From Pseudarthrobacter defluvii (GTDB lineage Bacteria; Actinomycetota; Actinomycetes; Actinomycetales; Micrococcaceae), in NCBI RefSeq assembly GCF_030323865.1, contig NZ_CP066362.1:3100001-3164000 (forward strand): DNA of 64,000 nt. The letters are read 5' to 3'. Numbering within the stretch: position 1 is the stretch's first letter; every line of letters starts with the position of its first letter. Below, in pieces: positions 1 through 64,000 of the stretch. Position numbers and translations under genes: made by a program. Under the pieces are notes generated by a model. The model searched no databases and was not told the origin of the DNA. It saw only the letters and a list, made by a program, of their open reading frames with translations.

Positions 1-59
1 CGGTCAAGCCGGTGGTAGCGGTCCAGGGCGTCCAGCAAGGGAGCTTCGTTGTGGTCCAC
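1..59 (-). CDS. N-terminal fragment, probably Orn/Lys/Arg decarboxylase-type PLP enzyme
   Basis: Only the first 19 codons lie in the window; the gene runs off the left edge. A GTG start at 59 is preceded by an AGGA ribosome site about 8 bases upstream. The visible peptide (MDHNEAPLLDALDRYHRLDR) resembles the start of actinobacterial Orn/Lys/Arg decarboxylase-like, aminotransferase-fold proteins. The assignment rests on this short stretch only. The 129 bases between this gene and the next hold nothing I recognise beyond its leader. Confidence 0.45.
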   Translation of the reverse strand, partial: MDHNEAPLLDALDRYHRLD

Positions 60-188
60 GTTGTTGTTCCTTTCGTTGGAGCGGTCAGGATGGCCAGGAG
101 GCTTTGAGGGTGCGGACGACGGCGGCAGTACGGTCGGGTGGCCAGCTCCCCTTGGGTTTGGCATCGGCGGAGGCGGCTGCCGCTTCGA

Positions 189-1541
189 TCAGGCGCCGGT
201 CAGGGTGGTCCAGACGCCGATGCCCCCGGCCACCAGCATGACCGCGGCCGTGAACCAGCCGAGCGTGGCGGCAAGCCAGCCGTTGCGGTACTCGCCCATG
301 ATGGCCTTGTCGCGGGAGATCAGCATGGTGACCACCAGGAATGGTGCGGCGGCGATGCCGTTGATGGTGGCACTGAAGACCAGGAGCCCGATGGGGTCGT
401 TGGAGAAGAAGCTGATGAGTACGCCAGCGACGATGCCGACCCCCAGCAGTGCGTAGAACAATGGGGCGCGTCGTGGACTGAGGTCCAGGCCCCAGTCCTT
501 GCCGAGCAGGCCGGACAGTCCCGCGGCGCCTGACGCAGCGAGGACCGGCACGCCCAGGATGCCGGTGCCGATGAACCCGGCAGCGAACAGGAAGGTGGCG
601 GCCGGTCCCACGACGGGCTCCAGGGCCTTGGCCACGTCGGCAGCGGTGTTGACGTCGGTTCCGTCCCTGCCCAGCGTTGCCGCGGTGGCCGCCATGATCG
701 AGAACATCACCAGGACGGAGAAGACCATCCCGGTGAAGACGTCCGCCCGCGCGTTCCGGAGGGTATGGGCGGCGGCAGCCGTGTCCGGGCGGTCCCGGAG
801 CCCTACTGCCTGGTCACCGCCCCGGTCCTCGGCGCGCAATTCCTCGACCCTGTGGGCGCTCTGCCAGAAGAACAGGTACGGCGAGATGGTGGTGCCCAGC
901 ACCGCCACGATTAGGCCAAGGTACTGCGGGGCGAAGCTGAACTTCATTCCCAGCATGCCCTCCAGGACGTCGGGCCAGTCAACGTTGGCCACGAAAAGGA
1001 CAGCGACGTACGCCAGCAGTGTGACGCACAGCCACTTGAAAACCTTGGCAATGACGGCGAAGGATCCGCTCATGAGCGCCACCGCGATGCCGATTCCCGC
1101 CAGCGCGCTCCAGAGATGGTCAGGGCCGGCGCCCAGCATCTGCATGCCCTGCCCGATCGCCATCAGGTCCGCGGCCGCATTGAGGATGTTGCCCACCAGC
1201 AGGGCAACGATCAGTATTCCAATCACCACCCGCGGGCGGCGGGAGAACTTGCGCCGGGCCAGCCAGCCGAGGCTCTCGCCGGTAGCCAGTGCGGTCCGGT
1301 CGCAGATCTCCTGGACCGCCATCATCATGGGCAGCGCCACGGGGGCGGTCCACAGCATGCCGTTGGAAAAGGTGGCACCGGCCTTCGCATAGGTGGCAAT
1401 CCCTGACGGATCATCGTCCGCGGCACCGGTCACCAGGCCGGGGCCCAGAAGCGAACCGAAGCGGCGCAGGCGGGACTGCCGCCTGGCGCCGGTTGCCGTG
1501 CCGTCAGTTTGGGGCCGTCCGGTTGTTTCGGCCTTGCTCAT
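189..1541 (-). CDS. NRAMP-family divalent metal transporter, atypical motifs
   Basis: This is a 450-residue inner-membrane protein with about 11 hydrophobic segments and the NRAMP fold signature, probably importing a divalent cation with protons. The TM1 motif reads DDDPSGIATY (residues 42-51) where classical MntH/NRAMP proteins have DPGN. The TM6 region reads TTISPYLFFWQSAHR instead of the MPH-type motif. It therefore belongs to a divergent NRAMP subgroup, and manganese specificity cannot be assumed. I chose the ATG at 1541 because GGAGA lies about 9 bases upstream; an ATG at 1562 in frame has no ribosome site. A CTAAGC-AA-GCTTAG palindrome lies upstream at 1584-1597. Confidence 0.85.
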   Translation of the reverse strand: MSKAETTGRPQTDGTATGARRQSRLRRFGSLLGPGLVTGAADDDPSGIATYAKAGATFSNGMLWTAPVALPMMMAVQEICDRTALATGESLGWLARRKFSRRPRVVIGILIVALLVGNILNAAADLMAIGQGMQMLGAGPDHLWSALAGIGIAVALMSGSFAVIAKVFKWLCVTLLAYVAVLFVANVDWPDVLEGMLGMKFSFAPQYLGLIVAVLGTTISPYLFFWQSAHRVEELRAEDRGGDQAVGLRDRPDTAAAAHTLRNARADVFTGMVFSVLVMFSIMAATAATLGRDGTDVNTAADVAKALEPVVGPAATFLFAAGFIGTGILGVPVLAASGAAGLSGLLGKDWGLDLSPRRAPLFYALLGVGIVAGVLISFFSNDPIGLLVFSATINGIAAAPFLVVTMLISRDKAIMGEYRNGWLAATLGWFTAAVMLVAGGIGVWTTLTGA

Positions 1542-1583
1542 CCTGTCTTCTCCACTCACCATCGACTACTAAGCCGCCAACTA

Positions 1584-1597
1584 CTAAGCAAGCTTAG
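1584..1597. promoter_or_regulatory. palindrome upstream of NRAMP gene, possible metalloregulator site
   Basis: CTAAGC and GCTTAG are separated by two bases. CTTAGTAG also occurs twice as a direct repeat between here and the start codon. The position, 43-56 bases upstream of the NRAMP start, would suit a DtxR/MntR-type repressor, but the sequence is not a clear match to a consensus I know. Confidence 0.35.
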
Positions 1598-1653
1598 GAT
1601 TCTGAGGCCATGGTAGGCCATGAAGCTGGAAGGACCTTTTCAGGGAAGGCTGC

Positions 1654-2670
1654 TCAGATCCACTTGTTGTGTTTGAACGCCAGGTAGAGGACCAGTCCCA
1701 TGGCCACCATCACCCCCAGCGCATACGGGTAGCCGTACGTCCAGCCCAGCTCGGGCATATTGGCGAAATTCATGCCATAGATGGACGCCACCAGGGTGGG
1801 GGCAAACAAGATTGCCGCCCAGGACGAAATCCGTTTGACCTGCTCGTTCTGTTCAAAGCTGGACTCGGTCATGCGCTGCATCTCGTCGTTCTGCCGCTGG
1901 GCCACCAAGGCTGCGTTGACGGCGAGCGCGTTCTGGAGCAGGGCTCGGAAGGATGCCACGCGCTCATTCAGCCGCAACACGTGGTCCAGGACGTCGCGCA
2001 GGTGGTCTTGAAGCTCCACTCCGAGCGGCCGGCCAGAGGTGCCCGCCATCAGCTGCTGGAGGATTCCCACCAGCGGACTGGTGGCCCGCTGGAAGGTGAT
2101 GACCTGCCGGGAGAGCTCGTAGATCCTGCGGGAAACCTCGGGGTCTGCACCAAAAAGGTCATCCTCGATTTCGTCGATATCGTTCTCCAGCCCGGCGGCC
2201 ACAGGCTCGTACTCGTCCACCACCTGGTCCAGGATTCCGTACAGCACCGCGTCCGGGCCGAGGGCAAGGAACTCCGGCATGGACTCCATGCGGCGGCGCA
2301 CCTTTGCCAGGTCCGGGGACTCGGCATGCCTGACCGTGACCACGTACTCGTCACCGACAAAAACGTGGATCTCGCCGAAGTCCACCTTTTCCACATCGTC
2401 GCGGTACCTGGCGGGCCGGAGCACCAGGAACAGGCACTCGCCGTAGTGCTCCAGCTTGGCCCGCTGGTGCCCTGCCAACGCGTCCTCAATGGCCAGCGCG
2501 TTGAGGTCGAATTCCTCCCCCACCGACTGCAGTTCCTCCGCATCCGGCCGGTACAGTCCGATCCACGCCATGCCTTCGCGCTGCCGGAGCAGGAAGTAGG
2601 TCTCGTCCAGGTCCTCCGGGTCCTCGGTGCGGAATCCGTTGACGTAAACAGCGTTGTCAATGATGGTCAC
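1654..2670 (-). CDS. corA: CorA-family magnesium/cobalt transporter
   Basis: This 338-residue protein has a long acidic cytoplasmic N-terminal region, a long helix, and two C-terminal transmembrane helices. The CorA signature GMN sits at about residues 299-301 (IYGMNFANMPELGW), and the C-terminus is basic (KHNKWI). It would form a pentameric Mg2+/Co2+ channel. The GTG start at 2670 overlaps the end of the upstream regulator gene by 14 bases, so it is the last gene of a four-gene operon (ABC ATPase, ABC permease, regulator, CorA). Longer in-frame extensions upstream are antisense-like and inside the regulator gene. Confidence 0.93.
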   Translation of the reverse strand: MTIIDNAVYVNGFRTEDPEDLDETYFLLRQREGMAWIGLYRPDAEELQSVGEEFDLNALAIEDALAGHQRAKLEHYGECLFLVLRPARYRDDVEKVDFGEIHVFVGDEYVVTVRHAESPDLAKVRRRMESMPEFLALGPDAVLYGILDQVVDEYEPVAAGLENDIDEIEDDLFGADPEVSRRIYELSRQVITFQRATSPLVGILQQLMAGTSGRPLGVELQDHLRDVLDHVLRLNERVASFRALLQNALAVNAALVAQRQNDEMQRMTESSFEQNEQVKRISSWAAILFAPTLVASIYGMNFANMPELGWTYGYPYALGVMVAMGLVLYLAFKHNKWI

Positions 2671-3157
2671 TGCCGGCCTCCCGCTCGCGCTCCCAGTCAT
2701 CCAGCAGCCCCGGCATCCGCGAGTTGAGGAACCGGTAGAACCTGGCCATCTCCGCCACCCGCGCCCGTGCAGCCGATCCTTCGGGGAGGGTTTCGGCCGT
2801 GGCATCGGTGAGGGCCGCCAGCTTCTCGTAAACCGGGCTGTTCCGCATGGACACCACGTACCACTCATCCGTATGGAGGGCGTAGAGGTCGCGGCGGCTT
2901 CCTGGCTGCGAGACCCGGTGCACGAAGCCCACGGTTTGCAGGTACCGCACCGCGCCCGACACTGCCGCGGCACTGGCTCCCAGCCGCTCCGACAGCTCTG
3001 CGGCGGTGAGGCTTCCCTGTTCCGAGGACACCAGCGCCAACAACGTCCGGGCCGGCATCTTTGGGAAGCCGGCGGCAGCGAAGGCCGCTGCGGTCCTCTC
3101 GGCAGCGGCGGCCGTCAGTTCAGTGGTCCGCAGCGATGCGCCGATGTCAGTGCTCAT
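2657..3157 (-). CDS. GbsR/MarR-like winged-helix regulator
   Basis: This is a 166-residue regulator. A winged-helix region spans about residues 35-95 (TLLALVSSEQGSLTAAELSERL, then VSGAVRYLQTVGFVHRVSQPG), and the C-terminal half is helical, probably for dimerisation. The wing and the following YALHTDEWYVVSMR segment are typical of GbsR-like MarR proteins that accompany ABC-2 exporters. The ATG overlaps the permease stop by four bases (ATGA). It probably binds the TTCACAA/TTGTGAA palindrome at 5781-5796 upstream of the operon. Confidence 0.85.
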   Translation of the reverse strand: MSTDIGASLRTTELTAAAAERTAAAFAAAGFPKMPARTLLALVSSEQGSLTAAELSERLGASAAAVSGAVRYLQTVGFVHRVSQPGSRRDLYALHTDEWYVVSMRNSPVYEKLAALTDATAETLPEGSAARARVAEMARFYRFLNSRMPGLLDDWEREREAGSDHH

Positions 3158-4776
3158 GCCGCGCCCACCTCCCGCCGCCGCATCACCGCAACTGCCAGCA
3201 TGGCCGCCGCCGCGGCGACCGCCAGCATCCACCATGCGCCGCTCCAGTCCGTGGCGTCCCCGTGCGGGACCGGGGTGTGGGCGAAGGGCGACAGGTCGCG
3301 CAGGCTTTGGTCGATGCCCAGCATGCCGCCAAGAATGCCGAGCACCACGCCCAGGGCCAGCAGCGCCCAGCTGGCGGCGGTGGTCGCTGCCGGCCACAGG
3401 ACGAAAACCAGCGCCGGGACGGAAAGGTAGATCAGGGCCGCCGGCAGCTGCGCCAGCGCGGTTTGCCAGAGGGCATCGGCGGGCATGGAGGTATCGCCGG
3501 AACCGGCCAGCGTCGCCCACGCCCCAACCCCCGCCAGGCCCACCACCAGCACCACGGCCGCCGCGCCCAGCAACAGGTAACCGGCCAGCCACCGGACGCG
3601 GCCCACCGGGGCGGACAGTAGGAGTTCGGCCGTCCCGGCCGCTTCCTCCTGCCGCAGCCTGATCACGGCCTGGAGCGCACACGCCGCCGCCAGGACCCCG
3701 CCCATCGAGAAGAGCACCGACACCATGAGCTGGGTGAGCGAGGTGCCCTGGGACTGGAGCATGGCGCGCAGCGTGGCGGTGATGTTGGTGTCAGGGGTGT
3801 CGACGGCGGCAATCGCCTTTCCGAGCGAGCCCGCCAGCAGGCCCAGGGCCAGCCCGCTGAGCGCCCAGCCAAAGATTGACCCGGACTGCAGCCGCAGCGC
3901 CAGGGCCACCGGGCTCCGCAGCCCCGGCCGGGCAGCGACACGTCCGGGGCGCGTTCCCCACACGCTGGCCCCGCTGTCCCGCGAGCGGAGGATCAGCCAG
4001 GCTGCGATGAGGCAGGCGGCGCCGAGCCCCGCCGGCAGCAGCAGCGGCCAGGTGCGGTTTCCGGAGTAGGCGTATGTCTGCTGGCCCCAGCCGATGGGTG
4101 AGAACCAGCTGGCCGGCCCCTCGGTCATTGTGGTCCCGCTGGCACCGGGGGTTCCGGTGGCGTCGCCGATTCCGCGGAGCACGTAGGCCAGCACTACCAG
4201 CGCGGCCGAGACGCCGTTCGCGCCGCGTGAGGTTCCCATAAACTGGGCCACCAGCAGCCCCACGCCCAGGAAGGCGAGGCCGACAGCGCCCGTTGCGGCT
4301 CCGGCGGTCAGGGAACCTTGCAGGTCCAGGCCCTGGGAGGCGAACCCTGCGAAGACCGTGAGCGCCACGAGGATGTTCGCGGTGACGCCGTGCAGCAGCG
4401 TGGCTGTGTCAGGCAGCAGGCGTCCGGCCGGCGTTGCGGCGACCAGCTCGGCTGTGCCCGTTTCCTCATCGGCACGGGTATGGCGCACCGCGAGGAACGT
4501 GCTCATCAGGCCTGCCAAAAGGGCAAGGAAGGCATAGATCAGGAAGAACGTAAACGCTCCCTGGTCCGCGCCCCGGGGCAGGCCGCGGAGCATCAGGATG
4601 GCGGGGGTGGCGATGGCCACCTGCATGATCTCGGTGCGGCTGGCCACGTTGCCGTAGGTCTGGGTGACGGCGGCTGCCGCGAACAAGGCGAAGGCACCGA
4701 TGGCCACCGCCCAGCTGAGGAGCTGCCAGCGGTCCCGGCGCAGCCGCTGGCGCCAGAGGACCAGGAGGATTCCCAT
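3154..4776 (-). CDS. ABC-2 type multidrug/antibiotic exporter permease
   Basis: This 540-residue protein is very hydrophobic, with about 12 membrane segments in two homologous halves. It resembles the actinobacterial permeases annotated as exporters of polyketide antibiotics. Each half contains a conserved cytoplasmic stretch (RADEETGTAELVAATPAGR in the first, RQEEAAGTAELLLSAPVGR in the second), which confirms internal duplication. The ATG at 4776 follows the ATPase stop after a single base, so translation is coupled. It works with the upstream ATPase; the substrate cannot be told from sequence. Confidence 0.9.
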   Translation of the reverse strand: MGILLVLWRQRLRRDRWQLLSWAVAIGAFALFAAAAVTQTYGNVASRTEIMQVAIATPAILMLRGLPRGADQGAFTFFLIYAFLALLAGLMSTFLAVRHTRADEETGTAELVAATPAGRLLPDTATLLHGVTANILVALTVFAGFASQGLDLQGSLTAGAATGAVGLAFLGVGLLVAQFMGTSRGANGVSAALVVLAYVLRGIGDATGTPGASGTTMTEGPASWFSPIGWGQQTYAYSGNRTWPLLLPAGLGAACLIAAWLILRSRDSGASVWGTRPGRVAARPGLRSPVALALRLQSGSIFGWALSGLALGLLAGSLGKAIAAVDTPDTNITATLRAMLQSQGTSLTQLMVSVLFSMGGVLAAACALQAVIRLRQEEAAGTAELLLSAPVGRVRWLAGYLLLGAAAVVLVVGLAGVGAWATLAGSGDTSMPADALWQTALAQLPAALIYLSVPALVFVLWPAATTAASWALLALGVVLGILGGMLGIDQSLRDLSPFAHTPVPHGDATDWSGAWWMLAVAAAAAMLAVAVMRRREVGAA

Positions 4777-4777
4777 G

Positions 4778-5761
4778 TCAGCTCCGTCCTCTGGCGCCCA
4801 GCAGATGCCGCCGCGAACCGTTGCCCGCGGAAGCCGGAACATCAGGCTCCGGTGCAGCGGATCTGTCCCCGTAGTGCCGCAGGAACAGCTCCTCCAGGGA
4901 CGGCGGAACAATCGTCAGGCCCTGCACCCCCAGGGCGCCCAGCGCCGGAAGCACCTCGGCGATCCGGTCCGAGTCGGCGCTGAACCGGACCCGTCCGGCG
5001 TCGACCGCCAGGTCATGCACCGCGCCCAGCCGGGCCAAGGCCTCTGGATCCACCCCGTCCGCGGCGAAGGAAACCTCGGTCCTGGTGAGGTGCCGCAGGG
5101 AGTCAAGCGTGCCGCCGTCGACAATTTTGCCGGCACGAATGATGCTGACGCGGTGGCACAGCACCTCCACCTCAGAGAGGATATGGCTGGACAGCAGCAC
5201 CGTTGCCCCGCGGTCGACGGCGGCCAGCAGCTCCCTGCGGAAGACCTCCTCCATGAGCGGGTCAAGGCCGCTGGTGGGCTCGTCCAGCAGGTAGAGCTCG
5301 GCCTCGGTGGCGAGGGCGGCGATCAGGGCGACTTTTTGCCGGTTGCCCTTGGAGTACGCGCGCCCCTTCCTGCCCGGATCGAAGTCGAACACCTGGCACA
5401 GCCGGTCCTTCCGGCGGCGGTACGCGTCCCCGTCTGCGGCGCCGCCCCGTAGCCGGGACAGCAGGTCGATGGTTTCGCCGCCGGAGAGGTTGGGCCAGAG
5501 CCGGACATCGCCGGGAACGTAGGCCAGCCGCCGGTGCAGCTCGGCAGCCTGGTTCCAGGGTTCGAGGCCCAGGACCGTGGCGGTGCCGGAGGTTGCCCTC
5601 GCCAGGCCAAGGAGGATCCGCAGGGTGGTGGATTTCCCGGCGCCGTTGGGGCCGAGGAACCCGTGGATTTCACCCCCCTGGACTTCGAGGTCGAGACCGT
5701 CCAGGGCCCTGACCCGGCCGAAGTGCTTGTGCAGGTTCGCTGTCTTGACAACGGTGTTCAT
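4778..5761 (-). CDS. ABC transporter ATP-binding protein (ABC-2 exporter)
   Basis: This 327-residue cytosolic ATPase powers the adjacent permease. Walker A is GPNGAGKST, the signature region is SKGNRQKVALIAAL, Walker B is LYLLDEPTSGLDP and the H-loop is SSHIL. A C-terminal extension of about 100 residues resembles the DUF4162-like tail of drug-export ATPases. I take the ATG at 5761. The alternative GTG at 5785 falls inside the operator palindrome and has no ribosome site. It is the first gene of the ATPase-permease-regulator-corA operon. Confidence 0.92.
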   Translation of the reverse strand: MNTVVKTANLHKHFGRVRALDGLDLEVQGGEIHGFLGPNGAGKSTTLRILLGLARATSGTATVLGLEPWNQAAELHRRLAYVPGDVRLWPNLSGGETIDLLSRLRGGAADGDAYRRRKDRLCQVFDFDPGRKGRAYSKGNRQKVALIAALATEAELYLLDEPTSGLDPLMEEVFRRELLAAVDRGATVLLSSHILSEVEVLCHRVSIIRAGKIVDGGTLDSLRHLTRTEVSFAADGVDPEALARLGAVHDLAVDAGRVRFSADSDRIAEVLPALGALGVQGLTIVPPSLEELFLRHYGDRSAAPEPDVPASAGNGSRRHLLGARGRS

Positions 5762-5780
5762 GCTCAAAGTCTTCGAAGTT

Positions 5781-5796
5781 TTCACAAGTTTGTGAA
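5781..5796. promoter_or_regulatory. perfect inverted repeat in divergent promoter (probable GbsR/MarR operator)
   Basis: TTCACAA and TTGTGAA are separated by GT, giving a 16-bp near-perfect palindrome. It sits 20 bases upstream of the ABC ATPase start and 19 bases upstream of the divergent MFS start, so one bound dimer could control both. The MarR-like regulator in the ABC operon is the obvious candidate; that link is inference. Confidence 0.6.
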
Positions 5797-5814
5797 GGCA
5801 CTAAAGTCCCAAGC

Positions 5815-7008
5815 ATGACCCCCGAAAAGCCCCTGTCCACTGGGGAGGCCACCCGCCCGGCAACGGCACCTCTCTACGCGGCGGGGTTCGTTACCGCTTT
5901 CGGCGCCCACAGCATCGCGGCCGGACTCGGTGCGGAGAGCGGCAACATCGGCCTGACGCTGCTGAACCTGGGCATCCTGCTGGCCCTCTACGACGTGGCC
6001 GAGGTGTTCCTCAAGCCGGTCTTCGGCGCGCTCAGCGACCGCATCGGCGCCAAGCCCGTCATCATCGGCGGACTCTTCGCTTTCGCCGCGCTGTCCCTGA
6101 TCGGCCTGGGAGCCGCGGACCCGCTGATCCTTGCCCTCGCCCGGCTGGGACAAGGCGCTGCGGCGTCTGCCTTCTCGCCGTCGTCGTCCGCCATGGTGGC
6201 ACGGATGGCCCGGGGCGGAAAGGCGGGCACCTACTTTGGCCGGTACGGGTCCTGGAAGAGCCTGGGCTACATCATCGGCCCCCCGCTGGGCGCGGGCCTG
6301 ATCCTGGCCGGCGGCTTTCCGCTGCTGTTTGAAACGCTGTCCGCGCTGGCGGCCGTGACCGCTGTATGGGTCCTGGTGTCCGTGCCGCACCTGGCGCCGC
6401 TGCCCCGGAAGCGGTACACGCTGATGGACCTCGCCCGCCAGGTGGGTGAACGCCGATTCCTGGTGCCCACGCTGGTGCTGGCCGCTGCTACGGGCGCGCT
6501 GGGTGCCGCCGTCGGCTTCCTCCCCGCGCTGGCCACCCGGCACGGCATGGACGCCTTCGCCGGCACGGCAGCGGTCAGCATGGTAGCGCTCGGCTCGGTG
6601 CTCACCCAACCGTGGATCGGGAGGCTGCGGGACCGCAGCGCCGTCACCGACAACAGGGGCACGACGACGGGCCTGCTGCTCATCGCCGCAGGCATCGGTT
6701 TGGTGGCGGCGGCCCCGGGAGTGGTCACCATCTTCGTCGCCGCGGCCTTCATTGGGACAGGCATCGGTGCTGTGACCCCCTTGGGCTTCGCGCACCTGGC
6801 GGACACCACACCGCCCGAGCGGATGGGCCGGACCATGGGCTCGGCCGAATTGGGGCGCGAACTGGGCGACGCCGGTGGGCCCCTGCTGGTGGGCGGCATC
6901 GCCACTGCCACGGCGCTGCCGTTCGGGCTGGGCGCACTGGCGCTGTTGGTGGCGGCGGCGAGCATCCCCCGGTTGGGCCCCGTCGAACCCGCAGGGCCCA
7001 ACAACTGA
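5815..7008 (+). CDS. MFS transporter
   Basis: This 397-residue protein has 12 predicted transmembrane segments. The loop after TM2 reads GALSDRIGAKPVIIGG, a classic MFS motif A. A second loop carries RLGQGAAASAFSPSSSAMVAR. It is most like drug-efflux or sugar-efflux MFS members. It is divergent from the ABC exporter operon across the 5781-5796 operator, which suggests a shared export response. Confidence 0.9.
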   Translation: MTPEKPLSTGEATRPATAPLYAAGFVTAFGAHSIAAGLGAESGNIGLTLLNLGILLALYDVAEVFLKPVFGALSDRIGAKPVIIGGLFAFAALSLIGLGAADPLILALARLGQGAAASAFSPSSSAMVARMARGGKAGTYFGRYGSWKSLGYIIGPPLGAGLILAGGFPLLFETLSALAAVTAVWVLVSVPHLAPLPRKRYTLMDLARQVGERRFLVPTLVLAAATGALGAAVGFLPALATRHGMDAFAGTAAVSMVALGSVLTQPWIGRLRDRSAVTDNRGTTTGLLLIAAGIGLVAAAPGVVTIFVAAAFIGTGIGAVTPLGFAHLADTTPPERMGRTMGSAELGRELGDAGGPLLVGGIATATALPFGLGALALLVAAASIPRLGPVEPAGPNN

Positions 7009-7044
7009 GCGGTCTTCCAGTTTTTTGTGTCACCCTTAACCGCG

Positions 7045-7950
7045 ATGACTTCTTCACGGCAACTGCCCACCAGGACTCCCACCCGGCCTGCCCCCGGCGC
7101 GGCGTTCCTGTTCGTGCTGTCCACTGCCGCGTGCATCGCAGGGCTGATTGCCACGTATTACTTCTTTGTCCAGACCACAACGGGCCAGTTCATTGACGAG
7201 TCCGCGCTGGTGGAAGCGGTGGAAATCCACGGCCCCGCCGGCAAGGCAGCCACCAAGTTCCTGGACTGGCTGCCCACCATCTCGCTGGTGATGGCCGCCG
7301 TCGTGGTCCTGTTTGTCACGGTGATCCGGCGGCACTGGGCCGAGGCCGGGATCGCCGTTGCCGCGTGCATCAGCGCAAACGTGGCTACCCAGGTTTTGAA
7401 GGACCTGCTGCCGCCGCGCCCGGACAAGGGCGTGCTGACCCTGGAACTGAACTCGCTGCCGTCCGGCCACACCACCCTGGCCGCCTCAGCAGCGGCGGCA
7501 GTGTTCCTGATGGCGTCCCCGCGCTGGCGGCCCATGGCGGGTTTCATTGGCGGTTCGTTCGCCATCGCGTCCGGCGTGTCCACGCTGATTAATCAGTGGC
7601 ACCGGCCCGCGGACGTGGTGGCGGCGTTCCTGCTGGTGGGGGCGTTCATGATTCCGGCAGGCTGGCTGATCCTCCGGCGCGGGTCCTGGAACGAGTGGGA
7701 CGGCTTCGGCGAACACGTCGGCTCGGCCCGGATCTGGCTGACGCTGCCGGTGCTGATCGGACTGGCCTCAGCCGGCGTTGCGGTGTATTCGCTGATCCGG
7801 ATTGCCCCCAGCCCCTGGCAGGAGACCAGCACCACCAACTACTTCTGGGCAGGCATCTCGCTGATTGTCATCGCTGGGTACCTGGCCACCGTGGCCACCA
7901 CGTCCCTGTTCGCGTTTGCCGCACGACGGCGGGACGCACCACGGCGCTAG
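7045..7950 (+). CDS. PAP2-family membrane phosphatase
   Basis: This roughly 300-residue polytopic membrane protein carries the three phosphatase motifs of PAP2 enzymes: KDLLPPRPD, PSGHTT, and a third region SGVSTLINQWHRPADVV with the catalytic His and Asp. The family dephosphorylates lipids such as phosphatidate, undecaprenyl pyrophosphate or related substrates at the outer membrane face. The first residue of motif three (normally SR) is replaced by TLIN here. No clear ribosome site is visible; I prefer the ATG at 7045 over the GTG at 7027. Confidence 0.87.
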   Translation: MTSSRQLPTRTPTRPAPGAAFLFVLSTAACIAGLIATYYFFVQTTTGQFIDESALVEAVEIHGPAGKAATKFLDWLPTISLVMAAVVVLFVTVIRRHWAEAGIAVAACISANVATQVLKDLLPPRPDKGVLTLELNSLPSGHTTLAASAAAAVFLMASPRWRPMAGFIGGSFAIASGVSTLINQWHRPADVVAAFLLVGAFMIPAGWLILRRGSWNEWDGFGEHVGSARIWLTLPVLIGLASAGVAVYSLIRIAPSPWQETSTTNYFWAGISLIVIAGYLATVATTSLFAFAARRRDAPRR

Positions 7951-7982
7951 CCCTCCCTGGGTGGCACTCGCCCATCTCGCTG

Positions 7983-8024
7983 GCAGTTGTTGTCGTTTTC
8001 GGGCCCCAAAACGACACCTACTGC
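7983..8024. repeat. palindromic GTCGTTTT/AAAACGAC element, copy 1
   Basis: A 17-bp arm (GCAGTTGTTGTCGTTTT) pairs with AAAACGACACCTACTGC at 15 of 17 positions around an 8-base GC-rich centre that is itself GGGCCC. It lies just after the PAP2 gene and could act as its terminator. A related element is at 19151-19198, so it looks like a dispersed intergenic repeat. Confidence 0.65.
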
Positions 8025-8114
8025 GAGCTATTTGGAAGGGGAAATCCTGGGCTGGTCCGGGGCACTGAGGCGGGCCGGGAGCGGGAGCGCCGCTAATCAC
8101 CGTCCAGGTCAAAA

Positions 8115-8432
8115 TCACGTGTTATTGGTGTCACCAAGGTCCTTGGCATCGCGACCCATGCTCTCATCCATTGCGGCGGCGAGTTCGATGTCGTCAAGGT
8201 AGCGGGCCGCGGGGCGGCCGGTTGCCTTAGCCAGTTTCTCCAACGTGCCCAGGTGCTGGCGGGCAAGCTCGATGGCCAGTTCCTCGACGATGCTGGGGCC
8301 GTTGCGCACCACCAGATCGCTCAGGTAGGCACGAAGGCTGCCGGCGGGCCGCCCCCTGGCTTTGGCTTCGGCAGCAACCAGCCTGGTAAGGGCCGCCGCA
8401 GCGAGCGCAGGTTTGTCGCTGAAAAGTTCCAT
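8115..8432 (-). CDS. conserved hypothetical protein, 105 aa
   Basis: This small soluble, helix-rich protein begins MELFSDKPALAAAALTRLVAAEAKARGRP. It shows no membrane segment, signal peptide or metal motif. The ATG at 8432 is chosen because GGGGGA lies 5 bases upstream; the longer frame to 8471 lacks a site. It is a single-gene unit. I do not recognise the family. Confidence 0.7.
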   Translation of the reverse strand: MELFSDKPALAAAALTRLVAAEAKARGRPAGSLRAYLSDLVVRNGPSIVEELAIELARQHLGTLEKLAKATGRPAARYLDDIELAAAMDESMGRDAKDLGDTNNT

Positions 8433-8519
8433 GTGTTCCCCCGTGGCGATGGGTCCTGTTAGAACCGGCATCGGTAGCTACAATTTAGCCCTCTTTGTGC
8501 CCGGGCCATAAGGGGTGCA

Positions 8520-8545
8520 GGTCCCGCTTGGGGGCGTGCGGGACC
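8520..8545 (-). terminator. hairpin downstream of acetyltransferase-like gene
   Basis: GGTCCCGC (8520-8527) pairs with GCGGGACC (8538-8545) around a 10-base loop. It follows the minus-strand gene ending at 8601. No T run follows, so it is a weak terminator candidate. Confidence 0.4.
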
Positions 8546-8600
8546 AGACCCGGGGGTGCCGATCGGGGCTTAGGGGTTTCGCGTTCCCAGTAGTTTCCGG

Positions 8601-9239
8601 TCAGGTGCGGGTCCTTGTGCCTTGTGCAGGGACCCCGCTCCAGGTTTCGCGCTCGGGCACGTGCTGCAGGACTGCAGCGCCCATTTCAATCTGCGAATAA
8701 TCCCCCACACTGAGCCCATCGCCAACGCCTGCGCTCATGCCCAGCTCCGCCGCCCGGCCGATGCGTGCGCCCTCCCCCACCGAGGCTCGTGGGGACAGCG
8801 TGGCGAAGTCCCCTACGCGGACACTGCAGCCCACGTTGACTTGGGGCTTCAAGAGCGCGTGGGCGCCAATGCTTGCCTGCGGCGCGATGGTGGCATTGCG
8901 CATCACGATGCTGCCGGGGCCAATCCGGGAATCCCGGGGCACGCGGACGCCGGGGTCCACCACCGTGGCGTACCGGTCTTCGTCCACGCCGAGCAGGGAC
9001 AGCCTCTCGACGAGCGCCTCCCGCTCACGGCCGCCGGGAAGGCATACGGTGAACAGTGCCCGGTTGAACGCAGGTGCATCGGTGATTGCGCCCATCACCA
9101 CGGTGCCGTCGATGGAGGTGCCCAGCAGGTCGGGGTCGTCATCCAGGATCCCCAGGACGTCGTACTCCCCGCTGCTCCGGACCGCTGCGAGGACTTCCCG
9201 CGCCAACCCGCTCATGGCCAGCATTATCAACTCGCTCAA
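8601..9239 (-). CDS. NeuD/PglD-like sugar O-/N-acyltransferase (left-handed beta helix)
   Basis: About 212 residues. The N-terminal third (LIMLAMSGLAREVLAAVRSSGEY, then VLGILDDDP) matches the Rossmann-like PglD N-domain. The rest consists of hexapeptide repeats (RIGPGSIVMRNATIAPQASIGAHALLKP, then VGDFATLSPRASVGEGARIGRAAELGMSAGV) forming a left-handed beta helix. Such enzymes acetylate nucleotide or polymer sugars using acetyl-CoA. The start is uncertain: a TTG at 9239 has GGAAGAGG just upstream and gives the expected N-terminus, while an in-frame start at 9278 gives an atypical extension. The gene stands alone, without a sugar biosynthesis cluster. Confidence 0.75.
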   Translation of the reverse strand: MSELIMLAMSGLAREVLAAVRSSGEYDVLGILDDDPDLLGTSIDGTVVMGAITDAPAFNRALFTVCLPGGREREALVERLSLLGVDEDRYATVVDPGVRVPRDSRIGPGSIVMRNATIAPQASIGAHALLKPQVNVGCSVRVGDFATLSPRASVGEGARIGRAAELGMSAGVGDGLSVGDYSQIEMGAAVLQHVPERETWSGVPAQGTRTRT

Positions 9240-9554
9240 GGTGTGCCTCTTCCAGCCCCTGCCCAAGGTGCAGGACATCGTGCGGCCCGTTCACCTGCTG
9301 CTTGATACCTGGCTGTCCTAGAACCCTATGCCGGACTCGTGCGGCAGGAAAGGCTTCGGGGAAGGAAGATTGACGCCCGGGCATGGCGGTAGCACGAAAG
9401 AGGGTTTTGTGGGGAGTTCTTGACTAAACCTTGAGGATTTCGAGGGCCTTAGCTTGAGCGGTGCGGTGAATAGTTACAGGTGCCTGGGCGGCGTTTTGAA
9501 GTAGGCGCCGCCAGGCACTCCCTCTACCCTTCCGGCGCAGACGTCCCCTGGGTT
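9240..9554. other. intergenic region with a GC-rich hairpin
   Basis: No convincing gene. An imperfect hairpin lies at about 9479-9518 (GTGCCTGG and CCAGGCAC with GCGGCG/CGCCGC inside), a possible terminator for the minus-strand VOC gene. Otherwise nothing recognised. Confidence 0.5.
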
Positions 9555-9938
9555 CTAGTCCAAGGGCTTGAGCCGCTTGCGCAGCAGGCAGAACTCGTTT
9601 CCTTCAGGATCCTGCAGGACGTGCCACTGCTCCTGGCCGGTCTGCCCCACATCCGCCGACCGCGCACCGAGCGCCAGCAGGCGTTCCAGCTCGGCGTCCT
9701 GGTCCCGGTCCACCGGGTTGACGTCTATGTGCAGTGGAAGCCTGCCCACGCGCGGGTTGCTGCTGGGACTGAGGAAGATCGTTGGCTGCGCTCCCCCGAA
9801 CCCGGCATCCGGCGGTCCAATTTCAATCGCACCGTCCTCCCGGTCAATCTCGACGTAACCAAGCACGTCACTCCAGAACTTTGCGAGCAGTTCGGGATCG
9901 GCGCAATTCAGGACCAGCTCACTGATACGGCATGACAT
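9555..9938 (-). CDS. VOC (glyoxalase-like) domain protein
   Basis: This 127-residue protein has the two beta-alpha-beta-beta-beta halves of a vicinal oxygen chelate domain: SCRISELVLNCADPELLAKFWSDVLGY at the N-terminus and HVLQDPEGNEFCLL at the C-terminus. These usually bind a metal or act in glyoxalase, dioxygenase or drug-binding roles. The specific substrate is unknown. The ATG at 9938 starts the domain exactly; the longer frame to 10028 adds an unstructured basic stretch. Confidence 0.82.
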   Translation of the reverse strand: MSCRISELVLNCADPELLAKFWSDVLGYVEIDREDGAIEIGPPDAGFGGAQPTIFLSPSSNPRVGRLPLHIDVNPVDRDQDAELERLLALGARSADVGQTGQEQWHVLQDPEGNEFCLLRKRLKPLD

Positions 9939-10292
9939 GGTGCCAGTGTACGGACCGGCTTCACCTGCCAGCCGGCTGACACGGAGGGAACGTACGACGG
10001 CGGAACGCACCTTCGGGGCCAGCCGCACCTTCCGCGTTCACGGCTTTCGGTCCCGCTGTTCCCTGTCGACGCCGGCAGTCAGCTCCGACGCGCATCTTCC
10101 TTCTCGACAAGCCTCTCCATCCTCGAGGCGCATCTTCCCCAGCGCGGCCCAAATATCGGGAGCGCAGGAGCAGCCGCGCGTCGGGAATGAACATGCCCGT
10201 CGCACGGATAAGAAAGCCAGCTCGGCGGGAGGCGGCGCCGCTGCGTTGGGGGTGTTTGCAGCGGCACCTTCTTCCGCCGAGCTTGCAGTTGC
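9939..10292. other. intergenic region, holds repeat motif and probable SipW-operon terminator
   Basis: No gene seen. One copy of the GTACGACGGCGG motif is at 9992-10003. A nested hairpin is built from AGCTCGGCGG (10219-10228) with CCGCCGAGCT (10274-10283), and inside it GCCGCTGC (10237-10244) with GCAGCGGC (10258-10265). On the minus strand it is followed by a T-rich stretch, so it probably terminates the 12679-10293 operon. Confidence 0.55.
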
Positions 10293-10790
10293 TCACAGAG
10301 TCGCGGACACGCAGGTGACCTTGTCGCTGTTGTTGCCTTGTTCCAACGCCACCTTTGCCGTGGCACTGGTCTGGGTCTGGTCCGCATAGGTTGCGGTCAC
10401 ACGAATTGTCAGAGGAGTGGTTGTCCGGTTGGCCAGCACGATCTGAGACGTGATGGTGAGCGTGACCGTGCTTGTTGTTCCCAAGGCGACAGACTCGGTG
10501 TAGGAAGGCCCATACGTGCCGTTGGCTTGGAGGGCTGCGTAAGTCAGCGCCGTAGGAGTCCTTGACCCGACAGCCGCGAGGGTTGCTACTTTCTGTGGGC
10601 TGTCATTGGTACAGGTGAACTGTGAAAACGGAGTAACCGGCCAGGTGCCGGACGCTGTGACTGTCATGGTCGCCGTCGCGCTTTGCTGCCACAGGGCCGA
10701 CGCCGAGGCTCCGCCGATCCCCAACAGCACAGTCAGCACGAAGGCCCCGACGGCGAGCGCCGCACCAGGTACGTCCGGAAACCGTGCCAT
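10293..10790 (-). CDS. exported protein with SipW-type signal sequence
   Basis: This 165-residue protein has an N-terminal hydrophobic segment (AALAVGAFVLTVLLGIGGASASALW) followed by a beta-rich, Thr/Ser-rich secreted domain with two cysteines (FTCTND and KVTCVSATL). The ALW just after the hydrophobic core resembles the motif in proteins processed by dedicated SipW signal peptidases. Its start codon directly abuts the SipW stop, so it is the last gene of that operon. It is likely a surface or fibre-like component; function is inferred from context only. Confidence 0.75.
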   Translation of the reverse strand: MARFPDVPGAALAVGAFVLTVLLGIGGASASALWQQSATATMTVTASGTWPVTPFSQFTCTNDSPQKVATLAAVGSRTPTALTYAALQANGTYGPSYTESVALGTTSTVTLTITSQIVLANRTTTPLTIRVTATYADQTQTSATAKVALEQGNNSDKVTCVSATL

Positions 10791-11438
10791 TTATGCCGCC
10801 TCTGCGCCTACGAGGTCTTCAGGTTTCCGGGTTTTGCGCACCGACTTGTACACGGTGATGGCTCCGTAGCCGATCAGGGCCACGGCGGCGATCACCGTCC
10901 AGGTTTCCCGGTCGGAGTTCCCCAGGAAGTTTGCCATGTAACCCACATACGGGACTGCGTAGAACAGCTTGCCCTTGACCTGGATGGCACGAACGGGATT
11001 CTCATCATTGGCGCCGTTGTTGTCGCCCTTGGTGATCAGCGTCTTCTCGCCCTGCTGGGTGGATCCGAAACCGACAATCCGGTGCGTTTCCACGTCCGGG
11101 CGGCCCGAGTAAAGCTGGAACGTGATGACGTCGCCGTACTTGAGCTCGTCGAACGGTACGGGCTTCATCACCATGAACGTGCCGGGCGGGTACTTCTGCG
11201 CCATGGACTTGGTCAGGATGGTGTAGGTCTGCGAGCCCGTGGCCACCGGCACCACGATAAGGACCAGGGCTGCGAACAGCGCCACCAGCATGGCGGCCAT
11301 GCTCAGGAAGCGTCCGACGGCGGCCCAGGCACCATGGCCAGCACGTCGACGCATGCGGGTGGTCGCCACAGTTCCGGGAGGCGGCTCGACAGGATCGGCA
11401 GGGCCGCCAAGCAGGCGTTCGGTCAGGTCAGCAGCCAC
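10791..11438 (-). CDS. sipW: SipW-type (ER-like) signal peptidase I
   Basis: This 215-residue membrane protein has an N-terminal TM at about 44-66 and a C-terminal TM at about 178-196. The catalytic Ser is in TKSMAQKYPPGTF (Ser78), and the second catalytic residue is the His of ETHRIVGFG (His119). Use of His rather than Lys places it with archaeal/ER/SipW peptidases. YGDVITFQ and LITKGDNNGANDE are the other conserved boxes. The GTG start overlaps the upstream exported-protein gene by 11 bases. It should cleave the three neighbouring exported proteins. Confidence 0.92.
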   Translation of the reverse strand: MAADLTERLLGGPADPVEPPPGTVATTRMRRRAGHGAWAAVGRFLSMAAMLVALFAALVLIVVPVATGSQTYTILTKSMAQKYPPGTFMVMKPVPFDELKYGDVITFQLYSGRPDVETHRIVGFGSTQQGEKTLITKGDNNGANDENPVRAIQVKGKLFYAVPYVGYMANFLGNSDRETWTVIAAVALIGYGAITVYKSVRKTRKPEDLVGAEAA

Positions 11439-12036
11439 TGGGCACCCCGCATAGCTGACGTGCGGTGAGTAGGAGCGAGATGTTCACTGCTTGTCCTTTC
11501 ACTGATGCTGGGGCGCTTGAATCCAGGCTGATCTGGAAACAGAAGACGGTGGAGGCGCCTTTGGCCACTGTGGGCGAGACCAGCCCGGCGGAGCTGATCG
11601 GCGCGAAGCCGATGGCGGTGCTGCACTCCGTGGAGGAGCTGGCGGTCTTGGCGTTGACGCGGACATAGCTGGCAAGGGTTCCACCGCTGACGTTCGCGAT
11701 TGTCGGCTGGCCTGCTGTGATGGCGGTATTGAACTGGCCACCGGCGTTGGTGTTGTTGGTGACCACCACTCCCCCGTAGACCGAGGTGCCCGGACCAAGT
11801 GTCCCCGCGGGCGACAGCGTCAAGGTGGCCGCCGTCCCGTTGGAGAGGGTCATGGTGGTGGTTTGTCCTGTGTTGACCGCGGTCATCGTCGTATCAAACG
11901 ACGCCGAGGTGATGGATCCCGGGGAGGCGGATGCCGCTGCACTCCACAATGCGTACGATCCCTGCACCGTGAACAGTCCCAGGACCACTGCAAAGGCGGT
12001 GAGCGCCGCCGCCTGCAGCCTGCGCTTGGTGCGCAT
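11428..12036 (-). CDS. exported protein with SipW-cognate signal
   Basis: A 202-residue secreted protein. After basic MRTKRR comes a hydrophobic core (AAALTAFAVVLGLFTVQGSYALW), then SAAASASPGSITSASF, the arrangement seen in SipW substrates. The mature part is rich in Thr, Ser, Asn and Gly, with predicted beta strands and four cysteines (two close to the C-terminus, RQLCGVPSGC). The ATG at 12036 has AGGAGGGG upstream. It shares the operon with the SipW peptidase and may form extracellular filaments or matrix, by analogy with TasA; that role is inference. Confidence 0.8.
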   Translation of the reverse strand: MRTKRRLQAAALTAFAVVLGLFTVQGSYALWSAAASASPGSITSASFDTTMTAVNTGQTTTMTLSNGTAATLTLSPAGTLGPGTSVYGGVVVTNNTNAGGQFNTAITAGQPTIANVSGGTLASYVRVNAKTASSSTECSTAIGFAPISSAGLVSPTVAKGASTVFCFQISLDSSAPASVKGQAVNISLLLTARQLCGVPSGC

Positions 12037-12112
12037 GGTCCCCTCCTGGTCTTGATCCTGTCGCCTGGTCACTTAGGCGGGTGGCGGATCGGCCACCCGC
12101 CCATTCCTACTG

Positions 12113-12679
12113 CTACGGGGCAACTACCAGTCCGTCATTCACTCCGGTCACGACCTGCTGCAACGTGTAGGACACCTTGCTGAGGTCGTACGTGGCATTG
12201 ACGTTCTCGACCCCCGGCGTGGTGCTCAAGAAATTGAACGTCGTAGAGACGGTGACTGTCTGAGTATCATCGGCAACAGGCTTGATGATGGTGTCTTTGC
12301 TGACGACGGCGCCCTTGGAATCAGTGATCGTAAGTGGAGCAATCGCTACGTTTGCGCTGCTGAAGGTGCTGGTAGTTGCGTCATTCAGCTTGATCTGGGC
12401 TGCCATCTTGTCGCCTCGAAGCTTCACGGAAAGAGTCTGCGTGAACGTCAGCTTATCCCCTGGGACCACCCGGTACTTCGTGATGTCTTTGATCTCCTGC
12501 TTGGAGGCGTCCGTCCAAACACCAGGTACAGCGGTGACGCCCAAATCACCGGCGACTATTTGGCCTGCGTTGGCGCTGGCATCCTGGTTCCATGCGGCCA
12601 GGGTTCCGCCACCGCCCAGCAGCAGTGCGGCGCCGACGGCGATAGCAGCGGTTCCCTTGATCAGAGTGCTGTTCTTCAT
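12113..12679 (-). CDS. alternate signal-mediated exported protein, RER_14450-like
   Basis: 188 residues. The N-terminus (MKNSTLIKGTAAIAVGAALLLGGG, then GTLAAWNQDASANAGQIVAGDLGV) matches the characteristic RER_14450-type alternate signal, with LAAW after the hydrophobic core. The mature domain is beta-rich and has no cysteine. It is the first gene of the SipW cluster, with GAGGGGA about 7 bases upstream of the ATG. In this class the SipW peptidase acts specifically on such proteins. TasA-like fibre formation is possible but unproven. Confidence 0.85.
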   Translation of the reverse strand: MKNSTLIKGTAAIAVGAALLLGGGGTLAAWNQDASANAGQIVAGDLGVTAVPGVWTDASKQEIKDITKYRVVPGDKLTFTQTLSVKLRGDKMAAQIKLNDATTSTFSSANVAIAPLTITDSKGAVVSKDTIIKPVADDTQTVTVSTTFNFLSTTPGVENVNATYDLSKVSYTLQQVVTGVNDGLVVAP

Positions 12680-12870
12680 GATGTGTCCCCTCAGACTTGG
12701 TTGGTGTGCTGTGGTCTAACTGAGGACCACTTTGCAGGGCCAACCTCAGGAAGTGAGGGGGTATAGCGTCAACAAAAGCTCAAGTTATTTGAAAGTTCAA
12801 CAGGGGTCTGACCTGCACTTCTATCAAAAGTGCCTTAGTCCGAGCATTGCCACCTGAAGCACTGCACTGC

Positions 12871-13476
12871 TTACTTCGCGCCGGCGAGCGCAGCGTCAAG
12901 AATGTCCAGGGCGTTGGCGCGCATAACGTCAAATGCCTGGCCGGTACGGAGGCCCGCAACGTCCCGCAGCCAGACGTAGGCTTCAATGCCGGCAACCGCA
13001 CGAAGCCGGACAGCCAGGGCGCCGGTGTCGATCCCGGAGCCTGCGGTTCCCAGCGGGGAGAGGGCATCGCGGTACCAGCCCACAGCCCGGCCGCCGCGAA
13101 GCGTGGGCCGCGCTGTCCCCGGCGTCAAGGACAGCCGCAGCGATGCCCGCAGCTGCGGTTCCCAGGCCCGGATGAAGTCGAAATGTGCGTCCAGGGTGCG
13201 CTCCAAGCGGGCGCGGACGTCCGACGGCGGGTCCTCCCCCAGCAGCGACCCCAGCCCCGTCTCGGGGAGGGCCGCGTGCAGCAGGGCTTCCTTGTCCGGA
13301 AAGTACCTGTAGGCAGTAGTCCGGGAGATGCCGGCAATGGCAGCGACTTCTGCAACAGACGGGTCGCGCCCATCCTTCAGCAGGTCCCGGAGGACGGACA
13401 CCAACTCTTCGCGCGTGCGCGACTTCTGCCGGGTCCTTCCGGTCTCCAAATAATTCTCATTGTGGCGTGCGGACAC
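12871..13476 (-). CDS. TetR/AcrR-family transcriptional regulator
   Basis: This 201-residue protein has an N-terminal helix-turn-helix at about residues 20-65 (VAEVAAIAGISRTTAYRYFPDKEALL) and a helical ligand/dimer domain. It starts with GTG at 13476. It is divergent from a cupin gene, with the perfect CGTACC/GGTACG palindrome at 13494-13510 between them. That makes autoregulation and control of the cupin gene likely. Confidence 0.9.
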   Translation of the reverse strand: MSARHNENYLETGRTRQKSRTREELVSVLRDLLKDGRDPSVAEVAAIAGISRTTAYRYFPDKEALLHAALPETGLGSLLGEDPPSDVRARLERTLDAHFDFIRAWEPQLRASLRLSLTPGTARPTLRGGRAVGWYRDALSPLGTAGSGIDTGALAVRLRAVAGIEAYVWLRDVAGLRTGQAFDVMRANALDILDAALAGAK

Positions 13477-13493
13477 AGGACTTATGATACCTA

Positions 13494-13510
13494 CGTACCG
13501 TAATGGTACG
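13494..13510. promoter_or_regulatory. TetR-type operator palindrome
   Basis: CGTACC (13494-13499) and GGTACG (13505-13510) flank a 5-base spacer. It lies 18 bases from the tetR start and 29 bases from the cupin start, the expected place for a TetR operator covering both promoters. Confidence 0.6.
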
Positions 13511-13538
13511 AACGTCCCATGAATATCAGGGGTTTCCC

Positions 13539-13886
13539 ATGGCCGATCCCATTGCAGTGAATCCGCAGCATTACCGGCTGGTTTTCGAGAACCACCGGGT
13601 CCGCGTCCTTGAGTACAGTGACGGCCCCGGGGACAGCACCGGCACCCATTCCCACCCGGACAGTGTGATGGTCACACTCAGTTCCTTTGCCCGCCGGCTC
13701 CAATCAGGAGGCCGGGAGGTAGATGTGGAGCTGCGGGAAGGGCAGGCCCGCTGGCTCGACGCGCAGGAACACTCCGGCACGAATACCGGCACCACACCTA
13801 CCCACTGCCTCTTCATCGAACTGAAGGAACCACGCCAGGATCTACAGTCTGCCCCAACGGGCCGCCTGGGCCCCGCCGCTTCCTAA
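13539..13886 (+). CDS. small cupin-domain protein
   Basis: This 115-residue single-domain protein has a beta-barrel cupin core. HYRLVFENHRVRVLEYSDGPGDSTGTHSHPDSVMVTL holds the metal-binding His pair of motif 1, and HCLFIELKEP is the second motif. It is similar to small cytoplasmic cupins of unknown activity. The ATG at 13539 has AGGGG upstream; the longer frame from 13503 starts within the operator and is rejected. It ends with a 4-base convergent overlap with the next tetR. Probable target of the divergent TetR at 12871-13476. Confidence 0.8.
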   Translation: MADPIAVNPQHYRLVFENHRVRVLEYSDGPGDSTGTHSHPDSVMVTLSSFARRLQSGGREVDVELREGQARWLDAQEHSGTNTGTTPTHCLFIELKEPRQDLQSAPTGRLGPAAS

Positions 13887-14569
13887 CGGGCACTCACCGT
13901 AGCCTGGTCCCGAGCCTGGTCCCCCGCCAGCAACAACCGGCACCAGGCATCGGTCAGCCAATCGGCGAACTGTCCCGGGCTCCATCCGCGCTGGTCCACC
14001 AGCAGCACCCAGTACTCGGGCCCGTTCATGCTCCAGACGGCGTCGGCCAGTTCTGCGGCCGGCCGGTCGGTCCGCAGCCCCCCGGTAGCCGCAAGGTCCT
14101 CAACAAACTTCAGCATGTTCGCTGCGCGGCGGTCAGAGATCTCCCGCCAGAGCGCAGCGCAGTCGGGGTCGGTCCCGGCAGCATCTCGCAGGGCCACGTA
14201 GACGGGTGCGAGCCGGGGCTGGATGCCGGCCAGGGCGTTGGCATAGATCGAGATCTTGTCGGCCGCGCGTTCCGCTTCCCGCAAGCGAATGACGTAGTCG
14301 CGGCTCTCGGCGGGAACGGCCTGCCCGGTCCCCGAGATGGCCGTCTCCACCACTTCCCGCAGCAGGTCCGGCTTGCGTCCGATGGTGGCGTAGACAGTGT
14401 CGACGGCGACGCCCGCCCTCCGCGCAATGCCCGCCACAGTGGTGGAACTGTACCCCTCCCCCACAAACAATTCACGCGCTGCAGCGAGCACGGCATCGCG
14501 TGTTGCCGCAGCCTGCTCCTTCCGCCGGGGCGAGTGGTAGCGGCGAGCAGGGGCATTGACTTCACTCAT
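13883..14569 (-). CDS. TetR-family transcriptional regulator
   Basis: This 228-residue protein has a clear TetR DNA-binding domain at about residues 17-65 (RDAVLAAARELFVGEGYSSTTVAGIARRAGVAVDTVYATIGRK). The ligand domain follows. It faces a flavin monooxygenase gene across the 29-bp inverted repeat at 14586-14614, so it probably represses both itself and that enzyme. Confidence 0.9.
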   Translation of the reverse strand: MSEVNAPARRYHSPRRKEQAAATRDAVLAAARELFVGEGYSSTTVAGIARRAGVAVDTVYATIGRKPDLLREVVETAISGTGQAVPAESRDYVIRLREAERAADKISIYANALAGIQPRLAPVYVALRDAAGTDPDCAALWREISDRRAANMLKFVEDLAATGGLRTDRPAAELADAVWSMNGPEYWVLLVDQRGWSPGQFADWLTDAWCRLLLAGDQARDQATVSAR

Positions 14570-14585
14570 CGCCGGGCCTAGCCTT

Positions 14586-14614
14586 AATTCATCCGAGTAT
14601 GCTTCGGATGAATT
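14586..14614. promoter_or_regulatory. long perfect TetR-type operator
   Basis: AATTCATCCGA (14586-14596) and TCGGATGAATT (14604-14614) are perfect 11-bp arms around 7 bases. It lies 17 bases upstream of the tetR start and about 70 bases upstream of the monooxygenase start, with an AT-rich character unlike the surrounding GC-rich DNA. Confidence 0.7.
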
Positions 14615-14685
14615 CTAGCAGGAAGCCCCAGGCCGCCAAGAGTGCATCGCAAAGAAGCGGCAAAGGGGTGGAAGGGCAGGCCATC

Positions 14686-15813
14686 ATGTCAGAGCACTTC
14701 GACACTGTCGTGGTCGGCGGCGGCCAGGCCGGATTGGCCATGGGCTACCACCTGTCCTGCCTGAAGCGTCCCTACGTCATCCTCGACGAGAATCCCAGGA
14801 CCGGTGACAGCTGGCGCACCCGCTGGGACTCGCTCCGGCTGTTCACCCCCGCCCGGTACGACGCCCTTCCCGGCAGCCGCTACCCCGCCCCGTCCTGGTC
14901 CTACCCGTCGCGGGAAGAGTTCGCCGACTACCTCAGCGGCTACGCGGACCACTTCGCACTGCCGGTCCGGAACAACGTCCGGGTCACCGGCGTCAGCCAC
15001 ACCGGACAGTGCTTCGTCATCGAAACGGACAACCAACGCATCGAAGCCGACAACGTAGTGGTCGCCCCGGGCTGGGACCGGAAGCCCAAGGTGCCGGCTT
15101 TCGCGCAGCAGCTCAGCCCGCACATCAAGCAGCTCACGGCGGGTAGCTACAAGAACCCAGCGGACCTCGCGCCAGGCCCGGTCCTGGTGGTCGGCGCGGG
15201 CAACTCCGGCGCGGACATCGCCCTGGAGCTGGCCCCGACCCGCAGGACGTACCTCTCCGGCAGGCACCCCGGCGAAATCCCCTGGCCCATCGACGCCTTG
15301 GCCACCCGCCCCCTCACCCTCGCCGTCTTCTTCGCGTTTTCCCACGTCCTGAACCTCAACACGCCTGCCGGCCGGAAGGCCCGCCCGCAAATCCTTGCGC
15401 ACAGCGGACCCCTGGTCAGGGTGAAGAACCGCGACCTGCTGCGTGCCGGCGTCGAACGCGTTCGCAGGACGGAAGGCGTCAAAGAAGGCCTGCCACTGCT
15501 CGCGGACGGCCGGGCACTCGAGGTGGCCAACGTCATCTGGTGCACCGGTTTCCGCCCTGATCTGGAGTGGATCCACCTCCCGGTGTTTGGCCCGGACGGC
15601 GAACCGGATCAGGACCGCGGGGTAGCCAAGGGGCAGGCGGGACTCTACTTCCTGGGCGCCATCTTCCAGCAGTCGCTGGCGTCCTCCATGGTCCATGGGG
15701 TGGGCAGGGACGCCGCCTTCATCGGCCGGCACATCGCTGCAAGCACGCCGCAGGCAGCAGCAGCACAGCCACGCAACAACGTCAGGCCGGAAGGTTCAGC
15801 TGCTCCACAATGA
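14686..15813 (+). CDS. flavin-dependent monooxygenase / NAD(P)-binding oxidoreductase
   Basis: This 375-residue protein has an N-terminal FAD-binding Rossmann motif (VVVGGGQAGLAMGYHL), the WDSLRLFTPARYDALPG region typical of CzcO/FMO-like enzymes, and a second dinucleotide motif for NADPH (VLVVGAGNSGADIALEL). The family oxidises small lipophilic, carbonyl or amine compounds. The ATG at 14686 follows GGAAGGGCAGG; a start at 14599 would lie in the operator. The 3-prime end overlaps the convergent hydrolase gene by 32 bases. Likely regulated by the divergent TetR. Confidence 0.88.
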   Translation: MSEHFDTVVVGGGQAGLAMGYHLSCLKRPYVILDENPRTGDSWRTRWDSLRLFTPARYDALPGSRYPAPSWSYPSREEFADYLSGYADHFALPVRNNVRVTGVSHTGQCFVIETDNQRIEADNVVVAPGWDRKPKVPAFAQQLSPHIKQLTAGSYKNPADLAPGPVLVVGAGNSGADIALELAPTRRTYLSGRHPGEIPWPIDALATRPLTLAVFFAFSHVLNLNTPAGRKARPQILAHSGPLVRVKNRDLLRAGVERVRRTEGVKEGLPLLADGRALEVANVIWCTGFRPDLEWIHLPVFGPDGEPDQDRGVAKGQAGLYFLGAIFQQSLASSMVHGVGRDAAFIGRHIAASTPQAAAAQPRNNVRPEGSAAPQ

Positions 15814-16483
15814 TGCGGGCGGTTCCGGGATCGCCCAGGATCTTGAAGTGCCCGGCCACCGGCAATTCGATGTTGGTTGCCCCGGGCAGGACGCTCCCCT
15901 CCGGAATGTGCGGATCGAACGGCCCGTAGATGGAAGTGATCCGGCTGTTGATGGCCAGCTCCCGGGACATCTGGAGGGTCAGGGCGTTCCGCGGCGAAAA
16001 GATGCGAAGGCTGGGCAACAGCATGTACCGGGCGTAGCGTGAGCCGGAAAACGGTGCGCACACGGAGATCATTCGGTCGATCCGGTGCTCGGGGTCCAGG
16101 GACAGCATGGTGTATTTGCCGATCAGCCCGCCCTTGCTGTGCGCCACCAGGATCGCGCCCCGCAGGCCGGCTTCCTCCAGGTGCTGGGCCACGAGCTTGG
16201 CGGCCTCCGGGACCTTCAGTTTGTTCCGCTGAAGCACAGTGACCACGTGGACGGGATGACCGGCATCGTGGATGGCCTGGATGACCGGCATCATGAACTG
16301 CCAGTTTTCGTACACCCCGGGGATGATCACCACGGGCGCACGGGTCCCGTTGCGGAAGGATGCCGGCTGCACGCGCGACAGGAAGCCGCGCACCTGCCAG
16401 CCCGCGGCATACACATAGTCCTGAGCCCACCACACAGCCTTCTGCAGTGGACTGATGCGGGCAACGGCGCCGGGATCACTCAT
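15782..16483 (-). CDS. alpha/beta hydrolase (lipase-like)
   Basis: This 233-residue protein has an alpha/beta hydrolase core. The oxyanion region is VVIIPGVYENWQFM, the nucleophile elbow is LVAHSKGGLIGKYTM (Ser in SKGG), and a late His sits in ELPVAGHFKILGD. AHSKGG instead of GHSMGG is common in actinobacterial lipase/triacylglycerol-lipase-like proteins. No signal peptide, so probably cytoplasmic or membrane-peripheral. Substrate unknown. Confidence 0.85.
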   Translation of the reverse strand: MSDPGAVARISPLQKAVWWAQDYVYAAGWQVRGFLSRVQPASFRNGTRAPVVIIPGVYENWQFMMPVIQAIHDAGHPVHVVTVLQRNKLKVPEAAKLVAQHLEEAGLRGAILVAHSKGGLIGKYTMLSLDPEHRIDRMISVCAPFSGSRYARYMLLPSLRIFSPRNALTLQMSRELAINSRITSIYGPFDPHIPEGSVLPGATNIELPVAGHFKILGDPGTARIIVEQLNLPA

Positions 16484-16539
16484 GTGTCGAGAATAGCCTC
16501 GCCGGCCGCGCTACCCACCAAACAGGCCCGCAAACACGG

Positions 16540-17760
16540 TCAGTAGTTGCGGCGGTGCTTCAGGCGGGGAATCACGACGGCGAACACGGCCGCCGCCGCG
16601 AACCCCAGGATGCCCGTGGCTGAGATCCCCGGGCCCAGGGAGGCGAGCGCGGTCACCCCGGAGAGGAGGACGGGGCCGCCGGTGGATCCGGCGTCAGCCA
16701 TAAACCGCCAGAGGCCCAGGAACTGGCCCCGGCCACGGTCCGGCGAGAAGTCGGCGCCCAGGGTCATCACCAGCCCGGAGCTGATGCCGTTGCCGAAGCC
16801 GATCAGCAGCGCCGCCAGCAGCAGACCCACAAAGGAGCCGGTGAGCGGGATCAGGAGCAGCGCGGTTCCCATGAGCAGCGTCGACGGGATCGCCACCCAC
16901 TGCCGGCCTTTGCGGTCCATGAGTTTCCCGGCGGGATAGAACACCAGCATGTCTATCGCGCCGGAGAGCCCGTAGATAAGGGACGCCGAGGTGGCGTCCA
17001 TCCCCAGGTGGTCAGACCAGAGCGGAATCACCACCTGGCGGGAGGACCGCAGCGCGCTGAGCAGCAGGATGCCCACGCCCAGCGAAAGGAACACGCCCGC
17101 GTGCGAGACCGCCACGCTCCGGAGCGTGGGCTGGGGGCCGGGCTCGCCGCCTGATTGGACCTCCGGCGTCGTCAGATCCGGAATGGTGAGCGACAGCAGC
17201 GCGGCGGCCGCCATGGCCACCACGCCCACCCAGTAGGCACCGGCGAGGCCGAAGAACTGCATCACGGCGGCCCCCGCGAACGGGCCGATGAATACGCCGA
17301 TGCGGTTCACGCCGCCCAGCGTGGACAGCGACCGGGCGCGGAATGCCACGGGCACTGCCTCGGTGAGGTACTTCTGCCGGGCCAGGCCGAACACCGCCCC
17401 GGCCATCCCGACGACGGCCATCGCCACCGCGAGCAGCCACAGCCCGTTGGAGGCAAGAGTGGAGGAGGCGGCGGCTGCTGCCAGCGCCAGGCCGGCAGCG
17501 ACGGCGGCGCCCACAATCGACCAGCGTTCACCGAAGCGGAGGGTCACCAGGGACGCCGGCAGGTTGAAGAACCAGGACCCCAGCCCGATCAGGGTGACGA
17601 TCAGCGCCGCCACTGCCACCGATGCGCCCAGGTTTCGGGCGGACAACGCCACTACCGGGAGGATGGCGCCTTGCCCGATCCCGAAAAGCAGCGTGGGGCC
17701 GAATGCGGCAACCGCGATACTGCGCAGGCTGAAGGGCTCAGGGTCATCCGGGGAAGTCAT
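16540..17760 (-). CDS. MFS transporter
   Basis: This 406-residue protein has about 12 membrane segments. The conserved loops are present (RFGERWSIVGAAVAAG after TM2, LMDRKGRQWVAIPSTLL in the middle loop). It resembles sugar- or drug-efflux MFS members. It stands alone between a hydrolase and a GAF-ANTAR regulator. The substrate is unknown. Confidence 0.88.
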   Translation of the reverse strand: MTSPDDPEPFSLRSIAVAAFGPTLLFGIGQGAILPVVALSARNLGASVAVAALIVTLIGLGSWFFNLPASLVTLRFGERWSIVGAAVAAGLALAAAAASSTLASNGLWLLAVAMAVVGMAGAVFGLARQKYLTEAVPVAFRARSLSTLGGVNRIGVFIGPFAGAAVMQFFGLAGAYWVGVVAMAAAALLSLTIPDLTTPEVQSGGEPGPQPTLRSVAVSHAGVFLSLGVGILLLSALRSSRQVVIPLWSDHLGMDATSASLIYGLSGAIDMLVFYPAGKLMDRKGRQWVAIPSTLLMGTALLLIPLTGSFVGLLLAALLIGFGNGISSGLVMTLGADFSPDRGRGQFLGLWRFMADAGSTGGPVLLSGVTALASLGPGISATGILGFAAAAVFAVVIPRLKHRRNY

Positions 17761-17882
17761 CAGATTTATCCTATGGCCGTCCGTTGCGCTCCCCCCGCAT
17801 TGGAAAGGGGGGTCCGGCAGGGGTTTCCCCCGCCGCCCTGCACCCTAGAATCTCCCTAAGCAGCACATCGGGGTGATGCCAC

Positions 17883-18623
17883 ATGGCGGGAATGCACGGA
17901 ACTCCGCGTGATGAAGGGATCGTGGAGCGTCTGCAGGACCTTGTCCTGAAGACGCCGGACATGGCGGATCTCCTCCATGAACTCGTGACCCTCTCCGCCG
18001 CAGCGCTTTCCGTCCACAGCAGGCTGCTCTGCGGCGTCACCATGGTGCGGAAGAAGAAACCTGCCACGGTCGCCACCAGCCACCCCCGGGTCAAGGCAAT
18101 GGATGAGCTGCAGTATGCCTACGGCGACGGACCGTGCCTGACCGCCCTAAGGGACCTGGACACCGTCTATATACCCACGCTGCATGAGGAGAGCCGGTGG
18201 CCCCATTACTGCGCCACGGCCTGGGACGAAGGCATCCGCTCCATCCTCTCCGTTCCGCTGCCCCTGGAAGGGGAGGCAAGTGCAGCGCTCAATCTTTACG
18301 CCGCCCAAACACACGCGTTCAGCGATGAAGCAATCCACAAGGCGGAGGTGCATGCGGGCCAGGCATCCAAGGCGCTGCGTCTGGCCGTGCGCCTGGCCCA
18401 ACTGGCAGAAGACCGGGACAACCTGGCCGCAGCACTTGAGTCGCGGACCATCATCGACCTGGCAACGGGAATCATCATGGCCCAGAACAACTGCAACCAG
18501 GACACCGCCATCAAGGTCCTGCGGAGCGCCTCCAACACCCGCAACCGCAAGCTTCGGGATGTGGCGGCCCTGCTCGTGGCGTCGGTGGGCAAGGACCCGA
18601 ACGTCATTACGCACTTCGACTGA
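17883..18623 (+). CDS. GAF-ANTAR transcription antitermination regulator
   Basis: This 246-residue protein has an N-terminal GAF sensor domain (about residues 20-165, containing YGDGPCLTALRDLDTVYIP) and a C-terminal ANTAR RNA-binding domain (about 178-235, SRTIIDLATGIIMAQNNCNQDTAIKVLRSASNTRNRKL). ANTAR domains bind paired hexaloop RNA structures and prevent termination. It is one of four ANTAR proteins in this window. No two-component receiver is present, so sensing must be through GAF. Confidence 0.92.
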   Translation: MAGMHGTPRDEGIVERLQDLVLKTPDMADLLHELVTLSAAALSVHSRLLCGVTMVRKKKPATVATSHPRVKAMDELQYAYGDGPCLTALRDLDTVYIPTLHEESRWPHYCATAWDEGIRSILSVPLPLEGEASAALNLYAAQTHAFSDEAIHKAEVHAGQASKALRLAVRLAQLAEDRDNLAAALESRTIIDLATGIIMAQNNCNQDTAIKVLRSASNTRNRKLRDVAALLVASVGKDPNVITHFD

Positions 18624-18647
18624 GGTTTCGTTTCACCGAGGGCGGGT

Positions 18648-19079
18648 TCAACGGGCGCGCGGCTCGAACCCGGCCAGGGCCCGGAAGAAGTTCACTACCT
18701 CAACTATGGCGCCGATGATCGATCCCACGATGCCGAGCACCAGGAACACCCGCACCACCACCGGCCAGCCCGACCAACTGGTGCCGAAATCGAAGGGGAA
18801 GACTTCCCACATCCGCAGCATGGCCGCCACCCCGATGCCCATGACCACGATGTTCCCCAGCGAAAGGAGGGCCCGGGCATGGATCACCGCGCAGACCAGG
18901 TTCACGATGATGCCCGCGATCAGGGATGCATTGATGAGGCCAAGGACACGCGTCATGTCGCCGGTGAGGAAAGGCAACACCTGCCAGCCCGGCCAGACGT
19001 TGATCCCCCAGAGCAGCAGGGCGTTGATCACGGCGGAGCCAACGTTGCCGCTCCGGCTGGTCGTAGTCCTGGCCGCCAT
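18648..19079 (-). CDS. four-helix membrane protein, unknown function
   Basis: This 143-residue protein has four strongly hydrophobic helices (for example VINALLLWGINVWPGWQVLPFL and VVRVFLVLGIVGSIIGAIVEVVNFF). No catalytic motif is visible. The ATG at 19079 has AGGGAGGGG upstream, which is why the longer frame to 19181 is rejected; that extension would also run into the palindromic repeat at 19151-19198. Confidence 0.75.
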   Translation of the reverse strand: MAARTTTSRSGNVGSAVINALLLWGINVWPGWQVLPFLTGDMTRVLGLINASLIAGIIVNLVCAVIHARALLSLGNIVVMGIGVAAMLRMWEVFPFDFGTSWSGWPVVVRVFLVLGIVGSIIGAIVEVVNFFRALAGFEPRAR

Positions 19080-19150
19080 GCCGCGCCCCTCCCTGGTGCT
19101 CCGGTCCCGCGTCCGCTCCATTGCCCGAACCACTCCTGCCCTGGAATCGA

Positions 19151-19198
19151 CTGCTCCGTACTTGTCGTTTTCAGCGTCCAAAACGGCAGTTACTCAGC
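19151..19198. repeat. palindromic GTCGTTTT/AAAACGRC element, copy 2
   Basis: TTGTCGTTTT is followed 8 bases later by AAAACGGCA and then ACTCAGC, the same layout as the element at 7983-8024 (TGTCGTTTT, AAAACGACA, ACTGC). The arms have drifted but the core octamers are conserved. It lies upstream of the membrane protein gene. Confidence 0.55.
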
Positions 19199-19337
19199 AA
19201 TCGATGCGGGAAATGTGGCTGCGGGCGCCAATGGACGTGACTTCAGGTTCGCGCCCAAGCAGCATGTCGGGAAGTGCCGAAGGTCCCAGCTGCCTTTGGA
19301 CCGGCGGGTCAACCAGCAGTCGATGGCCTAGGGGAGG

Positions 19338-19951
19338 TCAGTAAGCGGCCAGGACTCCGGCGGCCTTGCCGTTCGCTGCCGCGTTCACCAGTTCTTCGGC
19401 CACGATGTGCAGCTTGGTGTTGGCGTGCTGGCTTCTGGTGGCCAGGACCTGGAATGCGGCAGGGCCGTCCACTCCCTGCAACGCCATGACAATGCCCTTG
19501 GCCTGTTCGATCAGGGCCTTGTGGCCGTAGGCTCCCTCGATGGCGTCCTCGGCCGCGTGCTGGGATTCGATGCGCAGGCTCTGGGTCACGTCCACCATGA
19601 AGCCGCGGACGTAGTCCCCCTGCCCGGACGGCTCAGCAACGGCCTGGAGGGCGGAAAAAACGCGCCGTTCCTTGCCGCGGACGTCAAGGACCCGGTGCAG
19701 CAGGGCCCCCTGGCCGCCTCCTTTGAGAGATCCGCCCAGAGTGCGAGCACGGCCTCCCGGTCCAGCGGGTGCTTGTGCGCCATGAAGAGTTCGAAGGTGG
19801 GTACCACCTCACCCTGTTTGAGCCCGTGGACGCCGTACATGCCCTCTGACCACTCCATTTTCCCGGAAGGGACATGCACTTTGAAGGTCCCGGATGGACA
19901 CTCCGCGGAGGGCTGCAGCGGATAAAGATACGTATCAAGCTTTGACCACAT
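19338..19951 (-). pseudogene. PAS-ANTAR regulator interrupted by a one-base frameshift
   Basis: The first frame (19951-19586) encodes a PAS domain from GTFKVHVPSGKMEWSEGMYGVHGL to WADLSKE, then loses similarity. A second frame gives GGQGALLHRVLDVRGKERRVF, then the ANTAR domain GHKALIEQAKGIVMALQGVDG and on to VLAAY at 19338. The join is at about 19712-19722, where one G appears missing. The span is 614 bases, one short of a multiple of three; restoring one base gives a continuous 204-residue protein. Either a true pseudogene or a sequencing indel; no obvious programmed slip site is present. Confidence 0.8.
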
Positions 19952-20147
19952 GCATTCCTCCCAATATCAGGTCTTCGCACCGTGGGCGAACGGCACCCAA
20001 GATAACTGACGAAGCTGAAAAGGACATGTCATGTTCCGCCCAGCAGACCCCGGAAAAGTGCAGGGGTCACAAAAATGCCGGGACGGAGTACTGTTCGCCG
20101 TATGGGGCGCTGGTGGTCTGCGCCCACAGCCAAGGGGAGGTCATTTC

Positions 20148-20489
20148 ATGGGTGAAGTGTGGATCCGCACGCTGGGCAACGGGCTGGTCCGGGCCGATCG
20201 AGTCACCGAGATTACATCCACCCGCGGGTCCCGGCAGGAGGACCGCGGGTATTCATTGAAGGTCATCGTGGACGGCAAGAGCCACGTGCTCATTGACGAC
20301 GGCGGGCTGCAGGGTTCCCTGCCCGAGCGGCTGGAATACGCCAGGCACATGGAGGACGCCCTGCTGCTGGCCATCGACGAGGCTCGCGGCAGCGACGTGT
20401 CCATGGTGGTCTCCTACGAGCCGGAACGCGAGCGCTGGTCGGCCGCTCCCGTATCAGTATTAACGGGAAGGCTCCCCGAAGTCGTCTGA
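20148..20489 (+). CDS. conserved hypothetical protein, 113 aa
   Basis: A small soluble protein (MGEVWIRTLGNGLVRADRVTEI), probably alpha/beta with an ERLEYARHMEDALLLAIDEAR helix. No known motif, membrane segment or cysteine. The ATG at 20148 follows GGGGAGG; the frame extends upstream to 20031 without coding character. It ends inside a strong hairpin shared with the convergent trxB gene. Confidence 0.72.
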   Translation: MGEVWIRTLGNGLVRADRVTEITSTRGSRQEDRGYSLKVIVDGKSHVLIDDGGLQGSLPERLEYARHMEDALLLAIDEARGSDVSMVVSYEPERERWSAAPVSVLTGRLPEVV

Positions 20490-20506
20490 CCCAGGGAGCC
20501 TTCCCG
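20464..20506. terminator. bidirectional terminator between hypothetical gene and trxB
   Basis: CGGGAAGGCTCCC (20464-20476) and GGGAGCCTTCCCG (20494-20506) are perfect 13-bp arms. The left arm overlaps the last codons of the plus-strand gene. It separates two convergent genes. Confidence 0.75.
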
Positions 20507-20519
20507 TCCAATCCACAAC

Positions 20520-21497
20520 TTAGCTGTGCGTCGGTTCCTCCACCAGCGCGGTGGCGATGCTGGCGGCGTCCTCCAGCGCCGCGAGGAAGCGCTCCGCGTC
20601 CAGGGCCGCGGCGCAGCCGGTACCGGCGGCCGTGATGGCTTGGCGGTAGCGGTGGTCCACGGCGTCACCGCAGGCAAAGACGCCGGGCAGGTTGGTGCAC
20701 GTGGTGGGCGAGTCCACCTTGATGTAGCCTTCCTCGTCCAAGTCCACCTGCCCGGCCACGAGGTCGGTGCGGGGCAGGTGGCCGATGGCCACGAAGATGC
20801 CGGTGGCGTCCTGCTGCCGGGTTTCCCCGGTGCGGGTGTCCGTGAGGGTAACGCCGGTGACCTTGCCGTCGCCGTGGATGGCCGTGACGGCTGAGTTCCA
20901 GGCAAAGCTGATCTTGGGGTTGTCCTTGGCGCGCTGGGCCATGATGCGGGAGGCGCGGAGTTCGCCCTTGCGCACGACGACGGTCACGGACTTGCCGAAG
21001 CGGGTCAGGAAGGTTGCTTCCTCCATGGCGGAGTCGCCGCCGCCCACCACGATGATGTCCTGTTCACGGAAGAAGAACCCGTCGCAGGTGGCGCACCACG
21101 AAACACCGTGGCCGCTGAACTTCTTCTCCTCCGGCAGGCCGAGCTCCTTGTAGGCGGAGCCGGTGGCCAGGATGACGGCCTTTGCCTCGTAAGTCTCCCC
21201 GCCGCCGGTGACCACGCGCTTGACCGGACCTTTGAGGTCAACGGACGTGGCGTCGTCGTACTCAATGCGCGCGCCGAACTTTTCCGCCTGCTGCTGCAGC
21301 CCGTCCATCAGCTCCGGACCCTGGACACCGCCCGGGAAGCCGGGGAAGTTTTCCACCTCGGTGGTGTTCATCAGCGCGCCACCGGCGGTGACGGACCCGG
21401 CCAGCACCAGGGGGTTCAGGCCGGCGCGGGCGGCGTAGATGGCGGCGGTGTAGCCGGAGGGGCCGGAGCCGATGATGATCAGCTGTTCTTTGCTCAT
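20520..21497 (-). CDS. trxB: thioredoxin reductase
   Basis: 325 residues, the normal bacterial length. FAD motif [18 protein letters not shown] at the N-terminus, redox-active pair WCATCDG (Cys135, Cys138), NADPH motif [15 protein letters not shown], and the FAD-binding [21 protein letters not shown] near the end. It transfers electrons from NADPH to thioredoxin. It lies 22 bases downstream of arsC in the same direction, so it may supply reducing power to the arsenate reductase. No trxA is adjacent. Confidence 0.95.
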
Positions 21498-21519
21498 TGC
21501 TTGTCCTTCGGTGGCTGTA

Positions 21520-21954
21520 CTACTGGGCGTCCGCGTGCTGCGCGGGCAGGAGTTCGGTGATCAGTTTTTCGATGCGTGCCTTGATCTCATCACGGATCGG
21601 ACGAACGGAGTCAACGCCCTTGCCGGCCGGATCCTCCAGCTCCCAGTCCTCGTAACGCTTGCCCGGGAAAACCGGACACTCGTCACCGCATCCCATAGTG
21701 ATCACCACGTCCGATTCTTTCACTGCCTCGGTGGTAAGCATCTTCGGGACCTCCGCGGAGACGTCGATGCCAACCTCCGCCATGGCCTCCACCGCGGACG
21801 GGTTCACCTTCTCGGCGGGCTGGGACCCGGCGGAACGCACCTCCACTGCTCCCCGCGACAGCGAAGCCAGGAAAGCGGCCGCCATCTGGGAGCGGCCTGC
21901 ATTGTGGACACAAACAAACAGAACGGAAGGCTTGGCGGCGGGATCGGTACTCAT
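21520..21954 (-). CDS. arsC: arsenate reductase, low-molecular-weight phosphatase family
   Basis: This 144-residue cytosolic enzyme reduces arsenate to arsenite. The P-loop is [11 protein letters not shown] (Cys15, Arg21), and two further cysteines sit in [12 protein letters not shown] (Cys89 and Cys93), the pair expected for the thioredoxin-coupled three-cysteine relay. The DWELEDPAG box is also present. It is co-transcribed with trxB; no arsB/acr3 or arsR is next to it, so export must be encoded elsewhere. Confidence 0.93.
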
Positions 21955-22110
21955 GGGCGCTCCTCAAACTGATAGCAAACTACGCGCGGTGTAATAAACG
22001 TCACTGTGTTGCGCTGGTCACATTGGTTGCCTAATCTAGTTGAGGCTTAAGCAAACAGGCCATGCAAGAAGCTGCAGCGTCGCAGCCAATGCCGGGGAAG
22101 GCTTTACAAC

Positions 22111-22434
22111 TTGAACTCTAAGCTGAACATCGTGGTCCGGGTGGATCTGGACCACAGCAAGGCCCAGGTGATTGCAAAGGGGCATATCACCATCCACAGC
22201 GTCAACGCCCTCTACGTAGTGGCAAAGCGTGCCAACTCCCTTAAGGGAGGCCTGGACCTGGAGCTCGACGTCTCCAGCGCCTTGGTTGATGAGGAAGCGC
22301 TGGACATGCTCCATGCAGCCTCCGAAACCCGGCACCTGCCCGCGAAGATCGATCCGGATCAGGCACCCTGCACCATTAGCGTGCTGGCCGAGCGCCGACA
22401 TCCGCGCCCCCGGGCAGTCCGCCTGGCCGCATAG
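22111..22434 (+). CDS. hypothetical protein, possibly STAS-like fold
   Basis: This 107-residue protein begins MNSKLNIVVRVDLDHSKAQVIAKGHITIHSVNALYVVAKRANSLKGGLDLELDVSSALV. The pattern of alternating strands and one helix suggests a STAS-like fold, but I cannot confirm a family. A TTG start at 22111 with GGGGAAGG about 9 bases upstream is used, as no ATG/GTG suits. No neighbours explain its role. Confidence 0.6.
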   Translation: MNSKLNIVVRVDLDHSKAQVIAKGHITIHSVNALYVVAKRANSLKGGLDLELDVSSALVDEEALDMLHAASETRHLPAKIDPDQAPCTISVLAERRHPRPRAVRLAA

Positions 22435-22591
22435 AACCCTCCGGCCGCTCGCCGCGCCCACCTTTCGGGCCAGAGCCGGCCGGGCAGCATTTGCTTTATT
22501 ACTCCCAACGACCCGAAGCGCTGCTGCATCTGAACATACGGATGGCTGCGCTTCGGGGGCCGCGGAGTGTTTGCCGATCTTTCGCCAGGCG

Positions 22592-23095
22592 TCAGAGCAG
22601 TTGGACGCCGCCGGCCAGGATTTCCTGGAGCTCCTCGGCAGTGAGGCCGGCAGCTTTGCCAAGCGCCTCAGGGGCAGCGCCCCGCCGGGCAGCGGTCCGT
22701 ACCGCGTTTTCGAAGCGTTCCTGTGCTGCGTCCATCTCCCACTGCAGGCTTTCCAGCATGGCCGATTCAAGCCGCACAGCCTCCATGGAATCGGCGGTGA
22801 TGCCCACGTCCACCTTGAAGCCGCAGGCGCAGGTCCATTCCTTGGAGTCGAGTTCCGTGGATGCCCAGCTCAGCGACGGCACGGGCACCGGAGTGGACGT
22901 CATTGCGGCGCCGCAGTGGAACGGCGCGGCCGGATCATGCAGGTCATGTACTGTGCGGTCCGGGGCAGGGGAAGAGCCCGGCAGTCCCGTGGGGTGGTCC
23001 AGGACGATGGGCACCCCGGACTCCTGCGGACGTTCACCACGGTTCTCGATGAAGGTCGATTGTCCCGGCGCCTGAGGTTCAAGTACTGCAGTCAT
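22592..23095 (-). CDS. hypothetical protein with CxC motif, MarR-linked
   Basis: About 167 residues. The N-terminal half is low complexity. The C-terminal half has EWTCACGFKVDVGITADSMEAVRLESAMLESLQWEMDAAQERFENAVRTAARR, a coiled helix, and ends in a short HTH-like segment (EALGKAAGLTAEELQEIL). That end could bind DNA weakly or mediate partner binding. It lies 62 bases downstream of the MarR gene in the same direction, so probably the same operon. Start could also be at 23107 or 23122. Confidence 0.6.
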   Translation of the reverse strand: MTAVLEPQAPGQSTFIENRGERPQESGVPIVLDHPTGLPGSSPAPDRTVHDLHDPAAPFHCGAAMTSTPVPVPSLSWASTELDSKEWTCACGFKVDVGITADSMEAVRLESAMLESLQWEMDAAQERFENAVRTAARRGAAPEALGKAAGLTAEELQEILAGGVQLL

Positions 23096-23130
23096 TCGAT
23101 CCGCCATCCGATTGATAAACAAGTATGTAG

Positions 23131-23143
23131 CTAGTCTAACTAG
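23131..23143. promoter_or_regulatory. short palindrome between marR and the next gene
   Basis: CTAGT and ACTAG flank CTA. It sits within the short gap between the MarR gene and the downstream hypothetical gene and could be a secondary MarR site. It is short, so the evidence is weak. Confidence 0.3.
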
Positions 23144-23157
23144 GATTCTGATCTTGT

Positions 23158-23676
23158 CTACCGCCTGGGAACACCAGGCTTGGCATTGACAGTGTCCACG
23201 GCTTCCCGCATGCGCTCCAGGAAGTGCATTACTGCCTTGATCTCCTCGGGAGTCAGTGATTCTGCGGCCTCCAGCATGCGCTTGTGCATCTGGTTGAGGT
23301 TGTGCCGCACCTCTTCGTCAGCTCCGGGGGTTGGCCGGAGAATCACGGCGCGCCTGTCGGTGGGGTGGGGTTCGCGCGCAACGTAGCCGCTGGCCACCAA
23401 ACGGTCGACGAGGCTGGTCATCGACGCTGAGGTGATCCCCAGGCGGGCGGCGAGTTCTGTGGGCCGGATTCCGATGCCGGCAGCTTCCGCGTCGATCAGG
23501 TAGCGCAGGGCCAGAAGGTCGGTCTCCCCCATTGCCAACGAGGAACGGGTGCGCCTTCTCATTGCACTTTCGGATGTCCGGAACTCCCGGAGGGCGTTAA
23601 TCACGTCAACGGCTCTGGGCTGGGCGCCCTCCACGAGTGGGTACCAGTAGCCTTCGCTTGCACCATGCGGGTTCAT
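23158..23676 (-). CDS. MarR-family transcriptional regulator
   Basis: This 172-residue winged-helix protein has its DNA-binding part at about residues 70-115 (GIRPTELAARLGITSASMTSLVDRLVASGYVAREPHPTDRRAVIL), which includes the DRR wing motif of MarR proteins. Flanking helices form the dimer. It leads an operon with the hypothetical protein at 22592-23095. Confidence 0.9.
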   Translation of the reverse strand: MNPHGASEGYWYPLVEGAQPRAVDVINALREFRTSESAMRRRTRSSLAMGETDLLALRYLIDAEAAGIGIRPTELAARLGITSASMTSLVDRLVASGYVAREPHPTDRRAVILRPTPGADEEVRHNLNQMHKRMLEAAESLTPEEIKAVMHFLERMREAVDTVNAKPGVPRR

Positions 23677-23900
23677 GCGAATTCCTTCGATATCCTACTT
23701 GCTTGGCTGTCTAACAAACCCATCGTAGCCCACTTGCCGACCTCCATCTTCCCAACGATGAAAAGCCAGTCAAGTACCTTCGCAGCCCCGGCGGAAAAGT
23801 AGAGTACCGGCTACTCGTGCCCCTGCCCCGGCAGCCTAATAGGTTTCTATGAACCCACCGCACCCGAAGCTGGTGGGCGTAATCGAATGGGGGTGCGTCG

Positions 23901-24653
23901 GTGGCAGTTGGCCCGGCAAACATTAAAGGGCCCGAGCGGCACGGGTTCCTGCTGGACTTGGTAACAGGGGCCGACGGCGAGGAAAGGTCCCTGCAGATGC
24001 TCGCCGACGCCGCAGCCCACTGGGTCAGTACCGCGGCAGGTGCGGCGATCGAGTGCGCCGCAGTGCTGCACCGGCAGCGGTCCTGTCCCGCCTCGGCCGG
24101 AAGCTCACCGGTGGCGGCCGGCCTGGCAGCGTCAGAGGACGAGCACGGGGACGGTCCCACAGCGTTGGGTTCCGCACTGGCTGCGCCAACAGTGATCAAC
24201 CAGGCCGGCGTGCGCTGGCAGGCTTACCGCAGGCGTCTGGCGGACAGCGGTTTCGGCGCAGCCCTTGCCGTCCCCCTGGATCTAAAGCCCGGTTCAGCCG
24301 GCGCCTTGGTCTTCCTGGCCCCGGCCAACGTCGGGTTCACCGCGAAGGTTGTCAACGAGGCGGCCTGGTTCGCCGAGGTGGCATCGCACAGCTTGAAGCT
24401 GGCACTGGACGTCCACGGAGTCATCCGTGCCGGCGATAACCTGAAGCAGGTCCTGGAGAGCAGGACCAGCATCGACGTTGCCTGCGGCGTACTCATGGCG
24501 CAGAACCGCTGCTCCTACGCGGAGGCCTTCAGCAAGCTGGCCGGCACCTCCCGGAACCGCAACCTCAAAGTCCGCAGCGTCGCGGACAGCATCCTCCGTG
24601 CCATGCCCAGCGGCGCGCCCGGCACGCGCTTCGAGCCTCCGGCCATCGCCTAG
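23901..24653 (+). CDS. GAF-ANTAR regulator
   Basis: This 250-residue protein has a degenerate N-terminal GAF domain (to about residue 165) and a C-terminal ANTAR domain (about 183-235, ESRTSIDVACGVLMAQNRCSYAEAFSKLAGTSRNRNLKVRSVADSIL). GTG start at 23901. Third intact or broken ANTAR protein in a 7 kb span. RNA targets are not recognisable by eye. Confidence 0.88.
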   Translation: MAVGPANIKGPERHGFLLDLVTGADGEERSLQMLADAAAHWVSTAAGAAIECAAVLHRQRSCPASAGSSPVAAGLAASEDEHGDGPTALGSALAAPTVINQAGVRWQAYRRRLADSGFGAALAVPLDLKPGSAGALVFLAPANVGFTAKVVNEAAWFAEVASHSLKLALDVHGVIRAGDNLKQVLESRTSIDVACGVLMAQNRCSYAEAFSKLAGTSRNRNLKVRSVADSILRAMPSGAPGTRFEPPAIA

Positions 24654-24712
24654 AAACTGGCGTACAAACCTTTGCGACAAGGTCCTGGTTGCTTGGCGTG
24701 GTGACCGCGGCC

Positions 24713-24817
24713 CTAGTGGCGTGCCCGTGCCCGGATAACCCCTGCCGCCACCAATCCTGCACACCCGAGTGAAGCCAGCATGCCGCCAAGAGCCATGAAG
24801 TAATCGGTAATGGTCAT
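24713..24817 (-). CDS. small single-span membrane protein, 34 aa
   Basis: A short gene encoding MTITDYFMALGGMLASLGCAGLVAAGVIRARARH. It consists of one transmembrane helix and a basic C-terminal tail, which suggests an inside-C topology. GGAAGGAG lies 9 bases upstream of the ATG, a strong ribosome site that supports it as real. Function unknown. Confidence 0.6.
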   Translation of the reverse strand: MTITDYFMALGGMLASLGCAGLVAAGVIRARARH

Positions 24818-24993
24818 TGTCCTGCGCTCCTTCCCTGTAACTGCCTGATGGGCCCAAGCTACGGGGCGAAACTCAGCGTTCCATGAAGGATCGCCAGCAG
24901 GTTTGGTCAAGATCCGGTTAAGGAAATCTGCGGGGATCCACAAACTTTGACCCGTGATCTTCTCTTTATAACCGTGTTCCGTATTATTCATGC

Positions 24994-25140
24994 ATGTGGA
25001 CTAAACAAAGCCAGAGCTTCTGCCCCACGTGCGGCAGGACCACCAATCACGTCACACATTTCCAAAAGGACGACGCCGGCTCCCTGGTTGCGGACGTCCG
25101 CTGCGCCGAGTGCCCGGAAGCTGCGGGGGCGGTCGCCTAA
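24994..25140 (+). CDS. 48-aa zinc-ribbon protein
   Basis: A very short gene running from ATG 24994 to TAA 25140. Two knuckles, SFCPTCGR and VRCAECPE, are 27 residues apart and would bind one zinc. The central part reads TTNHVTHFQKDDAGS. Such mini zinc ribbons often act as protein-protein adaptors or nucleic-acid binders; the actual role is unknown. Ribosome site is not evident. It converges with the MFS gene 4 bases beyond its stop. Confidence 0.55.
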   Translation: MWTKQSQSFCPTCGRTTNHVTHFQKDDAGSLVADVRCAECPEAAGAVA

Positions 25141-25144
25141 GTAA

Positions 25145-26455
25145 CTACTCCCCCGTTCTGGAAGGACGGACGACGGCGAAAATCACCAACGCGGCTGCCT
25201 GCACCACCGTGACGGTGACGGCAAGCGCGAAGATCGACTGTTCGTAAAGCAGGCCGATCAGGAAGCTGCCGGCCAGCCACGCCAGGCCGTAGCAGGCGGT
25301 GAACATTCCGTAGGCACTCCCCCGCCGGGCTGCAGGAGCGAGTCCCGCCACGCCGGCGCGCATGGTGCTTTCCTGCACGCCCATCGCAGCCCCCCACACC
25401 AGCACCCCTGTCACTGCGAGTGCTGTGTTGTTGCTGAAGCCAAGCCACGGGACTGCGGCGGCCAGCACCGGCAGGACCAGAAGGACCCGCAGCCCCGCGC
25501 GGTCAAAGAGCCAGCCGGAGACCAGGGCGGCCACGGCGTCCACCGCCATGGCCGCGGCGTAGAGCACCGGGACCAGCGCCGGCGGCAGGAGCCCGGTGGC
25601 CACCACGTGGAATGAGAGCAGCCCGAACGTGGCGTAGCCGAACATCGTCAGGCTGCTGAAGGCGGCGTAGAGCCAGTACTGGCGCGGCATTCCGGCAGTG
25701 CCGCCCGGAACTGTGGTGGCTTCCCCGGGTTCCACGTCAAGGCGCGCCCGATCAAGAGGTTCCGCCGCAGCCGGTTCCATACCGGCCGGCTCCAGGGCAT
25801 TAGGCTGCAGTGTCTTAGGCTGCAGAGCGGCGAGCTCGTAAACGGCAGGATCGGGAACCCTGCGTTTCAGCCAGAACAAGACCAGCATGGCCGCAAGCCC
25901 GGGCACAGCCAGCAGCAGGAACCCGGGCCCGTAGTTGCCGGAAAGCGCCAGGGCCATCCCCACCAGCAGCGGCCCCACCAACGCGCCCACCTGGTCCAGC
26001 GCCTCATGCAGCGCGAACGCTTTTCCCCTGCCCAGCGCGGAACCGGCCTCCGCGAGCATGGTGTCCTTCGCCGGGCTCCTCACGGCCTTGCCCAGACGCT
26101 CGGCCAGGACCAGCAGGCAGGCAATCCAGAGTGCGTCGGTGATTCCGAGCAGGGGCACGGAGACCGCGGTCAGGGCATAACCACTGATGGCGAGCGCCCA
26201 CCGCAGCGCGGGCCGGTCAGCCAGGCGCCCGAACACCAGGCGGAGGACCAGGGCCACCGCCTCGCCGGCGCCGGTGACCACACTGACCAGAAGCGCCGAT
26301 GCCCCCAGCGCACCAAGAAACGGCCCGGTGACGCTGCGCGCGCCCTCGTACACCATGTCCATCAGCGCACTGACAATCCCGAAAGCCACGATGAAGCGGA
26401 TGGGGGTCATGGCCGCTGCAGGAAGGGTCCCCCCGGCGCTACCGTTGGTGCGCAT
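25145..26455 (-). CDS. MFS transporter
   Basis: This 436-residue protein has about 12 membrane segments and a long Pro/Glu-rich cytoplasmic central loop (ALQPKTLQPNALEPAGMEPAAAEPLD) with a small repeat. Motif A is seen as FGRLADRPALRWALAISGY. It overlaps the ftsW-like gene by 17 bases if the ATG at 26455 is used; an internal ATG at 26410 (MTPIRFIVAFG) is possible. Substrate unknown. Confidence 0.85.
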   Translation of the reverse strand: MRTNGSAGGTLPAAAMTPIRFIVAFGIVSALMDMVYEGARSVTGPFLGALGASALLVSVVTGAGEAVALVLRLVFGRLADRPALRWALAISGYALTAVSVPLLGITDALWIACLLVLAERLGKAVRSPAKDTMLAEAGSALGRGKAFALHEALDQVGALVGPLLVGMALALSGNYGPGFLLLAVPGLAAMLVLFWLKRRVPDPAVYELAALQPKTLQPNALEPAGMEPAAAEPLDRARLDVEPGEATTVPGGTAGMPRQYWLYAAFSSLTMFGYATFGLLSFHVVATGLLPPALVPVLYAAAMAVDAVAALVSGWLFDRAGLRVLLVLPVLAAAVPWLGFSNNTALAVTGVLVWGAAMGVQESTMRAGVAGLAPAARRGSAYGMFTACYGLAWLAGSFLIGLLYEQSIFALAVTVTVVQAAALVIFAVVRPSRTGE

Positions 26456-27779
26456 GCTCCCGGGCCTGCTTCACCGAACCATTCGACCCGCCACGGTCAG
26501 ACCCAACCCGGGTTGACCCGGAGCGTTCAGGGGCAGCGCGCTTGGATCCGGCACCGCGCCGGAGGGCCCGGCCCAGGCGGGTACTGCGGCCGGCGGGAGG
26601 AACAGTACCTTCCGGACGCGTCACCGCCAGGATCACCCCGATTCCCGCCAGGGAGGACACCATCGCCGATCCGCCGTAGGAGATGAACGGCAGCGGTACA
26701 CCAATCACGGGCAGCAGCCCGCTCACCATGGAAATGTTGATCACTGCTTGCCCAAGGATCCAGGTGATCACGCTGCAGGCCACGATCCGCGAGAACGTAT
26801 CCGTGGTCCGGGCGATGGTCTTGAACACGGCGATGGCCAGGGTGGCGAACAGGCCCAGTACCAGCAGCGTTCCGGCCAGGCCGAGTTCCTCCCCCAGGAT
26901 GGAGAAGATGAAGTCGTTGTGGGCTTCCGGGATCCAGTTCCACTTCTGCCGGCTCTGCCCCAGGCCCACACCGAACCAGCTGCCCGAAGCCAGGGCGTAT
27001 GCGCCGTGCTGCGCCTGGTAGCCCATGCCCTGCGCGTCCTCGTCGGATCCCATGCCCAGCCAGGAGGAGATCCGGCCCATCCTGTTGCCGCTGGTGGCCG
27101 CAAGCACCAGGGCTGCCGCCACGCAGATGAGCCCGGCCACGGAGAACACCTTCATCCGGACGCCGCCGTAGAACATGGTGGCAGCCAGGATCATCATGAT
27201 GATCAACGTGGTGCCCAGGTCGTGCCCCAGCGCCACGATGCCCATAATCAGTGCGCCGGCCGGTGCCAGCGGCATGACCGCGTGCTTCCACTGCCCCAGC
27301 AGGGCCTGCTTCCGGTCCAGGATCCAGGCCCCCCACACAATCAGCGAGAGCTTGGCGAATTCGGACGGCTGCGCGGTGAAACCACCCACGCTGATCCAGT
27401 TCCGGTTGCCGTTCACGGTCATGCCAAGCGGCGTGAACACCAGTACCAGGGCAAACAGGGAACCGATCAGCATCGGCCAGCCCAGCCACCGGATCCGCCG
27501 CACGGGCATCCGCGCCAGCACCAGCATGAGCACCACGCCGGCCACGGTCCACATGGCCTGCTTCAGGGGAAGATCGTACGGATTGTTTCCTGCCGCCACG
27601 GATTCCACGGACGACGCCGATGCCACCTCCACGAGTCCGATCGCAGAGAGCGTTAGCACCACCGCCAGGATCAGCGGCCGCAGGCGGCCCGGCGAGTCAT
27701 CCTCCAGCCACACCGCCAGTTTGCCCAGCCTGCGCCGGGCAGGAGGACGCATTACACGCTGCTTTTGTCCTGTACTCAT
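26439..27779 (-). CDS. FtsW/RodA/SpoVE-family peptidoglycan polymerase
   Basis: This 446-residue SEDS protein has about 10 membrane helices. Diagnostic regions are GNRNWISVGGFTAQPSEFAKLSLIVW, DLGTTLIIMMIL, EAHNDFIFSILGEELGLAG and PFISYGGSAMVSSLAGIG. It polymerises lipid II glycan chains, usually paired with a class B PBP. The C-terminus is long, basic and Gly/Ser-rich. It is outside a dcw cluster, so the FtsW versus RodA paralogue cannot be fixed. It is divergent from an LCP cell-wall ligase gene. ATG 27779 has AGGA upstream. Confidence 0.92.
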   Translation of the reverse strand: MSTGQKQRVMRPPARRRLGKLAVWLEDDSPGRLRPLILAVVLTLSAIGLVEVASASSVESVAAGNNPYDLPLKQAMWTVAGVVLMLVLARMPVRRIRWLGWPMLIGSLFALVLVFTPLGMTVNGNRNWISVGGFTAQPSEFAKLSLIVWGAWILDRKQALLGQWKHAVMPLAPAGALIMGIVALGHDLGTTLIIMMILAATMFYGGVRMKVFSVAGLICVAAALVLAATSGNRMGRISSWLGMGSDEDAQGMGYQAQHGAYALASGSWFGVGLGQSRQKWNWIPEAHNDFIFSILGEELGLAGTLLVLGLFATLAIAVFKTIARTTDTFSRIVACSVITWILGQAVINISMVSGLLPVIGVPLPFISYGGSAMVSSLAGIGVILAVTRPEGTVPPAGRSTRLGRALRRGAGSKRAAPERSGSTRVGSDRGGSNGSVKQAREHAHQR

Positions 27780-27980
27780 CTGTCCGTTCCTCAGCCTGCA
27801 TACGGGGGTATCCCACAGGGCCGGGCCCATGGCCCGGGCGGGTACCGCCGAGAAGAAAGAGTACGCCCACCCCGCACTGGAGACCGCGGGGACACCCGGC
27901 AAGTCAAGGGTTCTAGGCGAATTGCCAGCTTCGGCCTGTAAGGTAGCGGAAACCTGTCCCCTTCCGAAGGTCCTTTTGTC

Positions 27981-29513
27981 GTGTTCGGTTCCAGAAAATC
28001 TCCCGGCCCGGAACAGGAAAGCTCCAGCCCCCTTGCCTACCCTGGGCAAGGTGAGCTGTACGCCGCCAGTTCGCGCCACAGCCGGCCTCTTGGCCGTGCC
28101 CCGCGCTGGGTCAAGGCACTCACGGCAGTGGTGTCTGTCCTGCTTCTGGGCGTCCTGGCCTTCGGCGGCTACTGGGCCTGGCGCCTTCAGTCCAACATCA
28201 GCACCTCGCAGCTGTCCGCGGGCGGGGAGCGCACCGAAGGTGCCGTGAATGACAGCACAGACAGGCTGCAGATCCTGGTGCTGGGCTCGGACACGCGGAG
28301 CGGCAGCAACAGCCAGTACGGCACCGCGGACCAGTCCTCCGGCTACGGCCAGTCTGACGTGATGATGCTGCTGGACATCTCCGCGGACAACAAGCACGTC
28401 AACGTCGTCAGCTTCCCGCGCGACTTGCTGGTCGATGTTCCGGCGTGCACGGATTCCAAGACCAACCAGACGTATCCCGAGCAAAAGAGCGCCATGATCA
28501 ACAGCGCCATGGCCCAAGCCGGAATCGGCTGCGCCGTGGATACGGTAAACAAGCTGACGGGCCTTGAGGTGGATCACTTCATGATGGCGGACTTCAACGC
28601 CGTCAAGGAGCTGTCCAATGCGGTTGGCGGCGTGGAGGTCTGCGTGACCGAAGCCGTCAGCGATCCCGATTCGCACCTGAACCTGCCAGCCGGAACCTCG
28701 CAAGTGCAGGGCGACCAGGCGCTGGCCTTCCTTCGTACCCGGCACGCGTTCGCGAACGGCGGGGACCTGGGCCGCATCCAGGCGCAGCAGGGCTTCCTTG
28801 CCTCGCTCAGCCGCAAGCTCAAGTCCGAGGGAACCCTTGGCAATCCGCAAAAAGTGCTGACCATCGCCGACACCATCACCAAGAACCTGACGGTGGACTC
28901 CGGTCTGGCCTCGGTCCCGTCCCTGCTGACCATCGCCAACCGGCTGAAGAACATCGATCCGGCCAACATCAACTTCATCACCACGCCCACGGTTCCCTCG
29001 CCGCAGGACCCCAACCGGCTGGCCCTGGATGAACCCGCCGCGTCCAACTTCTTCAAGGCGCTGCGCAACAGCCCGGACCTGAGCCAGCCTGCCCCGGCAG
29101 CACCCGAGACGCCGGCGGCGCCCGCGGCACCTGCCTATGACAAGTCGCTGCAGCCGGTCTCCATCGCCAACGGCACCGGGGTAACGGGCCGCAGCAAGGC
29201 GATCGCCGGGCTGCTGTCCGACGCCGGGTTCACCAAACTCACCCAGTTGCCGGCCCAGGCGCAGGGCCAGACCATGGTGTACTACTCCGCCGGGTTCGAG
29301 GACGTGGCAGCCGACGTTGCCGCGCTGTTCGGCCTGCCGGCCAGCAGCGTCCAGCAGGTTGCCAATATCCAGGGCGTGCAACTGTACGCCGGCACGGACT
29401 TTGCCTCAGGCAGCAAACCCGCCGCACCGCCGTCGTCCGCTGACTCTTCCGGAAGCGTGGTGGCGCAGACCGGCAGCGACCAGAAGTGCCAGTCGGCCAA
29501 CCCGCTGGGGTAG
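27981..29513 (+). CDS. LytR-CpsA-Psr (LCP) family protein with LytR_C domain
   Basis: This 510-residue membrane-anchored enzyme attaches anionic polymers such as teichoic or arabinogalactan-type glycans to peptidoglycan. A TM lies near residues 36-60. The LCP domain contains ILVLGSDTR, SDVMMLLDIS, VVSFPRDLLVDVPA and the GDQALAFLRTRHAFANGGDLGRIQAQQGF block with catalytic Arg residues. A LytR_C domain follows (LQPVSIANGTGVTGRSKAIAGLL). The start is GTG 27981. It faces the FtsW-like gene, which fits a cell-wall role. Confidence 0.93.
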   Translation: MFGSRKSPGPEQESSSPLAYPGQGELYAASSRHSRPLGRAPRWVKALTAVVSVLLLGVLAFGGYWAWRLQSNISTSQLSAGGERTEGAVNDSTDRLQILVLGSDTRSGSNSQYGTADQSSGYGQSDVMMLLDISADNKHVNVVSFPRDLLVDVPACTDSKTNQTYPEQKSAMINSAMAQAGIGCAVDTVNKLTGLEVDHFMMADFNAVKELSNAVGGVEVCVTEAVSDPDSHLNLPAGTSQVQGDQALAFLRTRHAFANGGDLGRIQAQQGFLASLSRKLKSEGTLGNPQKVLTIADTITKNLTVDSGLASVPSLLTIANRLKNIDPANINFITTPTVPSPQDPNRLALDEPAASNFFKALRNSPDLSQPAPAAPETPAAPAAPAYDKSLQPVSIANGTGVTGRSKAIAGLLSDAGFTKLTQLPAQAQGQTMVYYSAGFEDVAADVAALFGLPASSVQQVANIQGVQLYAGTDFASGSKPAAPPSSADSSGSVVAQTGSDQKCQSANPLG

Positions 29514-29521
29514 CAGCCCGC

Positions 29522-29576
29522 GAGATGATAGTTCGCGGCAATCCCAACGACCGGAACTGCCCTTAACTGTCATCTC
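29522..29576. terminator. imperfect long hairpin between LCP and cmtR genes
   Basis: GAGATGATAGTT (29522-29533) and AACTGTCATCTC (29565-29576) pair at 11 of 12 positions around a 31-base loop with some inner pairing. It sits 8 bases after the LCP stop. Terminator or folded element; no T run. Confidence 0.4.
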
Positions 29577-29581
29577 TGAGA

Positions 29582-29599
29582 ATTCAGCTTTGCCTGAAT
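29582..29599. promoter_or_regulatory. ArsR/CmtR-type operator
   Basis: ATTCAG (29582-29587) and CTGAAT (29594-29599) flank 6 bases, the layout of ArsR/SmtB-family operators. A further TACAG/CTGTA pair follows just downstream. It is 26 bases upstream of the regulator start. Confidence 0.6.
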
Positions 29600-29624
29600 A
29601 CAGTCACAGCTGTACTTTGGGAGC

Positions 29625-29951
29625 ATGCAGACCCTTACCCATGCCCCGGTGCTGGCCCGCTTCGGCTACGCGGTATCGGACCCCACCCGCGCCCGCGTGC
29701 TGCTGGCTCTTGCGGAGGCGCCGTCCTATCCGTCGGACCTGGCAGACAGCCTTGCCGTATCGCGGCAAAGCATGTCCAACCACCTGACCTGCCTGCGCGG
29801 CTGCGGCCTGGTGGTTGCTGTACCGGATGGGCGGCGGAGCCGCTATGAGCTGGCGGATGCGCGGATCGGACACGCCATCAGGGACCTGCTGAGCGTCGTC
29901 CTTGCAGTGGATCCTGCCTGCTGCGCGCCTGATGGAGAGTGCCTGGCATGA
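29625..29951 (+). CDS. cmtR: CmtR-like ArsR-family metal sensor
   Basis: This 108-residue repressor closely resembles mycobacterial CmtR, a Cd/Pb sensor. The recognition helix region SNHLTCLRGCGLVVAVPDGRRSRYEL carries the two helix-4 cysteines (Cys56, Cys60). C-terminal cysteines follow (PACCAPDGEC: 99, 100, 106), one of which would complete the metal site. It controls the two downstream CDF exporters: its stop overlaps the next start by 4 bases (ATGA). Confidence 0.9.
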   Translation: MQTLTHAPVLARFGYAVSDPTRARVLLALAEAPSYPSDLADSLAVSRQSMSNHLTCLRGCGLVVAVPDGRRSRYELADARIGHAIRDLLSVVLAVDPACCAPDGECLA

Positions 29952-30685
29952 CCGCCCCCAGCATGCCCGGCACGGGGCGTCGGCGGGTACTGAGCCGGCG
30001 GATCAGGCTGTTCGCGGCCGCCACCATCACGTACAACGTCATCGAGGCCATCGCTGCGCTGTGGGCCGGCGGCGCAGCCGATTCAGCCGCCCTGATCGGC
30101 TTCGGCCTGGACTCCGTAATCGAAGTAGCGTCCGCGCTGGCACTGTCCTGGCAGTTCTCCGCCAAGGATCCGGAGCGGCGTGAACACCTCACGCTGCGGA
30201 TTATTGCCGTCTCCTTCTTCGCCCTGGCCGCGTTCGTGGCCGCGGATTCCGTCCGGTCCCTCGCCGGTGGCGGGGAAGCGCAGCACTCGGCGCCGGGCAT
30301 CGTGATCGCGGCGCTGAGCCTGGTCATCATGCCCGTCCTGTCCTGGGCGCAGCGCCGGGCCGGTCGCGAACTCGGGTCCAGGACGGCCGTGGCGGACTCC
30401 AAGCAGACGCTTCTGTGCACGTACCTCTCCGCTGTGCTGCTGGTGGGCCTGGTCCTCAACAGCACCCTGGGCTGGTGGTGGGCCGATGCCGGCGCGGCAC
30501 TTGTCATCGCGGGCATCGCCGCCCGTGAAGGCATCAACGCATGGCGCGGGGACGCCTGCTGTGCTGTCCCGCACCGGGCGGACGCCGGCGAAGAACAGGA
30601 CGACTGCTGCCCAGGCTGTGCCACCTCCACCCCTGATTCAGCCTCCGCCCAGCCGCTGGGCCTGCCGACCATCAGGAAGGGCTGA
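29948..30685 (+). CDS. cation diffusion facilitator-like transporter
   Basis: This 245-residue membrane protein has six predicted helices and CDF-type metal motifs (GFGLDSVIEVASALALSW with an Asp in TM2; LGWWWADAGAALVIAGIAAREGINAW in TM5 with Asp). The C-terminal tail is Cys-rich (GDACCAVPHRADAGEEQDDCCPGCATS), suited to binding soft metals. It is translationally coupled to cmtR, so likely exports Cd/Pb/Zn. It differs from the classical CDF encoded next to it, so the two are not simple duplicates. Confidence 0.85.
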   Translation: MTAPSMPGTGRRRVLSRRIRLFAAATITYNVIEAIAALWAGGAADSAALIGFGLDSVIEVASALALSWQFSAKDPERREHLTLRIIAVSFFALAAFVAADSVRSLAGGGEAQHSAPGIVIAALSLVIMPVLSWAQRRAGRELGSRTAVADSKQTLLCTYLSAVLLVGLVLNSTLGWWWADAGAALVIAGIAAREGINAWRGDACCAVPHRADAGEEQDDCCPGCATSTPDSASAQPLGLPTIRKG

Positions 30686-30687
30686 CC

Positions 30688-31605
30688 ATGGGCCATGACC
30701 ACGGCCACGGGACCATGGATCCCCACAGCCAGCGCGGCAAGCTGCTGCTGGTTTTCGGCATCACGTTCGCGGTGATGGTGGCTGAGATCGTGGGAACGGT
30801 CCTCACCGGCAGCCTGGCACTGCTGGCCGACGCCGGACACATGTTCACCGACTCCGCCGGGCTGCTCATCGCCGTAATTGCGGCGTCGCTGGCCCTGAAG
30901 CCGCCCACCTTCAAGCGCACGTGGGGCTACAAACGCGCCGAAATCCTCGCAGCGGCCGGGCAGGCCGCCCTGCTGCTGGGGGTGGGCGGGTTTGTCATCG
31001 TCGAGGGCATTCGCCGCCTGTTGGAACCACCGGAGGTGGGTGGCTCGCTGATGCTGTGGTTCGGCGTGATCGGCCTCGCCGGCAATGCCGTGGGACTGCT
31101 GGTGCTCGCCTCCGGCCGGCACCACAGTTTCAACATGAAAGCCGCGTTCCTTGAGGTGCTCAACGATGCCCTCGGCTCCATTGCAGTGATTGTGGCCGCG
31201 CTGGTCATTGCCCTGACGGGCTGGACCCGGGCAGACGCCGTCGTATCCCTGCTCATCGGTGTGCTGATCATCCCGCGCACGCTGAAGCTGCTGCGGGACA
31301 CGGTGAACGTGCTGATGGAGAGTACTCCCCCGGGCCTGGACCTGGCCGAGGTCCGCCGGCACATCCTGGCGCTGCCGCATGTCATCGACGTCCACGACCT
31401 GCATGCCTCGCTGGTTGCCTCTGGCGTGCCGGTCCTGTCCGCCCACATCACCGTGCAGGACGGGTGCATGCGCGACGGCCATTCGGCCACAATCCTGGCG
31501 GACCTGCAGCGCTGTGTGGCCCAGGACTTCGACGTCAGCGTGGAGCACTCCACCTTCCAGATCGAACCCGCCGCCCACCGGGATCAGGAAAGCATCCCGC
31601 ACTGA
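30688..31605 (+). CDS. czcD: CzcD-type cation diffusion facilitator
   Basis: This 305-residue zinc/cadmium/cobalt exporter has an N-terminal His-rich MGHDHGHGTMDPH, six helices, TM2 motif LLADAGHMFTDSAG, TM5 EVLNDALGSIAVIVAAL, and a cytoplasmic C-terminal domain ending in EHSTFQIEP. TM5 has Asn/Asp in place of the usual His/Asp pair, which may alter selectivity. It starts 2 bases after the previous stop, third gene of the cmtR operon. Confidence 0.92.
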   Translation: MGHDHGHGTMDPHSQRGKLLLVFGITFAVMVAEIVGTVLTGSLALLADAGHMFTDSAGLLIAVIAASLALKPPTFKRTWGYKRAEILAAAGQAALLLGVGGFVIVEGIRRLLEPPEVGGSLMLWFGVIGLAGNAVGLLVLASGRHHSFNMKAAFLEVLNDALGSIAVIVAALVIALTGWTRADAVVSLLIGVLIIPRTLKLLRDTVNVLMESTPPGLDLAEVRRHILALPHVIDVHDLHASLVASGVPVLSAHITVQDGCMRDGHSATILADLQRCVAQDFDVSVEHSTFQIEPAAHRDQESIPH

Positions 31606-31633
31606 CGTGGAGGGGACGGCGCTAGCCACCTAC

Positions 31634-32590
31634 TCAGGCGCGGACTGGCTCCAGCAACGCCATGATCCGCCCGATATAGCTGTCAAGGCTTAGCCGCTCT
31701 TCCCACAGCGCGCGGATGTCCGCTTCCCTGTCCCGTGTGGCGTCCGCAAGGTCGCGGAGCTGGGGAAGGATGGGCAGGTCCGGGTCGCAGAGGACCACTC
31801 CGGGCTCCATGACGTATTCCTTCATGCCCTCATTCGGAGTGACTGCCACGGCGATGCCGCTCTCCACTGCCCCCACCAGAACCATGTGGCCTGCCGCCCG
31901 GGTTCCCCGAGCCAGCGGAAGGAAGACCACCGATGCACTGCAGAGCAGCTCCCCGAACTCCTTTTGGCTCACGTAGCCGGGATGCGTGACCACATTTGCG
32001 CCCCGGCGGGTTTCACCGGCGGGCCCTCCAGTGGCAATGGTCAGTTGGACGGGCGTGGTGCTGGCCAGCACTTCCTCTTCGAGCGCGCTGATGGCCTGCG
32101 GGTCTCGGTCTGATGAGCCGCCAACAAAGATGTGGAAGACGTCGGAGTGTTTCCTGGGCGGGTACCCCAGGGAGTTGCCGTACAACACGCACCACGCTTT
32201 GCCCCCGTCCGCGTTCCAGGGCCCGGTCTCGGACTCGGACATGCTGATGACAGGTGCATTGCCAATGAGCCGGCGGAGGATTTTCCAGCTCAGGCTGCTG
32301 GGCTCTGCATAGATTCCGGTGACGACGAAGTCGTTCCTGCCCGTGAGCCGCAGCGCAGCCCCGATCCAGGGGTTGGTGGCGAAATAGGGCCCCTTGACCG
32401 ATGGGTTGAGGGTTTTCAGTGCCAGCACAAGCGCGTCGAATCCAATGCCCAAGACCCTTGAACCCCAGCGCTTTCCGGTGATCGCAGCACCCTCGAACTG
32501 GCAGATGGCCTTGATCATCGGGTGGCTGAGCCAGGCGGCGTCAGCCGTTGCCGAGGCCGGGCCAAGTGCCAGGAATGTGTAGGGAGCCAA
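31634..32590 (-). CDS. glycosyltransferase (GT-B like)
   Basis: This 318-residue cytosolic protein resembles GT-B glycosyltransferases. The C-terminal half contains HIFVGGSSDRDPQAISALEEEV, then a donor-binding stretch (HPGYVSQKEFGELLCSASVVFLPLARGTRAAGHMVLVGAVESGIAVAVTPNEGMKEYV). The N-terminal domain is short. The TTG start at 32590 has AAAGG upstream; no ATG suits. Adjacent to a membrane acyltransferase, so both may act on a surface glycan. Exact substrate unknown. Confidence 0.72.
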   Translation of the reverse strand: MAPYTFLALGPASATADAAWLSHPMIKAICQFEGAAITGKRWGSRVLGIGFDALVLALKTLNPSVKGPYFATNPWIGAALRLTGRNDFVVTGIYAEPSSLSWKILRRLIGNAPVISMSESETGPWNADGGKAWCVLYGNSLGYPPRKHSDVFHIFVGGSSDRDPQAISALEEEVLASTTPVQLTIATGGPAGETRRGANVVTHPGYVSQKEFGELLCSASVVFLPLARGTRAAGHMVLVGAVESGIAVAVTPNEGMKEYVMEPGVVLCDPDLPILPQLRDLADATRDREADIRALWEERLSLDSYIGRIMALLEPVRA

Positions 32591-32711
32591 CGGTCATGGC
32601 CTTTCATGCGGTGCGGCGGACGCCCCTTCCGGGGACTCCCAAGCTAGCCACCGCCCTCAAGCCATACAAGGAGATCAGGCTTTTACTGTGGATGACCACA
32701 TGCGCCGCGGC

Positions 32712-33890
32712 TTAGCCCGCTGACGCCGCCACGGGTGCCTTGGACGCCTCGGCCGTGGAGAGCACGACGGCGGGATCAAGCCTTTTGTTCGCCCAGCGGC
32801 GCAGCGGGCGCTCAACACAGCGGAAGGACGCGTAGGCCAGCAGCACGGTGAGGGCTGCGGTCAGGGCAATCCGGAGCGGCAACGCCGGGATCAGCGGCAT
32901 CAGCAGCAGGTAGACCGGCAGGTGCCAGAGGTACATGCCATAGGACAGGTCGCGGCCGGGGCGGGCCAGCCAGGGGTGGCTGAGGATGCGTGACAGGAAG
33001 CCGGCCGGCTGGAGGACCAGGGAGCCGACCAGCACGGCGGACAGCAGTGCGAGTGCGGTGGGGCCAACCGTCCAGAACACGTTGAACCAAGTGCCGGGGG
33101 CGTCCGGTTCCTTCAGCAGGAACAGCGCGGCCAAGAGGGCGGTGCCGGCCAGGGGCGCGGCCCAGCGGGACACCGACAGCAAGGCATTGTGCAGCCGCGA
33201 GCCCTGGCGGACGGCGGTGAACAGCAGGGCGAGGGCGCAGCCGATCAGCAGCTCATCGGCCCGGGTGTCCGGCCCGTTGTAGATCCGGTCCAATGGTTCG
33301 CCGGCATTCACCAGCAGGAACCGGTTCAGCACGAAGGCGGCGGCCAGGGCCACGGTGGCGAAGGCTGTGGTGCGGACCTTCCAGAACCGAAGCATCACCA
33401 GCAGGAGCAGCGGCCACACCAGGTAGAACTGTTCCTCAACGGCCAGGGTCCACGTGGGGCCGAGGGTTTCGCCGGCGATGGAGTCCCCGAACATGCCAAA
33501 GTGCGCCAGGTTCATCACGTAGGCGGCAGCGGGCAGGACAAACCCCGCCTGCCCACCCCAGCCTGAGGCAGGAAACAGGAAGCCGGCGGCGAGGATTACC
33601 GCGCAGAGCGCCAACAGTGCCGGCCAGAGCCGGGCCAGACGTTTGGCGTAGAAGATGCCAAGGTGGAGCCGGCCGGTGGCGAGCCATTCCTTCATGATCA
33701 GCAGCGTGATCACGAAGCCGCTGAGGGTGAAGAACACGTCCACGCCGATGGAACCGCCGGGCATCGACTCGGTGGCGGTATGGAAGAAGAAGACGCCCGC
33801 CACGGCGACGGTCCGGAGGCCGTCCAGGGCATGCTTCCGTCCGGCGATGAGGCCCGTTTCGGGCGCCGCCGGGCAATCTGGCAGTGACAT
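32712..33890 (-). CDS. OafA/YrhL-type membrane acyltransferase
   Basis: This 392-residue protein has about 10 membrane helices. The N-terminal HALDGLRTVAVAGVFFFHTATES contains the conserved His for acyl transfer. Later motifs include GSIGVDVFFTLSGFVIT and FYAKRLARLWPALL. The family O-acetylates cell-surface polysaccharides or lipids. The ATG at 33890 is preceded by GGAAAG; longer extensions upstream are not coding. It lies near the glycosyltransferase gene. Confidence 0.88.
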   Translation of the reverse strand: MSLPDCPAAPETGLIAGRKHALDGLRTVAVAGVFFFHTATESMPGGSIGVDVFFTLSGFVITLLIMKEWLATGRLHLGIFYAKRLARLWPALLALCAVILAAGFLFPASGWGGQAGFVLPAAAYVMNLAHFGMFGDSIAGETLGPTWTLAVEEQFYLVWPLLLLVMLRFWKVRTTAFATVALAAAFVLNRFLLVNAGEPLDRIYNGPDTRADELLIGCALALLFTAVRQGSRLHNALLSVSRWAAPLAGTALLAALFLLKEPDAPGTWFNVFWTVGPTALALLSAVLVGSLVLQPAGFLSRILSHPWLARPGRDLSYGMYLWHLPVYLLLMPLIPALPLRIALTAALTVLLAYASFRCVERPLRRWANKRLDPAVVLSTAEASKAPVAASAG

Positions 33891-34034
33891 CTTTCCGCTA
33901 CTTAACCTCAAAACCACCAAGCAATCATATATAACGTTTCCATAACTGCGCTGGACGGCGGCTGGGAGAACGCTGACGACAGAACTGAAAACAGGCACCT
34001 TGTGGCTGCCGTCCGACACTTCTAGGGTGAACTC

Positions 34035-34772
34035 ATGGTTGACCAGGACATGGCAGATGACCTCGAAGGGCTCGTTGATCTTGTTGCAGGCATGGAGGAC
34101 ATCAAGTCCGTGCTGGACGGCCTCACCGCACTTGCCGCCGCAAGCATGAGCAGCACCCTTGGAGTGCCCACTGAGTGTGCCGTGACGCTGCACCGGCGAA
34201 AACGAACGGCCACCATCGGTGGGAGCAGCGGGAGGGCCGTGGTGCTCGACCGGATCGAGCAAAGCCTGGGCGACGGGCCCTGCATCGAGGCCCTGCAGAG
34301 CGGCGTGCCCATATTGCTCGGGGATGTGTCGTCCGATCCACGGTGGCCCGAGTACTGCAGCGCGCTGTCCTCGGCAGGCGTCGGCGGATCACTTGGCATC
34401 CCGATGAATTTGGAAAACGACGCCGGCGCGGTGCTTGATTATTTCGCTCCCGTCAGTGGACTATTCGATGAACAGGCGGTGGCAGACGGAGTGCGGTTCG
34501 CCGACATGGCAGGCAAGGCGCTGCGCCTGGCCGTCCGGATCGCGTCAGCGGACCAGCGTGCGGAGAACATGAAATCCGCCATGGACACCAGGACCGCAAT
34601 AGATCTCGCCTGCGGAATCATCATGGCCGAGAACAAGTGCAGCAAGGACAGGGCCTTCGAGATTCTCCGCAGCGCCTCCAATACCCGGAATCAGAAGCTC
34701 AATGAGCTGGCCGAATCGCTCGTGAACCGGTTTGCGGCGCCGGAAGAGGCCAAGGCGCACTTCGAGGACTGA
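34035..34772 (+). CDS. GAF-ANTAR regulator
   Basis: This 245-residue protein has a GAF domain (about residues 15-165, containing LGDGPCIEALQSGVPILLGDVSSDPRWPEY) and an ANTAR domain (about 178-230, DTRTAIDLACGIIMAENKCSKDRAFEILRSASNTRNQKL). It closely parallels the protein at 17883-18623 in domain order and spacing. The ATG at 34035 has TAGGGTG upstream. A strong terminator follows at 34791-34820. Confidence 0.93.
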   Translation: MVDQDMADDLEGLVDLVAGMEDIKSVLDGLTALAAASMSSTLGVPTECAVTLHRRKRTATIGGSSGRAVVLDRIEQSLGDGPCIEALQSGVPILLGDVSSDPRWPEYCSALSSAGVGGSLGIPMNLENDAGAVLDYFAPVSGLFDEQAVADGVRFADMAGKALRLAVRIASADQRAENMKSAMDTRTAIDLACGIIMAENKCSKDRAFEILRSASNTRNQKLNELAESLVNRFAAPEEAKAHFED

Positions 34773-34790
34773 AGTTCCAGGAAAACCAGA

Positions 34791-34820
34791 CCGGGAGCCA
34801 GCGACGTTGCTGGCTCCCGG
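34791..34820 (+). terminator. intrinsic terminator after GAF-ANTAR gene
   Basis: CCGGGAGCCAGC (34791-34802) and GCTGGCTCCCGG (34809-34820) are perfect 12-bp arms with a 6-base loop, followed by AGTTT. It is 19 bases after the stop. Confidence 0.8.
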
Positions 34821-35160
34821 AGTTTACGACGCGGATGTGGTCCACCCCCGATACTGGATTTCCCTGAGCCACACCCGCGTCAGCTTTACGGGTGGTTGCG
34901 TCGAGAAGCAGTCACTGAACAGGTCCCCGGCCTGTATGGCGGGCGGCAGTGGTCAGCGGTTTCAAGACGGCAACACAGAGGCCGTCTGCCTGACCTGGAA
35001 CCAGCCTAGCCCTCTCCCGCGGCTGGGAAGAAGGGACTAAATCCCCAATCTTTGATCAATTTCCCTTGATTAATGGATCTGTCGCCGGAAGCCCCTTGAC
35101 CACCGGACACCAGCGCCCGGCGCCCCAAGGAGGTGCGCCGGGCTCACTGTGCTTCGCTAC
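34821..35160. other. intergenic region with a GC-rich hairpin
   Basis: No gene seen. GCCCGGCGC (35115-35123) and GCGCCGGGC (35135-35143) form a hairpin immediately 3-prime of the minus-strand phosphoesterase gene, a likely terminator without T run. Confidence 0.5.
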
Positions 35161-36867
35161 TTATTGCGCACCGCGGCCCTTGCCGGATGCGTCATTGCCT
35201 GCATGGGTAATGGACGCAACGGCTCCGGTCTGCTCGTCGAGCATCACCTTGTCGTTCCGCAGGTGGTGAAAGTTGAACATGCTGCTGATCGATCCCGCCG
35301 TGGCGTCGGCTGAGGCGTCACCGATTTGTCCGGTGTTCCAGTTGTCCTCGATGAAGCGCAGGACCGAAGCCTGATCGGTCTCCGTGTGGTCCACGAAGTT
35401 CTTCTTCGCATACGGCGAGATGACAACCAGCGGCTGCCGGGGGCCCGGCCCGCAGCGGTCAGCGTAGCCGCCCGCCATGGGCACTCCCGCGGCCGCGGCA
35501 CTTTGGCACCACCCGGCGTCGTCCGTTGTGTTGGAGGAGTTCTTGACCTGGGCGGCGACGTGGTCGTACCAGCCGTCGGAGTCGTCATAGGCGATGACCA
35601 CGGCGGTGTCCTCCCAGTTCCTGGACTGCTGGATCTGGTTCACGGTCTTCGTGATGAAGTTCTGCTCATCGACGGGGTCCGAGTAGGCGGCGTGGCCGTC
35701 CTGGAACATCCCGGCTTTCAGGAAGGACACCGCGGGCATGTTGTCGGTGTTGACCACTTTGTCGAAGTCGGTCAGGTCGTACTGGTGGTTGGCCTGGCCG
35801 TTGTGGCCGATTTCGTCATCCGACGCGGGGGCCAGGTGGTGCGGGTTGGCCGTGGAGGCGTAGTACTGGAACGGCTGGTGGTGCGGGGAGTAATCCACCA
35901 CGGAGGCACCGGCCGCATTGGTGTGGCTGGACAGGCAGGAGGCCGGCGCGGTCCCTGTCGCCGGCGTAGTGGGTGTGAACCCGCCCTGGAACCAGCCCCA
36001 GGAGGTGCCCTTGGCATTGAGCAGGTCACCGATGTTGGTGCCGGTCATGCCCGCGAGGTTGTTGCTCTTGGCGTGGCTGTTGTTGGAGCAGTCGTCGTAG
36101 ACAGGGTCGGGGTCGTTGATCACGGTGCCAACGCCGTTTGCGTCAGGCTGGCGGACCGCGCTGCTTCCGGCAGCGGGCGTTGCCACCGGCGCTCCGGCAG
36201 CCGTGAACTCCTTGGCGCCGTGGGTCTGGCCGGAGACCAGGTTGAGGGCGCCGGGGGTGGAAGGACCGAAAGCGGTGCTGAAGTGGTTGTCGCTCATGGC
36301 GTAGTTCTGGGCATAGTTCCAGATGCCGGTGACCGTGTTGCCATCGTAGTAATCCATGGTCAGGCCGGGCCGGCCATACTGGTTGGTGCCGCAGGCATCG
36401 CGGCTGGTGAACTGGACGAACTGGTCCATGGCTCCGCCGTTGTAGGCCTTCTGCTCGGCGCCGTAGCCGTGGTCCTGGTCGCAGGTGACAGCCTGCATGG
36501 GCGAGAGCCGGGCAGGTTGGACAGAGTTCGGATTGTTCGGCGCCAGCAGGCCCGCCTTGGCCAAGGTGTTGATGTCCTTGGGCGTATCCTCGGCCGCGGT
36601 GAACGCGGACGCCGGGGTACCGCTGCCCTGCTGGGTTTCACCTGCCGTGTTCGCCGCCTTGGGGTAAGTGGCGAAGTAGTGGTCGAAGGAGACGTTCTCC
36701 TGGAAGATCACCACCACGTGCTTGATAGGTGTGGCTGTGCTGCCGTTATCACCGGCGGCCGCGGGGCCGGCGAAGCCTGCGGTCAGGGTGCAGGCGGTAA
36801 GTGCCACCGCGCCCGTGGCGGCGGCCATCCGCTTTCTGCTGAATCGTTGTCCGTGGGACGAGCTCAT
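35161..36867 (-). CDS. secreted phosphoesterase, phospholipase C/acid phosphatase family
   Basis: A 568-residue exported enzyme. The signal sequence is RFSRKRMAAATGAVALTACTLTAGFAGPAAAG; the preceding Ser/His/Arg stretch and RKR hint at twin-arginine-like basic character but no clear RR motif. The catalytic region IKHVVVIFQENVSFDHYFATYP is diagnostic for the phosphoesterase/alkaline-phosphatase family of bacterial phospholipases C, followed by TSRDACGTNQYGRPGLTMDYYDGNTVTGIWNYAQNY and DDSDGWYDHV. It probably releases phosphate from lipids or organophosphates outside the cell. ATG 36867 has GAGG upstream. Confidence 0.9.
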   Translation of the reverse strand: MSSSHGQRFSRKRMAAATGAVALTACTLTAGFAGPAAAGDNGSTATPIKHVVVIFQENVSFDHYFATYPKAANTAGETQQGSGTPASAFTAAEDTPKDINTLAKAGLLAPNNPNSVQPARLSPMQAVTCDQDHGYGAEQKAYNGGAMDQFVQFTSRDACGTNQYGRPGLTMDYYDGNTVTGIWNYAQNYAMSDNHFSTAFGPSTPGALNLVSGQTHGAKEFTAAGAPVATPAAGSSAVRQPDANGVGTVINDPDPVYDDCSNNSHAKSNNLAGMTGTNIGDLLNAKGTSWGWFQGGFTPTTPATGTAPASCLSSHTNAAGASVVDYSPHHQPFQYYASTANPHHLAPASDDEIGHNGQANHQYDLTDFDKVVNTDNMPAVSFLKAGMFQDGHAAYSDPVDEQNFITKTVNQIQQSRNWEDTAVVIAYDDSDGWYDHVAAQVKNSSNTTDDAGWCQSAAAAGVPMAGGYADRCGPGPRQPLVVISPYAKKNFVDHTETDQASVLRFIEDNWNTGQIGDASADATAGSISSMFNFHHLRNDKVMLDEQTGAVASITHAGNDASGKGRGAQ

Positions 36868-37102
36868 TGGGGAGCCTCTCAAATTGGTATTAGCCGAGAC
36901 CTCCCCAAAGTTACTTTTGTGTAATTAACGCCCGCCGGCTTGCGGATGAACGCCTGTTCACCTTCCGGTCACGGGCCATCTGCCTGGTGTTGTCTGGACT
37001 CCCAGTCATCCGTCCCACTCCGCGGCGAACCCCCTTCTCGGCAATGGCCAGCGCTGCTAGCATGACCGTGCAGACAACGACGTCCGTCCAGAAGGAGCCC
37101 TC

Positions 37103-37519
37103 ATGCCCACGCGCCTCAACCCGTACCTGAGCTTCCGCAGCAACGCACGCGAAGCGATGGAGTTTTACAAAAACGTCTTCGGCGGCGAGCTGAACATGAG
37201 TACGTTCGCCGACTTCCACGCAAGCCAGGACCCCTCAGAAGACAACCTGGTGATGCATGCACAACTTGATGGCCCGGCAGGGCTGACCCTGATGGGATCG
37301 GACACTCCCGCGCGCATGGACTACAACCCAGGGAACACGTTCAGCGTCTCCCTCAGCGGCGACGATGAAGCCGAACTGCGGGGCTACTGGGACAAGCTGT
37401 CCGACGGCGGCACAGTGACAATGCCGCTGGAGAAGGCCATCTGGGGCGACTCCTTTGGCATGTGCACCGACAAGTTCGGCATCCAGTGGCTGGTCAACAT
37501 CGCAGGCCCCAAGGAGTAA
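37103..37519 (+). CDS. VOC protein, PhnB/3-demethylubiquinone methyltransferase-like
   Basis: This 138-residue protein of the PhnB-like VOC family has NPYLSFRSNAREAMEFYKNVFGGELNMSTF at the N-terminus and WGDSFGMCTDKFGIQWLVNIAGP at the C-terminus. It has no methyltransferase domain despite the historical family name. Function unknown; possibly a resistance or small-molecule binding role. It stands alone, starting at ATG 37103. Confidence 0.9.
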   Translation: MPTRLNPYLSFRSNAREAMEFYKNVFGGELNMSTFADFHASQDPSEDNLVMHAQLDGPAGLTLMGSDTPARMDYNPGNTFSVSLSGDDEAELRGYWDKLSDGGTVTMPLEKAIWGDSFGMCTDKFGIQWLVNIAGPKE

Positions 37520-37558
37520 ATGAGTTTTCGCCACTCCCCCAGCCCGGTGGCTGGTGTT

Positions 37559-39010
37559 CTACCGCTGCCGCGCACCAAACCAGGTTGTTAGCGCGGCGGC
37601 GAGCCCGTCCGCCGACCCTTCGCCCACCCAGGCGACGTAACCGTCAGGCCGGACCAGGACTGCCGTCGGGGCATCCACCGCGCCCAGCACCGGAAGCTGC
37701 CACTCGCCGTCGTACGTTGCCCTGACATGCTGTACGCGAGCCGCCCATGCCCCCGGATCCAACCCAGGGGCACCAAGCTCAAGGAGTACCGGGCGGCCCT
37801 GGTGCAGGAGCTGGTACACCCGGGACTGGCCGTCAGCTGTCGTGATGTCCAGGTCCGGCATGCGCCGGCCGAGCAGCGGGTGGCCAGGCCCAAGGTCGTA
37901 GGCGACGTCCAGCCCGGTGAGCAGGGCCGCGATCGGGGCGCCCGCAGCGTCAACCCGGAGCACCTCGTCCAGCAGGTCGCGCAGGGCCTCCTGCCGCGGA
38001 TCGGCCTTTTGGAAGAGGGACTGCGCCATGGTGTATTTGAGCGACCGGGCCCCGGCAGGATGGCGCTCCGCGTGGTAGGTGTCCAGCAGGTCCTCGCCCG
38101 AGGCCCCCAACACCACCTCCCCCAGCTTCCAGCCGAGGTTGACGGCGTCCTGCAGCCCAAGCCCGATGCCAACGCCGCCGGTGGGCGAGTGGACGTGCGC
38201 AGCGTCGCCGGCCAGCACCACCCGGCCTTTCCGGTAGGACTCCGCCTGCCGGGTGGCGTCGGTGAAGCGCGAGAGCCAGATGGGGCTGTGTACGCCGAAG
38301 TCCGTGCCGAACACATCGGTCAGGGCCTGCTTCAGGTCATCCAGTGTGGGCTCGGCAGCCGGGCCGAGTGAAGCCTCGGTGACCACCACCCGGACCACGC
38401 CGTCCCCCATCGGGTACAGTCCATGGATGCCGCGGGCGTCCACCTTGCCCTGCTGGCCGGGCTCCCCCGCCACCTTTACCTCGGCGATGAGGCTGCTCCG
38501 GGTCGCATCCGGGCCCACCAACGGGATGCCGGCCGAACGCCGCACCACGCTGCGCCCGCCGTCGGCACCCACGACATACCTACCCGGCACCGGACCCTCC
38601 CCCGCCAGCTCTACGTGCGCGCCGCCGTCGTCCGCTGAAACTCCGGTGACCTCCACGCCGCGCCGGATCTGCACGCCCAGCTCCTCCACCCACTCGAGGA
38701 GCAGCCGCTCGATGTGGTTCTGGAACAGCGCCAGCGTGTAGGGGTGGCGTGTGGGCAGGCCGCCCAGGTCCAGCTGCGTGCTGCCGAACGTGGCGGCCTG
38801 CAGCGTCCTGCCCTCGGCGAGGAACCGGTCCGCGATGCCGCGCTGGTCCAGCAGCTCAATGGTGCGCGAATGGATTCCGCCGCCGCGCGAGCCGGCCAGC
38901 TCCTGGGACGGGCGCCGCTCCAGGACAAGCGCGTCCACCCCCGCCAGCCGCAGCTCACCCGCCAGCATCAGCCCCGTGGGTCCGCTCCCCACTATGACTA
39001 CGTCGTGCAT
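37559..39010 (-). CDS. FAD-dependent aromatic monooxygenase (PheA/TfdB-like)
   Basis: 483 residues. Starts MHDVVIVGSGPTGLMLAGELRLAGVDALVLERR, the FAD fingerprint; DG motif YVVGADGGRSVVRR, and the GD motif VLAGDAAHVHSPTGGVGIGLGLQDAVNLGWKL. The C-terminus is a thioredoxin-like domain (VLVRPDGYVAWVGEGSADGL). The family hydroxylates phenolic or polyketide-type aromatics. ATG 39010 has GGAAGGGGA upstream. Substrate unknown. Confidence 0.9.
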   Translation of the reverse strand: MHDVVIVGSGPTGLMLAGELRLAGVDALVLERRPSQELAGSRGGGIHSRTIELLDQRGIADRFLAEGRTLQAATFGSTQLDLGGLPTRHPYTLALFQNHIERLLLEWVEELGVQIRRGVEVTGVSADDGGAHVELAGEGPVPGRYVVGADGGRSVVRRSAGIPLVGPDATRSSLIAEVKVAGEPGQQGKVDARGIHGLYPMGDGVVRVVVTEASLGPAAEPTLDDLKQALTDVFGTDFGVHSPIWLSRFTDATRQAESYRKGRVVLAGDAAHVHSPTGGVGIGLGLQDAVNLGWKLGEVVLGASGEDLLDTYHAERHPAGARSLKYTMAQSLFQKADPRQEALRDLLDEVLRVDAAGAPIAALLTGLDVAYDLGPGHPLLGRRMPDLDITTADGQSRVYQLLHQGRPVLLELGAPGLDPGAWAARVQHVRATYDGEWQLPVLGAVDAPTAVLVRPDGYVAWVGEGSADGLAAALTTWFGARQR

Positions 39011-39055
39011 ACCCAACCGTCCCCTTCCTTTTCGACGGCCAGTATGCGGTACCCC

Positions 39056-39078
39056 AGGGGCCTTGCCGCAAGGCCCCT
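39056..39078. promoter_or_regulatory. tight hairpin/palindrome in divergent promoter
   Basis: AGGGGCCTTG and CAAGGCCCCT flank CCG, with further CCC/GGG outside. It lies in the 161-base gap between the FAD monooxygenase and the divergent secreted protein gene. Could be an operator for an unlinked regulator or a transcript hairpin. Confidence 0.4.
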
Positions 39079-39171
39079 AGGGCGCGGTACTTTGGAAATG
39101 GAAGGAGTCCTGGCCCGGCGCACGTTCCGCCGCCGACATCCTGAGCAGGCCTTCCATCCGCTGGAGGTGTC

Positions 39172-40286
39172 ATGGCATCCATCCGCTCTTACTTCCGTGC
39201 CCGGTATGGGCCTCCGGCAACGATCCACCAACTGCCGGCGGTGCTGCTGGCCGCGTGCATCCTCTTCGCCGGAAGCCTTCCCGTGCCCGCAGTGAGGCAA
39301 CCCGCCTCTGATCGTGCGGCCGCGGACCGAGCGGCTGCGGTCCAGGCGGCTGCGAACCAGGGCGGGCTCCTCTTCGGGCTGGGGCCGCAGGCCTACAGGG
39401 CGCTTGAGTACCGTTTGGTCAACGAGGCTCCGGTCAACATGATCACCAGCTGGTACAACTTCCGGACTGACATGGGCTTCTTTGACATCTACCGGACCGC
39501 CGTGACACCCCAGATCTACGCTGCAGGGAAGGCAATGCACCTGGTCATCTGGGACGGATACCCGCGGCCGGGAACCCCCGGGGGAAGCCCTGACGGCATT
39601 GTGCAGACCAAGTACGGGCCGGTCTGCGGTGAGGCTTATCCCTTGTCCCGGGAGTTCCAGGCGGACATGGTGCAGCTGGCGAAGAACACCGGCGGACCCG
39701 CGTCCGGGCCGCCGCTGTATGTGTCCATGTTCACCGAGTTCCAGACCTATCCGTGCCGCGAAGACGGCAATTATTGGGACACGGGACAGGCTTATTACCG
39801 TGCGCTGAAGGACGCATACCTGGAGGCGAAGGATGCCTTCCACACCTACGCACCCAATTCCAAAGTGGCCCTGACCTGGGGCGGCTGGGCTGCCACGTTC
39901 GATGACCCCGCCCGGGGTGGCGGCCGCTCGATGCTGCCGTTCTTCAAGGACGTGATGGATGATTCGGACTTCCAGTCGTTCCAGGCGATGGGCCTTCACG
40001 AGAATGTGGAGCAGACCACCTGGATGGTGAAGGCGCTGCACGGCTACGGAACGGTTTGTCCCTACTGGCGCACTACAAGCCGGACAACGACTCGCTGGCG
40101 GTATACGACGCCGACATGAAAGGTTTCTTTACCGATTCCAAGATGGCCGAGCTCAAGGCGAACGGCCTTTTCGGGTTCAGCTTCCTGTCACAGGACCTGC
40201 TGATGTCCAGCGAGGCCCGTTTCCAGCAGGCCAAGGCCGCCATCACCAGGTACCAGGAGCCCGTCCCGCCCTGGCCACTGGGGTGA
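39172..40286 (+). pseudogene. secreted protein gene with a one-base frameshift
   Basis: The frame starts at ATG 39172 after GGAGGTG, with an N-terminal hydrophobic region (LPAVLLAACILFAGSLPVPAV) and a domain containing LVNEAPVNMITSWYNFRTDMGFFDIYR and MHLVIWDGYPRPGTPGG, glycoside-hydrolase-like in flavour. At about 40051-40058 the frame must shift by -1: the second frame continues with LLAHYKPDNDSLAVYDADMKGFFTDSKMAEL to PPWPLG at 40286. The span is 1115 bases, one short of a multiple of three, so one T has probably been lost in a T run. Pseudogene or sequencing indel. Family not certain. Confidence 0.75.
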
Positions 40287-40380
40287 CGGCGCCGGCCGTG
40301 GGTTGCGCTGTGCAATGGGTACGACGGCGGCACCCAGCCTCTGCCCCGAAGCCGTCCTTTCCAAAATAGTTGCGTTGCGT

Positions 40381-40407
40381 TGTCGATTTCCGCTTCCGCT
40401 GTGCGAC
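40381..40407 (+). promoter_or_regulatory. ECF42-type promoter
   Basis: TGTCGA (40381-40386) and CGAC (40404-40407) are separated by 17 bases. As I recall, ECF42 promoters in Streptomyces have TGTCGA at -35 and CGA(C/T) at -10, and the genes downstream are a YCII/DGPF protein and its ECF42 sigma factor. This suggests autoregulation. Confidence 0.65.
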
Positions 40408-40465
40408 GTATGGGTAGGAGCTTCTCCAACGGAGAGCCCTTAACCACACCGGAAGGGAGCACGAC

Positions 40466-40801
40466 ATGTCCAAGTACCTGATCCTGATCTACCAGGACGA
40501 GGCAGTGGCCAGGCAGGCCGAGGGTGAATCGATCAGCGCCAGCTACCAGGAGTTCCAGCGCCGGCGCGCCTCTTCCCTGCTCGGCGGGGCCGCCCTGCAT
40601 CCGTCCTCCACGGCGACCTCGATCCGCCGCGACGGGGCCAGCGGTTTCGCGGTGACGGATGGCCCGTTCGTGGAGTCGAAGGAAACCCTGGGCGGCTACT
40701 ACATGATCGAGGCAACCGACCTCGATGAGGCGCTGGAGATCGCCAAGGAAGTTCCGGCCGGCGTCGGAGTTGAGGTGTGGCCGGTTCGGGTGGCCAACTG
40801 A
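40466..40801 (+). CDS. YCII/DGPF-domain protein
   Basis: This 111-residue protein begins MSKYLILIYQDEAV and contains the diagnostic TDGPFVESKETLGGYYMIEATDLDEAL. DGPF proteins are the usual partners of ECF42 sigma factors; their biochemical role is not well established. It ends at 40801, where TGATG overlaps the sigma factor start. An ECF42-like promoter lies 59-85 bases upstream. Confidence 0.92.
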   Translation: MSKYLILIYQDEAVARQAEGESISASYQEFQRRRASSLLGGAALHPSSTATSIRRDGASGFAVTDGPFVESKETLGGYYMIEATDLDEALEIAKEVPAGVGVEVWPVRVAN

Positions 40802-42069
40802 TGCCTCGGGCCGCCAGCGCAGAGGTTGCTGCGGCGGTGGCGGACGCCCACCGCCGGGAGTGGGCGTTCGTGCTGGCGGCCACAATGCGGGTTGCGGGTG
40901 ACATCGACACCGCCGAGGAAGCGGTGCAGGACGCGTACGCCACTGCGCTGTCCACATGGGGCGGGAGCGGAATTCCCCACAACCCGGGGGCCTGGCTCAC
41001 GGTAGCGGCTCGACGGCGGGCCCTGGACCTTCGCCGGCGGGCAGCCACCGCGGAGCGCGCGCTGCCCAAGCTGCTGGGCCCAGGCGAGGCCGGCCTTGAG
41101 GACAGGGTTGTCGAGGACATGGTCGCCGAAGGCGGGGACATCCCCGATGACCGGCTCCGGCTCATCTTCACCTGCTGCCATCCGGCCCTGGCGTTCGAAG
41201 CCCAGGTGGCCCTGACCCTGCGGCTCCTGTGCGGACTTTCGACGGCCGAGGTGGCCCGGGCGTTCCTGGTCCCTGAAACCACCATGGCGGCCCGCATCAC
41301 CAGGGCGAAGAAGAAGATCACTGCAGCGCATATCCCGTACCGCGTGCCGGCCTCGTCGGAGCTGCAGGAGCGCTTGGACGGGGTGCTGTCGGTTGTTTAC
41401 CTCGTCTACACCACGGGGCACACGGCTCCGTCGGGAGCAGACCTGATGCGGCGGGACCTCGCCGAGCGGGGCCTTGAGCTGGCGAAAATGCTGCGCGTCC
41501 TGCTCCCCCACGATTCCGATGTTGCCGGGCTCCTTGCCCTGATCCTGCTCACCGAGGCCCGCACCGGCGCCCGGGTCAACGGAAACCATGACGTCGTTCT
41601 GCTCGAGAACCAGGACCGGTCCAAGTGGGACCGGCAGGCTATCGAGGAAGGGGTGGCGCTGCTGCGGGAGGCGCTGGCAGCTCGGCCTCCGGGCCGCTTT
41701 GCCCTTATGGCGGCCATTGCGGCGGTGCATGACGAGAGCGGGTCCTGGTCCGACACCGACTGGCACGAGATCCTGGGCCTGTATGACCTGCTCATGGAGA
41801 GGTGGCCCTCCCCGGTGGTTCGGCTCAACCGGGCCATTGCCCTCGGTTTCGCCGCGGGCCCCGCTGAAGGGCTGGCGGAACTGGACGCGCTCGGCGCCGA
41901 ACCACAGCTGGCACGCTACCCCTATCTGGCTGCCGCCCGCGGTGATTTCCTGGCCCGGCTTGGCCGTTTGGAGGAGGCCCGGGTGGCGTTTGGGGAGGCG
42001 CTGATCCTCACCGACAACGACGTGGAACGGCGGTTTCTCCAGGGCCGGATAAGTGAACTGACGGGGTAG
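40801..42069 (+). CDS. ECF42-group RNA polymerase sigma factor
   Basis: This 422-residue protein is much longer than typical ECF sigmas. The sigma2 region (HRREWAFVLAATMRVAGDIDTAEEAVQDAYATAL) and sigma4 region (VALTLRLLCGLSTAEVARAFLVPETTMAARITRAKKKI) are followed by a C-terminal domain of helical, TPR-like repeats (about 200 residues) that is essential in characterised members. It directs RNA polymerase to its own DGPF-sigma operon and related genes. The start overlaps the DGPF stop (TGATG). Confidence 0.93.
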   Translation: MPRAASAEVAAAVADAHRREWAFVLAATMRVAGDIDTAEEAVQDAYATALSTWGGSGIPHNPGAWLTVAARRRALDLRRRAATAERALPKLLGPGEAGLEDRVVEDMVAEGGDIPDDRLRLIFTCCHPALAFEAQVALTLRLLCGLSTAEVARAFLVPETTMAARITRAKKKITAAHIPYRVPASSELQERLDGVLSVVYLVYTTGHTAPSGADLMRRDLAERGLELAKMLRVLLPHDSDVAGLLALILLTEARTGARVNGNHDVVLLENQDRSKWDRQAIEEGVALLREALAARPPGRFALMAAIAAVHDESGSWSDTDWHEILGLYDLLMERWPSPVVRLNRAIALGFAAGPAEGLAELDALGAEPQLARYPYLAAARGDFLARLGRLEEARVAFGEALILTDNDVERRFLQGRISELTG

Positions 42070-42098
42070 GCGCTGCCACACGTGTGCAGGCAAAAGGG

Positions 42099-42123
42099 AA
42101 GGCCCCTCCTTAGGAGGGGCCTT
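42099..42123 (+). terminator. intrinsic terminator after ECF42 sigma gene
   Basis: AAGGCCCCTCCT (42099-42110) and AGGAGGGGCCTT (42112-42123) form a stem of about 10 bp with a small loop, followed by TTAACG. It is 30 bases after the stop. Confidence 0.75.
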
Positions 42124-42276
42124 TAACGTAGTGGTCATTTGTCGTTTGGTATCGGTCAGCGGTGATGCGCAATCCCCCTTCCCGGACGCCCCCGGCGCCC
42201 ATCCGGACTATGACGCGTTCCACTTTAATAAGGAGCGGCCAGTGCGTAAAGACCCTAATAGGGAAAAATTTAGGGC

Positions 42277-42300
42277 ACGACGGCGCCCGGCCGCCGTCGT
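42277..42300. repeat. inverted ACGACGGCG element upstream of gntR
   Basis: ACGACGGCG (42277-42285) and CGCCGTCGT (42292-42300) flank CCCGGC. It is a relative of the GTACGACGGCGG repeat family found elsewhere in the window, in palindromic arrangement. Confidence 0.5.
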
Positions 42301-42328
42301 CAAATTGCCTCTGGCACTGGTGCGTCTG

Positions 42329-42351
42329 TTGTTCTATAACTAATAGAACAA
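42329..42351. promoter_or_regulatory. GntR/YtrA-type operator
   Basis: TTGTTCTAT (42329-42337) and ATAGAACAA (42343-42351) are perfect 9-bp arms around AACTA. It ends 9 bases before the GTG start of the GntR gene, so it overlaps its promoter or leader. Strong candidate for autorepression. Confidence 0.75.
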
Positions 42352-42360
42352 AGGCAAGGG

Positions 42361-42762
42361 GTGAAGGCGTTGATCCTCAACGTAGACCTGGCTGCTGAGG
42401 TGCCCATCTACCAGCAGATCCGGGACCAGATCGTCGAGGCGATCGCCCACGGCGCGCTCACAGAGGGCAGTACGCTGCCGCCCACCCGAACGCTGGCTGC
42501 CGATTTCGGCATCAACTTCCATACCGTCAACAAGGCCTACGATCTCCTTCGGCAGGAAGGGCTGATCCGTCTCAGCCGCAAGACCGGAGCGGTGGTGACC
42601 GCAAGTGCGGCGGACCAGCTGCTCCCCTCCGACTGGACGGCAAGGGCCCGGACCCTTCTGGCCGAAGCCGTTGCCCGCGGAGTACCGGCTGAACACGTGC
42701 TCCAGACCTGCCAAGCGCTCCTCGCTTCATTTGGCCAACCGCAGCAGGAGGACAAGCGATGA
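42361..42762 (+). CDS. GntR-family regulator, YtrA subfamily
   Basis: This 133-residue protein has a winged-helix N-terminal domain (VPIYQQIRDQIVEAIAHGALTEGSTLPPTRTLAADFGINFHTVNKAYDLLRQEGLI, about residues 14-70) and a short C-terminal extension of about 50 residues, as in YtrA rather than the large-effector GntR subfamilies. GTG start. Overlaps the downstream membrane gene by 4 bases. It should bind the 42329-42351 palindrome. Confidence 0.92.
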   Translation: MKALILNVDLAAEVPIYQQIRDQIVEAIAHGALTEGSTLPPTRTLAADFGINFHTVNKAYDLLRQEGLIRLSRKTGAVVTASAADQLLPSDWTARARTLLAEAVARGVPAEHVLQTCQALLASFGQPQQEDKR

Positions 42763-43841
42763 CCATTTCCATCATCCTGGGCTTCATCCTGCTGGGACTG
42801 GTGCTGCTGCTCGCACTGGTGCTGCCGTCGGTCACCAGCGGCACGGTGCCTTTTGGGGTGCGGATCCCGGCCCAGTACTCAACCCACCCCGTGGTGGCGG
42901 AGCAGGCGCGCCGTTACCGCCGGCGCGTCCTGGTCTGCGGGGGTGTCATTGGCGTGGTGGGCGTGGGGAGCCTCGCACTCACACGTCAGCCGCTGCTGCT
43001 CCCATTGTCTGTGCTGGTACTCGTGGGCCTCTGGTACGGCTGCTTCTTCCTGGCACACCAGGAGATCCGGGCAGCGAAGGTCGACGGCGGCTGGTTCGAG
43101 GGCCTGCACGAGGGTGTCGCGGTGGACACCGAATTGAGGACCAATCCGCCCCGGTTCCCATGGCGCTGGCTGGCGCCCGCCGCACTCATCACTGCCGCCA
43201 CCGCGGTCATCGGCATCCTGATCTATCCCTCCATGCCCCAGACCCTCGTGGTGCACTATGCCGGCAATGGAACTGCCGACCGGGTGGAGGCCAAATCGGT
43301 TGGCTCGGCCTTTTCGCTGGTCTTCCTGCAGCTGGGTCTGACGGCGCTGCTCGCGGGCCTGGCGACGGCCATCATCCGAAGCCGGGCGGATCTTGACCCA
43401 GCCCGCCCTGAGGGCTCCTCACGCTGGGCCCGGCACTACATGTCGCTGGGAGCCAAGGCCCTGCTGGGACTGGTGGCCATGATCGACCTCGGCCTTATGG
43501 CGTCATCACTGCTGATGTGGACCGGGACTGTGACCCGGTGGGCGCCGCTGGTCATCGTGGTCCCCGTCCTGGCCGCCGTGGTGGCAGCGGTAACGGTCCT
43601 GGCCAGGAACAACGCGGACCGCGGCGGGGACGGGGAGGACACGGGACTGACGCACCGTGACGACGACAAGTTCTGGCGCGCCGGCCTGATCTACTTCAAC
43701 CGCGAAGACCCAGCGCTGCTGGTTCCCCGCAGGTTCGGCATTGGATGGACGCTGAACTTCGGGGAGCCCCGGGCGGCGATGCTGCTGGCCGGCGTGGTAG
43801 CGCTGATCGTTTTGGTGCTCACGCTCCGCTTTGGCGGCTGA
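42759..43841 (+). CDS. DUF1648/DUF5808-like membrane protein
   Basis: This 360-residue membrane protein has about 8 helices. The conserved DUF1648-like box is LIYPSMPQTLVVHYAGNGTADR, and a C-terminal DUF5808-like stretch reads DDKFWRAGLIYFNREDPALLVPRRFGIGWTLNFGEPRA. Such proteins accompany YtrA-type regulators; biochemical function is unknown. The ATG overlaps the gntR stop. The degenerate repeat at 43846-43872 begins 4 bases after its stop and may terminate it. Confidence 0.88.
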   Translation: MTISIILGFILLGLVLLLALVLPSVTSGTVPFGVRIPAQYSTHPVVAEQARRYRRRVLVCGGVIGVVGVGSLALTRQPLLLPLSVLVLVGLWYGCFFLAHQEIRAAKVDGGWFEGLHEGVAVDTELRTNPPRFPWRWLAPAALITAATAVIGILIYPSMPQTLVVHYAGNGTADRVEAKSVGSAFSLVFLQLGLTALLAGLATAIIRSRADLDPARPEGSSRWARHYMSLGAKALLGLVAMIDLGLMASSLLMWTGTVTRWAPLVIVVPVLAAVVAAVTVLARNNADRGGDGEDTGLTHRDDDKFWRAGLIYFNREDPALLVPRRFGIGWTLNFGEPRAAMLLAGVVALIVLVLTLRFGG

Positions 43842-43845
43842 GCAG

Positions 43846-43872
43846 GTACGACGGCGGCACGCGGCCCCGTCG
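43846..43872. repeat. GTACGACGGCGG-type element, degenerate hairpin
   Basis: GTACGACGGCGGC (43846-43858) is followed by ACGC and a partial complement (9 of 13 positions pair). It matches the perfect element at 44134-44165. It lies between two convergent genes. Confidence 0.6.
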
Positions 43873-43881
43873 CAGCCACCG

Positions 43882-44067
43882 TTACTGGATCAGGTAGTGG
43901 CGTTCGTCGGCGCCGGGTACTGCAGAGGCCTTGGGAAACACGGCCTTTGACAGCGCCTTCAGTCCGATCACCGGAAGCAGCACGGCGGCGGCGCCGACGG
44001 AGAGGGCAGTCCAGGCGAGGTTTTCGATCGCGCCGAGCGCGGGTGCCTGAGGAGCGGTATTAGCCAA
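43882..44067 (-). CDS. small membrane-anchored protein, 61 aa
   Basis: A short protein (MANTAPQAPALGAIENLAWTALSVGAAAVLLPVIGLKAL) with one long hydrophobic helix and a basic/charged C-terminal tail (ADERHYLIQ). A TTG start with AAGGGT about 8 bases upstream. It is downstream of the ABC genes on the same strand but separated by a perfect hairpin, so may be independent. Function unknown. Confidence 0.55.
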   Translation of the reverse strand: MANTAPQAPALGAIENLAWTALSVGAAAVLLPVIGLKALSKAVFPKASAVPGADERHYLIQ

Positions 44068-44133
44068 GATTCTGACCCTTATGTGAGACCGGTGGGGACT
44101 CCAAGATTACGGCAGGCCGCGGGATCAGGGAAA

Positions 44134-44165
44134 AGTACGACGGCGGCACGCGCCGCCGTCGTACT
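44134..44165. repeat. perfect palindromic GTACGACGGCGGC element (REP-like or terminator)
   Basis: AGTACGACGGCGGC (44134-44147) and GCCGCCGTCGTACT (44152-44165) form a 14-bp stem with a 4-base ACGC loop. It sits in the gap after the ABC permease gene. It is the best copy of a motif seen at least six times in the window. It would terminate transcription but its dispersion suggests a repeat family. Confidence 0.75.
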
Positions 44166-44188
44166 CCAACCCAGCGCGATGCTTCCTG

Positions 44189-44923
44189 CTAAACGGGCAT
44201 CCTGCGGAGCGTGAGGTAGGACCCAGCGGCAAGGACCGCTGCCAGTAGGAGCCCCCACAAGGTGAGGCCCAACGAACCGGTGATTGCGAACCATTGCGCC
44301 ACAACCGGCCACGCCTGCTGGAAGGTCACAAGGGCGACGAGCCCCACCAGCACCAGGCCGGTGCCCAGCAGCGCACTGGCCAGCCCCAGCGCTCCAAAGC
44401 GCCTGAAGATCGTGGCGAACCAGAACCCGAGCACGAAGAAAAGCACGGCCAAGACAAAGTAGGTGAGGGCGGCCGCAAGCGGACCTGCCGCCCATACCCA
44501 CTCCAGGTAGGAAAAGTAGGCGTTGAAGCCGTACCCGGCGGTTGCCTGCTCCAGCAGGCCCAGCAGGACAAACACTGCGGACATCCCGGTTGCGCTCACA
44601 GCCGCGGCAGCCAGCGAGCCAAGGAAGAACTCCCGCCGTGTCAGGCTCATCGCCTGGGAAAACGGAAACGTCATGGTCATTGCCTGGATACCGATGGCGA
44701 GGAAATACCACAGTGGAGCCTGCGCACCACCGCCGGCTTTCACGCCGGTCTGCCCTGCGCCGCCAACGATCCAGAAGATGAGCATGGACAGGACCCAGGA
44801 ACCGCCCAGTATCAGGACCGGAACCCAGAGGAACGTCCGCTTGTTGAGGAATTGCAGACGGACCACGTTGAGCATGCGGTTGCGCGGGACGGACCGTTGC
44901 ACGGCGCGGTTGAGGGTGGTCAT
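44189..44923 (-). CDS. ABC transporter permease subunit
   Basis: This 244-residue membrane protein has about six helices, with an N-terminal cytoplasmic segment (MTTLNRAVQRSVPRNRMLNVVRLQFLNKR). It forms the membrane part of the transporter with the ATPase encoded just upstream (4-base overlap). Similar modules controlled by YtrA-type repressors export or sense cell-envelope antibiotics in Firmicutes; the substrate here is unknown. Confidence 0.85.
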   Translation of the reverse strand: MTTLNRAVQRSVPRNRMLNVVRLQFLNKRTFLWVPVLILGGSWVLSMLIFWIVGGAGQTGVKAGGGAQAPLWYFLAIGIQAMTMTFPFSQAMSLTRREFFLGSLAAAAVSATGMSAVFVLLGLLEQATAGYGFNAYFSYLEWVWAAGPLAAALTYFVLAVLFFVLGFWFATIFRRFGALGLASALLGTGLVLVGLVALVTFQQAWPVVAQWFAITGSLGLTLWGLLLAAVLAAGSYLTLRRMPV

Positions 44924-45840
44924 CGGAGGCTTCCTTCCGGGGCGGCCGGGTCCGCGGGGCGGATGCCGGCGGACCGCTGCTGGGTGAGGCGGACAATGAG
45001 CTGCTGCAGGGAGACGGGGGCCAGTTCGAGGCCGTCCGCCGCGAGCGTGGCGCTTTCGGTTGCATCCAAGTGGCCAAGGAAGGTCACGGAGGCGACCCGG
45101 CCCAGACTCTCGCGGTGGATGACTTCGCGTCCGCCAACTGCCCGATCGACCGCGCCCGCATCACCCACGACGTTGGTGGCCATGGCACGGGCGCCCTCGG
45201 CTGATTGGTCCATGATGATGCGGCCCGCGTCAATAAGGAGCACGCGTTCGATGAGGTTTGATACCTCGTCGATGAGGTGGCTGGAGAGGAGGATGGTCCG
45301 GGGGTGCTCCGCGTAGTCAGCCAGCAGACGGTCGTAGAACGTCTGCCGCGCTACGGCGTCCAGCCCCAGGTACGGCTCGTCGAAAAAGGTAATTTCCGCA
45401 CGGGAGGCAAGCCCGATGATGACGCCGACGGCGGAGAGCTGCCCGCGCGACAGCTTCTTGATGGTCCGTTTCAGGGGCAGCTGGAAGTCGTCAATGAGTT
45501 CGTCCGCCAAGCCCTGGTCCCAGTTGGGGAAGAAGAGCCGCGCCGCTGCGAGGGCGTGGCGCGCGGAGGCATCGTCCGGGTATTTTTGGCTCTCCCGGAC
45601 AAAGCACATCCGGCTCAGCACCCTCGGGTTCTCATACGGGTTCTCGCCGAACACGCGAACTTCTCCACTGCTGGGGAAGTTCTGTGCCGTGAGGATGGAC
45701 ATGGCGGTGGTTTTGCCGGCGCCGTTGCGGCCCAGGAGCCCGTAGATGGCGTTCTGCTCAATGTCGAAGCTCACATTGTCCAGCGCGAGTGCGTCCTTGT
45801 AGCTCTTGGTGAGGTTCCGAACCTCGATTACGGCGCTCAT
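44920..45840 (-). CDS. ABC transporter ATP-binding protein
   Basis: 306 residues. Walker A is LLGRNGAGKTTA, signature LSRGQLSAVGVIIGLAS (an LSRGQ variant), Walker B ITFFDEPYLGLD, H-loop SSHLIDEV. A C-terminal tail of about 80 residues follows. It overlaps the GntR gene start-stop by 4 bases and the permease by 4 bases, so the three genes form one operon. Confidence 0.92.
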   Translation of the reverse strand: MSAVIEVRNLTKSYKDALALDNVSFDIEQNAIYGLLGRNGAGKTTAMSILTAQNFPSSGEVRVFGENPYENPRVLSRMCFVRESQKYPDDASARHALAAARLFFPNWDQGLADELIDDFQLPLKRTIKKLSRGQLSAVGVIIGLASRAEITFFDEPYLGLDAVARQTFYDRLLADYAEHPRTILLSSHLIDEVSNLIERVLLIDAGRIIMDQSAEGARAMATNVVGDAGAVDRAVGGREVIHRESLGRVASVTFLGHLDATESATLAADGLELAPVSLQQLIVRLTQQRSAGIRPADPAAPEGSLR

Positions 45841-46244
45841 GGCGTCCTTCCGTCGGTCTCGTGGGATGGTGGTGCGGCTGCGGCTGCCTCGCCTGCGCCG
45901 GTGCGCACAAGATCGGCCACGTCGTCGGGTCCCAGCCCGATCCGGCGTGCCTCTGCGAGCAGGGGCTGAACGTACCGCAGGGCGAAGTCGTTGCGGCGTT
46001 CCTTGAGCAGGAGCTCCCGGGCGCCGGGGGCGACGAACATGCCCACACCCCTGCGCTTGTAGAGCACACCTTTGCTGACAAGCATGTTGATCCCCTTCGC
46101 TGCCGTCGCCGGATTCATGCGGTAGAAGGATGCAAGCTCATTGGTTGAGGGAGCCTGGGCTTCTTCGGCCAAAGATCCATCCACAATCGAATCTTCAACC
46201 TGTCCGGCGATCTGCACGAAGAGAGGTGTGCCGTCCTCTTTCAA
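45837..46244 (-). CDS. GntR-family regulator, YtrA subfamily
   Basis: This 135-residue protein has the winged-helix motif of YtrA-like GntR members (GTPLFVQIAGQVEDSIVDGSLAEEAQAPSTNELASFYRMNPATAAKGINMLVSKGVL). I choose the TTG at 46244: CAGGAGG lies 5 bases upstream and the protein then begins where homologues begin. An in-frame TTG at 46292 has no ribosome site and adds an unusual Tyr-rich extension. First gene of the ABC operon. Confidence 0.85.
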   Translation of the reverse strand: MKEDGTPLFVQIAGQVEDSIVDGSLAEEAQAPSTNELASFYRMNPATAAKGINMLVSKGVLYKRRGVGMFVAPGARELLLKERRNDFALRYVQPLLAEARRIGLGPDDVADLVRTGAGEAAAAAPPSHETDGRTP

Positions 46245-46386
46245 CGCGGCCTCCTGGTGCAGCGGCTTATAGTTATATGGTTCATTACTCAACTAACTAA
46301 CCATCGAACTCACTTCCGCGTCAAGTACGGCTGCTGCAAGGGGTAGGCCCCACTGCAGATGGCGACGCGCAAAAGAAGCTTCGACG

Positions 46387-46436
46387 CGAAAAGCGGCTGG
46401 CGCTGCCCAGGTGTGGGCAGCGCCAGCCGCTTTTCG
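46387..46436. terminator. strong intrinsic terminator of the E1-E2 operon
   Basis: Two perfect 22-bp arms (46387-46408 and 46415-46436) pair around a 6-base loop, ending in CGCTTTTCGG. In the minus direction it ends in a CGAAAA/T-type run after the dehydrogenase operon stop at 46472. One of the longest stems in the window. Confidence 0.85.
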
Positions 46437-46471
46437 GTTCGGAGGAATATTTACCCGTCGAGAAGGAGGGG

Positions 46472-47989
46472 TTAGATGTCCGCCAGCAGTCCCGTGGGGT
46501 TTTCTATGGCATCGGCCACGAAGCGGAGGAAGCCGCCGGCCGTGCCGCCGTCGCAGACCCGGTGGTCGAAGGTCAGGGTCAGTTCGGTGACCTTTCGGAC
46601 GGCCAGCTCGCCGTCAACCACCCACGGCTTGTCGATGATCCGGCCCACCCCGAGGATGGCCACCTCCGGGTGGTTGATGATCGCCGCGGAACCATCCACG
46701 CCGAACACCCCGTAGTTGTTCAGCGTGAACGTGCCACTGCCGAGCTCGGTGGGCGTCGCCTTGCCCTCCCGCGCAACCTGCGTGAGCCGGCGGATCTCGG
46801 CGTCGAGTTCGCGGGCGCTGAGCTTCTCGGCGCCGCGGACGGAGGGGACCATCAGGCCGCGGTCGGTCTGCGCCGCGAAGCCCAGGTTGATCCCGTCGAA
46901 GGACACAATCTCCTGGGACCCATCGTCCGCGGTTTCGATCCGTGTGTTCAGTTCCGGGTACTTCTTCAGCCCCGCCGTGACGAACCGGGCGATGAACGCG
47001 AGCAGGCCGGGAACCTCGGCGCCGTTGACCTTGAATCCCTCGCGCAGCTCCATGAGCGGGGTGGCATCGACATCCACCCAGACGGTGGCCTCCGGGATCT
47101 CGGAGCGGCTGCGGACCATGTTGGTGGCCACCGCCTTCCGGACACCACGGACCGGCGTGCGGGCCGAGATGGCGAGACCGGTGCGGGAGTCGGTGGTTGA
47201 GCCGGCAGGAGTTTCAGCCGGCTCAAGAGATGGACGCTCCGGGGCCGCCTGGACAGGCTCGGCCTCGGGTTCAGCCGCGGGCACCGCCGTCCGCATCGCC
47301 GCTTCGACGTCGCGGCGCATGATCAGCCCGCTGTCGCCGGAGCCGGAAAGCTCTCCCAGATCCACGCCGTGCTCCCGTGCCATGCGGCGGACCAGCGGCG
47401 AGATGACGGCACCAAGCTTGCCGGGCACGCGAGTGCGCAGGAGGGTGAGCTCGTCTTCCTTGGACAGCTCAACGGCGGGGGCTTCGGTCCGTTCATCCAC
47501 CGCCACGGAGGACTTCCGCGCACGGGTCCGCCGGGCAACGCCGTGCCCGCCTGGAGTGCCGTACCCGATCAGCACATTTCCTGACCCGGCTTTTTCTTCC
47601 TCCCGATAGGTCTCGGCCTCCGGGTTGGACGGCTTCGGTTCGGCAAGCTCAGTCTCCGCGGGCTCAACCTCGGGCTGGGCCGGCGAAGGGGCGGGGGCGG
47701 CATCATCCGCGGCGGTCCCGGCCGACACCGGGGCGGCCCCAGCACCAAGAGGCGTCACCGAGATCAGCGGCTTCCCCACGTCGAGGGTCTCCCCCGGCTG
47801 CCCGTGCAGCTCGGCAACGATCCCCGCATAGGGGGACGGCACCTCGACGGCGGACTTGGCGGTCTCCACCTCGGCGATCGGCTGGTCAACGGCAATCTCA
47901 TCCCCAACGGCAACGTGCCAGGAAACGAGCTCCGCTTCAGTGAGCCCCTCGCCCAGGTCCGGCAACAAAAACACGCGTGGTTCGCTCAT
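46472..47989 (-). CDS. 2-oxo acid dehydrogenase E2 (dihydrolipoyl acyltransferase)
   Basis: This 505-residue E2 has one N-terminal lipoyl domain (lipoylated Lys in DQPIAEVETAKSAVEVPSP), a Pro/Ala-rich linker with Glu, a peripheral subunit-binding domain (ISPLVRRMAREHGVDLGELSGSGDSGLIMRRDVEAAM), and the C-terminal catalytic domain with the HRVCDGGTAGGFLRFV active site. It transfers acyl groups to CoA, with E1 encoded upstream. A lipoyl dehydrogenase (E3) is not in the window. Branched-chain versus pyruvate substrate is not settled by sequence. Confidence 0.92.
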   Translation of the reverse strand: MSEPRVFLLPDLGEGLTEAELVSWHVAVGDEIAVDQPIAEVETAKSAVEVPSPYAGIVAELHGQPGETLDVGKPLISVTPLGAGAAPVSAGTAADDAAPAPSPAQPEVEPAETELAEPKPSNPEAETYREEEKAGSGNVLIGYGTPGGHGVARRTRARKSSVAVDERTEAPAVELSKEDELTLLRTRVPGKLGAVISPLVRRMAREHGVDLGELSGSGDSGLIMRRDVEAAMRTAVPAAEPEAEPVQAAPERPSLEPAETPAGSTTDSRTGLAISARTPVRGVRKAVATNMVRSRSEIPEATVWVDVDATPLMELREGFKVNGAEVPGLLAFIARFVTAGLKKYPELNTRIETADDGSQEIVSFDGINLGFAAQTDRGLMVPSVRGAEKLSARELDAEIRRLTQVAREGKATPTELGSGTFTLNNYGVFGVDGSAAIINHPEVAILGVGRIIDKPWVVDGELAVRKVTELTLTFDHRVCDGGTAGGFLRFVADAIENPTGLLADI

Positions 47990-47991
47990 GG

Positions 47992-49113
47992 TCAGTTCTC
48001 CCACTGAAGGTCGTCAACGGCGTCGAGGATGCGGTCCACGCCGGGCAGGTAGTACTTCTCGAGTTTGGGCGCCGGATACGGGACGTCGAACCCGGTCACG
48101 CGGCGGATCGGGGCGGCCAGGTAGTGGAAGCAGCGCTCCTGCACCCGGGCCACGATCTCCGAGGACACGGACGCGAAGCCGTGGGCCTCGGCGATCACCA
48201 CGGCCCGGCCGGTCTTCCGGACGGAAGCGGACACGGTCTCGTCGTCGAAGGGGACGATGGTCCGCACGTCGATCACTTCCAGCGAGCGCCCCTCCAGCGC
48301 AGCCGCCTCCGCGGCAGCCAAAGCGGTGGGCACGGACGGACCGTAGGCAATCAGCGTCGCGTCGGTGCCGGGACGCGCGACGGAGGCCCGCCCCCCGGAG
48401 CCAAGCCCCGCCGTCGTACCTTCCGCACGGGAGCCGTGGAGCCGGCGCAGCTCGCCCAGGTCCACCGAATCCTTGGTCCAGTACATCTTCTTTGGCTCCA
48501 TGAACACAACCGGATCGTCGGAGTCAATCGCCTCGCGGAGCATGCGGTAGCCGTCCGCCACGGTGGCCGGGGTGTAGACCTTCAGGCCCGCGGTGTGGGC
48601 GTAGTAGGACTCGGAGGAGTCGCAGTGGTGCTCCACTCCCCCGATGCCGCCGCCGTAGGGGATGCGGATGACCATGGGCAGCTTGACCATGCCCTTGGTG
48701 CGGTTGTGCATCTTGGCCACGTGGCTGACGATCTGCTCGAAGGCCGGGTACGCGAACGCGTCGAACTGCATCTCGATCACGGGGCGCATCCCGTTGATGG
48801 CCATGCCCACGGCCATGCCGACGATGCCGGACTCGGCCAGCGGGGTGTCGAAGCAGCGCTGCTCGCCGAACGTGGCGGTGAGGCCGTCGGTGATGCGGAA
48901 GACACCGCCCAGGAGCCCTACGTCCTCGCCGAAAACCAGCACGGAGGAATCGACGGACATCGCGTCGGCGAGCGCGGTGTTAAGGGCCTTGGCCATGGTG
49001 ACCGGCTGCGGCCCCGCGGCTTCGGCGGACGCTGCAGCCGAGGCGGCGGCGCGGGCCGTGGCGGCGGAAACGTTGCCGTTGGCCTCGGATGAGGTGGTGA
49101 TGGTGGGGCTCAC
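47992..49113 (-). CDS. 2-oxo acid dehydrogenase E1 beta subunit
   Basis: 373 residues with an Ala-rich N-terminal extension (about 40 residues), then VTMAKALNTALADAMSVDSSVLVFGEDVGLLGGVFRIT, the transketolase pyrimidine domain, and the C-terminal VIAEAHGFASVSSEIVARV region. About residue 235 it carries a Gly/Ala linker (HGSRAEGTTAGLGSGGRASVARPG), encoded by DNA that contains the GTACGACGGCGG motif. GTG start overlaps the E1 alpha stop by 4 bases. Confidence 0.92.
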   Translation of the reverse strand: MSPTITTSSEANGNVSAATARAAASAAASAEAAGPQPVTMAKALNTALADAMSVDSSVLVFGEDVGLLGGVFRITDGLTATFGEQRCFDTPLAESGIVGMAVGMAINGMRPVIEMQFDAFAYPAFEQIVSHVAKMHNRTKGMVKLPMVIRIPYGGGIGGVEHHCDSSESYYAHTAGLKVYTPATVADGYRMLREAIDSDDPVVFMEPKKMYWTKDSVDLGELRRLHGSRAEGTTAGLGSGGRASVARPGTDATLIAYGPSVPTALAAAEAAALEGRSLEVIDVRTIVPFDDETVSASVRKTGRAVVIAEAHGFASVSSEIVARVQERCFHYLAAPIRRVTGFDVPYPAPKLEKYYLPGVDRILDAVDDLQWEN

Positions 49114-50339
49114 TTGCCGGCCTCCTTCGAATCAGTAGCTGCTGCGTCGCGGGCCAGCTCGTCGGCGAGCATGGCGGACTGTTCCTTCAGCTGCGGCGTC
49201 TGCCGCTCAAAGACGTGTCGGAAAAGCTCCTGCGGGTCCACCGGCACGTCCTCGCTGAGGCCTTCGCGCAGCTGCGCGGCAACCGCCTCAGCATGCTCAC
49301 GGATCCGGGCCTCGCCGTCGTCGTCCAACAGCCCCCGGTCCGTCAGATAGGTGCGCATCCTGTTCACCGGGTCCTTGGCCCGCCACTCCGCAACCTCGGC
49401 GCTTTCCCGGTAGCGGGTGTCGTCGTCGGCATTGGTGTGGGCCTGCATGCGGTAGGTGTTGGCTTCCACCAGCAGCGGTCCGGACCCTTCGCGGGCGAGC
49501 TTCACGGCGCGGTCCAGGACGGCGAGGAGGGCCACGACGTCGTTGCCGTCCACCCGTTCGCCCGCCATGCCGTAGCCCACGGCCTTGTGCGCCAGCGACG
49601 GCGCCACCGACTGGTGCGCCAGCGGCACCGAGATGGCGTACTTGTTGTTCTGCACGAAGAAGATCACGGGCAGGTGGAAGACGGCGGCGAAGTTCAGCGC
49701 CTCGTGGAAGTCACCTTCGCTGGTGGCGCCGTCGCCGCACATGGCCAGCACCACGGTGTCCTCGCCGCGGAGCTTGGCGGCGTGCGCAACCCCGACGGCG
49801 TGCAGCAGCTGGGTTGTCAGCGGCGTGCACTGGATGCCCACCTTGTACTCAAGGGGGTCGTAGCCGCCGTGCCAGTCGCCGCGGAAGATGGTCATCACCT
49901 GCACGGGGTCCACGCCGCGGGTCATCACGGCGACGGCGTCCCGGTAGGTGGGGAACATCCAGTCACCATCGGACAGGCACAGGGCGGCGGCCACCTGGCA
50001 GGCTTCCTGGCCGTGGCTGGAGGGGTAGACGGCCATGCGCCCCTGCCGGACCAGCGCGGAGTTCTGGTCGTTGACGCGGCGGCCGACGACGAGGCGTTCG
50101 TACGCTTCGAGCAGCTCCTTGTCGCCGGGCACGGGGTACTCGTGGCCGGGCTGGGTGCCCTGCTCGCCTTCGGGCTTGAGCCGGCCGTCCGGGTCCACCA
50201 TCTGGATCTGGTGCCGGGCGGGGAGCATGTAGTCCTCCACCGTGATGCCGAACTTCTTCACAGCTTCATTCAGCGCGGTGTCCGGCGCTTCCTGCGGGCT
50301 GGTGGTGTCCGGCGCGGTGTGGTCTGCGGAGATCGTCAT
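49110..50339 (-). CDS. 2-oxo acid dehydrogenase E1 alpha subunit
   Basis: 409 residues. TPP-binding motif is MCGDGATSEGDFHEALNFAAVFHLPVIFFVQNN (GDG start and NN end), with the E1 phosphorylation-loop-like AHTNADDDTRYR. It decarboxylates pyruvate or branched-chain 2-oxo acids. First gene of the E1alpha-E1beta-E2 operon; the divergent Lrp/AsnC gene probably regulates it, as for bkd operons. Confidence 0.92.
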   Translation of the reverse strand: MTISADHTAPDTTSPQEAPDTALNEAVKKFGITVEDYMLPARHQIQMVDPDGRLKPEGEQGTQPGHEYPVPGDKELLEAYERLVVGRRVNDQNSALVRQGRMAVYPSSHGQEACQVAAALCLSDGDWMFPTYRDAVAVMTRGVDPVQVMTIFRGDWHGGYDPLEYKVGIQCTPLTTQLLHAVGVAHAAKLRGEDTVVLAMCGDGATSEGDFHEALNFAAVFHLPVIFFVQNNKYAISVPLAHQSVAPSLAHKAVGYGMAGERVDGNDVVALLAVLDRAVKLAREGSGPLLVEANTYRMQAHTNADDDTRYRESAEVAEWRAKDPVNRMRTYLTDRGLLDDDGEARIREHAEAVAAQLREGLSEDVPVDPQELFRHVFERQTPQLKEQSAMLADELARDAAATDSKEAGK

Positions 50340-50411
50340 TGGTCCGTCCTTCGGTAGCCACTATTCGCTCCCAGTATGGTCCTGCAGCAGGTTTCGTATC
50401 TACAAGGTGCG

Positions 50412-50460
50412 CAAATCGTGGAGAAGCTGCTTCAAACTGCCTATTATGGGAGACGATTTG
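50412..50460. promoter_or_regulatory. paired half-sites in divergent Lrp/E1 promoter
   Basis: CAAATCGT (50412-50419) and ACGATTTG (50453-50460) are exact inverted octamers, 41 bases apart centre to centre, about four helical turns. That spacing suits cooperative Lrp/AsnC binding over the promoters of both the E1-E2 operon and the regulator. Confidence 0.5.
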
Positions 50461-50481
50461 TAACTGTGACGTGGATTACCG

Positions 50482-50961
50482 ATGGGGGCCGTGGACAAAA
50501 TGCCGGGCAAGGACGCCGCTGCCGAGGTTCCGCTGGATGACATTGACCGGCGCATCATTGCCGAACTGACCCGCGACGGGCGGATGTCGGTGACGCAGGT
50601 GGCCGAGAACGTCCACATTTCCAGGGCGCACGCGTACTCGCGGATTTCCCGGCTGACGTCCGACGGCGTGCTGACCCGGTTCACGGCGCTTGTGGATCCG
50701 ATCAAGGCGGGGCTCAAGTCCTCGGCCTACGTGACGCTGAAGCTGAAGCAGGATTCCTGGCGCGAACTCCGCGACCAGCTGGGCGCCATCCCCGAGGTGC
50801 ACCACATCGCCCTGGTGGGCGGGGACTTCGATGTGATCCTGCTGGTCCGCGCCGTGGACAACATCGACCTTCGGCGGGTTATCTTCGACCAGCTGCAGAC
50901 CATGCCCGGCGTGCTGGATACGCAGACGTTCCTGGTGTTCGAAGACGTGGATACGCGGTAG
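50482..50961 (+). CDS. Lrp/AsnC-family regulator
   Basis: 159 residues. HTH domain near residues 18-65 (LDDIDRRIIAELTRDGRMSVTQVAENVHISRAHAYSRISRL) and a RAM ligand domain (EVHHIALVGGDFDVILLVRAVDNIDLRRVIFDQL). It is divergent from the E1 alpha gene, and resembles BkdR-type regulators of branched-chain keto acid dehydrogenase genes. The effector is probably an amino acid or 2-oxo acid. An internal ATG at 50500 is a possible alternative start. Confidence 0.92.
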   Translation: MGAVDKMPGKDAAAEVPLDDIDRRIIAELTRDGRMSVTQVAENVHISRAHAYSRISRLTSDGVLTRFTALVDPIKAGLKSSAYVTLKLKQDSWRELRDQLGAIPEVHHIALVGGDFDVILLVRAVDNIDLRRVIFDQLQTMPGVLDTQTFLVFEDVDTR

Positions 50962-51023
50962 CTCTCCGTGGGCGGCTACGGGTCGGAGAACAACTGGCGC
51001 ACCACCACATGCTTCAGCGAAAA

Positions 51024-51061
51024 GGCCACCCTGCAGGCCATCCGACGACTGCAGGGTGGCC
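51024..51061 (+). terminator. intrinsic terminator after lrp-like gene
   Basis: GGCCACCCTGCAG (51024-51036) and CTGCAGGGTGGCC (51049-51061) are perfect 13-bp arms with a 12-base loop, followed by CGTTTT. It lies 63 bases after the stop. The rest of 50962-51264 holds nothing else I recognise. Confidence 0.8.
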
Positions 51062-51264
51062 CGTTTTCAAGACACGGCTGGCGGGTCCGGGGCTTCCCGG
51101 CCGATATCCCAAAAATGAGCTGCAGGGCACGTCTCTCCGGCAGCAGCCAACCTACCCGCGCGGCGGACCCTCCCATAAGGGTTGCCCGCACCCATTCGGT
51201 CTAGCGGCCTACCCATTCCAGGAGCGAGACCGTCGGCGGGGGCAAAGCCGGCGTGCCCCGGCCT

Positions 51265-53700
51265 TTACCCCGCGCTGGACGTAGGCGCGGGCTCCAGGGT
51301 CTCCCCTCCCCCGTAATCCACAGTGGGTGCCGGCGTTGCGTAGTCAACGGACGACGTCGGTTGGCCGCCTCCCAGATCTGGCCCCGCCGGCGCCGTGGCC
51401 ACCCCAGTCGCAGCCGGTACAGGTGCAGGTGCAGGTGCAGACGGCCCATCCTGGGCAACGGACGAGGTGGGGCCAGGGGTCGGACCACCGCTGGGGCCAG
51501 CCGTAGCAGGGGACGTCGCCACGGAGGTCCCTCCGGAAACAGAAGAGCCTTTGACGATGGCCGTGATCTGCTCCTTGTACCCGTTGAGCGTGGCCTGGAT
51601 CTCGGACAGCGGAACGTTTTGTAGGTTCCGCCCATACTCCGCGATTTGGGCCCACAACGCCTCAAGCTGCTGCTTGCTGTCGCCGTCCAACGGCCCGTCG
51701 AGCGTGAGGACCAGCTGGCTGGCCAGGGCATAGGTGAGGCAGTCCAGGCAGTTGTAGTTGGCAGCCGCCGAAAGGTTCTGCGGCACGATCACGTCGGTCT
51801 GACCTACCACCAGGACCACCTGGAAGCCCACGGCCACTGCCGCGCAGCCCGAGCAGTTGGCGAAAGCGTATGCCTCGTTGGTGGTGGTGACCGGCTCCCC
51901 GCCGTCTGCCCAGACCAGGGCGAAGGCCACGCTGTACTTTACGGAGCCGTCGGTGGTGTTGACGGCGAGCGCCTGGTTTCCGTCGGCGGCCGGGGCGGCT
52001 GGCCTGTCGAACGGAAACACCCAGGAGGGAGCAGCAGCAGAAGTGGTGCTGCCGCCTGGCGAGGCACTGGCCGGCGATGCGTCGGCAGGCACCAGCACCA
52101 TGCTCAGCTGGGGATTGTCCCGCGTGGGTTTCACAGCATCCGCGGGCCACAGCGCAACAGTCTGCCCGGAAGCACCCTCCCGCAACGCCTCGCGCTCACG
52201 GTGGGGAAGGATGGCCCGCGTTGCATCACCCAGCGTCCCTCGTTCGTACGCCTGCACCGGGCGGTACGTCCCGCCGTCGGGCCACCATGCCCAAGCGAGC
52301 CCCGCCAGCAGGACTGCGACGGCGGTCATGGCGGCCGTCCGCTGCACCGCCTTGCCACTGGTTTTTTGCCACAGGCCCGTGACAAGCTGCCGCAGCAGCC
52401 GCACCACGATGTACAGCACGCCCAGCACCGGGACCGCCACCACAACAATGGCGAGGGCCCGAACGGCCACGCCCAGTAAGTCGCCGGAAGAAAGGCTCGC
52501 CGCCAGCGCTTCCTGCTGCTTGCCCACACTGGCCCAGCCGGTGGCCAGCAACCGTGGCAGGGACAGCACCATCATCACCATGCTGAATAGCAGCACCGGT
52601 ACGGTCACCAGCACCCAGACGGTAACCACGGCCCGCGCCCACGGCTTGAGCACCTTGCTTTCCGGGCTTCCCCACCGCCAGGGAAGGATTCCCAGGAGGG
52701 TTGGTTTGATGCGCTGGAACAGGTCGGGCACGCCGGTGGCGTCTGCCAGGATGTGGTAGCCGTCGTACTTGACCAGCGGGATGAGCTGGCGGACCATCTG
52801 CAGGATCTGCGTGACCACCACCAGCAGGAGCGCGTCGAAGCCGGTGGCCCACCACAGTCCCATGATGGCCACGGCCACGATGGCGTTGAAGTACAGCCCG
52901 CCCAGGTCGGTGCGGATCCGGCCGCCGCGGCCCAGGCGGTAGGAGTCGGTGACGTCCGTGAAGAAGGCTGGCCACAGCAGGTAGAGCCCGGCGCCTATGG
53001 CCCCGGGTGTGGCTCCGCCCTTGCGGGTGGCGGCGGCATGGCCGAATTCATGGAAACCGGCTGACAGGATGGTGACGGCGAGGATCAGCAGCAGGAGGGC
53101 AGGCTGCTCGAAAGCCTCGTGGGTGGCTGAGCCGAGCCCTTTGACCATGAGCACCCACCAGCATGCAGCCAGGAACGCGGCCGTCACGGCCACCACGATC
53201 AGTGGGTGGAACAGCACCGCGAACGGTGCGGTGATCCTGCGGGTACGGGCGGGGTCGGACACGATGTAGCGGAAGCGCAGGCCCAGGAGCGGGTTGGACT
53301 TCTTGACTTCCGGCTGCGTGCCGTCGGCAAGCCGGAGCAGGCCCAGGGGCAGCAGTTGCGAGTCCATCAGGGTACGGACGTTGTCAGCGCTGACCAGCCG
53401 CCCGGACCCTTCGCTGACGTGCCGGGCAATGCCGTCCAGGTCGCGGGTCCCGTCCGCCGCCTCCAGCACCAAGTACAGCAGCCGGGTCAGCTGGAGGGTC
53501 TGGCCGTCGGCTCGCCGCACCAGGGCGGGCGGTTCGCGGTAGCCCGACCCCTCCGCGGTGCCCAGGAGCTGGACGCCGTCGGCCCGGGCGGGCAGGTGGG
53601 CAGCAGCCGTCGACATCTTTCCCGACGGATCCGGGGCAACGGAGACGCGTGACGACGGCGGGCCCGCCTCGGGAGGCGGCCCGCCGTGGGTTTGGGTCAT
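51265..53700 (-). CDS. PqqD-like/M50 membrane metalloprotease with four-Cys C-terminal domain
   Basis: 811 residues, with an unusual architecture. An N-terminal soluble domain at about residues 45-128 (QLTRLLYLVLEAADGTRDLDGIA) resembles the PqqD winged-helix used to bind RiPP leader peptides. Several TM helices follow, with the zinc-protease motif AGFHEFGHAAA (HExxH at 217-221) and the third ligand region VKYDGYHIL (Asp313). After more helices comes a C-terminal exported part at about 560-720 with two CxxC pairs (Cys616/619 and Cys651/654) and a Pro/Ala/Thr-rich tail. It is most like the putative peptide zinc metalloproteases such as YydH. The partner gene just upstream is its probable substrate. 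Confidence 0.85.
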   Translation of the reverse strand: MTQTHGGPPPEAGPPSSRVSVAPDPSGKMSTAAAHLPARADGVQLLGTAEGSGYREPPALVRRADGQTLQLTRLLYLVLEAADGTRDLDGIARHVSEGSGRLVSADNVRTLMDSQLLPLGLLRLADGTQPEVKKSNPLLGLRFRYIVSDPARTRRITAPFAVLFHPLIVVAVTAAFLAACWWVLMVKGLGSATHEAFEQPALLLLILAVTILSAGFHEFGHAAATRKGGATPGAIGAGLYLLWPAFFTDVTDSYRLGRGGRIRTDLGGLYFNAIVAVAIMGLWWATGFDALLLVVVTQILQMVRQLIPLVKYDGYHILADATGVPDLFQRIKPTLLGILPWRWGSPESKVLKPWARAVVTVWVLVTVPVLLFSMVMMVLSLPRLLATGWASVGKQQEALAASLSSGDLLGVAVRALAIVVVAVPVLGVLYIVVRLLRQLVTGLWQKTSGKAVQRTAAMTAVAVLLAGLAWAWWPDGGTYRPVQAYERGTLGDATRAILPHREREALREGASGQTVALWPADAVKPTRDNPQLSMVLVPADASPASASPGGSTTSAAAPSWVFPFDRPAAPAADGNQALAVNTTDGSVKYSVAFALVWADGGEPVTTTNEAYAFANCSGCAAVAVGFQVVLVVGQTDVIVPQNLSAAANYNCLDCLTYALASQLVLTLDGPLDGDSKQQLEALWAQIAEYGRNLQNVPLSEIQATLNGYKEQITAIVKGSSVSGGTSVATSPATAGPSGGPTPGPTSSVAQDGPSAPAPAPVPAATGVATAPAGPDLGGGQPTSSVDYATPAPTVDYGGGETLEPAPTSSAG

Positions 53701-53706
53701 GTCTGC

Positions 53707-54378
53707 TTACTGCTGCAGGTCGGACTGCTGGCCGGCGGTGGCATTTGCCTCGCCGTCGATGTGCTGCGAGATGGTGGCGCTCTGGTCCGAGATGGCATAG
53801 GCCTGGCTGTCGATGGAGCCGATGTTGGCGGCCACTGCGGCGTCGATGGGTGCAGCCACGTTGGCGTTCGCGGCCACGGCACCGTTGATGGGAGCGGCGA
53901 TGGCGGCATCGGCATCCAGGTTCACATCGACGTTCAGCAGGTTGCCGTTCAGCGCGCCGGCTGCGTCGGTCAGCCCTCCGGTACTGGTGGGATCTGACAC
54001 TGCGCCGGACGTTCCATCCGTGGTTCCGGCGTCGGCGCTACCCATATCGGTGGCGCCGTCGCCCTGGCCGATCAGGCTGTCCTGGGTGGAGTCGGCGTTG
54101 GCATCGGCGGTGATGCCCTGGTCGATGGCGGCGTCCTGGCTTGACAGCGCCTGCGCGTCCGAACCGTAGGAGAGGATGTTGGCCGAGGCGGCGGCATCAA
54201 TGGGTGCTGCCACATTGGCGTTGGCGGCGACAGCCAGGTCGATAGGTGCTGCGGCGTTGATGCCCAGGTCCAGGTCCGCGTTCAGGTCCAGGACGGACGC
54301 CACTTCCTTGTCCGGCAGGGCGGTGGCCTGTTCGGACATCAGTTCTTCATCGGTGAGGGGACGCATTTCGTTGTCCAT
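53707..54378 (-). CDS. Ala/Asn-rich duplicated protein, probable M50 protease substrate
   Basis: 223 residues with no cysteine and no hydrophobic signal. The first 40 residues (MRPLTDEELMSEQATALPDKEVASVLDLNADLDLG) have the look of a RiPP-type leader. Two repeat units follow: about 32-100 and 148-222. Both contain the identical 15-residue block AVAANANVAAPIDAA (49-63 and 167-181) and a shared pattern ending in an SQ/DQ-rich tail. Highly acidic, Ala/Asp/Asn-rich. The ATG at 54378 has GGAGG upstream, and the gene lies 6 bases from the M50 start, so they are co-transcribed. No homologous family known to me. Confidence 0.8.
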   Translation of the reverse strand: MDNEMRPLTDEELMSEQATALPDKEVASVLDLNADLDLGINAAAPIDLAVAANANVAAPIDAAASANILSYGSDAQALSSQDAAIDQGITADANADSTQDSLIGQGDGATDMGSADAGTTDGTSGAVSDPTSTGGLTDAAGALNGNLLNVDVNLDADAAIAAPINGAVAANANVAAPIDAAVAANIGSIDSQAYAISDQSATISQHIDGEANATAGQQSDLQQ

Positions 54379-54508
54379 GCTTGAAAAACCTCCGGTGCAG
54401 CGCGGGTGCTCTGCCCCCAGCGGACAGCCGCGCCCCACAATAGTAAGCATGGTTAGTAGTTTTGCGAAGTAGTGTGGACTGCGGCCACTGCAAATGTCGA
54501 CGGCGACG

Positions 54509-54661
54509 TCACTCTCTGCGGGCGGAGGCACCGCCCCAGTACTGATAGCTGTCGTAGCAATTGCGGGAGCAAAATGCCGCAGTAGGAGATTCCGGCAGGG
54601 CCAGCCCGCAGTACCGGCACTTTGGCTTGGATCGCAGGATCTGCTTCACGATTCTCAGCAT
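54509..54661 (-). CDS. 50-aa zinc-binding protein
   Basis: A short gene with Cys pairs in KCRYCGLALP and AFCSRNCYDSYQYW, which could bind one zinc. It starts at ATG 54661 with a stop codon 2 codons upstream, so the start is fixed. The ribosome site is weak. It lies just upstream of the M50 substrate gene on the same strand, but the gap is 130 bases, so membership of the unit is uncertain. Confidence 0.55.
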   Translation of the reverse strand: MLRIVKQILRSKPKCRYCGLALPESPTAAFCSRNCYDSYQYWGGASARRE

Positions 54662-54843
54662 GGATGAAGGCTAGGCATCCGCTCCGAAGATTTGATCAGT
54701 AATTGATACTGCATTTGAGTAGGGCGCATTACCTGCCTCAGCCGCAATTCCCAGAGCATTCCCAGCTGCAAATGCAGTTCCTGTTCCCGTCCATGGGTAT
54801 CTGTTTCCTTGGGAGGCAGGGCGCCGCCCGGGAAGGGAGAGGC

Positions 54844-55908
54844 ATGGAGTCGCTGCCCCTGGCAGTTCTGTTACTGATTTTCGCCGGTGCCGCAGCGGTG
54901 ATCTGGGTGGCGGGAATCCAGCTTTCCAAACAGACGGATGTTCTTGATGACCGGCTGCACCTGGGGTCGGCGCTGGGAGGCCTCATCCTGCTTGCCGTTG
55001 CCACGAACCTGCCGGAGATCGCCATTACGGTCAGCGCGGCCGCTTCCAACAACATCGGGGTGGCCGTGGGCAACATTCTGGGCGGCATCGCCATCCAGAC
55101 TGTCGTGCTGGTCATCCTCGACGTATTCGGAACAAGAGGCACTGACCCCCTCAGCTACAAGGCGGCATCCCTGACGCTCGTCATCGAAGCGGTCACCGTC
55201 ATCGCAGTCCTGGGCGTAGTGATCGCCGGCAGCCAGATGCCGAACTCGCTGGTGGGACTGCGCCTGACGCCGGCCGCTGTGCTGATCGCCGTGATCTGGA
55301 TCCTCGGATTAATCCTGGTCCAACGGTCCCAGAAAGGCCTTCCCTGGCATCAGCAAGGAGACGCGCCCGGCGGGCAGGACGAGCCCCAGGGCCATTCCAA
55401 GAAGAAGGCCAACGACAAGAACCGGCACATCAGCACGGGCAAGTCTGCCCTGATCTTCGCCGTCGCGGCACTGGCCACCCTGGGCGCAGGCGTGGTGCTG
55501 GAGCGCAGCGGCGATGCGATCGCCGGGCACATCGGGCTTTCTGGCGTCCTCTTCGGTGCGACTTTCCTGGCCCTGGCCACGTCCCTGCCCGAAATTTCCA
55601 CCGGACTGGCATCGGTGAAGCAGGGCGACTACAAGCTGGCCTTCAGCGACATCTTTGGCGGCAATGCGTTCCTGCCCGTCCTCTTCCTTGTCGCAGTCCT
55701 GATCACCGGCAAACCGGTGCTGCCCCAGGCCCAGGCCACCGACATCTACCTCACCGCCCTGGCGATCCTGCTCACCCTGGCCTACCTGCTGGGCCTCCTC
55801 TTCCGCCCGAAAAAGAAGCGTCTGGGCATGGGAGCCGATTCCTTGGTCGTCCTGGTCCTCTACCTCGTCGGGGTGGCCGGACTTTTCGCCGTGGCCACCA
55901 TGTCCTGA
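54844..55908 (+). CDS. sodium/calcium exchanger-family cation antiporter
   Basis: This 354-residue integral membrane protein has two inverted repeats of five helices, as in CaCA exchangers. The alpha repeats read ATNLPEIAITVSAAASNNIGVAVGNILGGIAIQT and ATSLPEISTGLASVKQGDYKLAFSDIFGGNAF, with the conserved acidic residues in the two TNLPE/TSLPE blocks. A charged His/Lys-rich loop separates them. It probably exports Ca2+ with Na+ or H+. ATG 54844 has GGGAAGGGAG upstream. Confidence 0.9.
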   Translation: MESLPLAVLLLIFAGAAAVIWVAGIQLSKQTDVLDDRLHLGSALGGLILLAVATNLPEIAITVSAAASNNIGVAVGNILGGIAIQTVVLVILDVFGTRGTDPLSYKAASLTLVIEAVTVIAVLGVVIAGSQMPNSLVGLRLTPAAVLIAVIWILGLILVQRSQKGLPWHQQGDAPGGQDEPQGHSKKKANDKNRHISTGKSALIFAVAALATLGAGVVLERSGDAIAGHIGLSGVLFGATFLALATSLPEISTGLASVKQGDYKLAFSDIFGGNAFLPVLFLVAVLITGKPVLPQAQATDIYLTALAILLTLAYLLGLLFRPKKKRLGMGADSLVVLVLYLVGVAGLFAVATMS

Positions 55909-55955
55909 CTGCGAGACCGTTTTTCCCGGCGTGCCCTGCGGCAAAGCGCACTCTC

Positions 55956-56480
55956 TCAGCGGGACGACCGCGGCCTTGCCGCTTCGTCCTCAGGCGTCCG
56001 GCCCTGGGACCGCAGCATCCGGTACTCGCGCCAGGTAATCCACACGATGAAGATGTCGAACGCGGTGAGGAGCACCATGCCCCAGGAGAACGACACCGAG
56101 ATCCGGTACAGCTGGTAGGCGATGAAGAGCAGCAGGAAGGCGATCATCCACGGGTAGGCCCACAGCTTTTCCTTCAGGACGGCCCACACCAGGACGATCT
56201 TCACCACGCCGTGCAGAAGGAGGTAGACAGCGCCAAACAACGACGCCGACCCCGAAAGGTTGGCGGTCATGTGCAGCAGGCTGTTGGCCACGAAGTCCCG
56301 GGGATCCTGGGCGAGTTCATGCTGGGTAAGGAACCGGGCCACATCGCCGATCTGCGCTGGAGTGACCAGCAAAAGGAGGATCCCACCGATCAGTTCCAGG
56401 ACCCCGTCCAGGCCTTTGAGGAGCAGCGAGATGCGGAAGGTCCTGTCGAGCACGGTGGTTCGAGATCGTGCTTCTTCCAT
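55956..56480 (-). CDS. DUF2127 membrane protein
   Basis: This 174-residue protein has four or more membrane helices (LLKGLDGVLELIGGILLLLVTP at the start, then HGVVKIVLVWAVLKEKLWAYPWMIAFLLLFIAYQLYRISVSFSWGMVLLTAFDIFIVWITWREYRML). It is coupled to the PBP gene: TGATG overlap at 56480. Function unknown. Confidence 0.85.
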   Translation of the reverse strand: MEEARSRTTVLDRTFRISLLLKGLDGVLELIGGILLLLVTPAQIGDVARFLTQHELAQDPRDFVANSLLHMTANLSGSASLFGAVYLLLHGVVKIVLVWAVLKEKLWAYPWMIAFLLLFIAYQLYRISVSFSWGMVLLTAFDIFIVWITWREYRMLRSQGRTPEDEAARPRSSR

Positions 56481-58690
56481 CAGTTGCTCTTGGTCCGCTG
56501 TCCTGCGGGGTCGCTGATGAGGTTCTGCGGCGGCGCGTCGAAGTTTCCGTGGTCGTAAAGGCCCACTACGCCCTGCATGTACTGGGCCCATTGCGGACCA
56601 GCGATGAATGCCCCGTCCACGGCCGGATAGAACTTGCCGTTGACGGTGATGTTGCGGCCCAACCGGTCCGAGCCGCCACTGAAGGGATCGCCGAAGAAGG
56701 ATGCCGTGGCCAGACCTTTCGTGTAGCCCACCACCCAGGTCTGGTTGTTCCATTCATTGGTGCCGGTCTTTGCAGCATCCGGTACCCCGAGTTTCTGCGG
56801 AATCAGCAGGCCGGAGCCTTTGGTGAGGACGTCCTGGAGGACGTTGGTGACAGCCTTGGCAACATCGGGTTTCAGCGCTCCGGCCTGGCAGGAGGATGTT
56901 TGTCCCCCGATCTTTTTGCCCAGGGCGTCGTCCACTTCCGTGATGGAAATGGGGCTGCAGTAGGTGCCGTTGGCCGCGAAGGTGGCGAACGCGTTCGCCA
57001 TGGTCAGGGGTGCCACGTTCTGGCTGCCCAGAATGTTTCCCAGGGTTGAGAGGTCGATCTTCTCGTCTTTTCCGCTGCCCAGGTGCAGGCCGATGGCGTC
57101 TGCGGCGCGCTGGACGTCGCAGAAATCATTGAGCCCGGCGAGGGAGGCGAACGTGGCCGTGTTGATCGACTGGTAGATGCCTTCCCGAACCGTCATGGGC
57201 CGGTACCAGTTAGGCTCATCGTTCTGCAGGTCCGAAGAGTCCCGCACGGTGCTGTCGAACCAGCCCTGCACAGGATGGCAAGTTGTCTTCCACGGGTAGT
57301 AGATGCCGTAGCGCCGCTTGGAGGCGTCAACGATCTGGTTGGTTGACTTACCCTCGCCAAGCCACGCCGCCAGGGTCACCGGCTTCATGGTGGAACCGGG
57401 CTGCATGCCGCCCACACCACCCAGGCTGTTTCCGGCCGCGTCGCTGCCGTCCACGTTGAAGTTGTAGTCGGAGACGAATCCGGCGCCTTGGCCGGGTAGT
57501 TTTCGTGAATTCTGTGCCATGGACAGGACTTTTCCGGTGCCCGGCTCGATCGTTACCAGCGAAGCGCCCCACTTGTCCGGGTTCGCGCCGGCAGTGGCGT
57601 CCACCTGGGCCTGGGCCGGCCCCTGCAGCCGGGGATCCAGGGTGGTCTTGATGGTCAGGCCGCCGGCCATGATCTTCTGGTCGCGGTCGTCCAGGGTAGC
57701 GCCATACGCCGGGTCATTCTCGATCTGGTGGATGACGTAGTCGCAGAAGTACTGCGCCTGGGGAGCATAGGCGCAACCCTGCTTCGGTGGGTTGACCTTG
57801 AGCTGGATGGGCGTGTTGACGGCGTCGTCGTGTTGCTGCTGGTTGATGTAGCCGTGCTGCAGCATCGCGTCCAGCACCAGGTCGCGCCGGGACTTGGAGG
57901 CCTCGGGGTGGACGGTGGGATCGAACAGTGAAGGGCCGTTGACCAGGCCGGCGAGCAGTGCCGCCTGGGGCAGGGTAAGGTCCTTGGCGTCAACGGAGAA
58001 GAAGTACTGGCTGGCGGCCTGGATGCCGTACGCGTTGCTGTTGAAACCCACCACGTTCAGGTATCCGGCCAGGATCTGGTCCTTGGAGTACTTCTCCTCA
58101 AGGCCGATGGCGAGCTTCATCTCCTGGATCTTCTGGTTCACGCCTTTTTGCCCGTTGAGCACCACCTGGGCGTCCTTGCCCTGGGCGATCAGGTTTTCGT
58201 TGAGCATGTTGGTGACGTACTGCTGGGTCAGCGTCGATGCGCCCTGGTGCCCGCCGGCGGCGTCCACCGCCAGTGCCCGGAAGATGCCTTCGGGATCAAT
58301 GCCGCCGTGCTGGTAGAACCGGTAGTCCTCGATCGCCACGATCGCGTTCTTGATGTTGGGGGACATCTGGTCCAGGGGAATCCGGGTCCGGTTCTCGTTG
58401 AAAAGGGTGGCAATCTGGGATCCATCCGCGGCAAGCACCCGCGTCATCTGTGCCGGGGGCGCGGAGAACACGTCGTTGGGGAGGTTGGTGGTCAGCGCCT
58501 GGGATCCGCCCGCCACCACCGTCTCCGTCACGGCTGCTGCCGGCATCATCAGGCCGGCAACAAGGGCCCCGCAAACGGCGCTGACGGCAAGGAAGCCCAC
58601 AAACCAGCCCAGCGTGATCCCGGCGACGCGCAACGGGTTCCGGCGCTCGGACGGATGGGACGTGGATTGGGAAGGAACTCCCTTGGGCAT
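56480..58690 (-). CDS. class A penicillin-binding protein
   Basis: 736 residues. A TM anchor at about 22-45, a GT51 glycosyltransferase domain with catalytic Glu121 (AIEDYRFYQHGGIDPEG) and GASTLTQQYV, and a transpeptidase domain with SxxK (GSTMKP, Ser433/Lys436), SxN (SIN, 508-510) and KTGT (641-644). It polymerises and crosslinks peptidoglycan. ATG 58690 has CGGAG upstream; a 744-codon start at 58711 is also possible. The DUF2127 gene follows with a TGATG overlap. Confidence 0.95.
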   Translation of the reverse strand: MPKGVPSQSTSHPSERRNPLRVAGITLGWFVGFLAVSAVCGALVAGLMMPAAAVTETVVAGGSQALTTNLPNDVFSAPPAQMTRVLAADGSQIATLFNENRTRIPLDQMSPNIKNAIVAIEDYRFYQHGGIDPEGIFRALAVDAAGGHQGASTLTQQYVTNMLNENLIAQGKDAQVVLNGQKGVNQKIQEMKLAIGLEEKYSKDQILAGYLNVVGFNSNAYGIQAASQYFFSVDAKDLTLPQAALLAGLVNGPSLFDPTVHPEASKSRRDLVLDAMLQHGYINQQQHDDAVNTPIQLKVNPPKQGCAYAPQAQYFCDYVIHQIENDPAYGATLDDRDQKIMAGGLTIKTTLDPRLQGPAQAQVDATAGANPDKWGASLVTIEPGTGKVLSMAQNSRKLPGQGAGFVSDYNFNVDGSDAAGNSLGGVGGMQPGSTMKPVTLAAWLGEGKSTNQIVDASKRRYGIYYPWKTTCHPVQGWFDSTVRDSSDLQNDEPNWYRPMTVREGIYQSINTATFASLAGLNDFCDVQRAADAIGLHLGSGKDEKIDLSTLGNILGSQNVAPLTMANAFATFAANGTYCSPISITEVDDALGKKIGGQTSSCQAGALKPDVAKAVTNVLQDVLTKGSGLLIPQKLGVPDAAKTGTNEWNNQTWVVGYTKGLATASFFGDPFSGGSDRLGRNITVNGKFYPAVDGAFIAGPQWAQYMQGVVGLYDHGNFDAPPQNLISDPAGQRTKSN

Positions 58691-58906
58691 GCGTGTCTCC
58701 GGTTCTCGCATCGAATTGCTGCAGTGGTGGCAACCGGCTTTCACCCTACTCTTCAAGTCTGGGGCACTCCTGAATGGCGCACGGGGAGCACAGTGTGCGT
58801 CACGGCCGGCGGGACTGCCCGGCAAAGGGCCCCCGATTACCGTGCACGCCGGGGCCGAACCTAAAGTAGATACCGGCAATATCGAGGTGGAAGGGTGGCG
58901 AATGGC

Positions 58907-59491
58907 ATGAGTGCCCCGTTGCGCTTCCCCCGCGCCATGGCTGTTACGACGGCGATGATCACCTTGGCTGCCGGCGCCCACGTCATGGCCGGCGGCTCGC
59001 TGCCCCAGCCCGTAATCTTCCTGGGGCTTGTGGCGCTGGTGCTGGCTCCGGTCATGATCCTGGCCAGGTTCAAAGTGGCCGCGCCCGCCATGGCCGGGCT
59101 CCTGGTGGCCAGCCAGTTGATTCTTCACGAGGCTTTTGGCGCCCTGTCCGTGTCCGCAGGATCCCAGCACGTCGCCGTCGGCCATCTGCACGGCTCCGGG
59201 CCGGTGCTGCCCGCAACTGCACTCACCCCGGATTACGCGGTTCCCAGCACGCTGATGCTGGTCCTTCACGCCGCGGCAACACTGGCCACTGCTTTGGTGC
59301 TGGCGCGGGGCGAGGCAGCTGTCTGGGCCCTCGCCGCGTGGCTCCGTCCCCTCATCCGGATCCTCACGCCGGTGGTCATCCCTGACTGGCCGCTCCAACC
59401 GGCGCCGCCCGCCGTCGTCGTCCTTTCCCGCTGGCGGAACCTCAGGCTTCCGGCCAGGCGTGGGCCGCCGCTGGTCCCCACCGCTCCCTGA
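58907..59491 (+). CDS. hypothetical membrane protein in copper cluster
   Basis: About 194 residues with four hydrophobic helices (AMAVTTAMITLAAGAHVMAGGS, FLGLVALVLAPVMILARF, PAMAGLLVASQLILHEAFGAL, STLMLVLHAAATLATALVLARG). Contains a Gly/Ser/His-rich loop (SAGSQHVAVGHLHGSGPVLPA) that could bind a metal. It precedes ycnI-like and copC genes, so a role in copper handling is plausible. GTG at 58895 is an alternative start. Confidence 0.7.
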   Translation: MSAPLRFPRAMAVTTAMITLAAGAHVMAGGSLPQPVIFLGLVALVLAPVMILARFKVAAPAMAGLLVASQLILHEAFGALSVSAGSQHVAVGHLHGSGPVLPATALTPDYAVPSTLMLVLHAAATLATALVLARGEAAVWALAAWLRPLIRILTPVVIPDWPLQPAPPAVVVLSRWRNLRLPARRGPPLVPTAP

Positions 59492-59567
59492 GCGGCACGT
59501 GACATCCTGACCCGGGCCATTGCCGCGCCGGGTCCTGCCAGCACGCCCATTTCCTGGAAAGCATGCA

Positions 59568-60314
59568 ATGAAAACAACACTTCGACGTACCCTGAAGTCC
59601 CTTGGCGCCGCCACCACAGCCGCGGGAATCATCGCCGCGGGGGCCACCGCCGCATCCGCCCACGTCAGCGTGGACCCGGACGATACCGGCGCCAACGGCT
59701 ACTCGCACCTGACGTTCAATGTGCCCAACGAATCCCCCACCGCGAAGACCACCAAGCTCGAGGTGAAGCTGCCGGCGGACACCCCCTTCACCTCCGTTTC
59801 CGTCAAGCCGGTGGAGGGCTGGAGCGCCCAGGTCATCACCAGCGACCTGCCCAAGCCCGTAACAGTGGCCGGTGCCACGGTGACCAAGGCGCCGAGTTCC
59901 GTGGTGTGGACGGCCGATGAGGCGCACCAGTTGGCTCAGAACCAGTACCAGTCGTTCTCCCTGTCCGTGGGTAGGCTCCCGGCCGAAGGGACCACCGTGA
60001 CGTTGAAGGCGGCGCAGTCCTACTCGGACGGCTCCGTAGTGAACTGGGACCAGGAAAAGACCGAGGGACAGCCCGAGCCCAAACATCCGGCCCCGTCCTT
60101 CACCACCACCGTCGAGGACAGTACGACGGCGGCTGCCGCATCGGCAGCGCCGGCTGCGGAACCAGCGGCCCAAGTCTCCCCTGCGTCCAGTAATGCGGCT
60201 TCCGTCTGGGGAATCGTGCTGGGCGCTGCCGGACTGGTCCTCGGTGCCACTGCCTTGGGGCTTGTCCTCGCCGGGCGGCGCGTGAAAGGAGCTGGCCTTG
60301 AAAACGGAAAATAA
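59568..60314 (+). CDS. ycnI: YcnI-like copper-binding exported protein
   Basis: This 248-residue exported protein has a signal peptide ending near ATAASAHV, so the mature protein starts with the His that in YcnI-type DUF1775 domains binds Cu(II). Conserved features are HLTFNVPNESPTAKTTKLEVKLPAD and GWSAQVI. A Thr/Ala-rich linker and a C-terminal TM follow (VWGIVLGAAGLVLGATALGLVLAG). The linker contains the GTACGACGGCGG motif as DNA. It overlaps copC by 17 bases. Confidence 0.92.
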   Translation: MKTTLRRTLKSLGAATTAAGIIAAGATAASAHVSVDPDDTGANGYSHLTFNVPNESPTAKTTKLEVKLPADTPFTSVSVKPVEGWSAQVITSDLPKPVTVAGATVTKAPSSVVWTADEAHQLAQNQYQSFSLSVGRLPAEGTTVTLKAAQSYSDGSVVNWDQEKTEGQPEPKHPAPSFTTTVEDSTTAAAASAAPAAEPAAQVSPASSNAASVWGIVLGAAGLVLGATALGLVLAGRRVKGAGLENGK

Positions 60315-60888
60315 CAACCGGCGGAGCTGGCCCGCACGGCTCCTGCTCACGCTCGCCACGGCAGCGTTCCTGGTGCTTCCCGCGGCCGCGGCCCAGGCCC
60401 ACGACGCCCTCGAATCCAGCGATCCGGCCGACGGCGCCACGGTCCAAAGCGTTCCGGCCAAGATCGGCCTGACCTTCGACCGCACCCCGATTGCTCTCAA
60501 TTCGATTGTGCGGGTGGAAGACTCCGCAGGCACGGATCAGGCGGACGGTGCGGTGGAGATCGTGGACAACCACGTCACCCAGGCGGTCAAGGCAGGAGCG
60601 CCGGCCGGCAAGTACACCGTGGTGTGGCGGGTGGTCTCCTCGGACGGGCACCCCATCGAGGGAACCTTCACCTTCACCGCGAACAGTGCGAACGCCGGGG
60701 GCAGTGCAGTCGGTGCCGGCGCAAGCAGTGCGGCGCCCACGACGGCGGCGCCCGCCCAGGCAGCCACACAGTCTGGCCAGGTGCCGTGGGCCCTGGTGGG
60801 CGGCATAGCCGCGGTCCTGGTCCTCGCGCTGGTGGTGACGGCCATCTTCGTCAGGCGCCGGCTCCAGAGTTCCGACCCCGAGCAGTAA
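60298..60888 (+). CDS. copC: CopC-domain copper-binding protein
   Basis: This 196-residue protein has a signal peptide (LLLTLATAAFLVLPAAAAQAHDALE) leaving an N-terminal His, the canonical CopC Cu(II) ligand. The CopC core includes SSDPADGATVQSVPAKIGLTFD and WRVVSSDGHPIEGTFTFT (second His). A C-terminal TM anchors it. The TTG start at 60298 has AAGGAG upstream. Together with YcnI it forms a periplasmic/outer-surface copper-binding pair. Confidence 0.93.
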   Translation: MKTENNNRRSWPARLLLTLATAAFLVLPAAAAQAHDALESSDPADGATVQSVPAKIGLTFDRTPIALNSIVRVEDSAGTDQADGAVEIVDNHVTQAVKAGAPAGKYTVVWRVVSSDGHPIEGTFTFTANSANAGGSAVGAGASSAAPTTAAPAQAATQSGQVPWALVGGIAAVLVLALVVTAIFVRRRLQSSDPEQ

Positions 60889-60922
60889 GCCGAACCAAGG
60901 CTGGTTCGACGCCCGGACGGAC

Positions 60923-60968
60923 AAAGCCGGTCACCCTGCAGCTGTTCAGCTGCAGGGTGACCGGCTTT
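60923..60968. terminator. strong bidirectional terminator after copC
   Basis: Perfect 22-bp arms at 60923-60944 and 60947-60968 with a tiny TT centre, so the effective loop is about 6-8 bases. It ends CTTTAA on the plus strand and is flanked by A/T runs, serving the convergent copC and hemerythrin genes. Confidence 0.85.
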
Positions 60969-60997
60969 AACAGCAGTGCGACTGGATGCAGCCGCCC

Positions 60998-61510
60998 CTA
61001 TTCGTGTTCTTGGACGTACTCATCGGGGTCGATGTCGTGGGATTCGATGCCGCCGGCGTGGGCTGACTCGAAGATGCTGAAGGACAGTCCAAGCCGGTGG
61101 CGCAGTTCCAGGGAGGCGTGCTGCCGGAAGTCGGTCAGGCCTTCACGCTCCTCCTCTGCCATGTGGTCGCCGTTGGCTTCATTGAGCTTTGCCATCGCGT
61201 CCCACCACTGCGGTGTGCCGGCCGCGTGGCGGGTAACTTCACCGATGGCGTCCCGGATCTCGTTGTGGTCGTGAATGGCGTCTTCGGTTTCATCCCCGGC
61301 GGAATCCTTTCCGCCTGCCCCAGTCCCCAATTCCATGAGTTCGGGATAAAACAGTTCCTCTTCTGCTTTGGCATGTACTTCCAGCAGGATGCGGAGCTGT
61401 TTCCACACAGGTTCCAGGTCTGAGGGTTCGCACCCATGCATTTCGTCGAGCAGGGCGAACCGCCGCCGCTGCTCGTGGTGGTCATTCAAAATCACTTCAA
61501 CGATGTCCAT
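60998..61510 (-). CDS. hemerythrin-domain protein
   Basis: This 170-residue protein has an all-helical hemerythrin-like fold. Metal-ligand candidates are DHHEQRRR, LLEVHAKAEEELFYPEL, HDHNEIRD and EEEREG with Glu/His clusters. The family binds di-iron and can sense oxygen, nitric oxide or protect iron-sulphur centres. It stands alone and convergent with copC. Confidence 0.9.
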   Translation of the reverse strand: MDIVEVILNDHHEQRRRFALLDEMHGCEPSDLEPVWKQLRILLEVHAKAEEELFYPELMELGTGAGGKDSAGDETEDAIHDHNEIRDAIGEVTRHAAGTPQWWDAMAKLNEANGDHMAEEEREGLTDFRQHASLELRHRLGLSFSIFESAHAGGIESHDIDPDEYVQEHE

Positions 61511-61615
61511 GATGGACCTTTCGGCAGGATCAGCGCGCCCGGGTGAGCCACCAAGCCATCCTTACAGATGCCCGGGCACTGCGGCAGGTCCCGCCGCGCC
61601 CCCTTCAGCGCCGGT

Positions 61616-61960
61616 TCAGGCGGCGGACCGCCGGATGGTGACTATTCGCGCCGCCACCCCGGCGATGACAAGAGCGATTCCCAGCGCAAGCAGGGCCCAC
61701 ACAGGGACGGAATCGGCATCAATGCTACGGTAGCAGGCGGCCGCCGCCCCGCCGCCGCCCTGCTGCTGGTCGAGCAGTTCAGCTGCCCGGCTGTTCGGAA
61801 CCAAGGGGCTGCCGCAGAGCGGGCCGGCCGGCTGCAGCCCGATGACGAAACCCAGAATGTACACGTCCAGTCCGGCGGCAGCGATCCACATCCACATGCG
61901 CCGCTGCCAAAGCCCCTGTTTACCGCCCATAAGGGGCTTCGTCAGAAAAACATGCGCCAT
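61616..61960 (-). CDS. hypothetical membrane protein, 114 aa
   Basis: Two hydrophobic helices (MWMWIAAAGLDVYILGFVIGL and VPVWALLALGIALVIAGVAARIVTI) with a Gln/Gly-rich exposed loop containing two Cys (GPLCGSP, AAACYRS). Chosen start ATG 61960; a longer frame to 62002 exists. No recognised family. Confidence 0.6.
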   Translation of the reverse strand: MAHVFLTKPLMGGKQGLWQRRMWMWIAAAGLDVYILGFVIGLQPAGPLCGSPLVPNSRAAELLDQQQGGGGAAAACYRSIDADSVPVWALLALGIALVIAGVAARIVTIRRSAA

Positions 61961-62096
61961 GGTCCGAGCATAATCCGCACCCCTGACAGAGGTAAGGACC
62001 AAGGTGTTTTTCAGCTTTTCCCCAGTCTTTGCTCCTACAGTGAACCGTGCCGGTCACTGGGTCCGGCGTGCACGCGCAAGTTGGGAAGGACACAAC

Positions 62097-62828
62097 GTGG
62101 TGAAGCCGTCAATTCCGTCAATCAAAGCCCGCATCGGAGTTGGGGCGGCAGCAGTCCTGGCCGCCGGTGCCATGGCCGCTGCTGGCGTCGGTGCCGCGTC
62201 CGCGTCCCCCACATCCACTCCCACTTCAACAGCTTCCCCCGCGGTCACCGCCAAGGCCCACACGCCAAAGGGCTCGGGAGGCCTGGAGGCGTTCCTTAGC
62301 CTGAAGGCGGACAGCCCGCAGGCAGCCGGGGACCGCGCGGCAAAGGCAGCCACCGCCCTGGTGAACCACCCGCAGCTTTTCGCAAAGCTCCCCGCTGCGC
62401 TCCAGGCGGACGTGACCACCCTCAAGGACGCCCCTGAGGCCGATCGGGTGAAGGACGCCTACAAGATCAAGACCACCGCCCTGTCCGGCGGGTACGGCGC
62501 AGAGATCCAGAAGCGCGCCGACGCGGCGGAGAAGGCCGCCACCAGCCTGGCCGGCCTGCGCCAAGAGCTGCGCACCGCGTTCAGCTCCGGCAACCCGGGC
62601 GCCGGGCTCCAGCAGGTGGCCAGCCAGCTGATCGGCCACCCGAAGCTGTTCGCCAAGCTCCCCGCGAACCTGCAGGCGGACCTGACGGCGCTCAAGAACG
62701 CCGCCCCGGCTGACCTGGACGCCCAGGCGAACAAAATCAAGGACACCGCGGTCAACGGCGGTTACGGCACCAAGGTCCAGAAGATGGCCGAAGCACTGGC
62801 GAAGAAGGCTGCAACCCCCAACACCTAA
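62097..62828 (+). CDS. secreted protein with two tandem helical repeats
   Basis: 243 residues. A GTG start with GGAAGGA upstream. A signal peptide (GVGAAAVLAAGAMAAAGVGAASAS) precedes a Thr/Ser/Pro linker and two repeats of about 60 residues, each built on the block HPxLFAKLPAxLQADxTxLKxAxxAD followed by GGYGxxxQKxAxAxxKAAT. It has no cysteines. Probably a helical extracellular protein; no family recognised. Confidence 0.72.
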   Translation: MVKPSIPSIKARIGVGAAAVLAAGAMAAAGVGAASASPTSTPTSTASPAVTAKAHTPKGSGGLEAFLSLKADSPQAAGDRAAKAATALVNHPQLFAKLPAALQADVTTLKDAPEADRVKDAYKIKTTALSGGYGAEIQKRADAAEKAATSLAGLRQELRTAFSSGNPGAGLQQVASQLIGHPKLFAKLPANLQADLTALKNAAPADLDAQANKIKDTAVNGGYGTKVQKMAEALAKKAATPNT

Positions 62829-62834
62829 ACCCCG

Positions 62835-63704
62835 TCAGGACATTTGCGACGCCGCCGCGGACGGTTCCAGGTCGGCGAGCGTGAGCGGGTACGCAGGTTG
62901 GTCCGGGAACGGAAAGGTGCAGGCCACCGCCAGGTCCGGGCCAACGTGCACCAGCTCCCCCGGAGACAGGGGGCGCCAGCCGGGGTTGTGGTTCATCGGT
63001 TCGGTGGCAAAGAGAACCGAGCGCACCGCCGAGAGCTCCGTGCTTCGTGAACGGATCCGGTGGCTTCGCGCGTCCAGCGGTGCCGCCGGAGCGGGCTCGG
63101 CTGCCGGGTCCCTTTCCAGGATGTACAACGGGTGGGTTGCCGGGTAGCGGAGCGCCCAAAGGTCCGTCGCCGTCGTGATAATGATGTTCAGGGCCAAGAC
63201 GGGCAGCTCGGCGGCGATCCACCCCACCGCCCGGACAATGCCCTCCGCCACGTCCCCGGTGGCCCTGCGGGTCTCGGCCGTAATCAGGGCGAAGAGGCGT
63301 TCACTGTCGGTCTGGCCCTGCACCAGCTCCGCCACGCCAAGCTCTGCAAGGCGCGCATCCAGCCGGTCCAGGCCGTGGAACGCGCCGTTGTGGGCGAACA
63401 GCCGGCCGTCCTGTTCGAACGGGTGCGTGTTCACCATGGTGTGCGCCCCGGTGCTGGCGTAGCGGACATGGGCCAGGAAGGTGGTGCTCAGCAGCTGCCG
63501 CGCTTCGCGGGCAAAGGCGTGGTCCTCCCATGCGGCGAGCGGCCGTTTGCTGACCCGCGCGCCGCCGTCGGTATCAAAGCTTCCGATCCCCGCGCCGTCG
63601 GGCTCCCTCCTGCTCTGCTCGGACAGGCTGTCCGGGGCGTCCAGCAGCCAGAAGGTGGCGCGGACGGGCCGGGACCCGGCGTGCAGCCCGAACAGTCGGC
63701 ACAC
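62835..63704 (-). CDS. class II glutamine amidotransferase
   Basis: This 289-residue protein has Cys2 as the N-terminal nucleophile (MCRLFGLHAGS) after Met removal, plus HVRYASTGAHTMVNTHPFEQDGRLFAHNGAFHG and QTDSERLFALIT, the canonical GATase II signature. No synthase domain is attached, so it belongs to the stand-alone EgtC/YafJ-like group. It could be a gamma-glutamyl hydrolase such as EgtC of ergothioneine biosynthesis, but other egt genes are not in the window. Confidence 0.88.
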   Translation of the reverse strand: MCRLFGLHAGSRPVRATFWLLDAPDSLSEQSRREPDGAGIGSFDTDGGARVSKRPLAAWEDHAFAREARQLLSTTFLAHVRYASTGAHTMVNTHPFEQDGRLFAHNGAFHGLDRLDARLAELGVAELVQGQTDSERLFALITAETRRATGDVAEGIVRAVGWIAAELPVLALNIIITTATDLWALRYPATHPLYILERDPAAEPAPAAPLDARSHRIRSRSTELSAVRSVLFATEPMNHNPGWRPLSPGELVHVGPDLAVACTFPFPDQPAYPLTLADLEPSAAASQMS

Positions 63705-63725
63705 GTGGCACTCCTTTAATAAGGG

Positions 63726-64000
63726 CTAGTGGTGGAACGCTTCCTTCTGTTGCCCGTCGGGCATGGGCGCCGTCAGGGCATCCAGGTAGGCCACTTCTTT
63801 GTTGAAGTCGGTCAGGAAGCTGGCGGCCAGGTCGCGGGTGAAGCCGTTGCGGACCACGATCCGCTGCACCGTGATGTCGGCGAGCCCTTCCGGCAGCGGG
63901 TAGGCCGGGACCAGCCAGCCGTTCATGCGCAGGCGTTCGGAGAGGTGGTGCAGGTTCCAGTTCTTGGTGTGGCCGTCGGTGAGTTGCCAGGCGAAGACCG
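63726..64000 (-). CDS. gadB: glutamate decarboxylase, C-terminal fragment
   Basis: The frame runs off the right edge. The visible 91 residues (VFAWQLTDGHTKNWNLHHLSERLRMNGWLVPAYPLP, then GLADITVQRIVVRNGFTRDLAASFLTDFNKEVAYLDAL) match the C-terminal region of PLP-dependent glutamate decarboxylases. The catalytic Lys is outside the window. MNGW at 63926 is internal, not a start. Confidence 0.85.
   Translation of the reverse strand, partial: VFAWQLTDGHTKNWNLHHLSERLRMNGWLVPAYPLPEGLADITVQRIVVRNGFTRDLAASFLTDFNKEVAYLDALTAPMPDGQQKEAFHH

Follow-up and report, generated by a model that had tools for sequence, protein, structure and literature searches.

A Leader-Bearing Repeat Protein and Its M50 Protease as a Candidate Fused Form of a Widespread Actinobacterial Peptide System

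Introduction

A soil bacterium of the Arthrobacter type encodes a 223-residue partner protein directly 5' of an 811-residue M50-type protease. We propose, with a probability of about one half, that this gene pair is the Arthrobacter-type version, with fused modules, of a system widespread among Actinobacteria for making unmodified extracellular repeat peptides, which assemble on a CxxC module. The three modules are a peptide precursor, an RRE-M50 protease and a CxxC-repeat protein, and the locus in the window (the whole 64-kb stretch of DNA that was analysed) is their fused form. The first-pass annotation had suggested a two-component system, a view that is revised here to a fused form of a three-module system present in several actinobacterial families. 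This bacterial system is widespread and seemingly undescribed.

Architecture of the gene pair

The tight pairing of an M50-type protease gene with a gene for an Ala/Asp/Asn-rich partner, reported in the first-pass annotation, is confirmed, and the coordinates of both genes and their parts are collected in Table 1. The partner is indeed free of Cys and has, as had been suggested, a leader-like N-terminus, with an acidic LPDKE motif that has an equivalent in the small peptides of related loci. Inspection by eye revealed no Sec-type signal on it. Comparison of orthologs shows selective constraint on the partner and the protease, and among close orthologs nonsynonymous changes are concentrated in the partner's linker. 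The AlphaFold2 model of the partner is helical rather than beta, with a pLDDT of 50, and was left out of the argument because of this low confidence. The unit regexes do not match the window partner, because in each of its units the first Asn is replaced by Asp and the Ala preceding the last Gln by Ser; support for the partner therefore comes from how it aligns with the small peptides.

Table 1. Features of the partner-protease locus, with positions in the window.
Feature	Residues	Position	Strand	Remarks
Partner / precursor protein	1-223	53707..54378	-	acidic, Cys-free
Leader region	1-28	54295..54378	-	EELxxEQxxxLPDKE; alignment; changes mostly silent
Unit 1	29-105	54064..54294	-	NANVAAPIDAAASANILSxGS; alignment
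Variable Gly/Thr/Asp linker	106-146	53941..54063	-	alignment
Unit 2	147-223	53710..53940	-	NANVAAPIDAAVAANIGSIDS; alignment
Intergenic gap, partner stop to protease start		53701..53706	-	6 bp
RRE-M50 intramembrane metalloprotease with fused CxxC tail	1-811	51265..53700	-	
RRE/PqqD-like leader-binding domain (predicted)	34-127	53320..53601	-	structure model and VIA-align
Site-2 protease core	150-324	52729..53253	-	HEFGH 217-221, YDG about 311-313; model
Beta tail, predicted extracytoplasmic	575-716	51553..51978	-	homologous to separate CxxC proteins of related loci
First CxxC (CSGC)	616-619	51844..51855	-	turn between predicted strands
Second CxxC (CLDC)	651-654	51739..51750	-	turn between predicted strands

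The protease has the hallmarks of an M50 site-2 protease, namely an HExxH motif in a membrane helix, a DG motif downstream and the S2P core fold, and its core is matched by VIA-align to SpoIVFB, RseP and the M. jannaschii S2P. The N-terminal domain is predicted to adopt a winged-helix leader-binding fold of the RRE/PqqD type, with VIA-align matches to lasso B1 RREs, TruD/LynD-type RREs and PqqD. The structure model and these matches support the earlier suggestion of a PqqD-like N-terminal domain on an intramembrane protease. In the tail, the second CxxC motif fits an N-x5-N-x2-C-x2-C..A-x-A-x-Q unit.

Searches of Pfam, PADLOC and PDB sequences returned nothing usable for the window proteins, and the PADLOC anti-phage defence models gave 0 hits for four proteins (E 0.01). 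A promoter scan found nothing, and a small Cys-rich ORF upstream of the partner (54509-54661, minus strand) has no tblastn match in 22 loci.

Conservation of the pair and the peptides of related loci

Of 39 sampled genomes, 16 contain the full-length protease, and precisely these 16 contain the partner, which lies directly upstream of the protease in all of the fetched orthologous loci (15/15), with a gap, calculated from coordinates, of 5-8 bp in 12 of the 15. A lack of conserved pairing had been named beforehand as the first of several refuting conditions, and the pair passed this test. Relatives are numerous: the protease is matched by 3426 of 7995 scored candidates, and one of the small peptides by itself has matches to 7808 protein clusters. 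Pfam cut-offs were reached by none of eight proteases, six small peptides and four CxxC proteins, nor were NCBIfam cut-offs by any of two proteases, five small peptides and one CxxC protein.

Related loci were studied in a set of 80, the highest-ranking of 453 relatives when these are ordered by their similarity to a paralog; locus frequencies in this set are therefore not population estimates. Peptide genes occur near the M50 gene in 79 of the 80, a count that is partly circular as the HMMs were built from those same loci. With held-out profiles, some of the held-out loci being closely related to each other, an adjacent peptide match was obtained in 62/74 and 64/70 loci, and all matches lie within about 3.3 kb of the M50 gene. 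The small peptides carry a leader equivalent to that of the partner, of the LPxRE type (ELxxE..ELLPxRE or EELxxQ..EQLPDRE), and one group of them also contains the partner's NANVAAP unit. ORFs with the leader motif, counted with a regex written after viewing the same loci and with L068, L111 and L126 left out for too little upstream DNA, make up 115 of 614 ORFs upstream in the sense direction, distributed over 66 of 77 loci, as compared with 2/646 and 1/511 in antisense; downstream in the sense direction the count is 25/514, many of which are further peptide genes. In related loci the likely substrates are one to about five small peptides, of a size that is usual for RiPP precursors, and the earlier remark on a substrate larger than typical RiPPs is to that extent revised.

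The usual targets of site-2 proteases are anti-sigma factors or signal peptides. The M50 protein might accordingly be a regulatory protease for other membrane substrates, with the partner a surface or cytoplasmic protein unconnected to it except by co-transcription, and the resemblance of its core to SpoIVFB and RseP fits such a role. We regard this as quite improbable in view of the predicted RRE-type leader-binding domain, the identical presence pattern of the two proteins, and the recurrence of small peptides with the same leader beside diverse M50 genes, including two to four tandem peptide genes upstream of the M50 gene in some loci.

The CxxC module and the shared repeat

A CxxC module was found in 58 of the 80 related loci, as a separate protein in 54 and fused in 4, and in the other 22 no CxxC protein is present within the DNA examined. 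On a 51-row tree (40 of the 80 loci, 6 of the 15 orthologs, four daptide-type proteins and the window), there is a single origin of the fused type (100/100), and its clade stands beside 12 M50-only loci (98/96); a separate CxxC protein is present in 11 of these.

The peptide core and the CxxC repeat have a register in common, N-x3-A-x-N-x11-A-x-Q. When peptide and CxxC profiles were compared, all pairings fell in one register, and the observed score was reached in 0/300 column permutations for three of the four pairings and in 7/300 for the fourth. Five conserved residues have the same spacing in both (0/20,000 shuffles); at 100% conservation, 16/3000 shuffles do as well. The controls were column permutations and shuffles, and the similarity is short and of low complexity, with hhalign probabilities of only 1-45%.

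Modification, export and regulation

The first-pass annotation had found no radical SAM gene at the locus, and this is borne out by PF04055, whose seven matches in the genome all lie outside the window (0/7 inside). These seven matches, together with the use of an RRE by about half of prokaryotic RiPP classes, as described in PMC10036551, would suit a RiPP pathway with its modification enzymes encoded at another place in the genome. Such a pathway has little to recommend it, since the window precursor is without Cys and no modification enzyme was noticed, without a profile scan, among the recurrent neighbour clusters of the 80 loci.

No recurrent exporter was noticed among the same clusters. 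An apparent neighbour cluster of ABC transporters (13 loci) was rejected, being a mixture of ABC ATPases that lie at scattered distances and, with few exceptions, on the opposite strand. The window itself has two ABC ATPases (5270-5704 and 45373-45783); the latter, about 5.5 kb off, was judged unrelated from its position.

A BTAD-type regulator was clustered in 24 of the 80 loci, 1.4-3.6 kb upstream, with PF03704 in both of the two scanned. It could respond to the released peptides if these were extracellular signals, a role that we consider a long shot: the regulator is not clustered in the other 56 loci, none was noticed (without a profile search) among window ORFs at 46-60 kb, the products are large, acidic and repeat-like, and signalling leaves the CxxC protein without an evident role.

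Comparison with known systems

The daptide protease MpaP/DapP is an RRE-fused intramembrane peptidase (NCBIfam NF041824; PMC10036551). Like the window protease, it has an N-terminal RRE fused to a site-2 protease and occurs in Actinomycetota, and daptide precursors resemble those of the system proposed here in being short, in their conserved acidic leader motif and in being encoded nearby. EpeP (YydH/LiaK, NF058609) is an intramembrane M50 protease that matures a peptide and is thought to cleave and export it (PMC10885120), the same role as is proposed for the window protease. The first-pass annotation had compared the protease with the YydH class; the daptide model scores higher, with 104.9 bits (cut-off 300) against 34.2 bits (cut-off 225) for NF058609, the two models differing in length. 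The window protease also differs from the daptide type in being separated on the tree (100/100) from four congeneric daptide-type M50 proteins; the congeneric L048 and L050 proteins score 377 and 405.5 bits on NF041824. A daptide precursor requires a C-terminal Thr (PMC10036551), whereas the window precursor ends in SDLQQ. No oxidative decarboxylase, aminotransferase or methyltransferase was noticed, without a profile scan, among window ORFs at 46-60 kb and the recurrent neighbour clusters, and the window system, unlike daptides, has a CxxC module. It differs from epipeptides in having no radical SAM match in the window.

Because these nearest characterised proteases, MpaP and EpeP, mature bioactive peptides (PMC10036551, PMC10885120), the products could be toxins, antimicrobial or for cannibalism, that the M50 protein matures and exports, akin to epipeptides or daptides without the modification, and the unlike peptide pairs of related loci could be two-peptide bacteriocins; paired peptide types are indeed common in loci with M50-ParA fusions. 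This explanation is rather unlikely. The repeat is common to the peptides and the separate CxxC protein, the units are conserved within the genus, and the window partner consists of two units and a linker in one acidic chain of 223 residues. Further, among the ORFs that were clustered, all of 90 aa or more, neither a dedicated ABC transporter nor an immunity-like group is recurrent at the 80 loci, although small immunity proteins could be missed at this size limit.

An assembly on a repeat-sharing CxxC protein, as we propose, resembles in plan the Fap system of Pseudomonas (FapB/FapC/FapD), in which repeat subunits are accompanied by a second, repeat-sharing protein proposed as nucleator and by a CxxC motif, which in FapC lies outside the fibre core, and in which FapC secretion depends on the catalytic Cys of a dedicated peptidase (PMC6173800). 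Unlike the window system, Fap is Gram-negative, with export by Sec and FapF and a C39-type peptidase. No sequence similarity to Fap and no amyloid chain appeared in the PDB sequence searches, and no amyloid family was among the Pfam hits of the partner, six peptides and three CxxC proteins. FapC is the first-ranked Foldseek match of the M50 model, a weak one (E 1.2e-3, probability 0.85, TM to target 0.22, rmsd 14.8); the matches that follow, all with E > 0.3, consist largely of beta-helical proteins, SufB/SufD for example, and FapC is not among the 50 VIA-align entries shown.

Chaplins use an ordinary signal peptide and, in contrast to what is proposed for the window system, are not known to be exported by an RRE-protease. 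No hit to the chaplin Pfam family was obtained for the partner or six peptides. The likeness lies in the product, as the chaplins and rodlins of Streptomyces are small secreted actinobacterial proteins that form surface fibrils, two homologous rodlins both being needed (PMC5314377, PMC3079736).

Proposed mechanism and implications

In the mechanism that we propose, the RRE domain of the M50 protein would hold the acidic leader of the partner (EELxxEQ..LPDKE), which the intramembrane protease would cut off while helping the remaining chain across the membrane. The released chain would carry two strand-turn-strand-like units, which elsewhere correspond to one to about five separate small peptides. 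Outside the cell, the units may assemble with the CxxC-repeat module, which is here the protease's own, presumably membrane-anchored, tail and elsewhere a separate secreted protein; built on the shared repeat, this module would serve as seed or anchor for a fibre or coat on the cell surface. More tentatively, and at somewhat less than even odds, this would amount to a new fibre or coat pathway in Actinobacteria and perhaps their neighbours, in which a leader-reading protease matures and exports unmodified peptides that polymerise on a CxxC protein of the same repeat, the subunit having SxxS at the position of the CxxC.

If this is true, RiPP-type leader recognition serves structural proteins and not natural-product chemistry. 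The model would bear on whether EpeP-type M50 proteases are themselves exporters, a question left open in PMC10885120. If it holds, soil Actinobacteria build surface structures by RiPP-type leader recognition and site-2 proteolysis, and Pseudarthrobacter, which is cultivable, would provide a two-gene test case.

Organization and conservation of the gene pair

The partner gene lies immediately upstream of the gene for the RRE-M50 protease, and because the flanking genes, named from their translations alone, encode a convergent Lrp-type regulator and a divergent cation exchanger, the pair stands alone. The partner is called a peptidoglycan-binding protein in many NCBI records, yet it contains no Pfam domain. 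The Pfam model Peptidase_M50 (PF02163) misses this protease clade, matching 0 of 8 scanned members, while it does match the daptide-type M50 proteins of loci L048 and L050. No radical SAM match was found within the 64-kb window. Just upstream of the partner, a small ORF encodes four cysteines in a zinc-ribbon-like arrangement (CRYCG..CSRNC), and no counterpart was found in the 22 loci searched.

Coordinates of the features discussed; L-prefixed positions refer to fetched loci, all others to the window
Feature	Position	Strand	Remarks
M50 protease (membrane protein)	51265-53700	minus	811 aa; 6 bp after partner
Partner	53707-54378	minus	223 aa; upstream gene of the pair
Small zinc-ribbon-like ORF	54509-54661	minus	50 aa
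Type 1 example peptide	L110:1672-1905		LPDREQMSLINANLAAPINAAVAANVLSDGSLAYANAQQTAPISQ
RRE-M50 fused to ParA/MinD-like domain	L052:8001-10526		NPKGGAHKTT; 39 further loci of 80
Likely precursor, upstream ORF	L049:4427-4675	plus	ends LTIEELENLDTPDDTPWYIRVGDVIIIAGIVVGIAAT
Nocardioides peptide	L074:7622-7834	plus	LPRRETMSCQIGCVNV
Stand-alone window-type tail	L036:6761-7615	plus	
Stand-alone window-type tail	L047:7909-8616	minus	

The first-pass annotation had proposed that partner and protease belong together, and the pairing is conserved in other genomes: in a sample of 39 genomes, of which 25 belong to one genus, the full-length protease occurs in 16 and the partner in exactly these 16, directly upstream in all 15 fetched loci. 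Neither was found in the other 23 genomes, some of which hold weaker M50 relatives. The intergenic gap is 5-8 bp in 12 of 15 orthologous loci, 33 bp in L037, and 36 bp in L038; L043 was left out of this measurement, its called protease start lying inside the partner. When the window partner was compared by codon with nine orthologs, the leader and both units changed almost only silently in close relatives while the linker changed freely (nonsynonymous codons in ortholog L030: leader 0, unit 1 2, unit 2 1, linker 11), and distant orthologs (L036, L040-L042) showed changes in all parts.

Leader-bearing peptides beside related M50 proteases

A genome-contig scan with a profile led by a congener's paralog returned 453 relatives, of which the best 80 were fetched. 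In many of these 80 loci, short genes upstream of the M50 gene encode products with an acidic leader ending in LPxRE, LPDRE, or LPxKE. A regex search identified 139 such peptides in 70 of the 80. With a leader-motif regex composed after these loci had been seen, a motif ORF lies ahead of M50 in the same orientation in 66 of the 77 loci whose upstream DNA is long enough; several of the 11 loci that it missed hold peptide genes on inspection. Counted by ORF, the motif occurs in 115/614 upstream and 25/514 downstream in sense, and in 2/646 and 1/511 in antisense. Many of the downstream sense matches are additional peptide genes, as in Sinomonas. The DNA of L126 begins 138 bp before the M50 match, too short to score upstream peptides. 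Two HMMs were applied to held-out loci: the first, trained on 17 peptides (six MAG loci labelled Chloroflexi), detected a peptide gene next to M50 on its upstream side in 62 of 74 loci, and the second, trained on 20 peptides (ten loci of Arthrobacter type), in 64 of 70. In these held-out loci, with up to 8 kb of DNA per side, all matches lay within about 3.3 kb of the M50 gene. Peptide copies lie on the opposite strand in L070, L108, and L119. The same peptide-M50 system as in actinobacterial MAGs was observed on six Chloroflexi-titled contigs (L109, L110, L111, L113, L124, L128), which reflect either transfer or mislabelled MAGs. In the literature searched, by title and abstract start with few subscription journals covered, no description of these peptides, the protease clade, or the CxxC proteins was found.

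The peptides fall into two types. Type 1 comprises 33 distinct cores from MAG contigs titled Frankiaceae, Acidimicrobiaceae, Thermoleophilaceae, other Actinobacteria, and Chloroflexi, and this core is present twice in the window partner (NANVAAPIDAAASANILSYGS... and NANVAAPIDAAVAANIGSIDS...), which consists of one leader followed by two type 1 cores joined by the variable linker. The remaining 100 distinct cores form type 2 (roughly LPxRETL..NxxxAxNAxSxxSxAxSxAxQ), often encoded as an unlike pair ahead of the gene for an M50 that carries a fused ParA/MinD-like domain. In many Nocardioides loci, one of the two peptides has cysteines right after the leader, unlike most relatives.

The ParA/MinD-like domain was detected in 40 of the best 80 loci with our own HMM, and public models match it weakly (NF041546, 20.8 bits, E 2e-4; Pfam AAA_31, E 0.014). 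Loci with the fusion usually carry two unlike upstream peptide genes and often a BTAD regulator.

The CxxC module and relationships of the proteases

When 1028 neighbouring ORFs of at least 90 aa were clustered, CxxC proteins of secreted appearance formed two groups, one from 9 loci and one from 13, that are mutually homologous (hhalign E 1.9e-20). By HMM, the CxxC protein is separate in 54 and fused in 4 of the best 80 loci (58 in total), and it was not found within the fetched DNA of the other 22. Stand-alone window-type tails, with a membrane anchor or signal and a CxxC domain, occur in congeners L036 and L047; one adjoins a peptide-M50 pair, and no peptide gene was noticed near the other.

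In a 51-row M50 tree, the fused M50-CxxC type arises once (100/100) and is placed together with 12 M50-only loci (98/96). Of these 12, 11 encode a separate CxxC protein according to the HMM, and 7 carry type 1 peptides according to the regex. Four daptide-type M50 proteins fall outside this group (100/100). The ParA-fused and M50-only labels require several changes on the tree. Its deeper reading is limited by the midpoint root, by long branches, and by the unusual composition of two rows. In congener loci L048, L049, and L051, M50 genes lie beside methyltransferase-like and ABC-transporter genes; the L048 M50 exceeds the daptide cut-off, and a YcaO protein is present in L048 by Pfam and in L051 by resemblance. 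These three loci look like a daptide-related RiPP cluster.

A repeat common to peptides and CxxC proteins

In each of the four pairings of a peptide profile with a CxxC profile, the alignment falls in the same register; the observed scores beat 300/300 column permutations in three pairings and 293/300 in the fourth, but the probabilities given by hhalign are only 1-45%. When 14 CxxC proteins and 19 peptides were aligned separately, five residues conserved at the 85% level had the same spacing in both alignments (N-A-N-A-Q at 0, 4, 6, 18, and 20), a number reached by 0 of 20,000 shuffles; at 100% conservation three positions agree, which 16 of 3000 shuffles equalled. The SxxS of type 1 peptides occupies the position of CxxC in the secreted protein. 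A stringent regex for the unit matches 27/33 type 1 and 31/100 type 2 cores, 9/9 and 5/13 CxxC proteins, the window tail, and no shuffles; it gave no match in the window partner. In the predicted protease model, the CxxC motifs are located in turns between strands; a peptide core may accordingly represent a single strand-turn-strand element, either a hairpin or a solenoid rung.

Proposed mechanism and function

By the precedents of daptides and epipeptides (PMC10036551, PMC10885120), the leader would be bound by the RRE and cut off by the S2P core. EpeP is believed to carry out both cleavage and export (PMC10885120). Among neighbouring ORFs of at least 90 aa, compared by clustering, neither an exporter nor a modification enzyme was seen to recur.

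In the Pseudomonas functional amyloid Fap, the suggested nucleator is FapB, which is homologous internally to FapC, and the peptidase FapD is of the C39 type (PMC6173800). The proposed system resembles Fap in combining a repeat subunit, another protein that carries this repeat, and a protease; in Fap, however, the CxxC lies outside the fibre core (PMC6173800). The peptides might alternatively act as toxins or as signals. Over both functions we favour, at about even odds and by analogy, an extracellular assembly that would be anchored by the CxxC tail.
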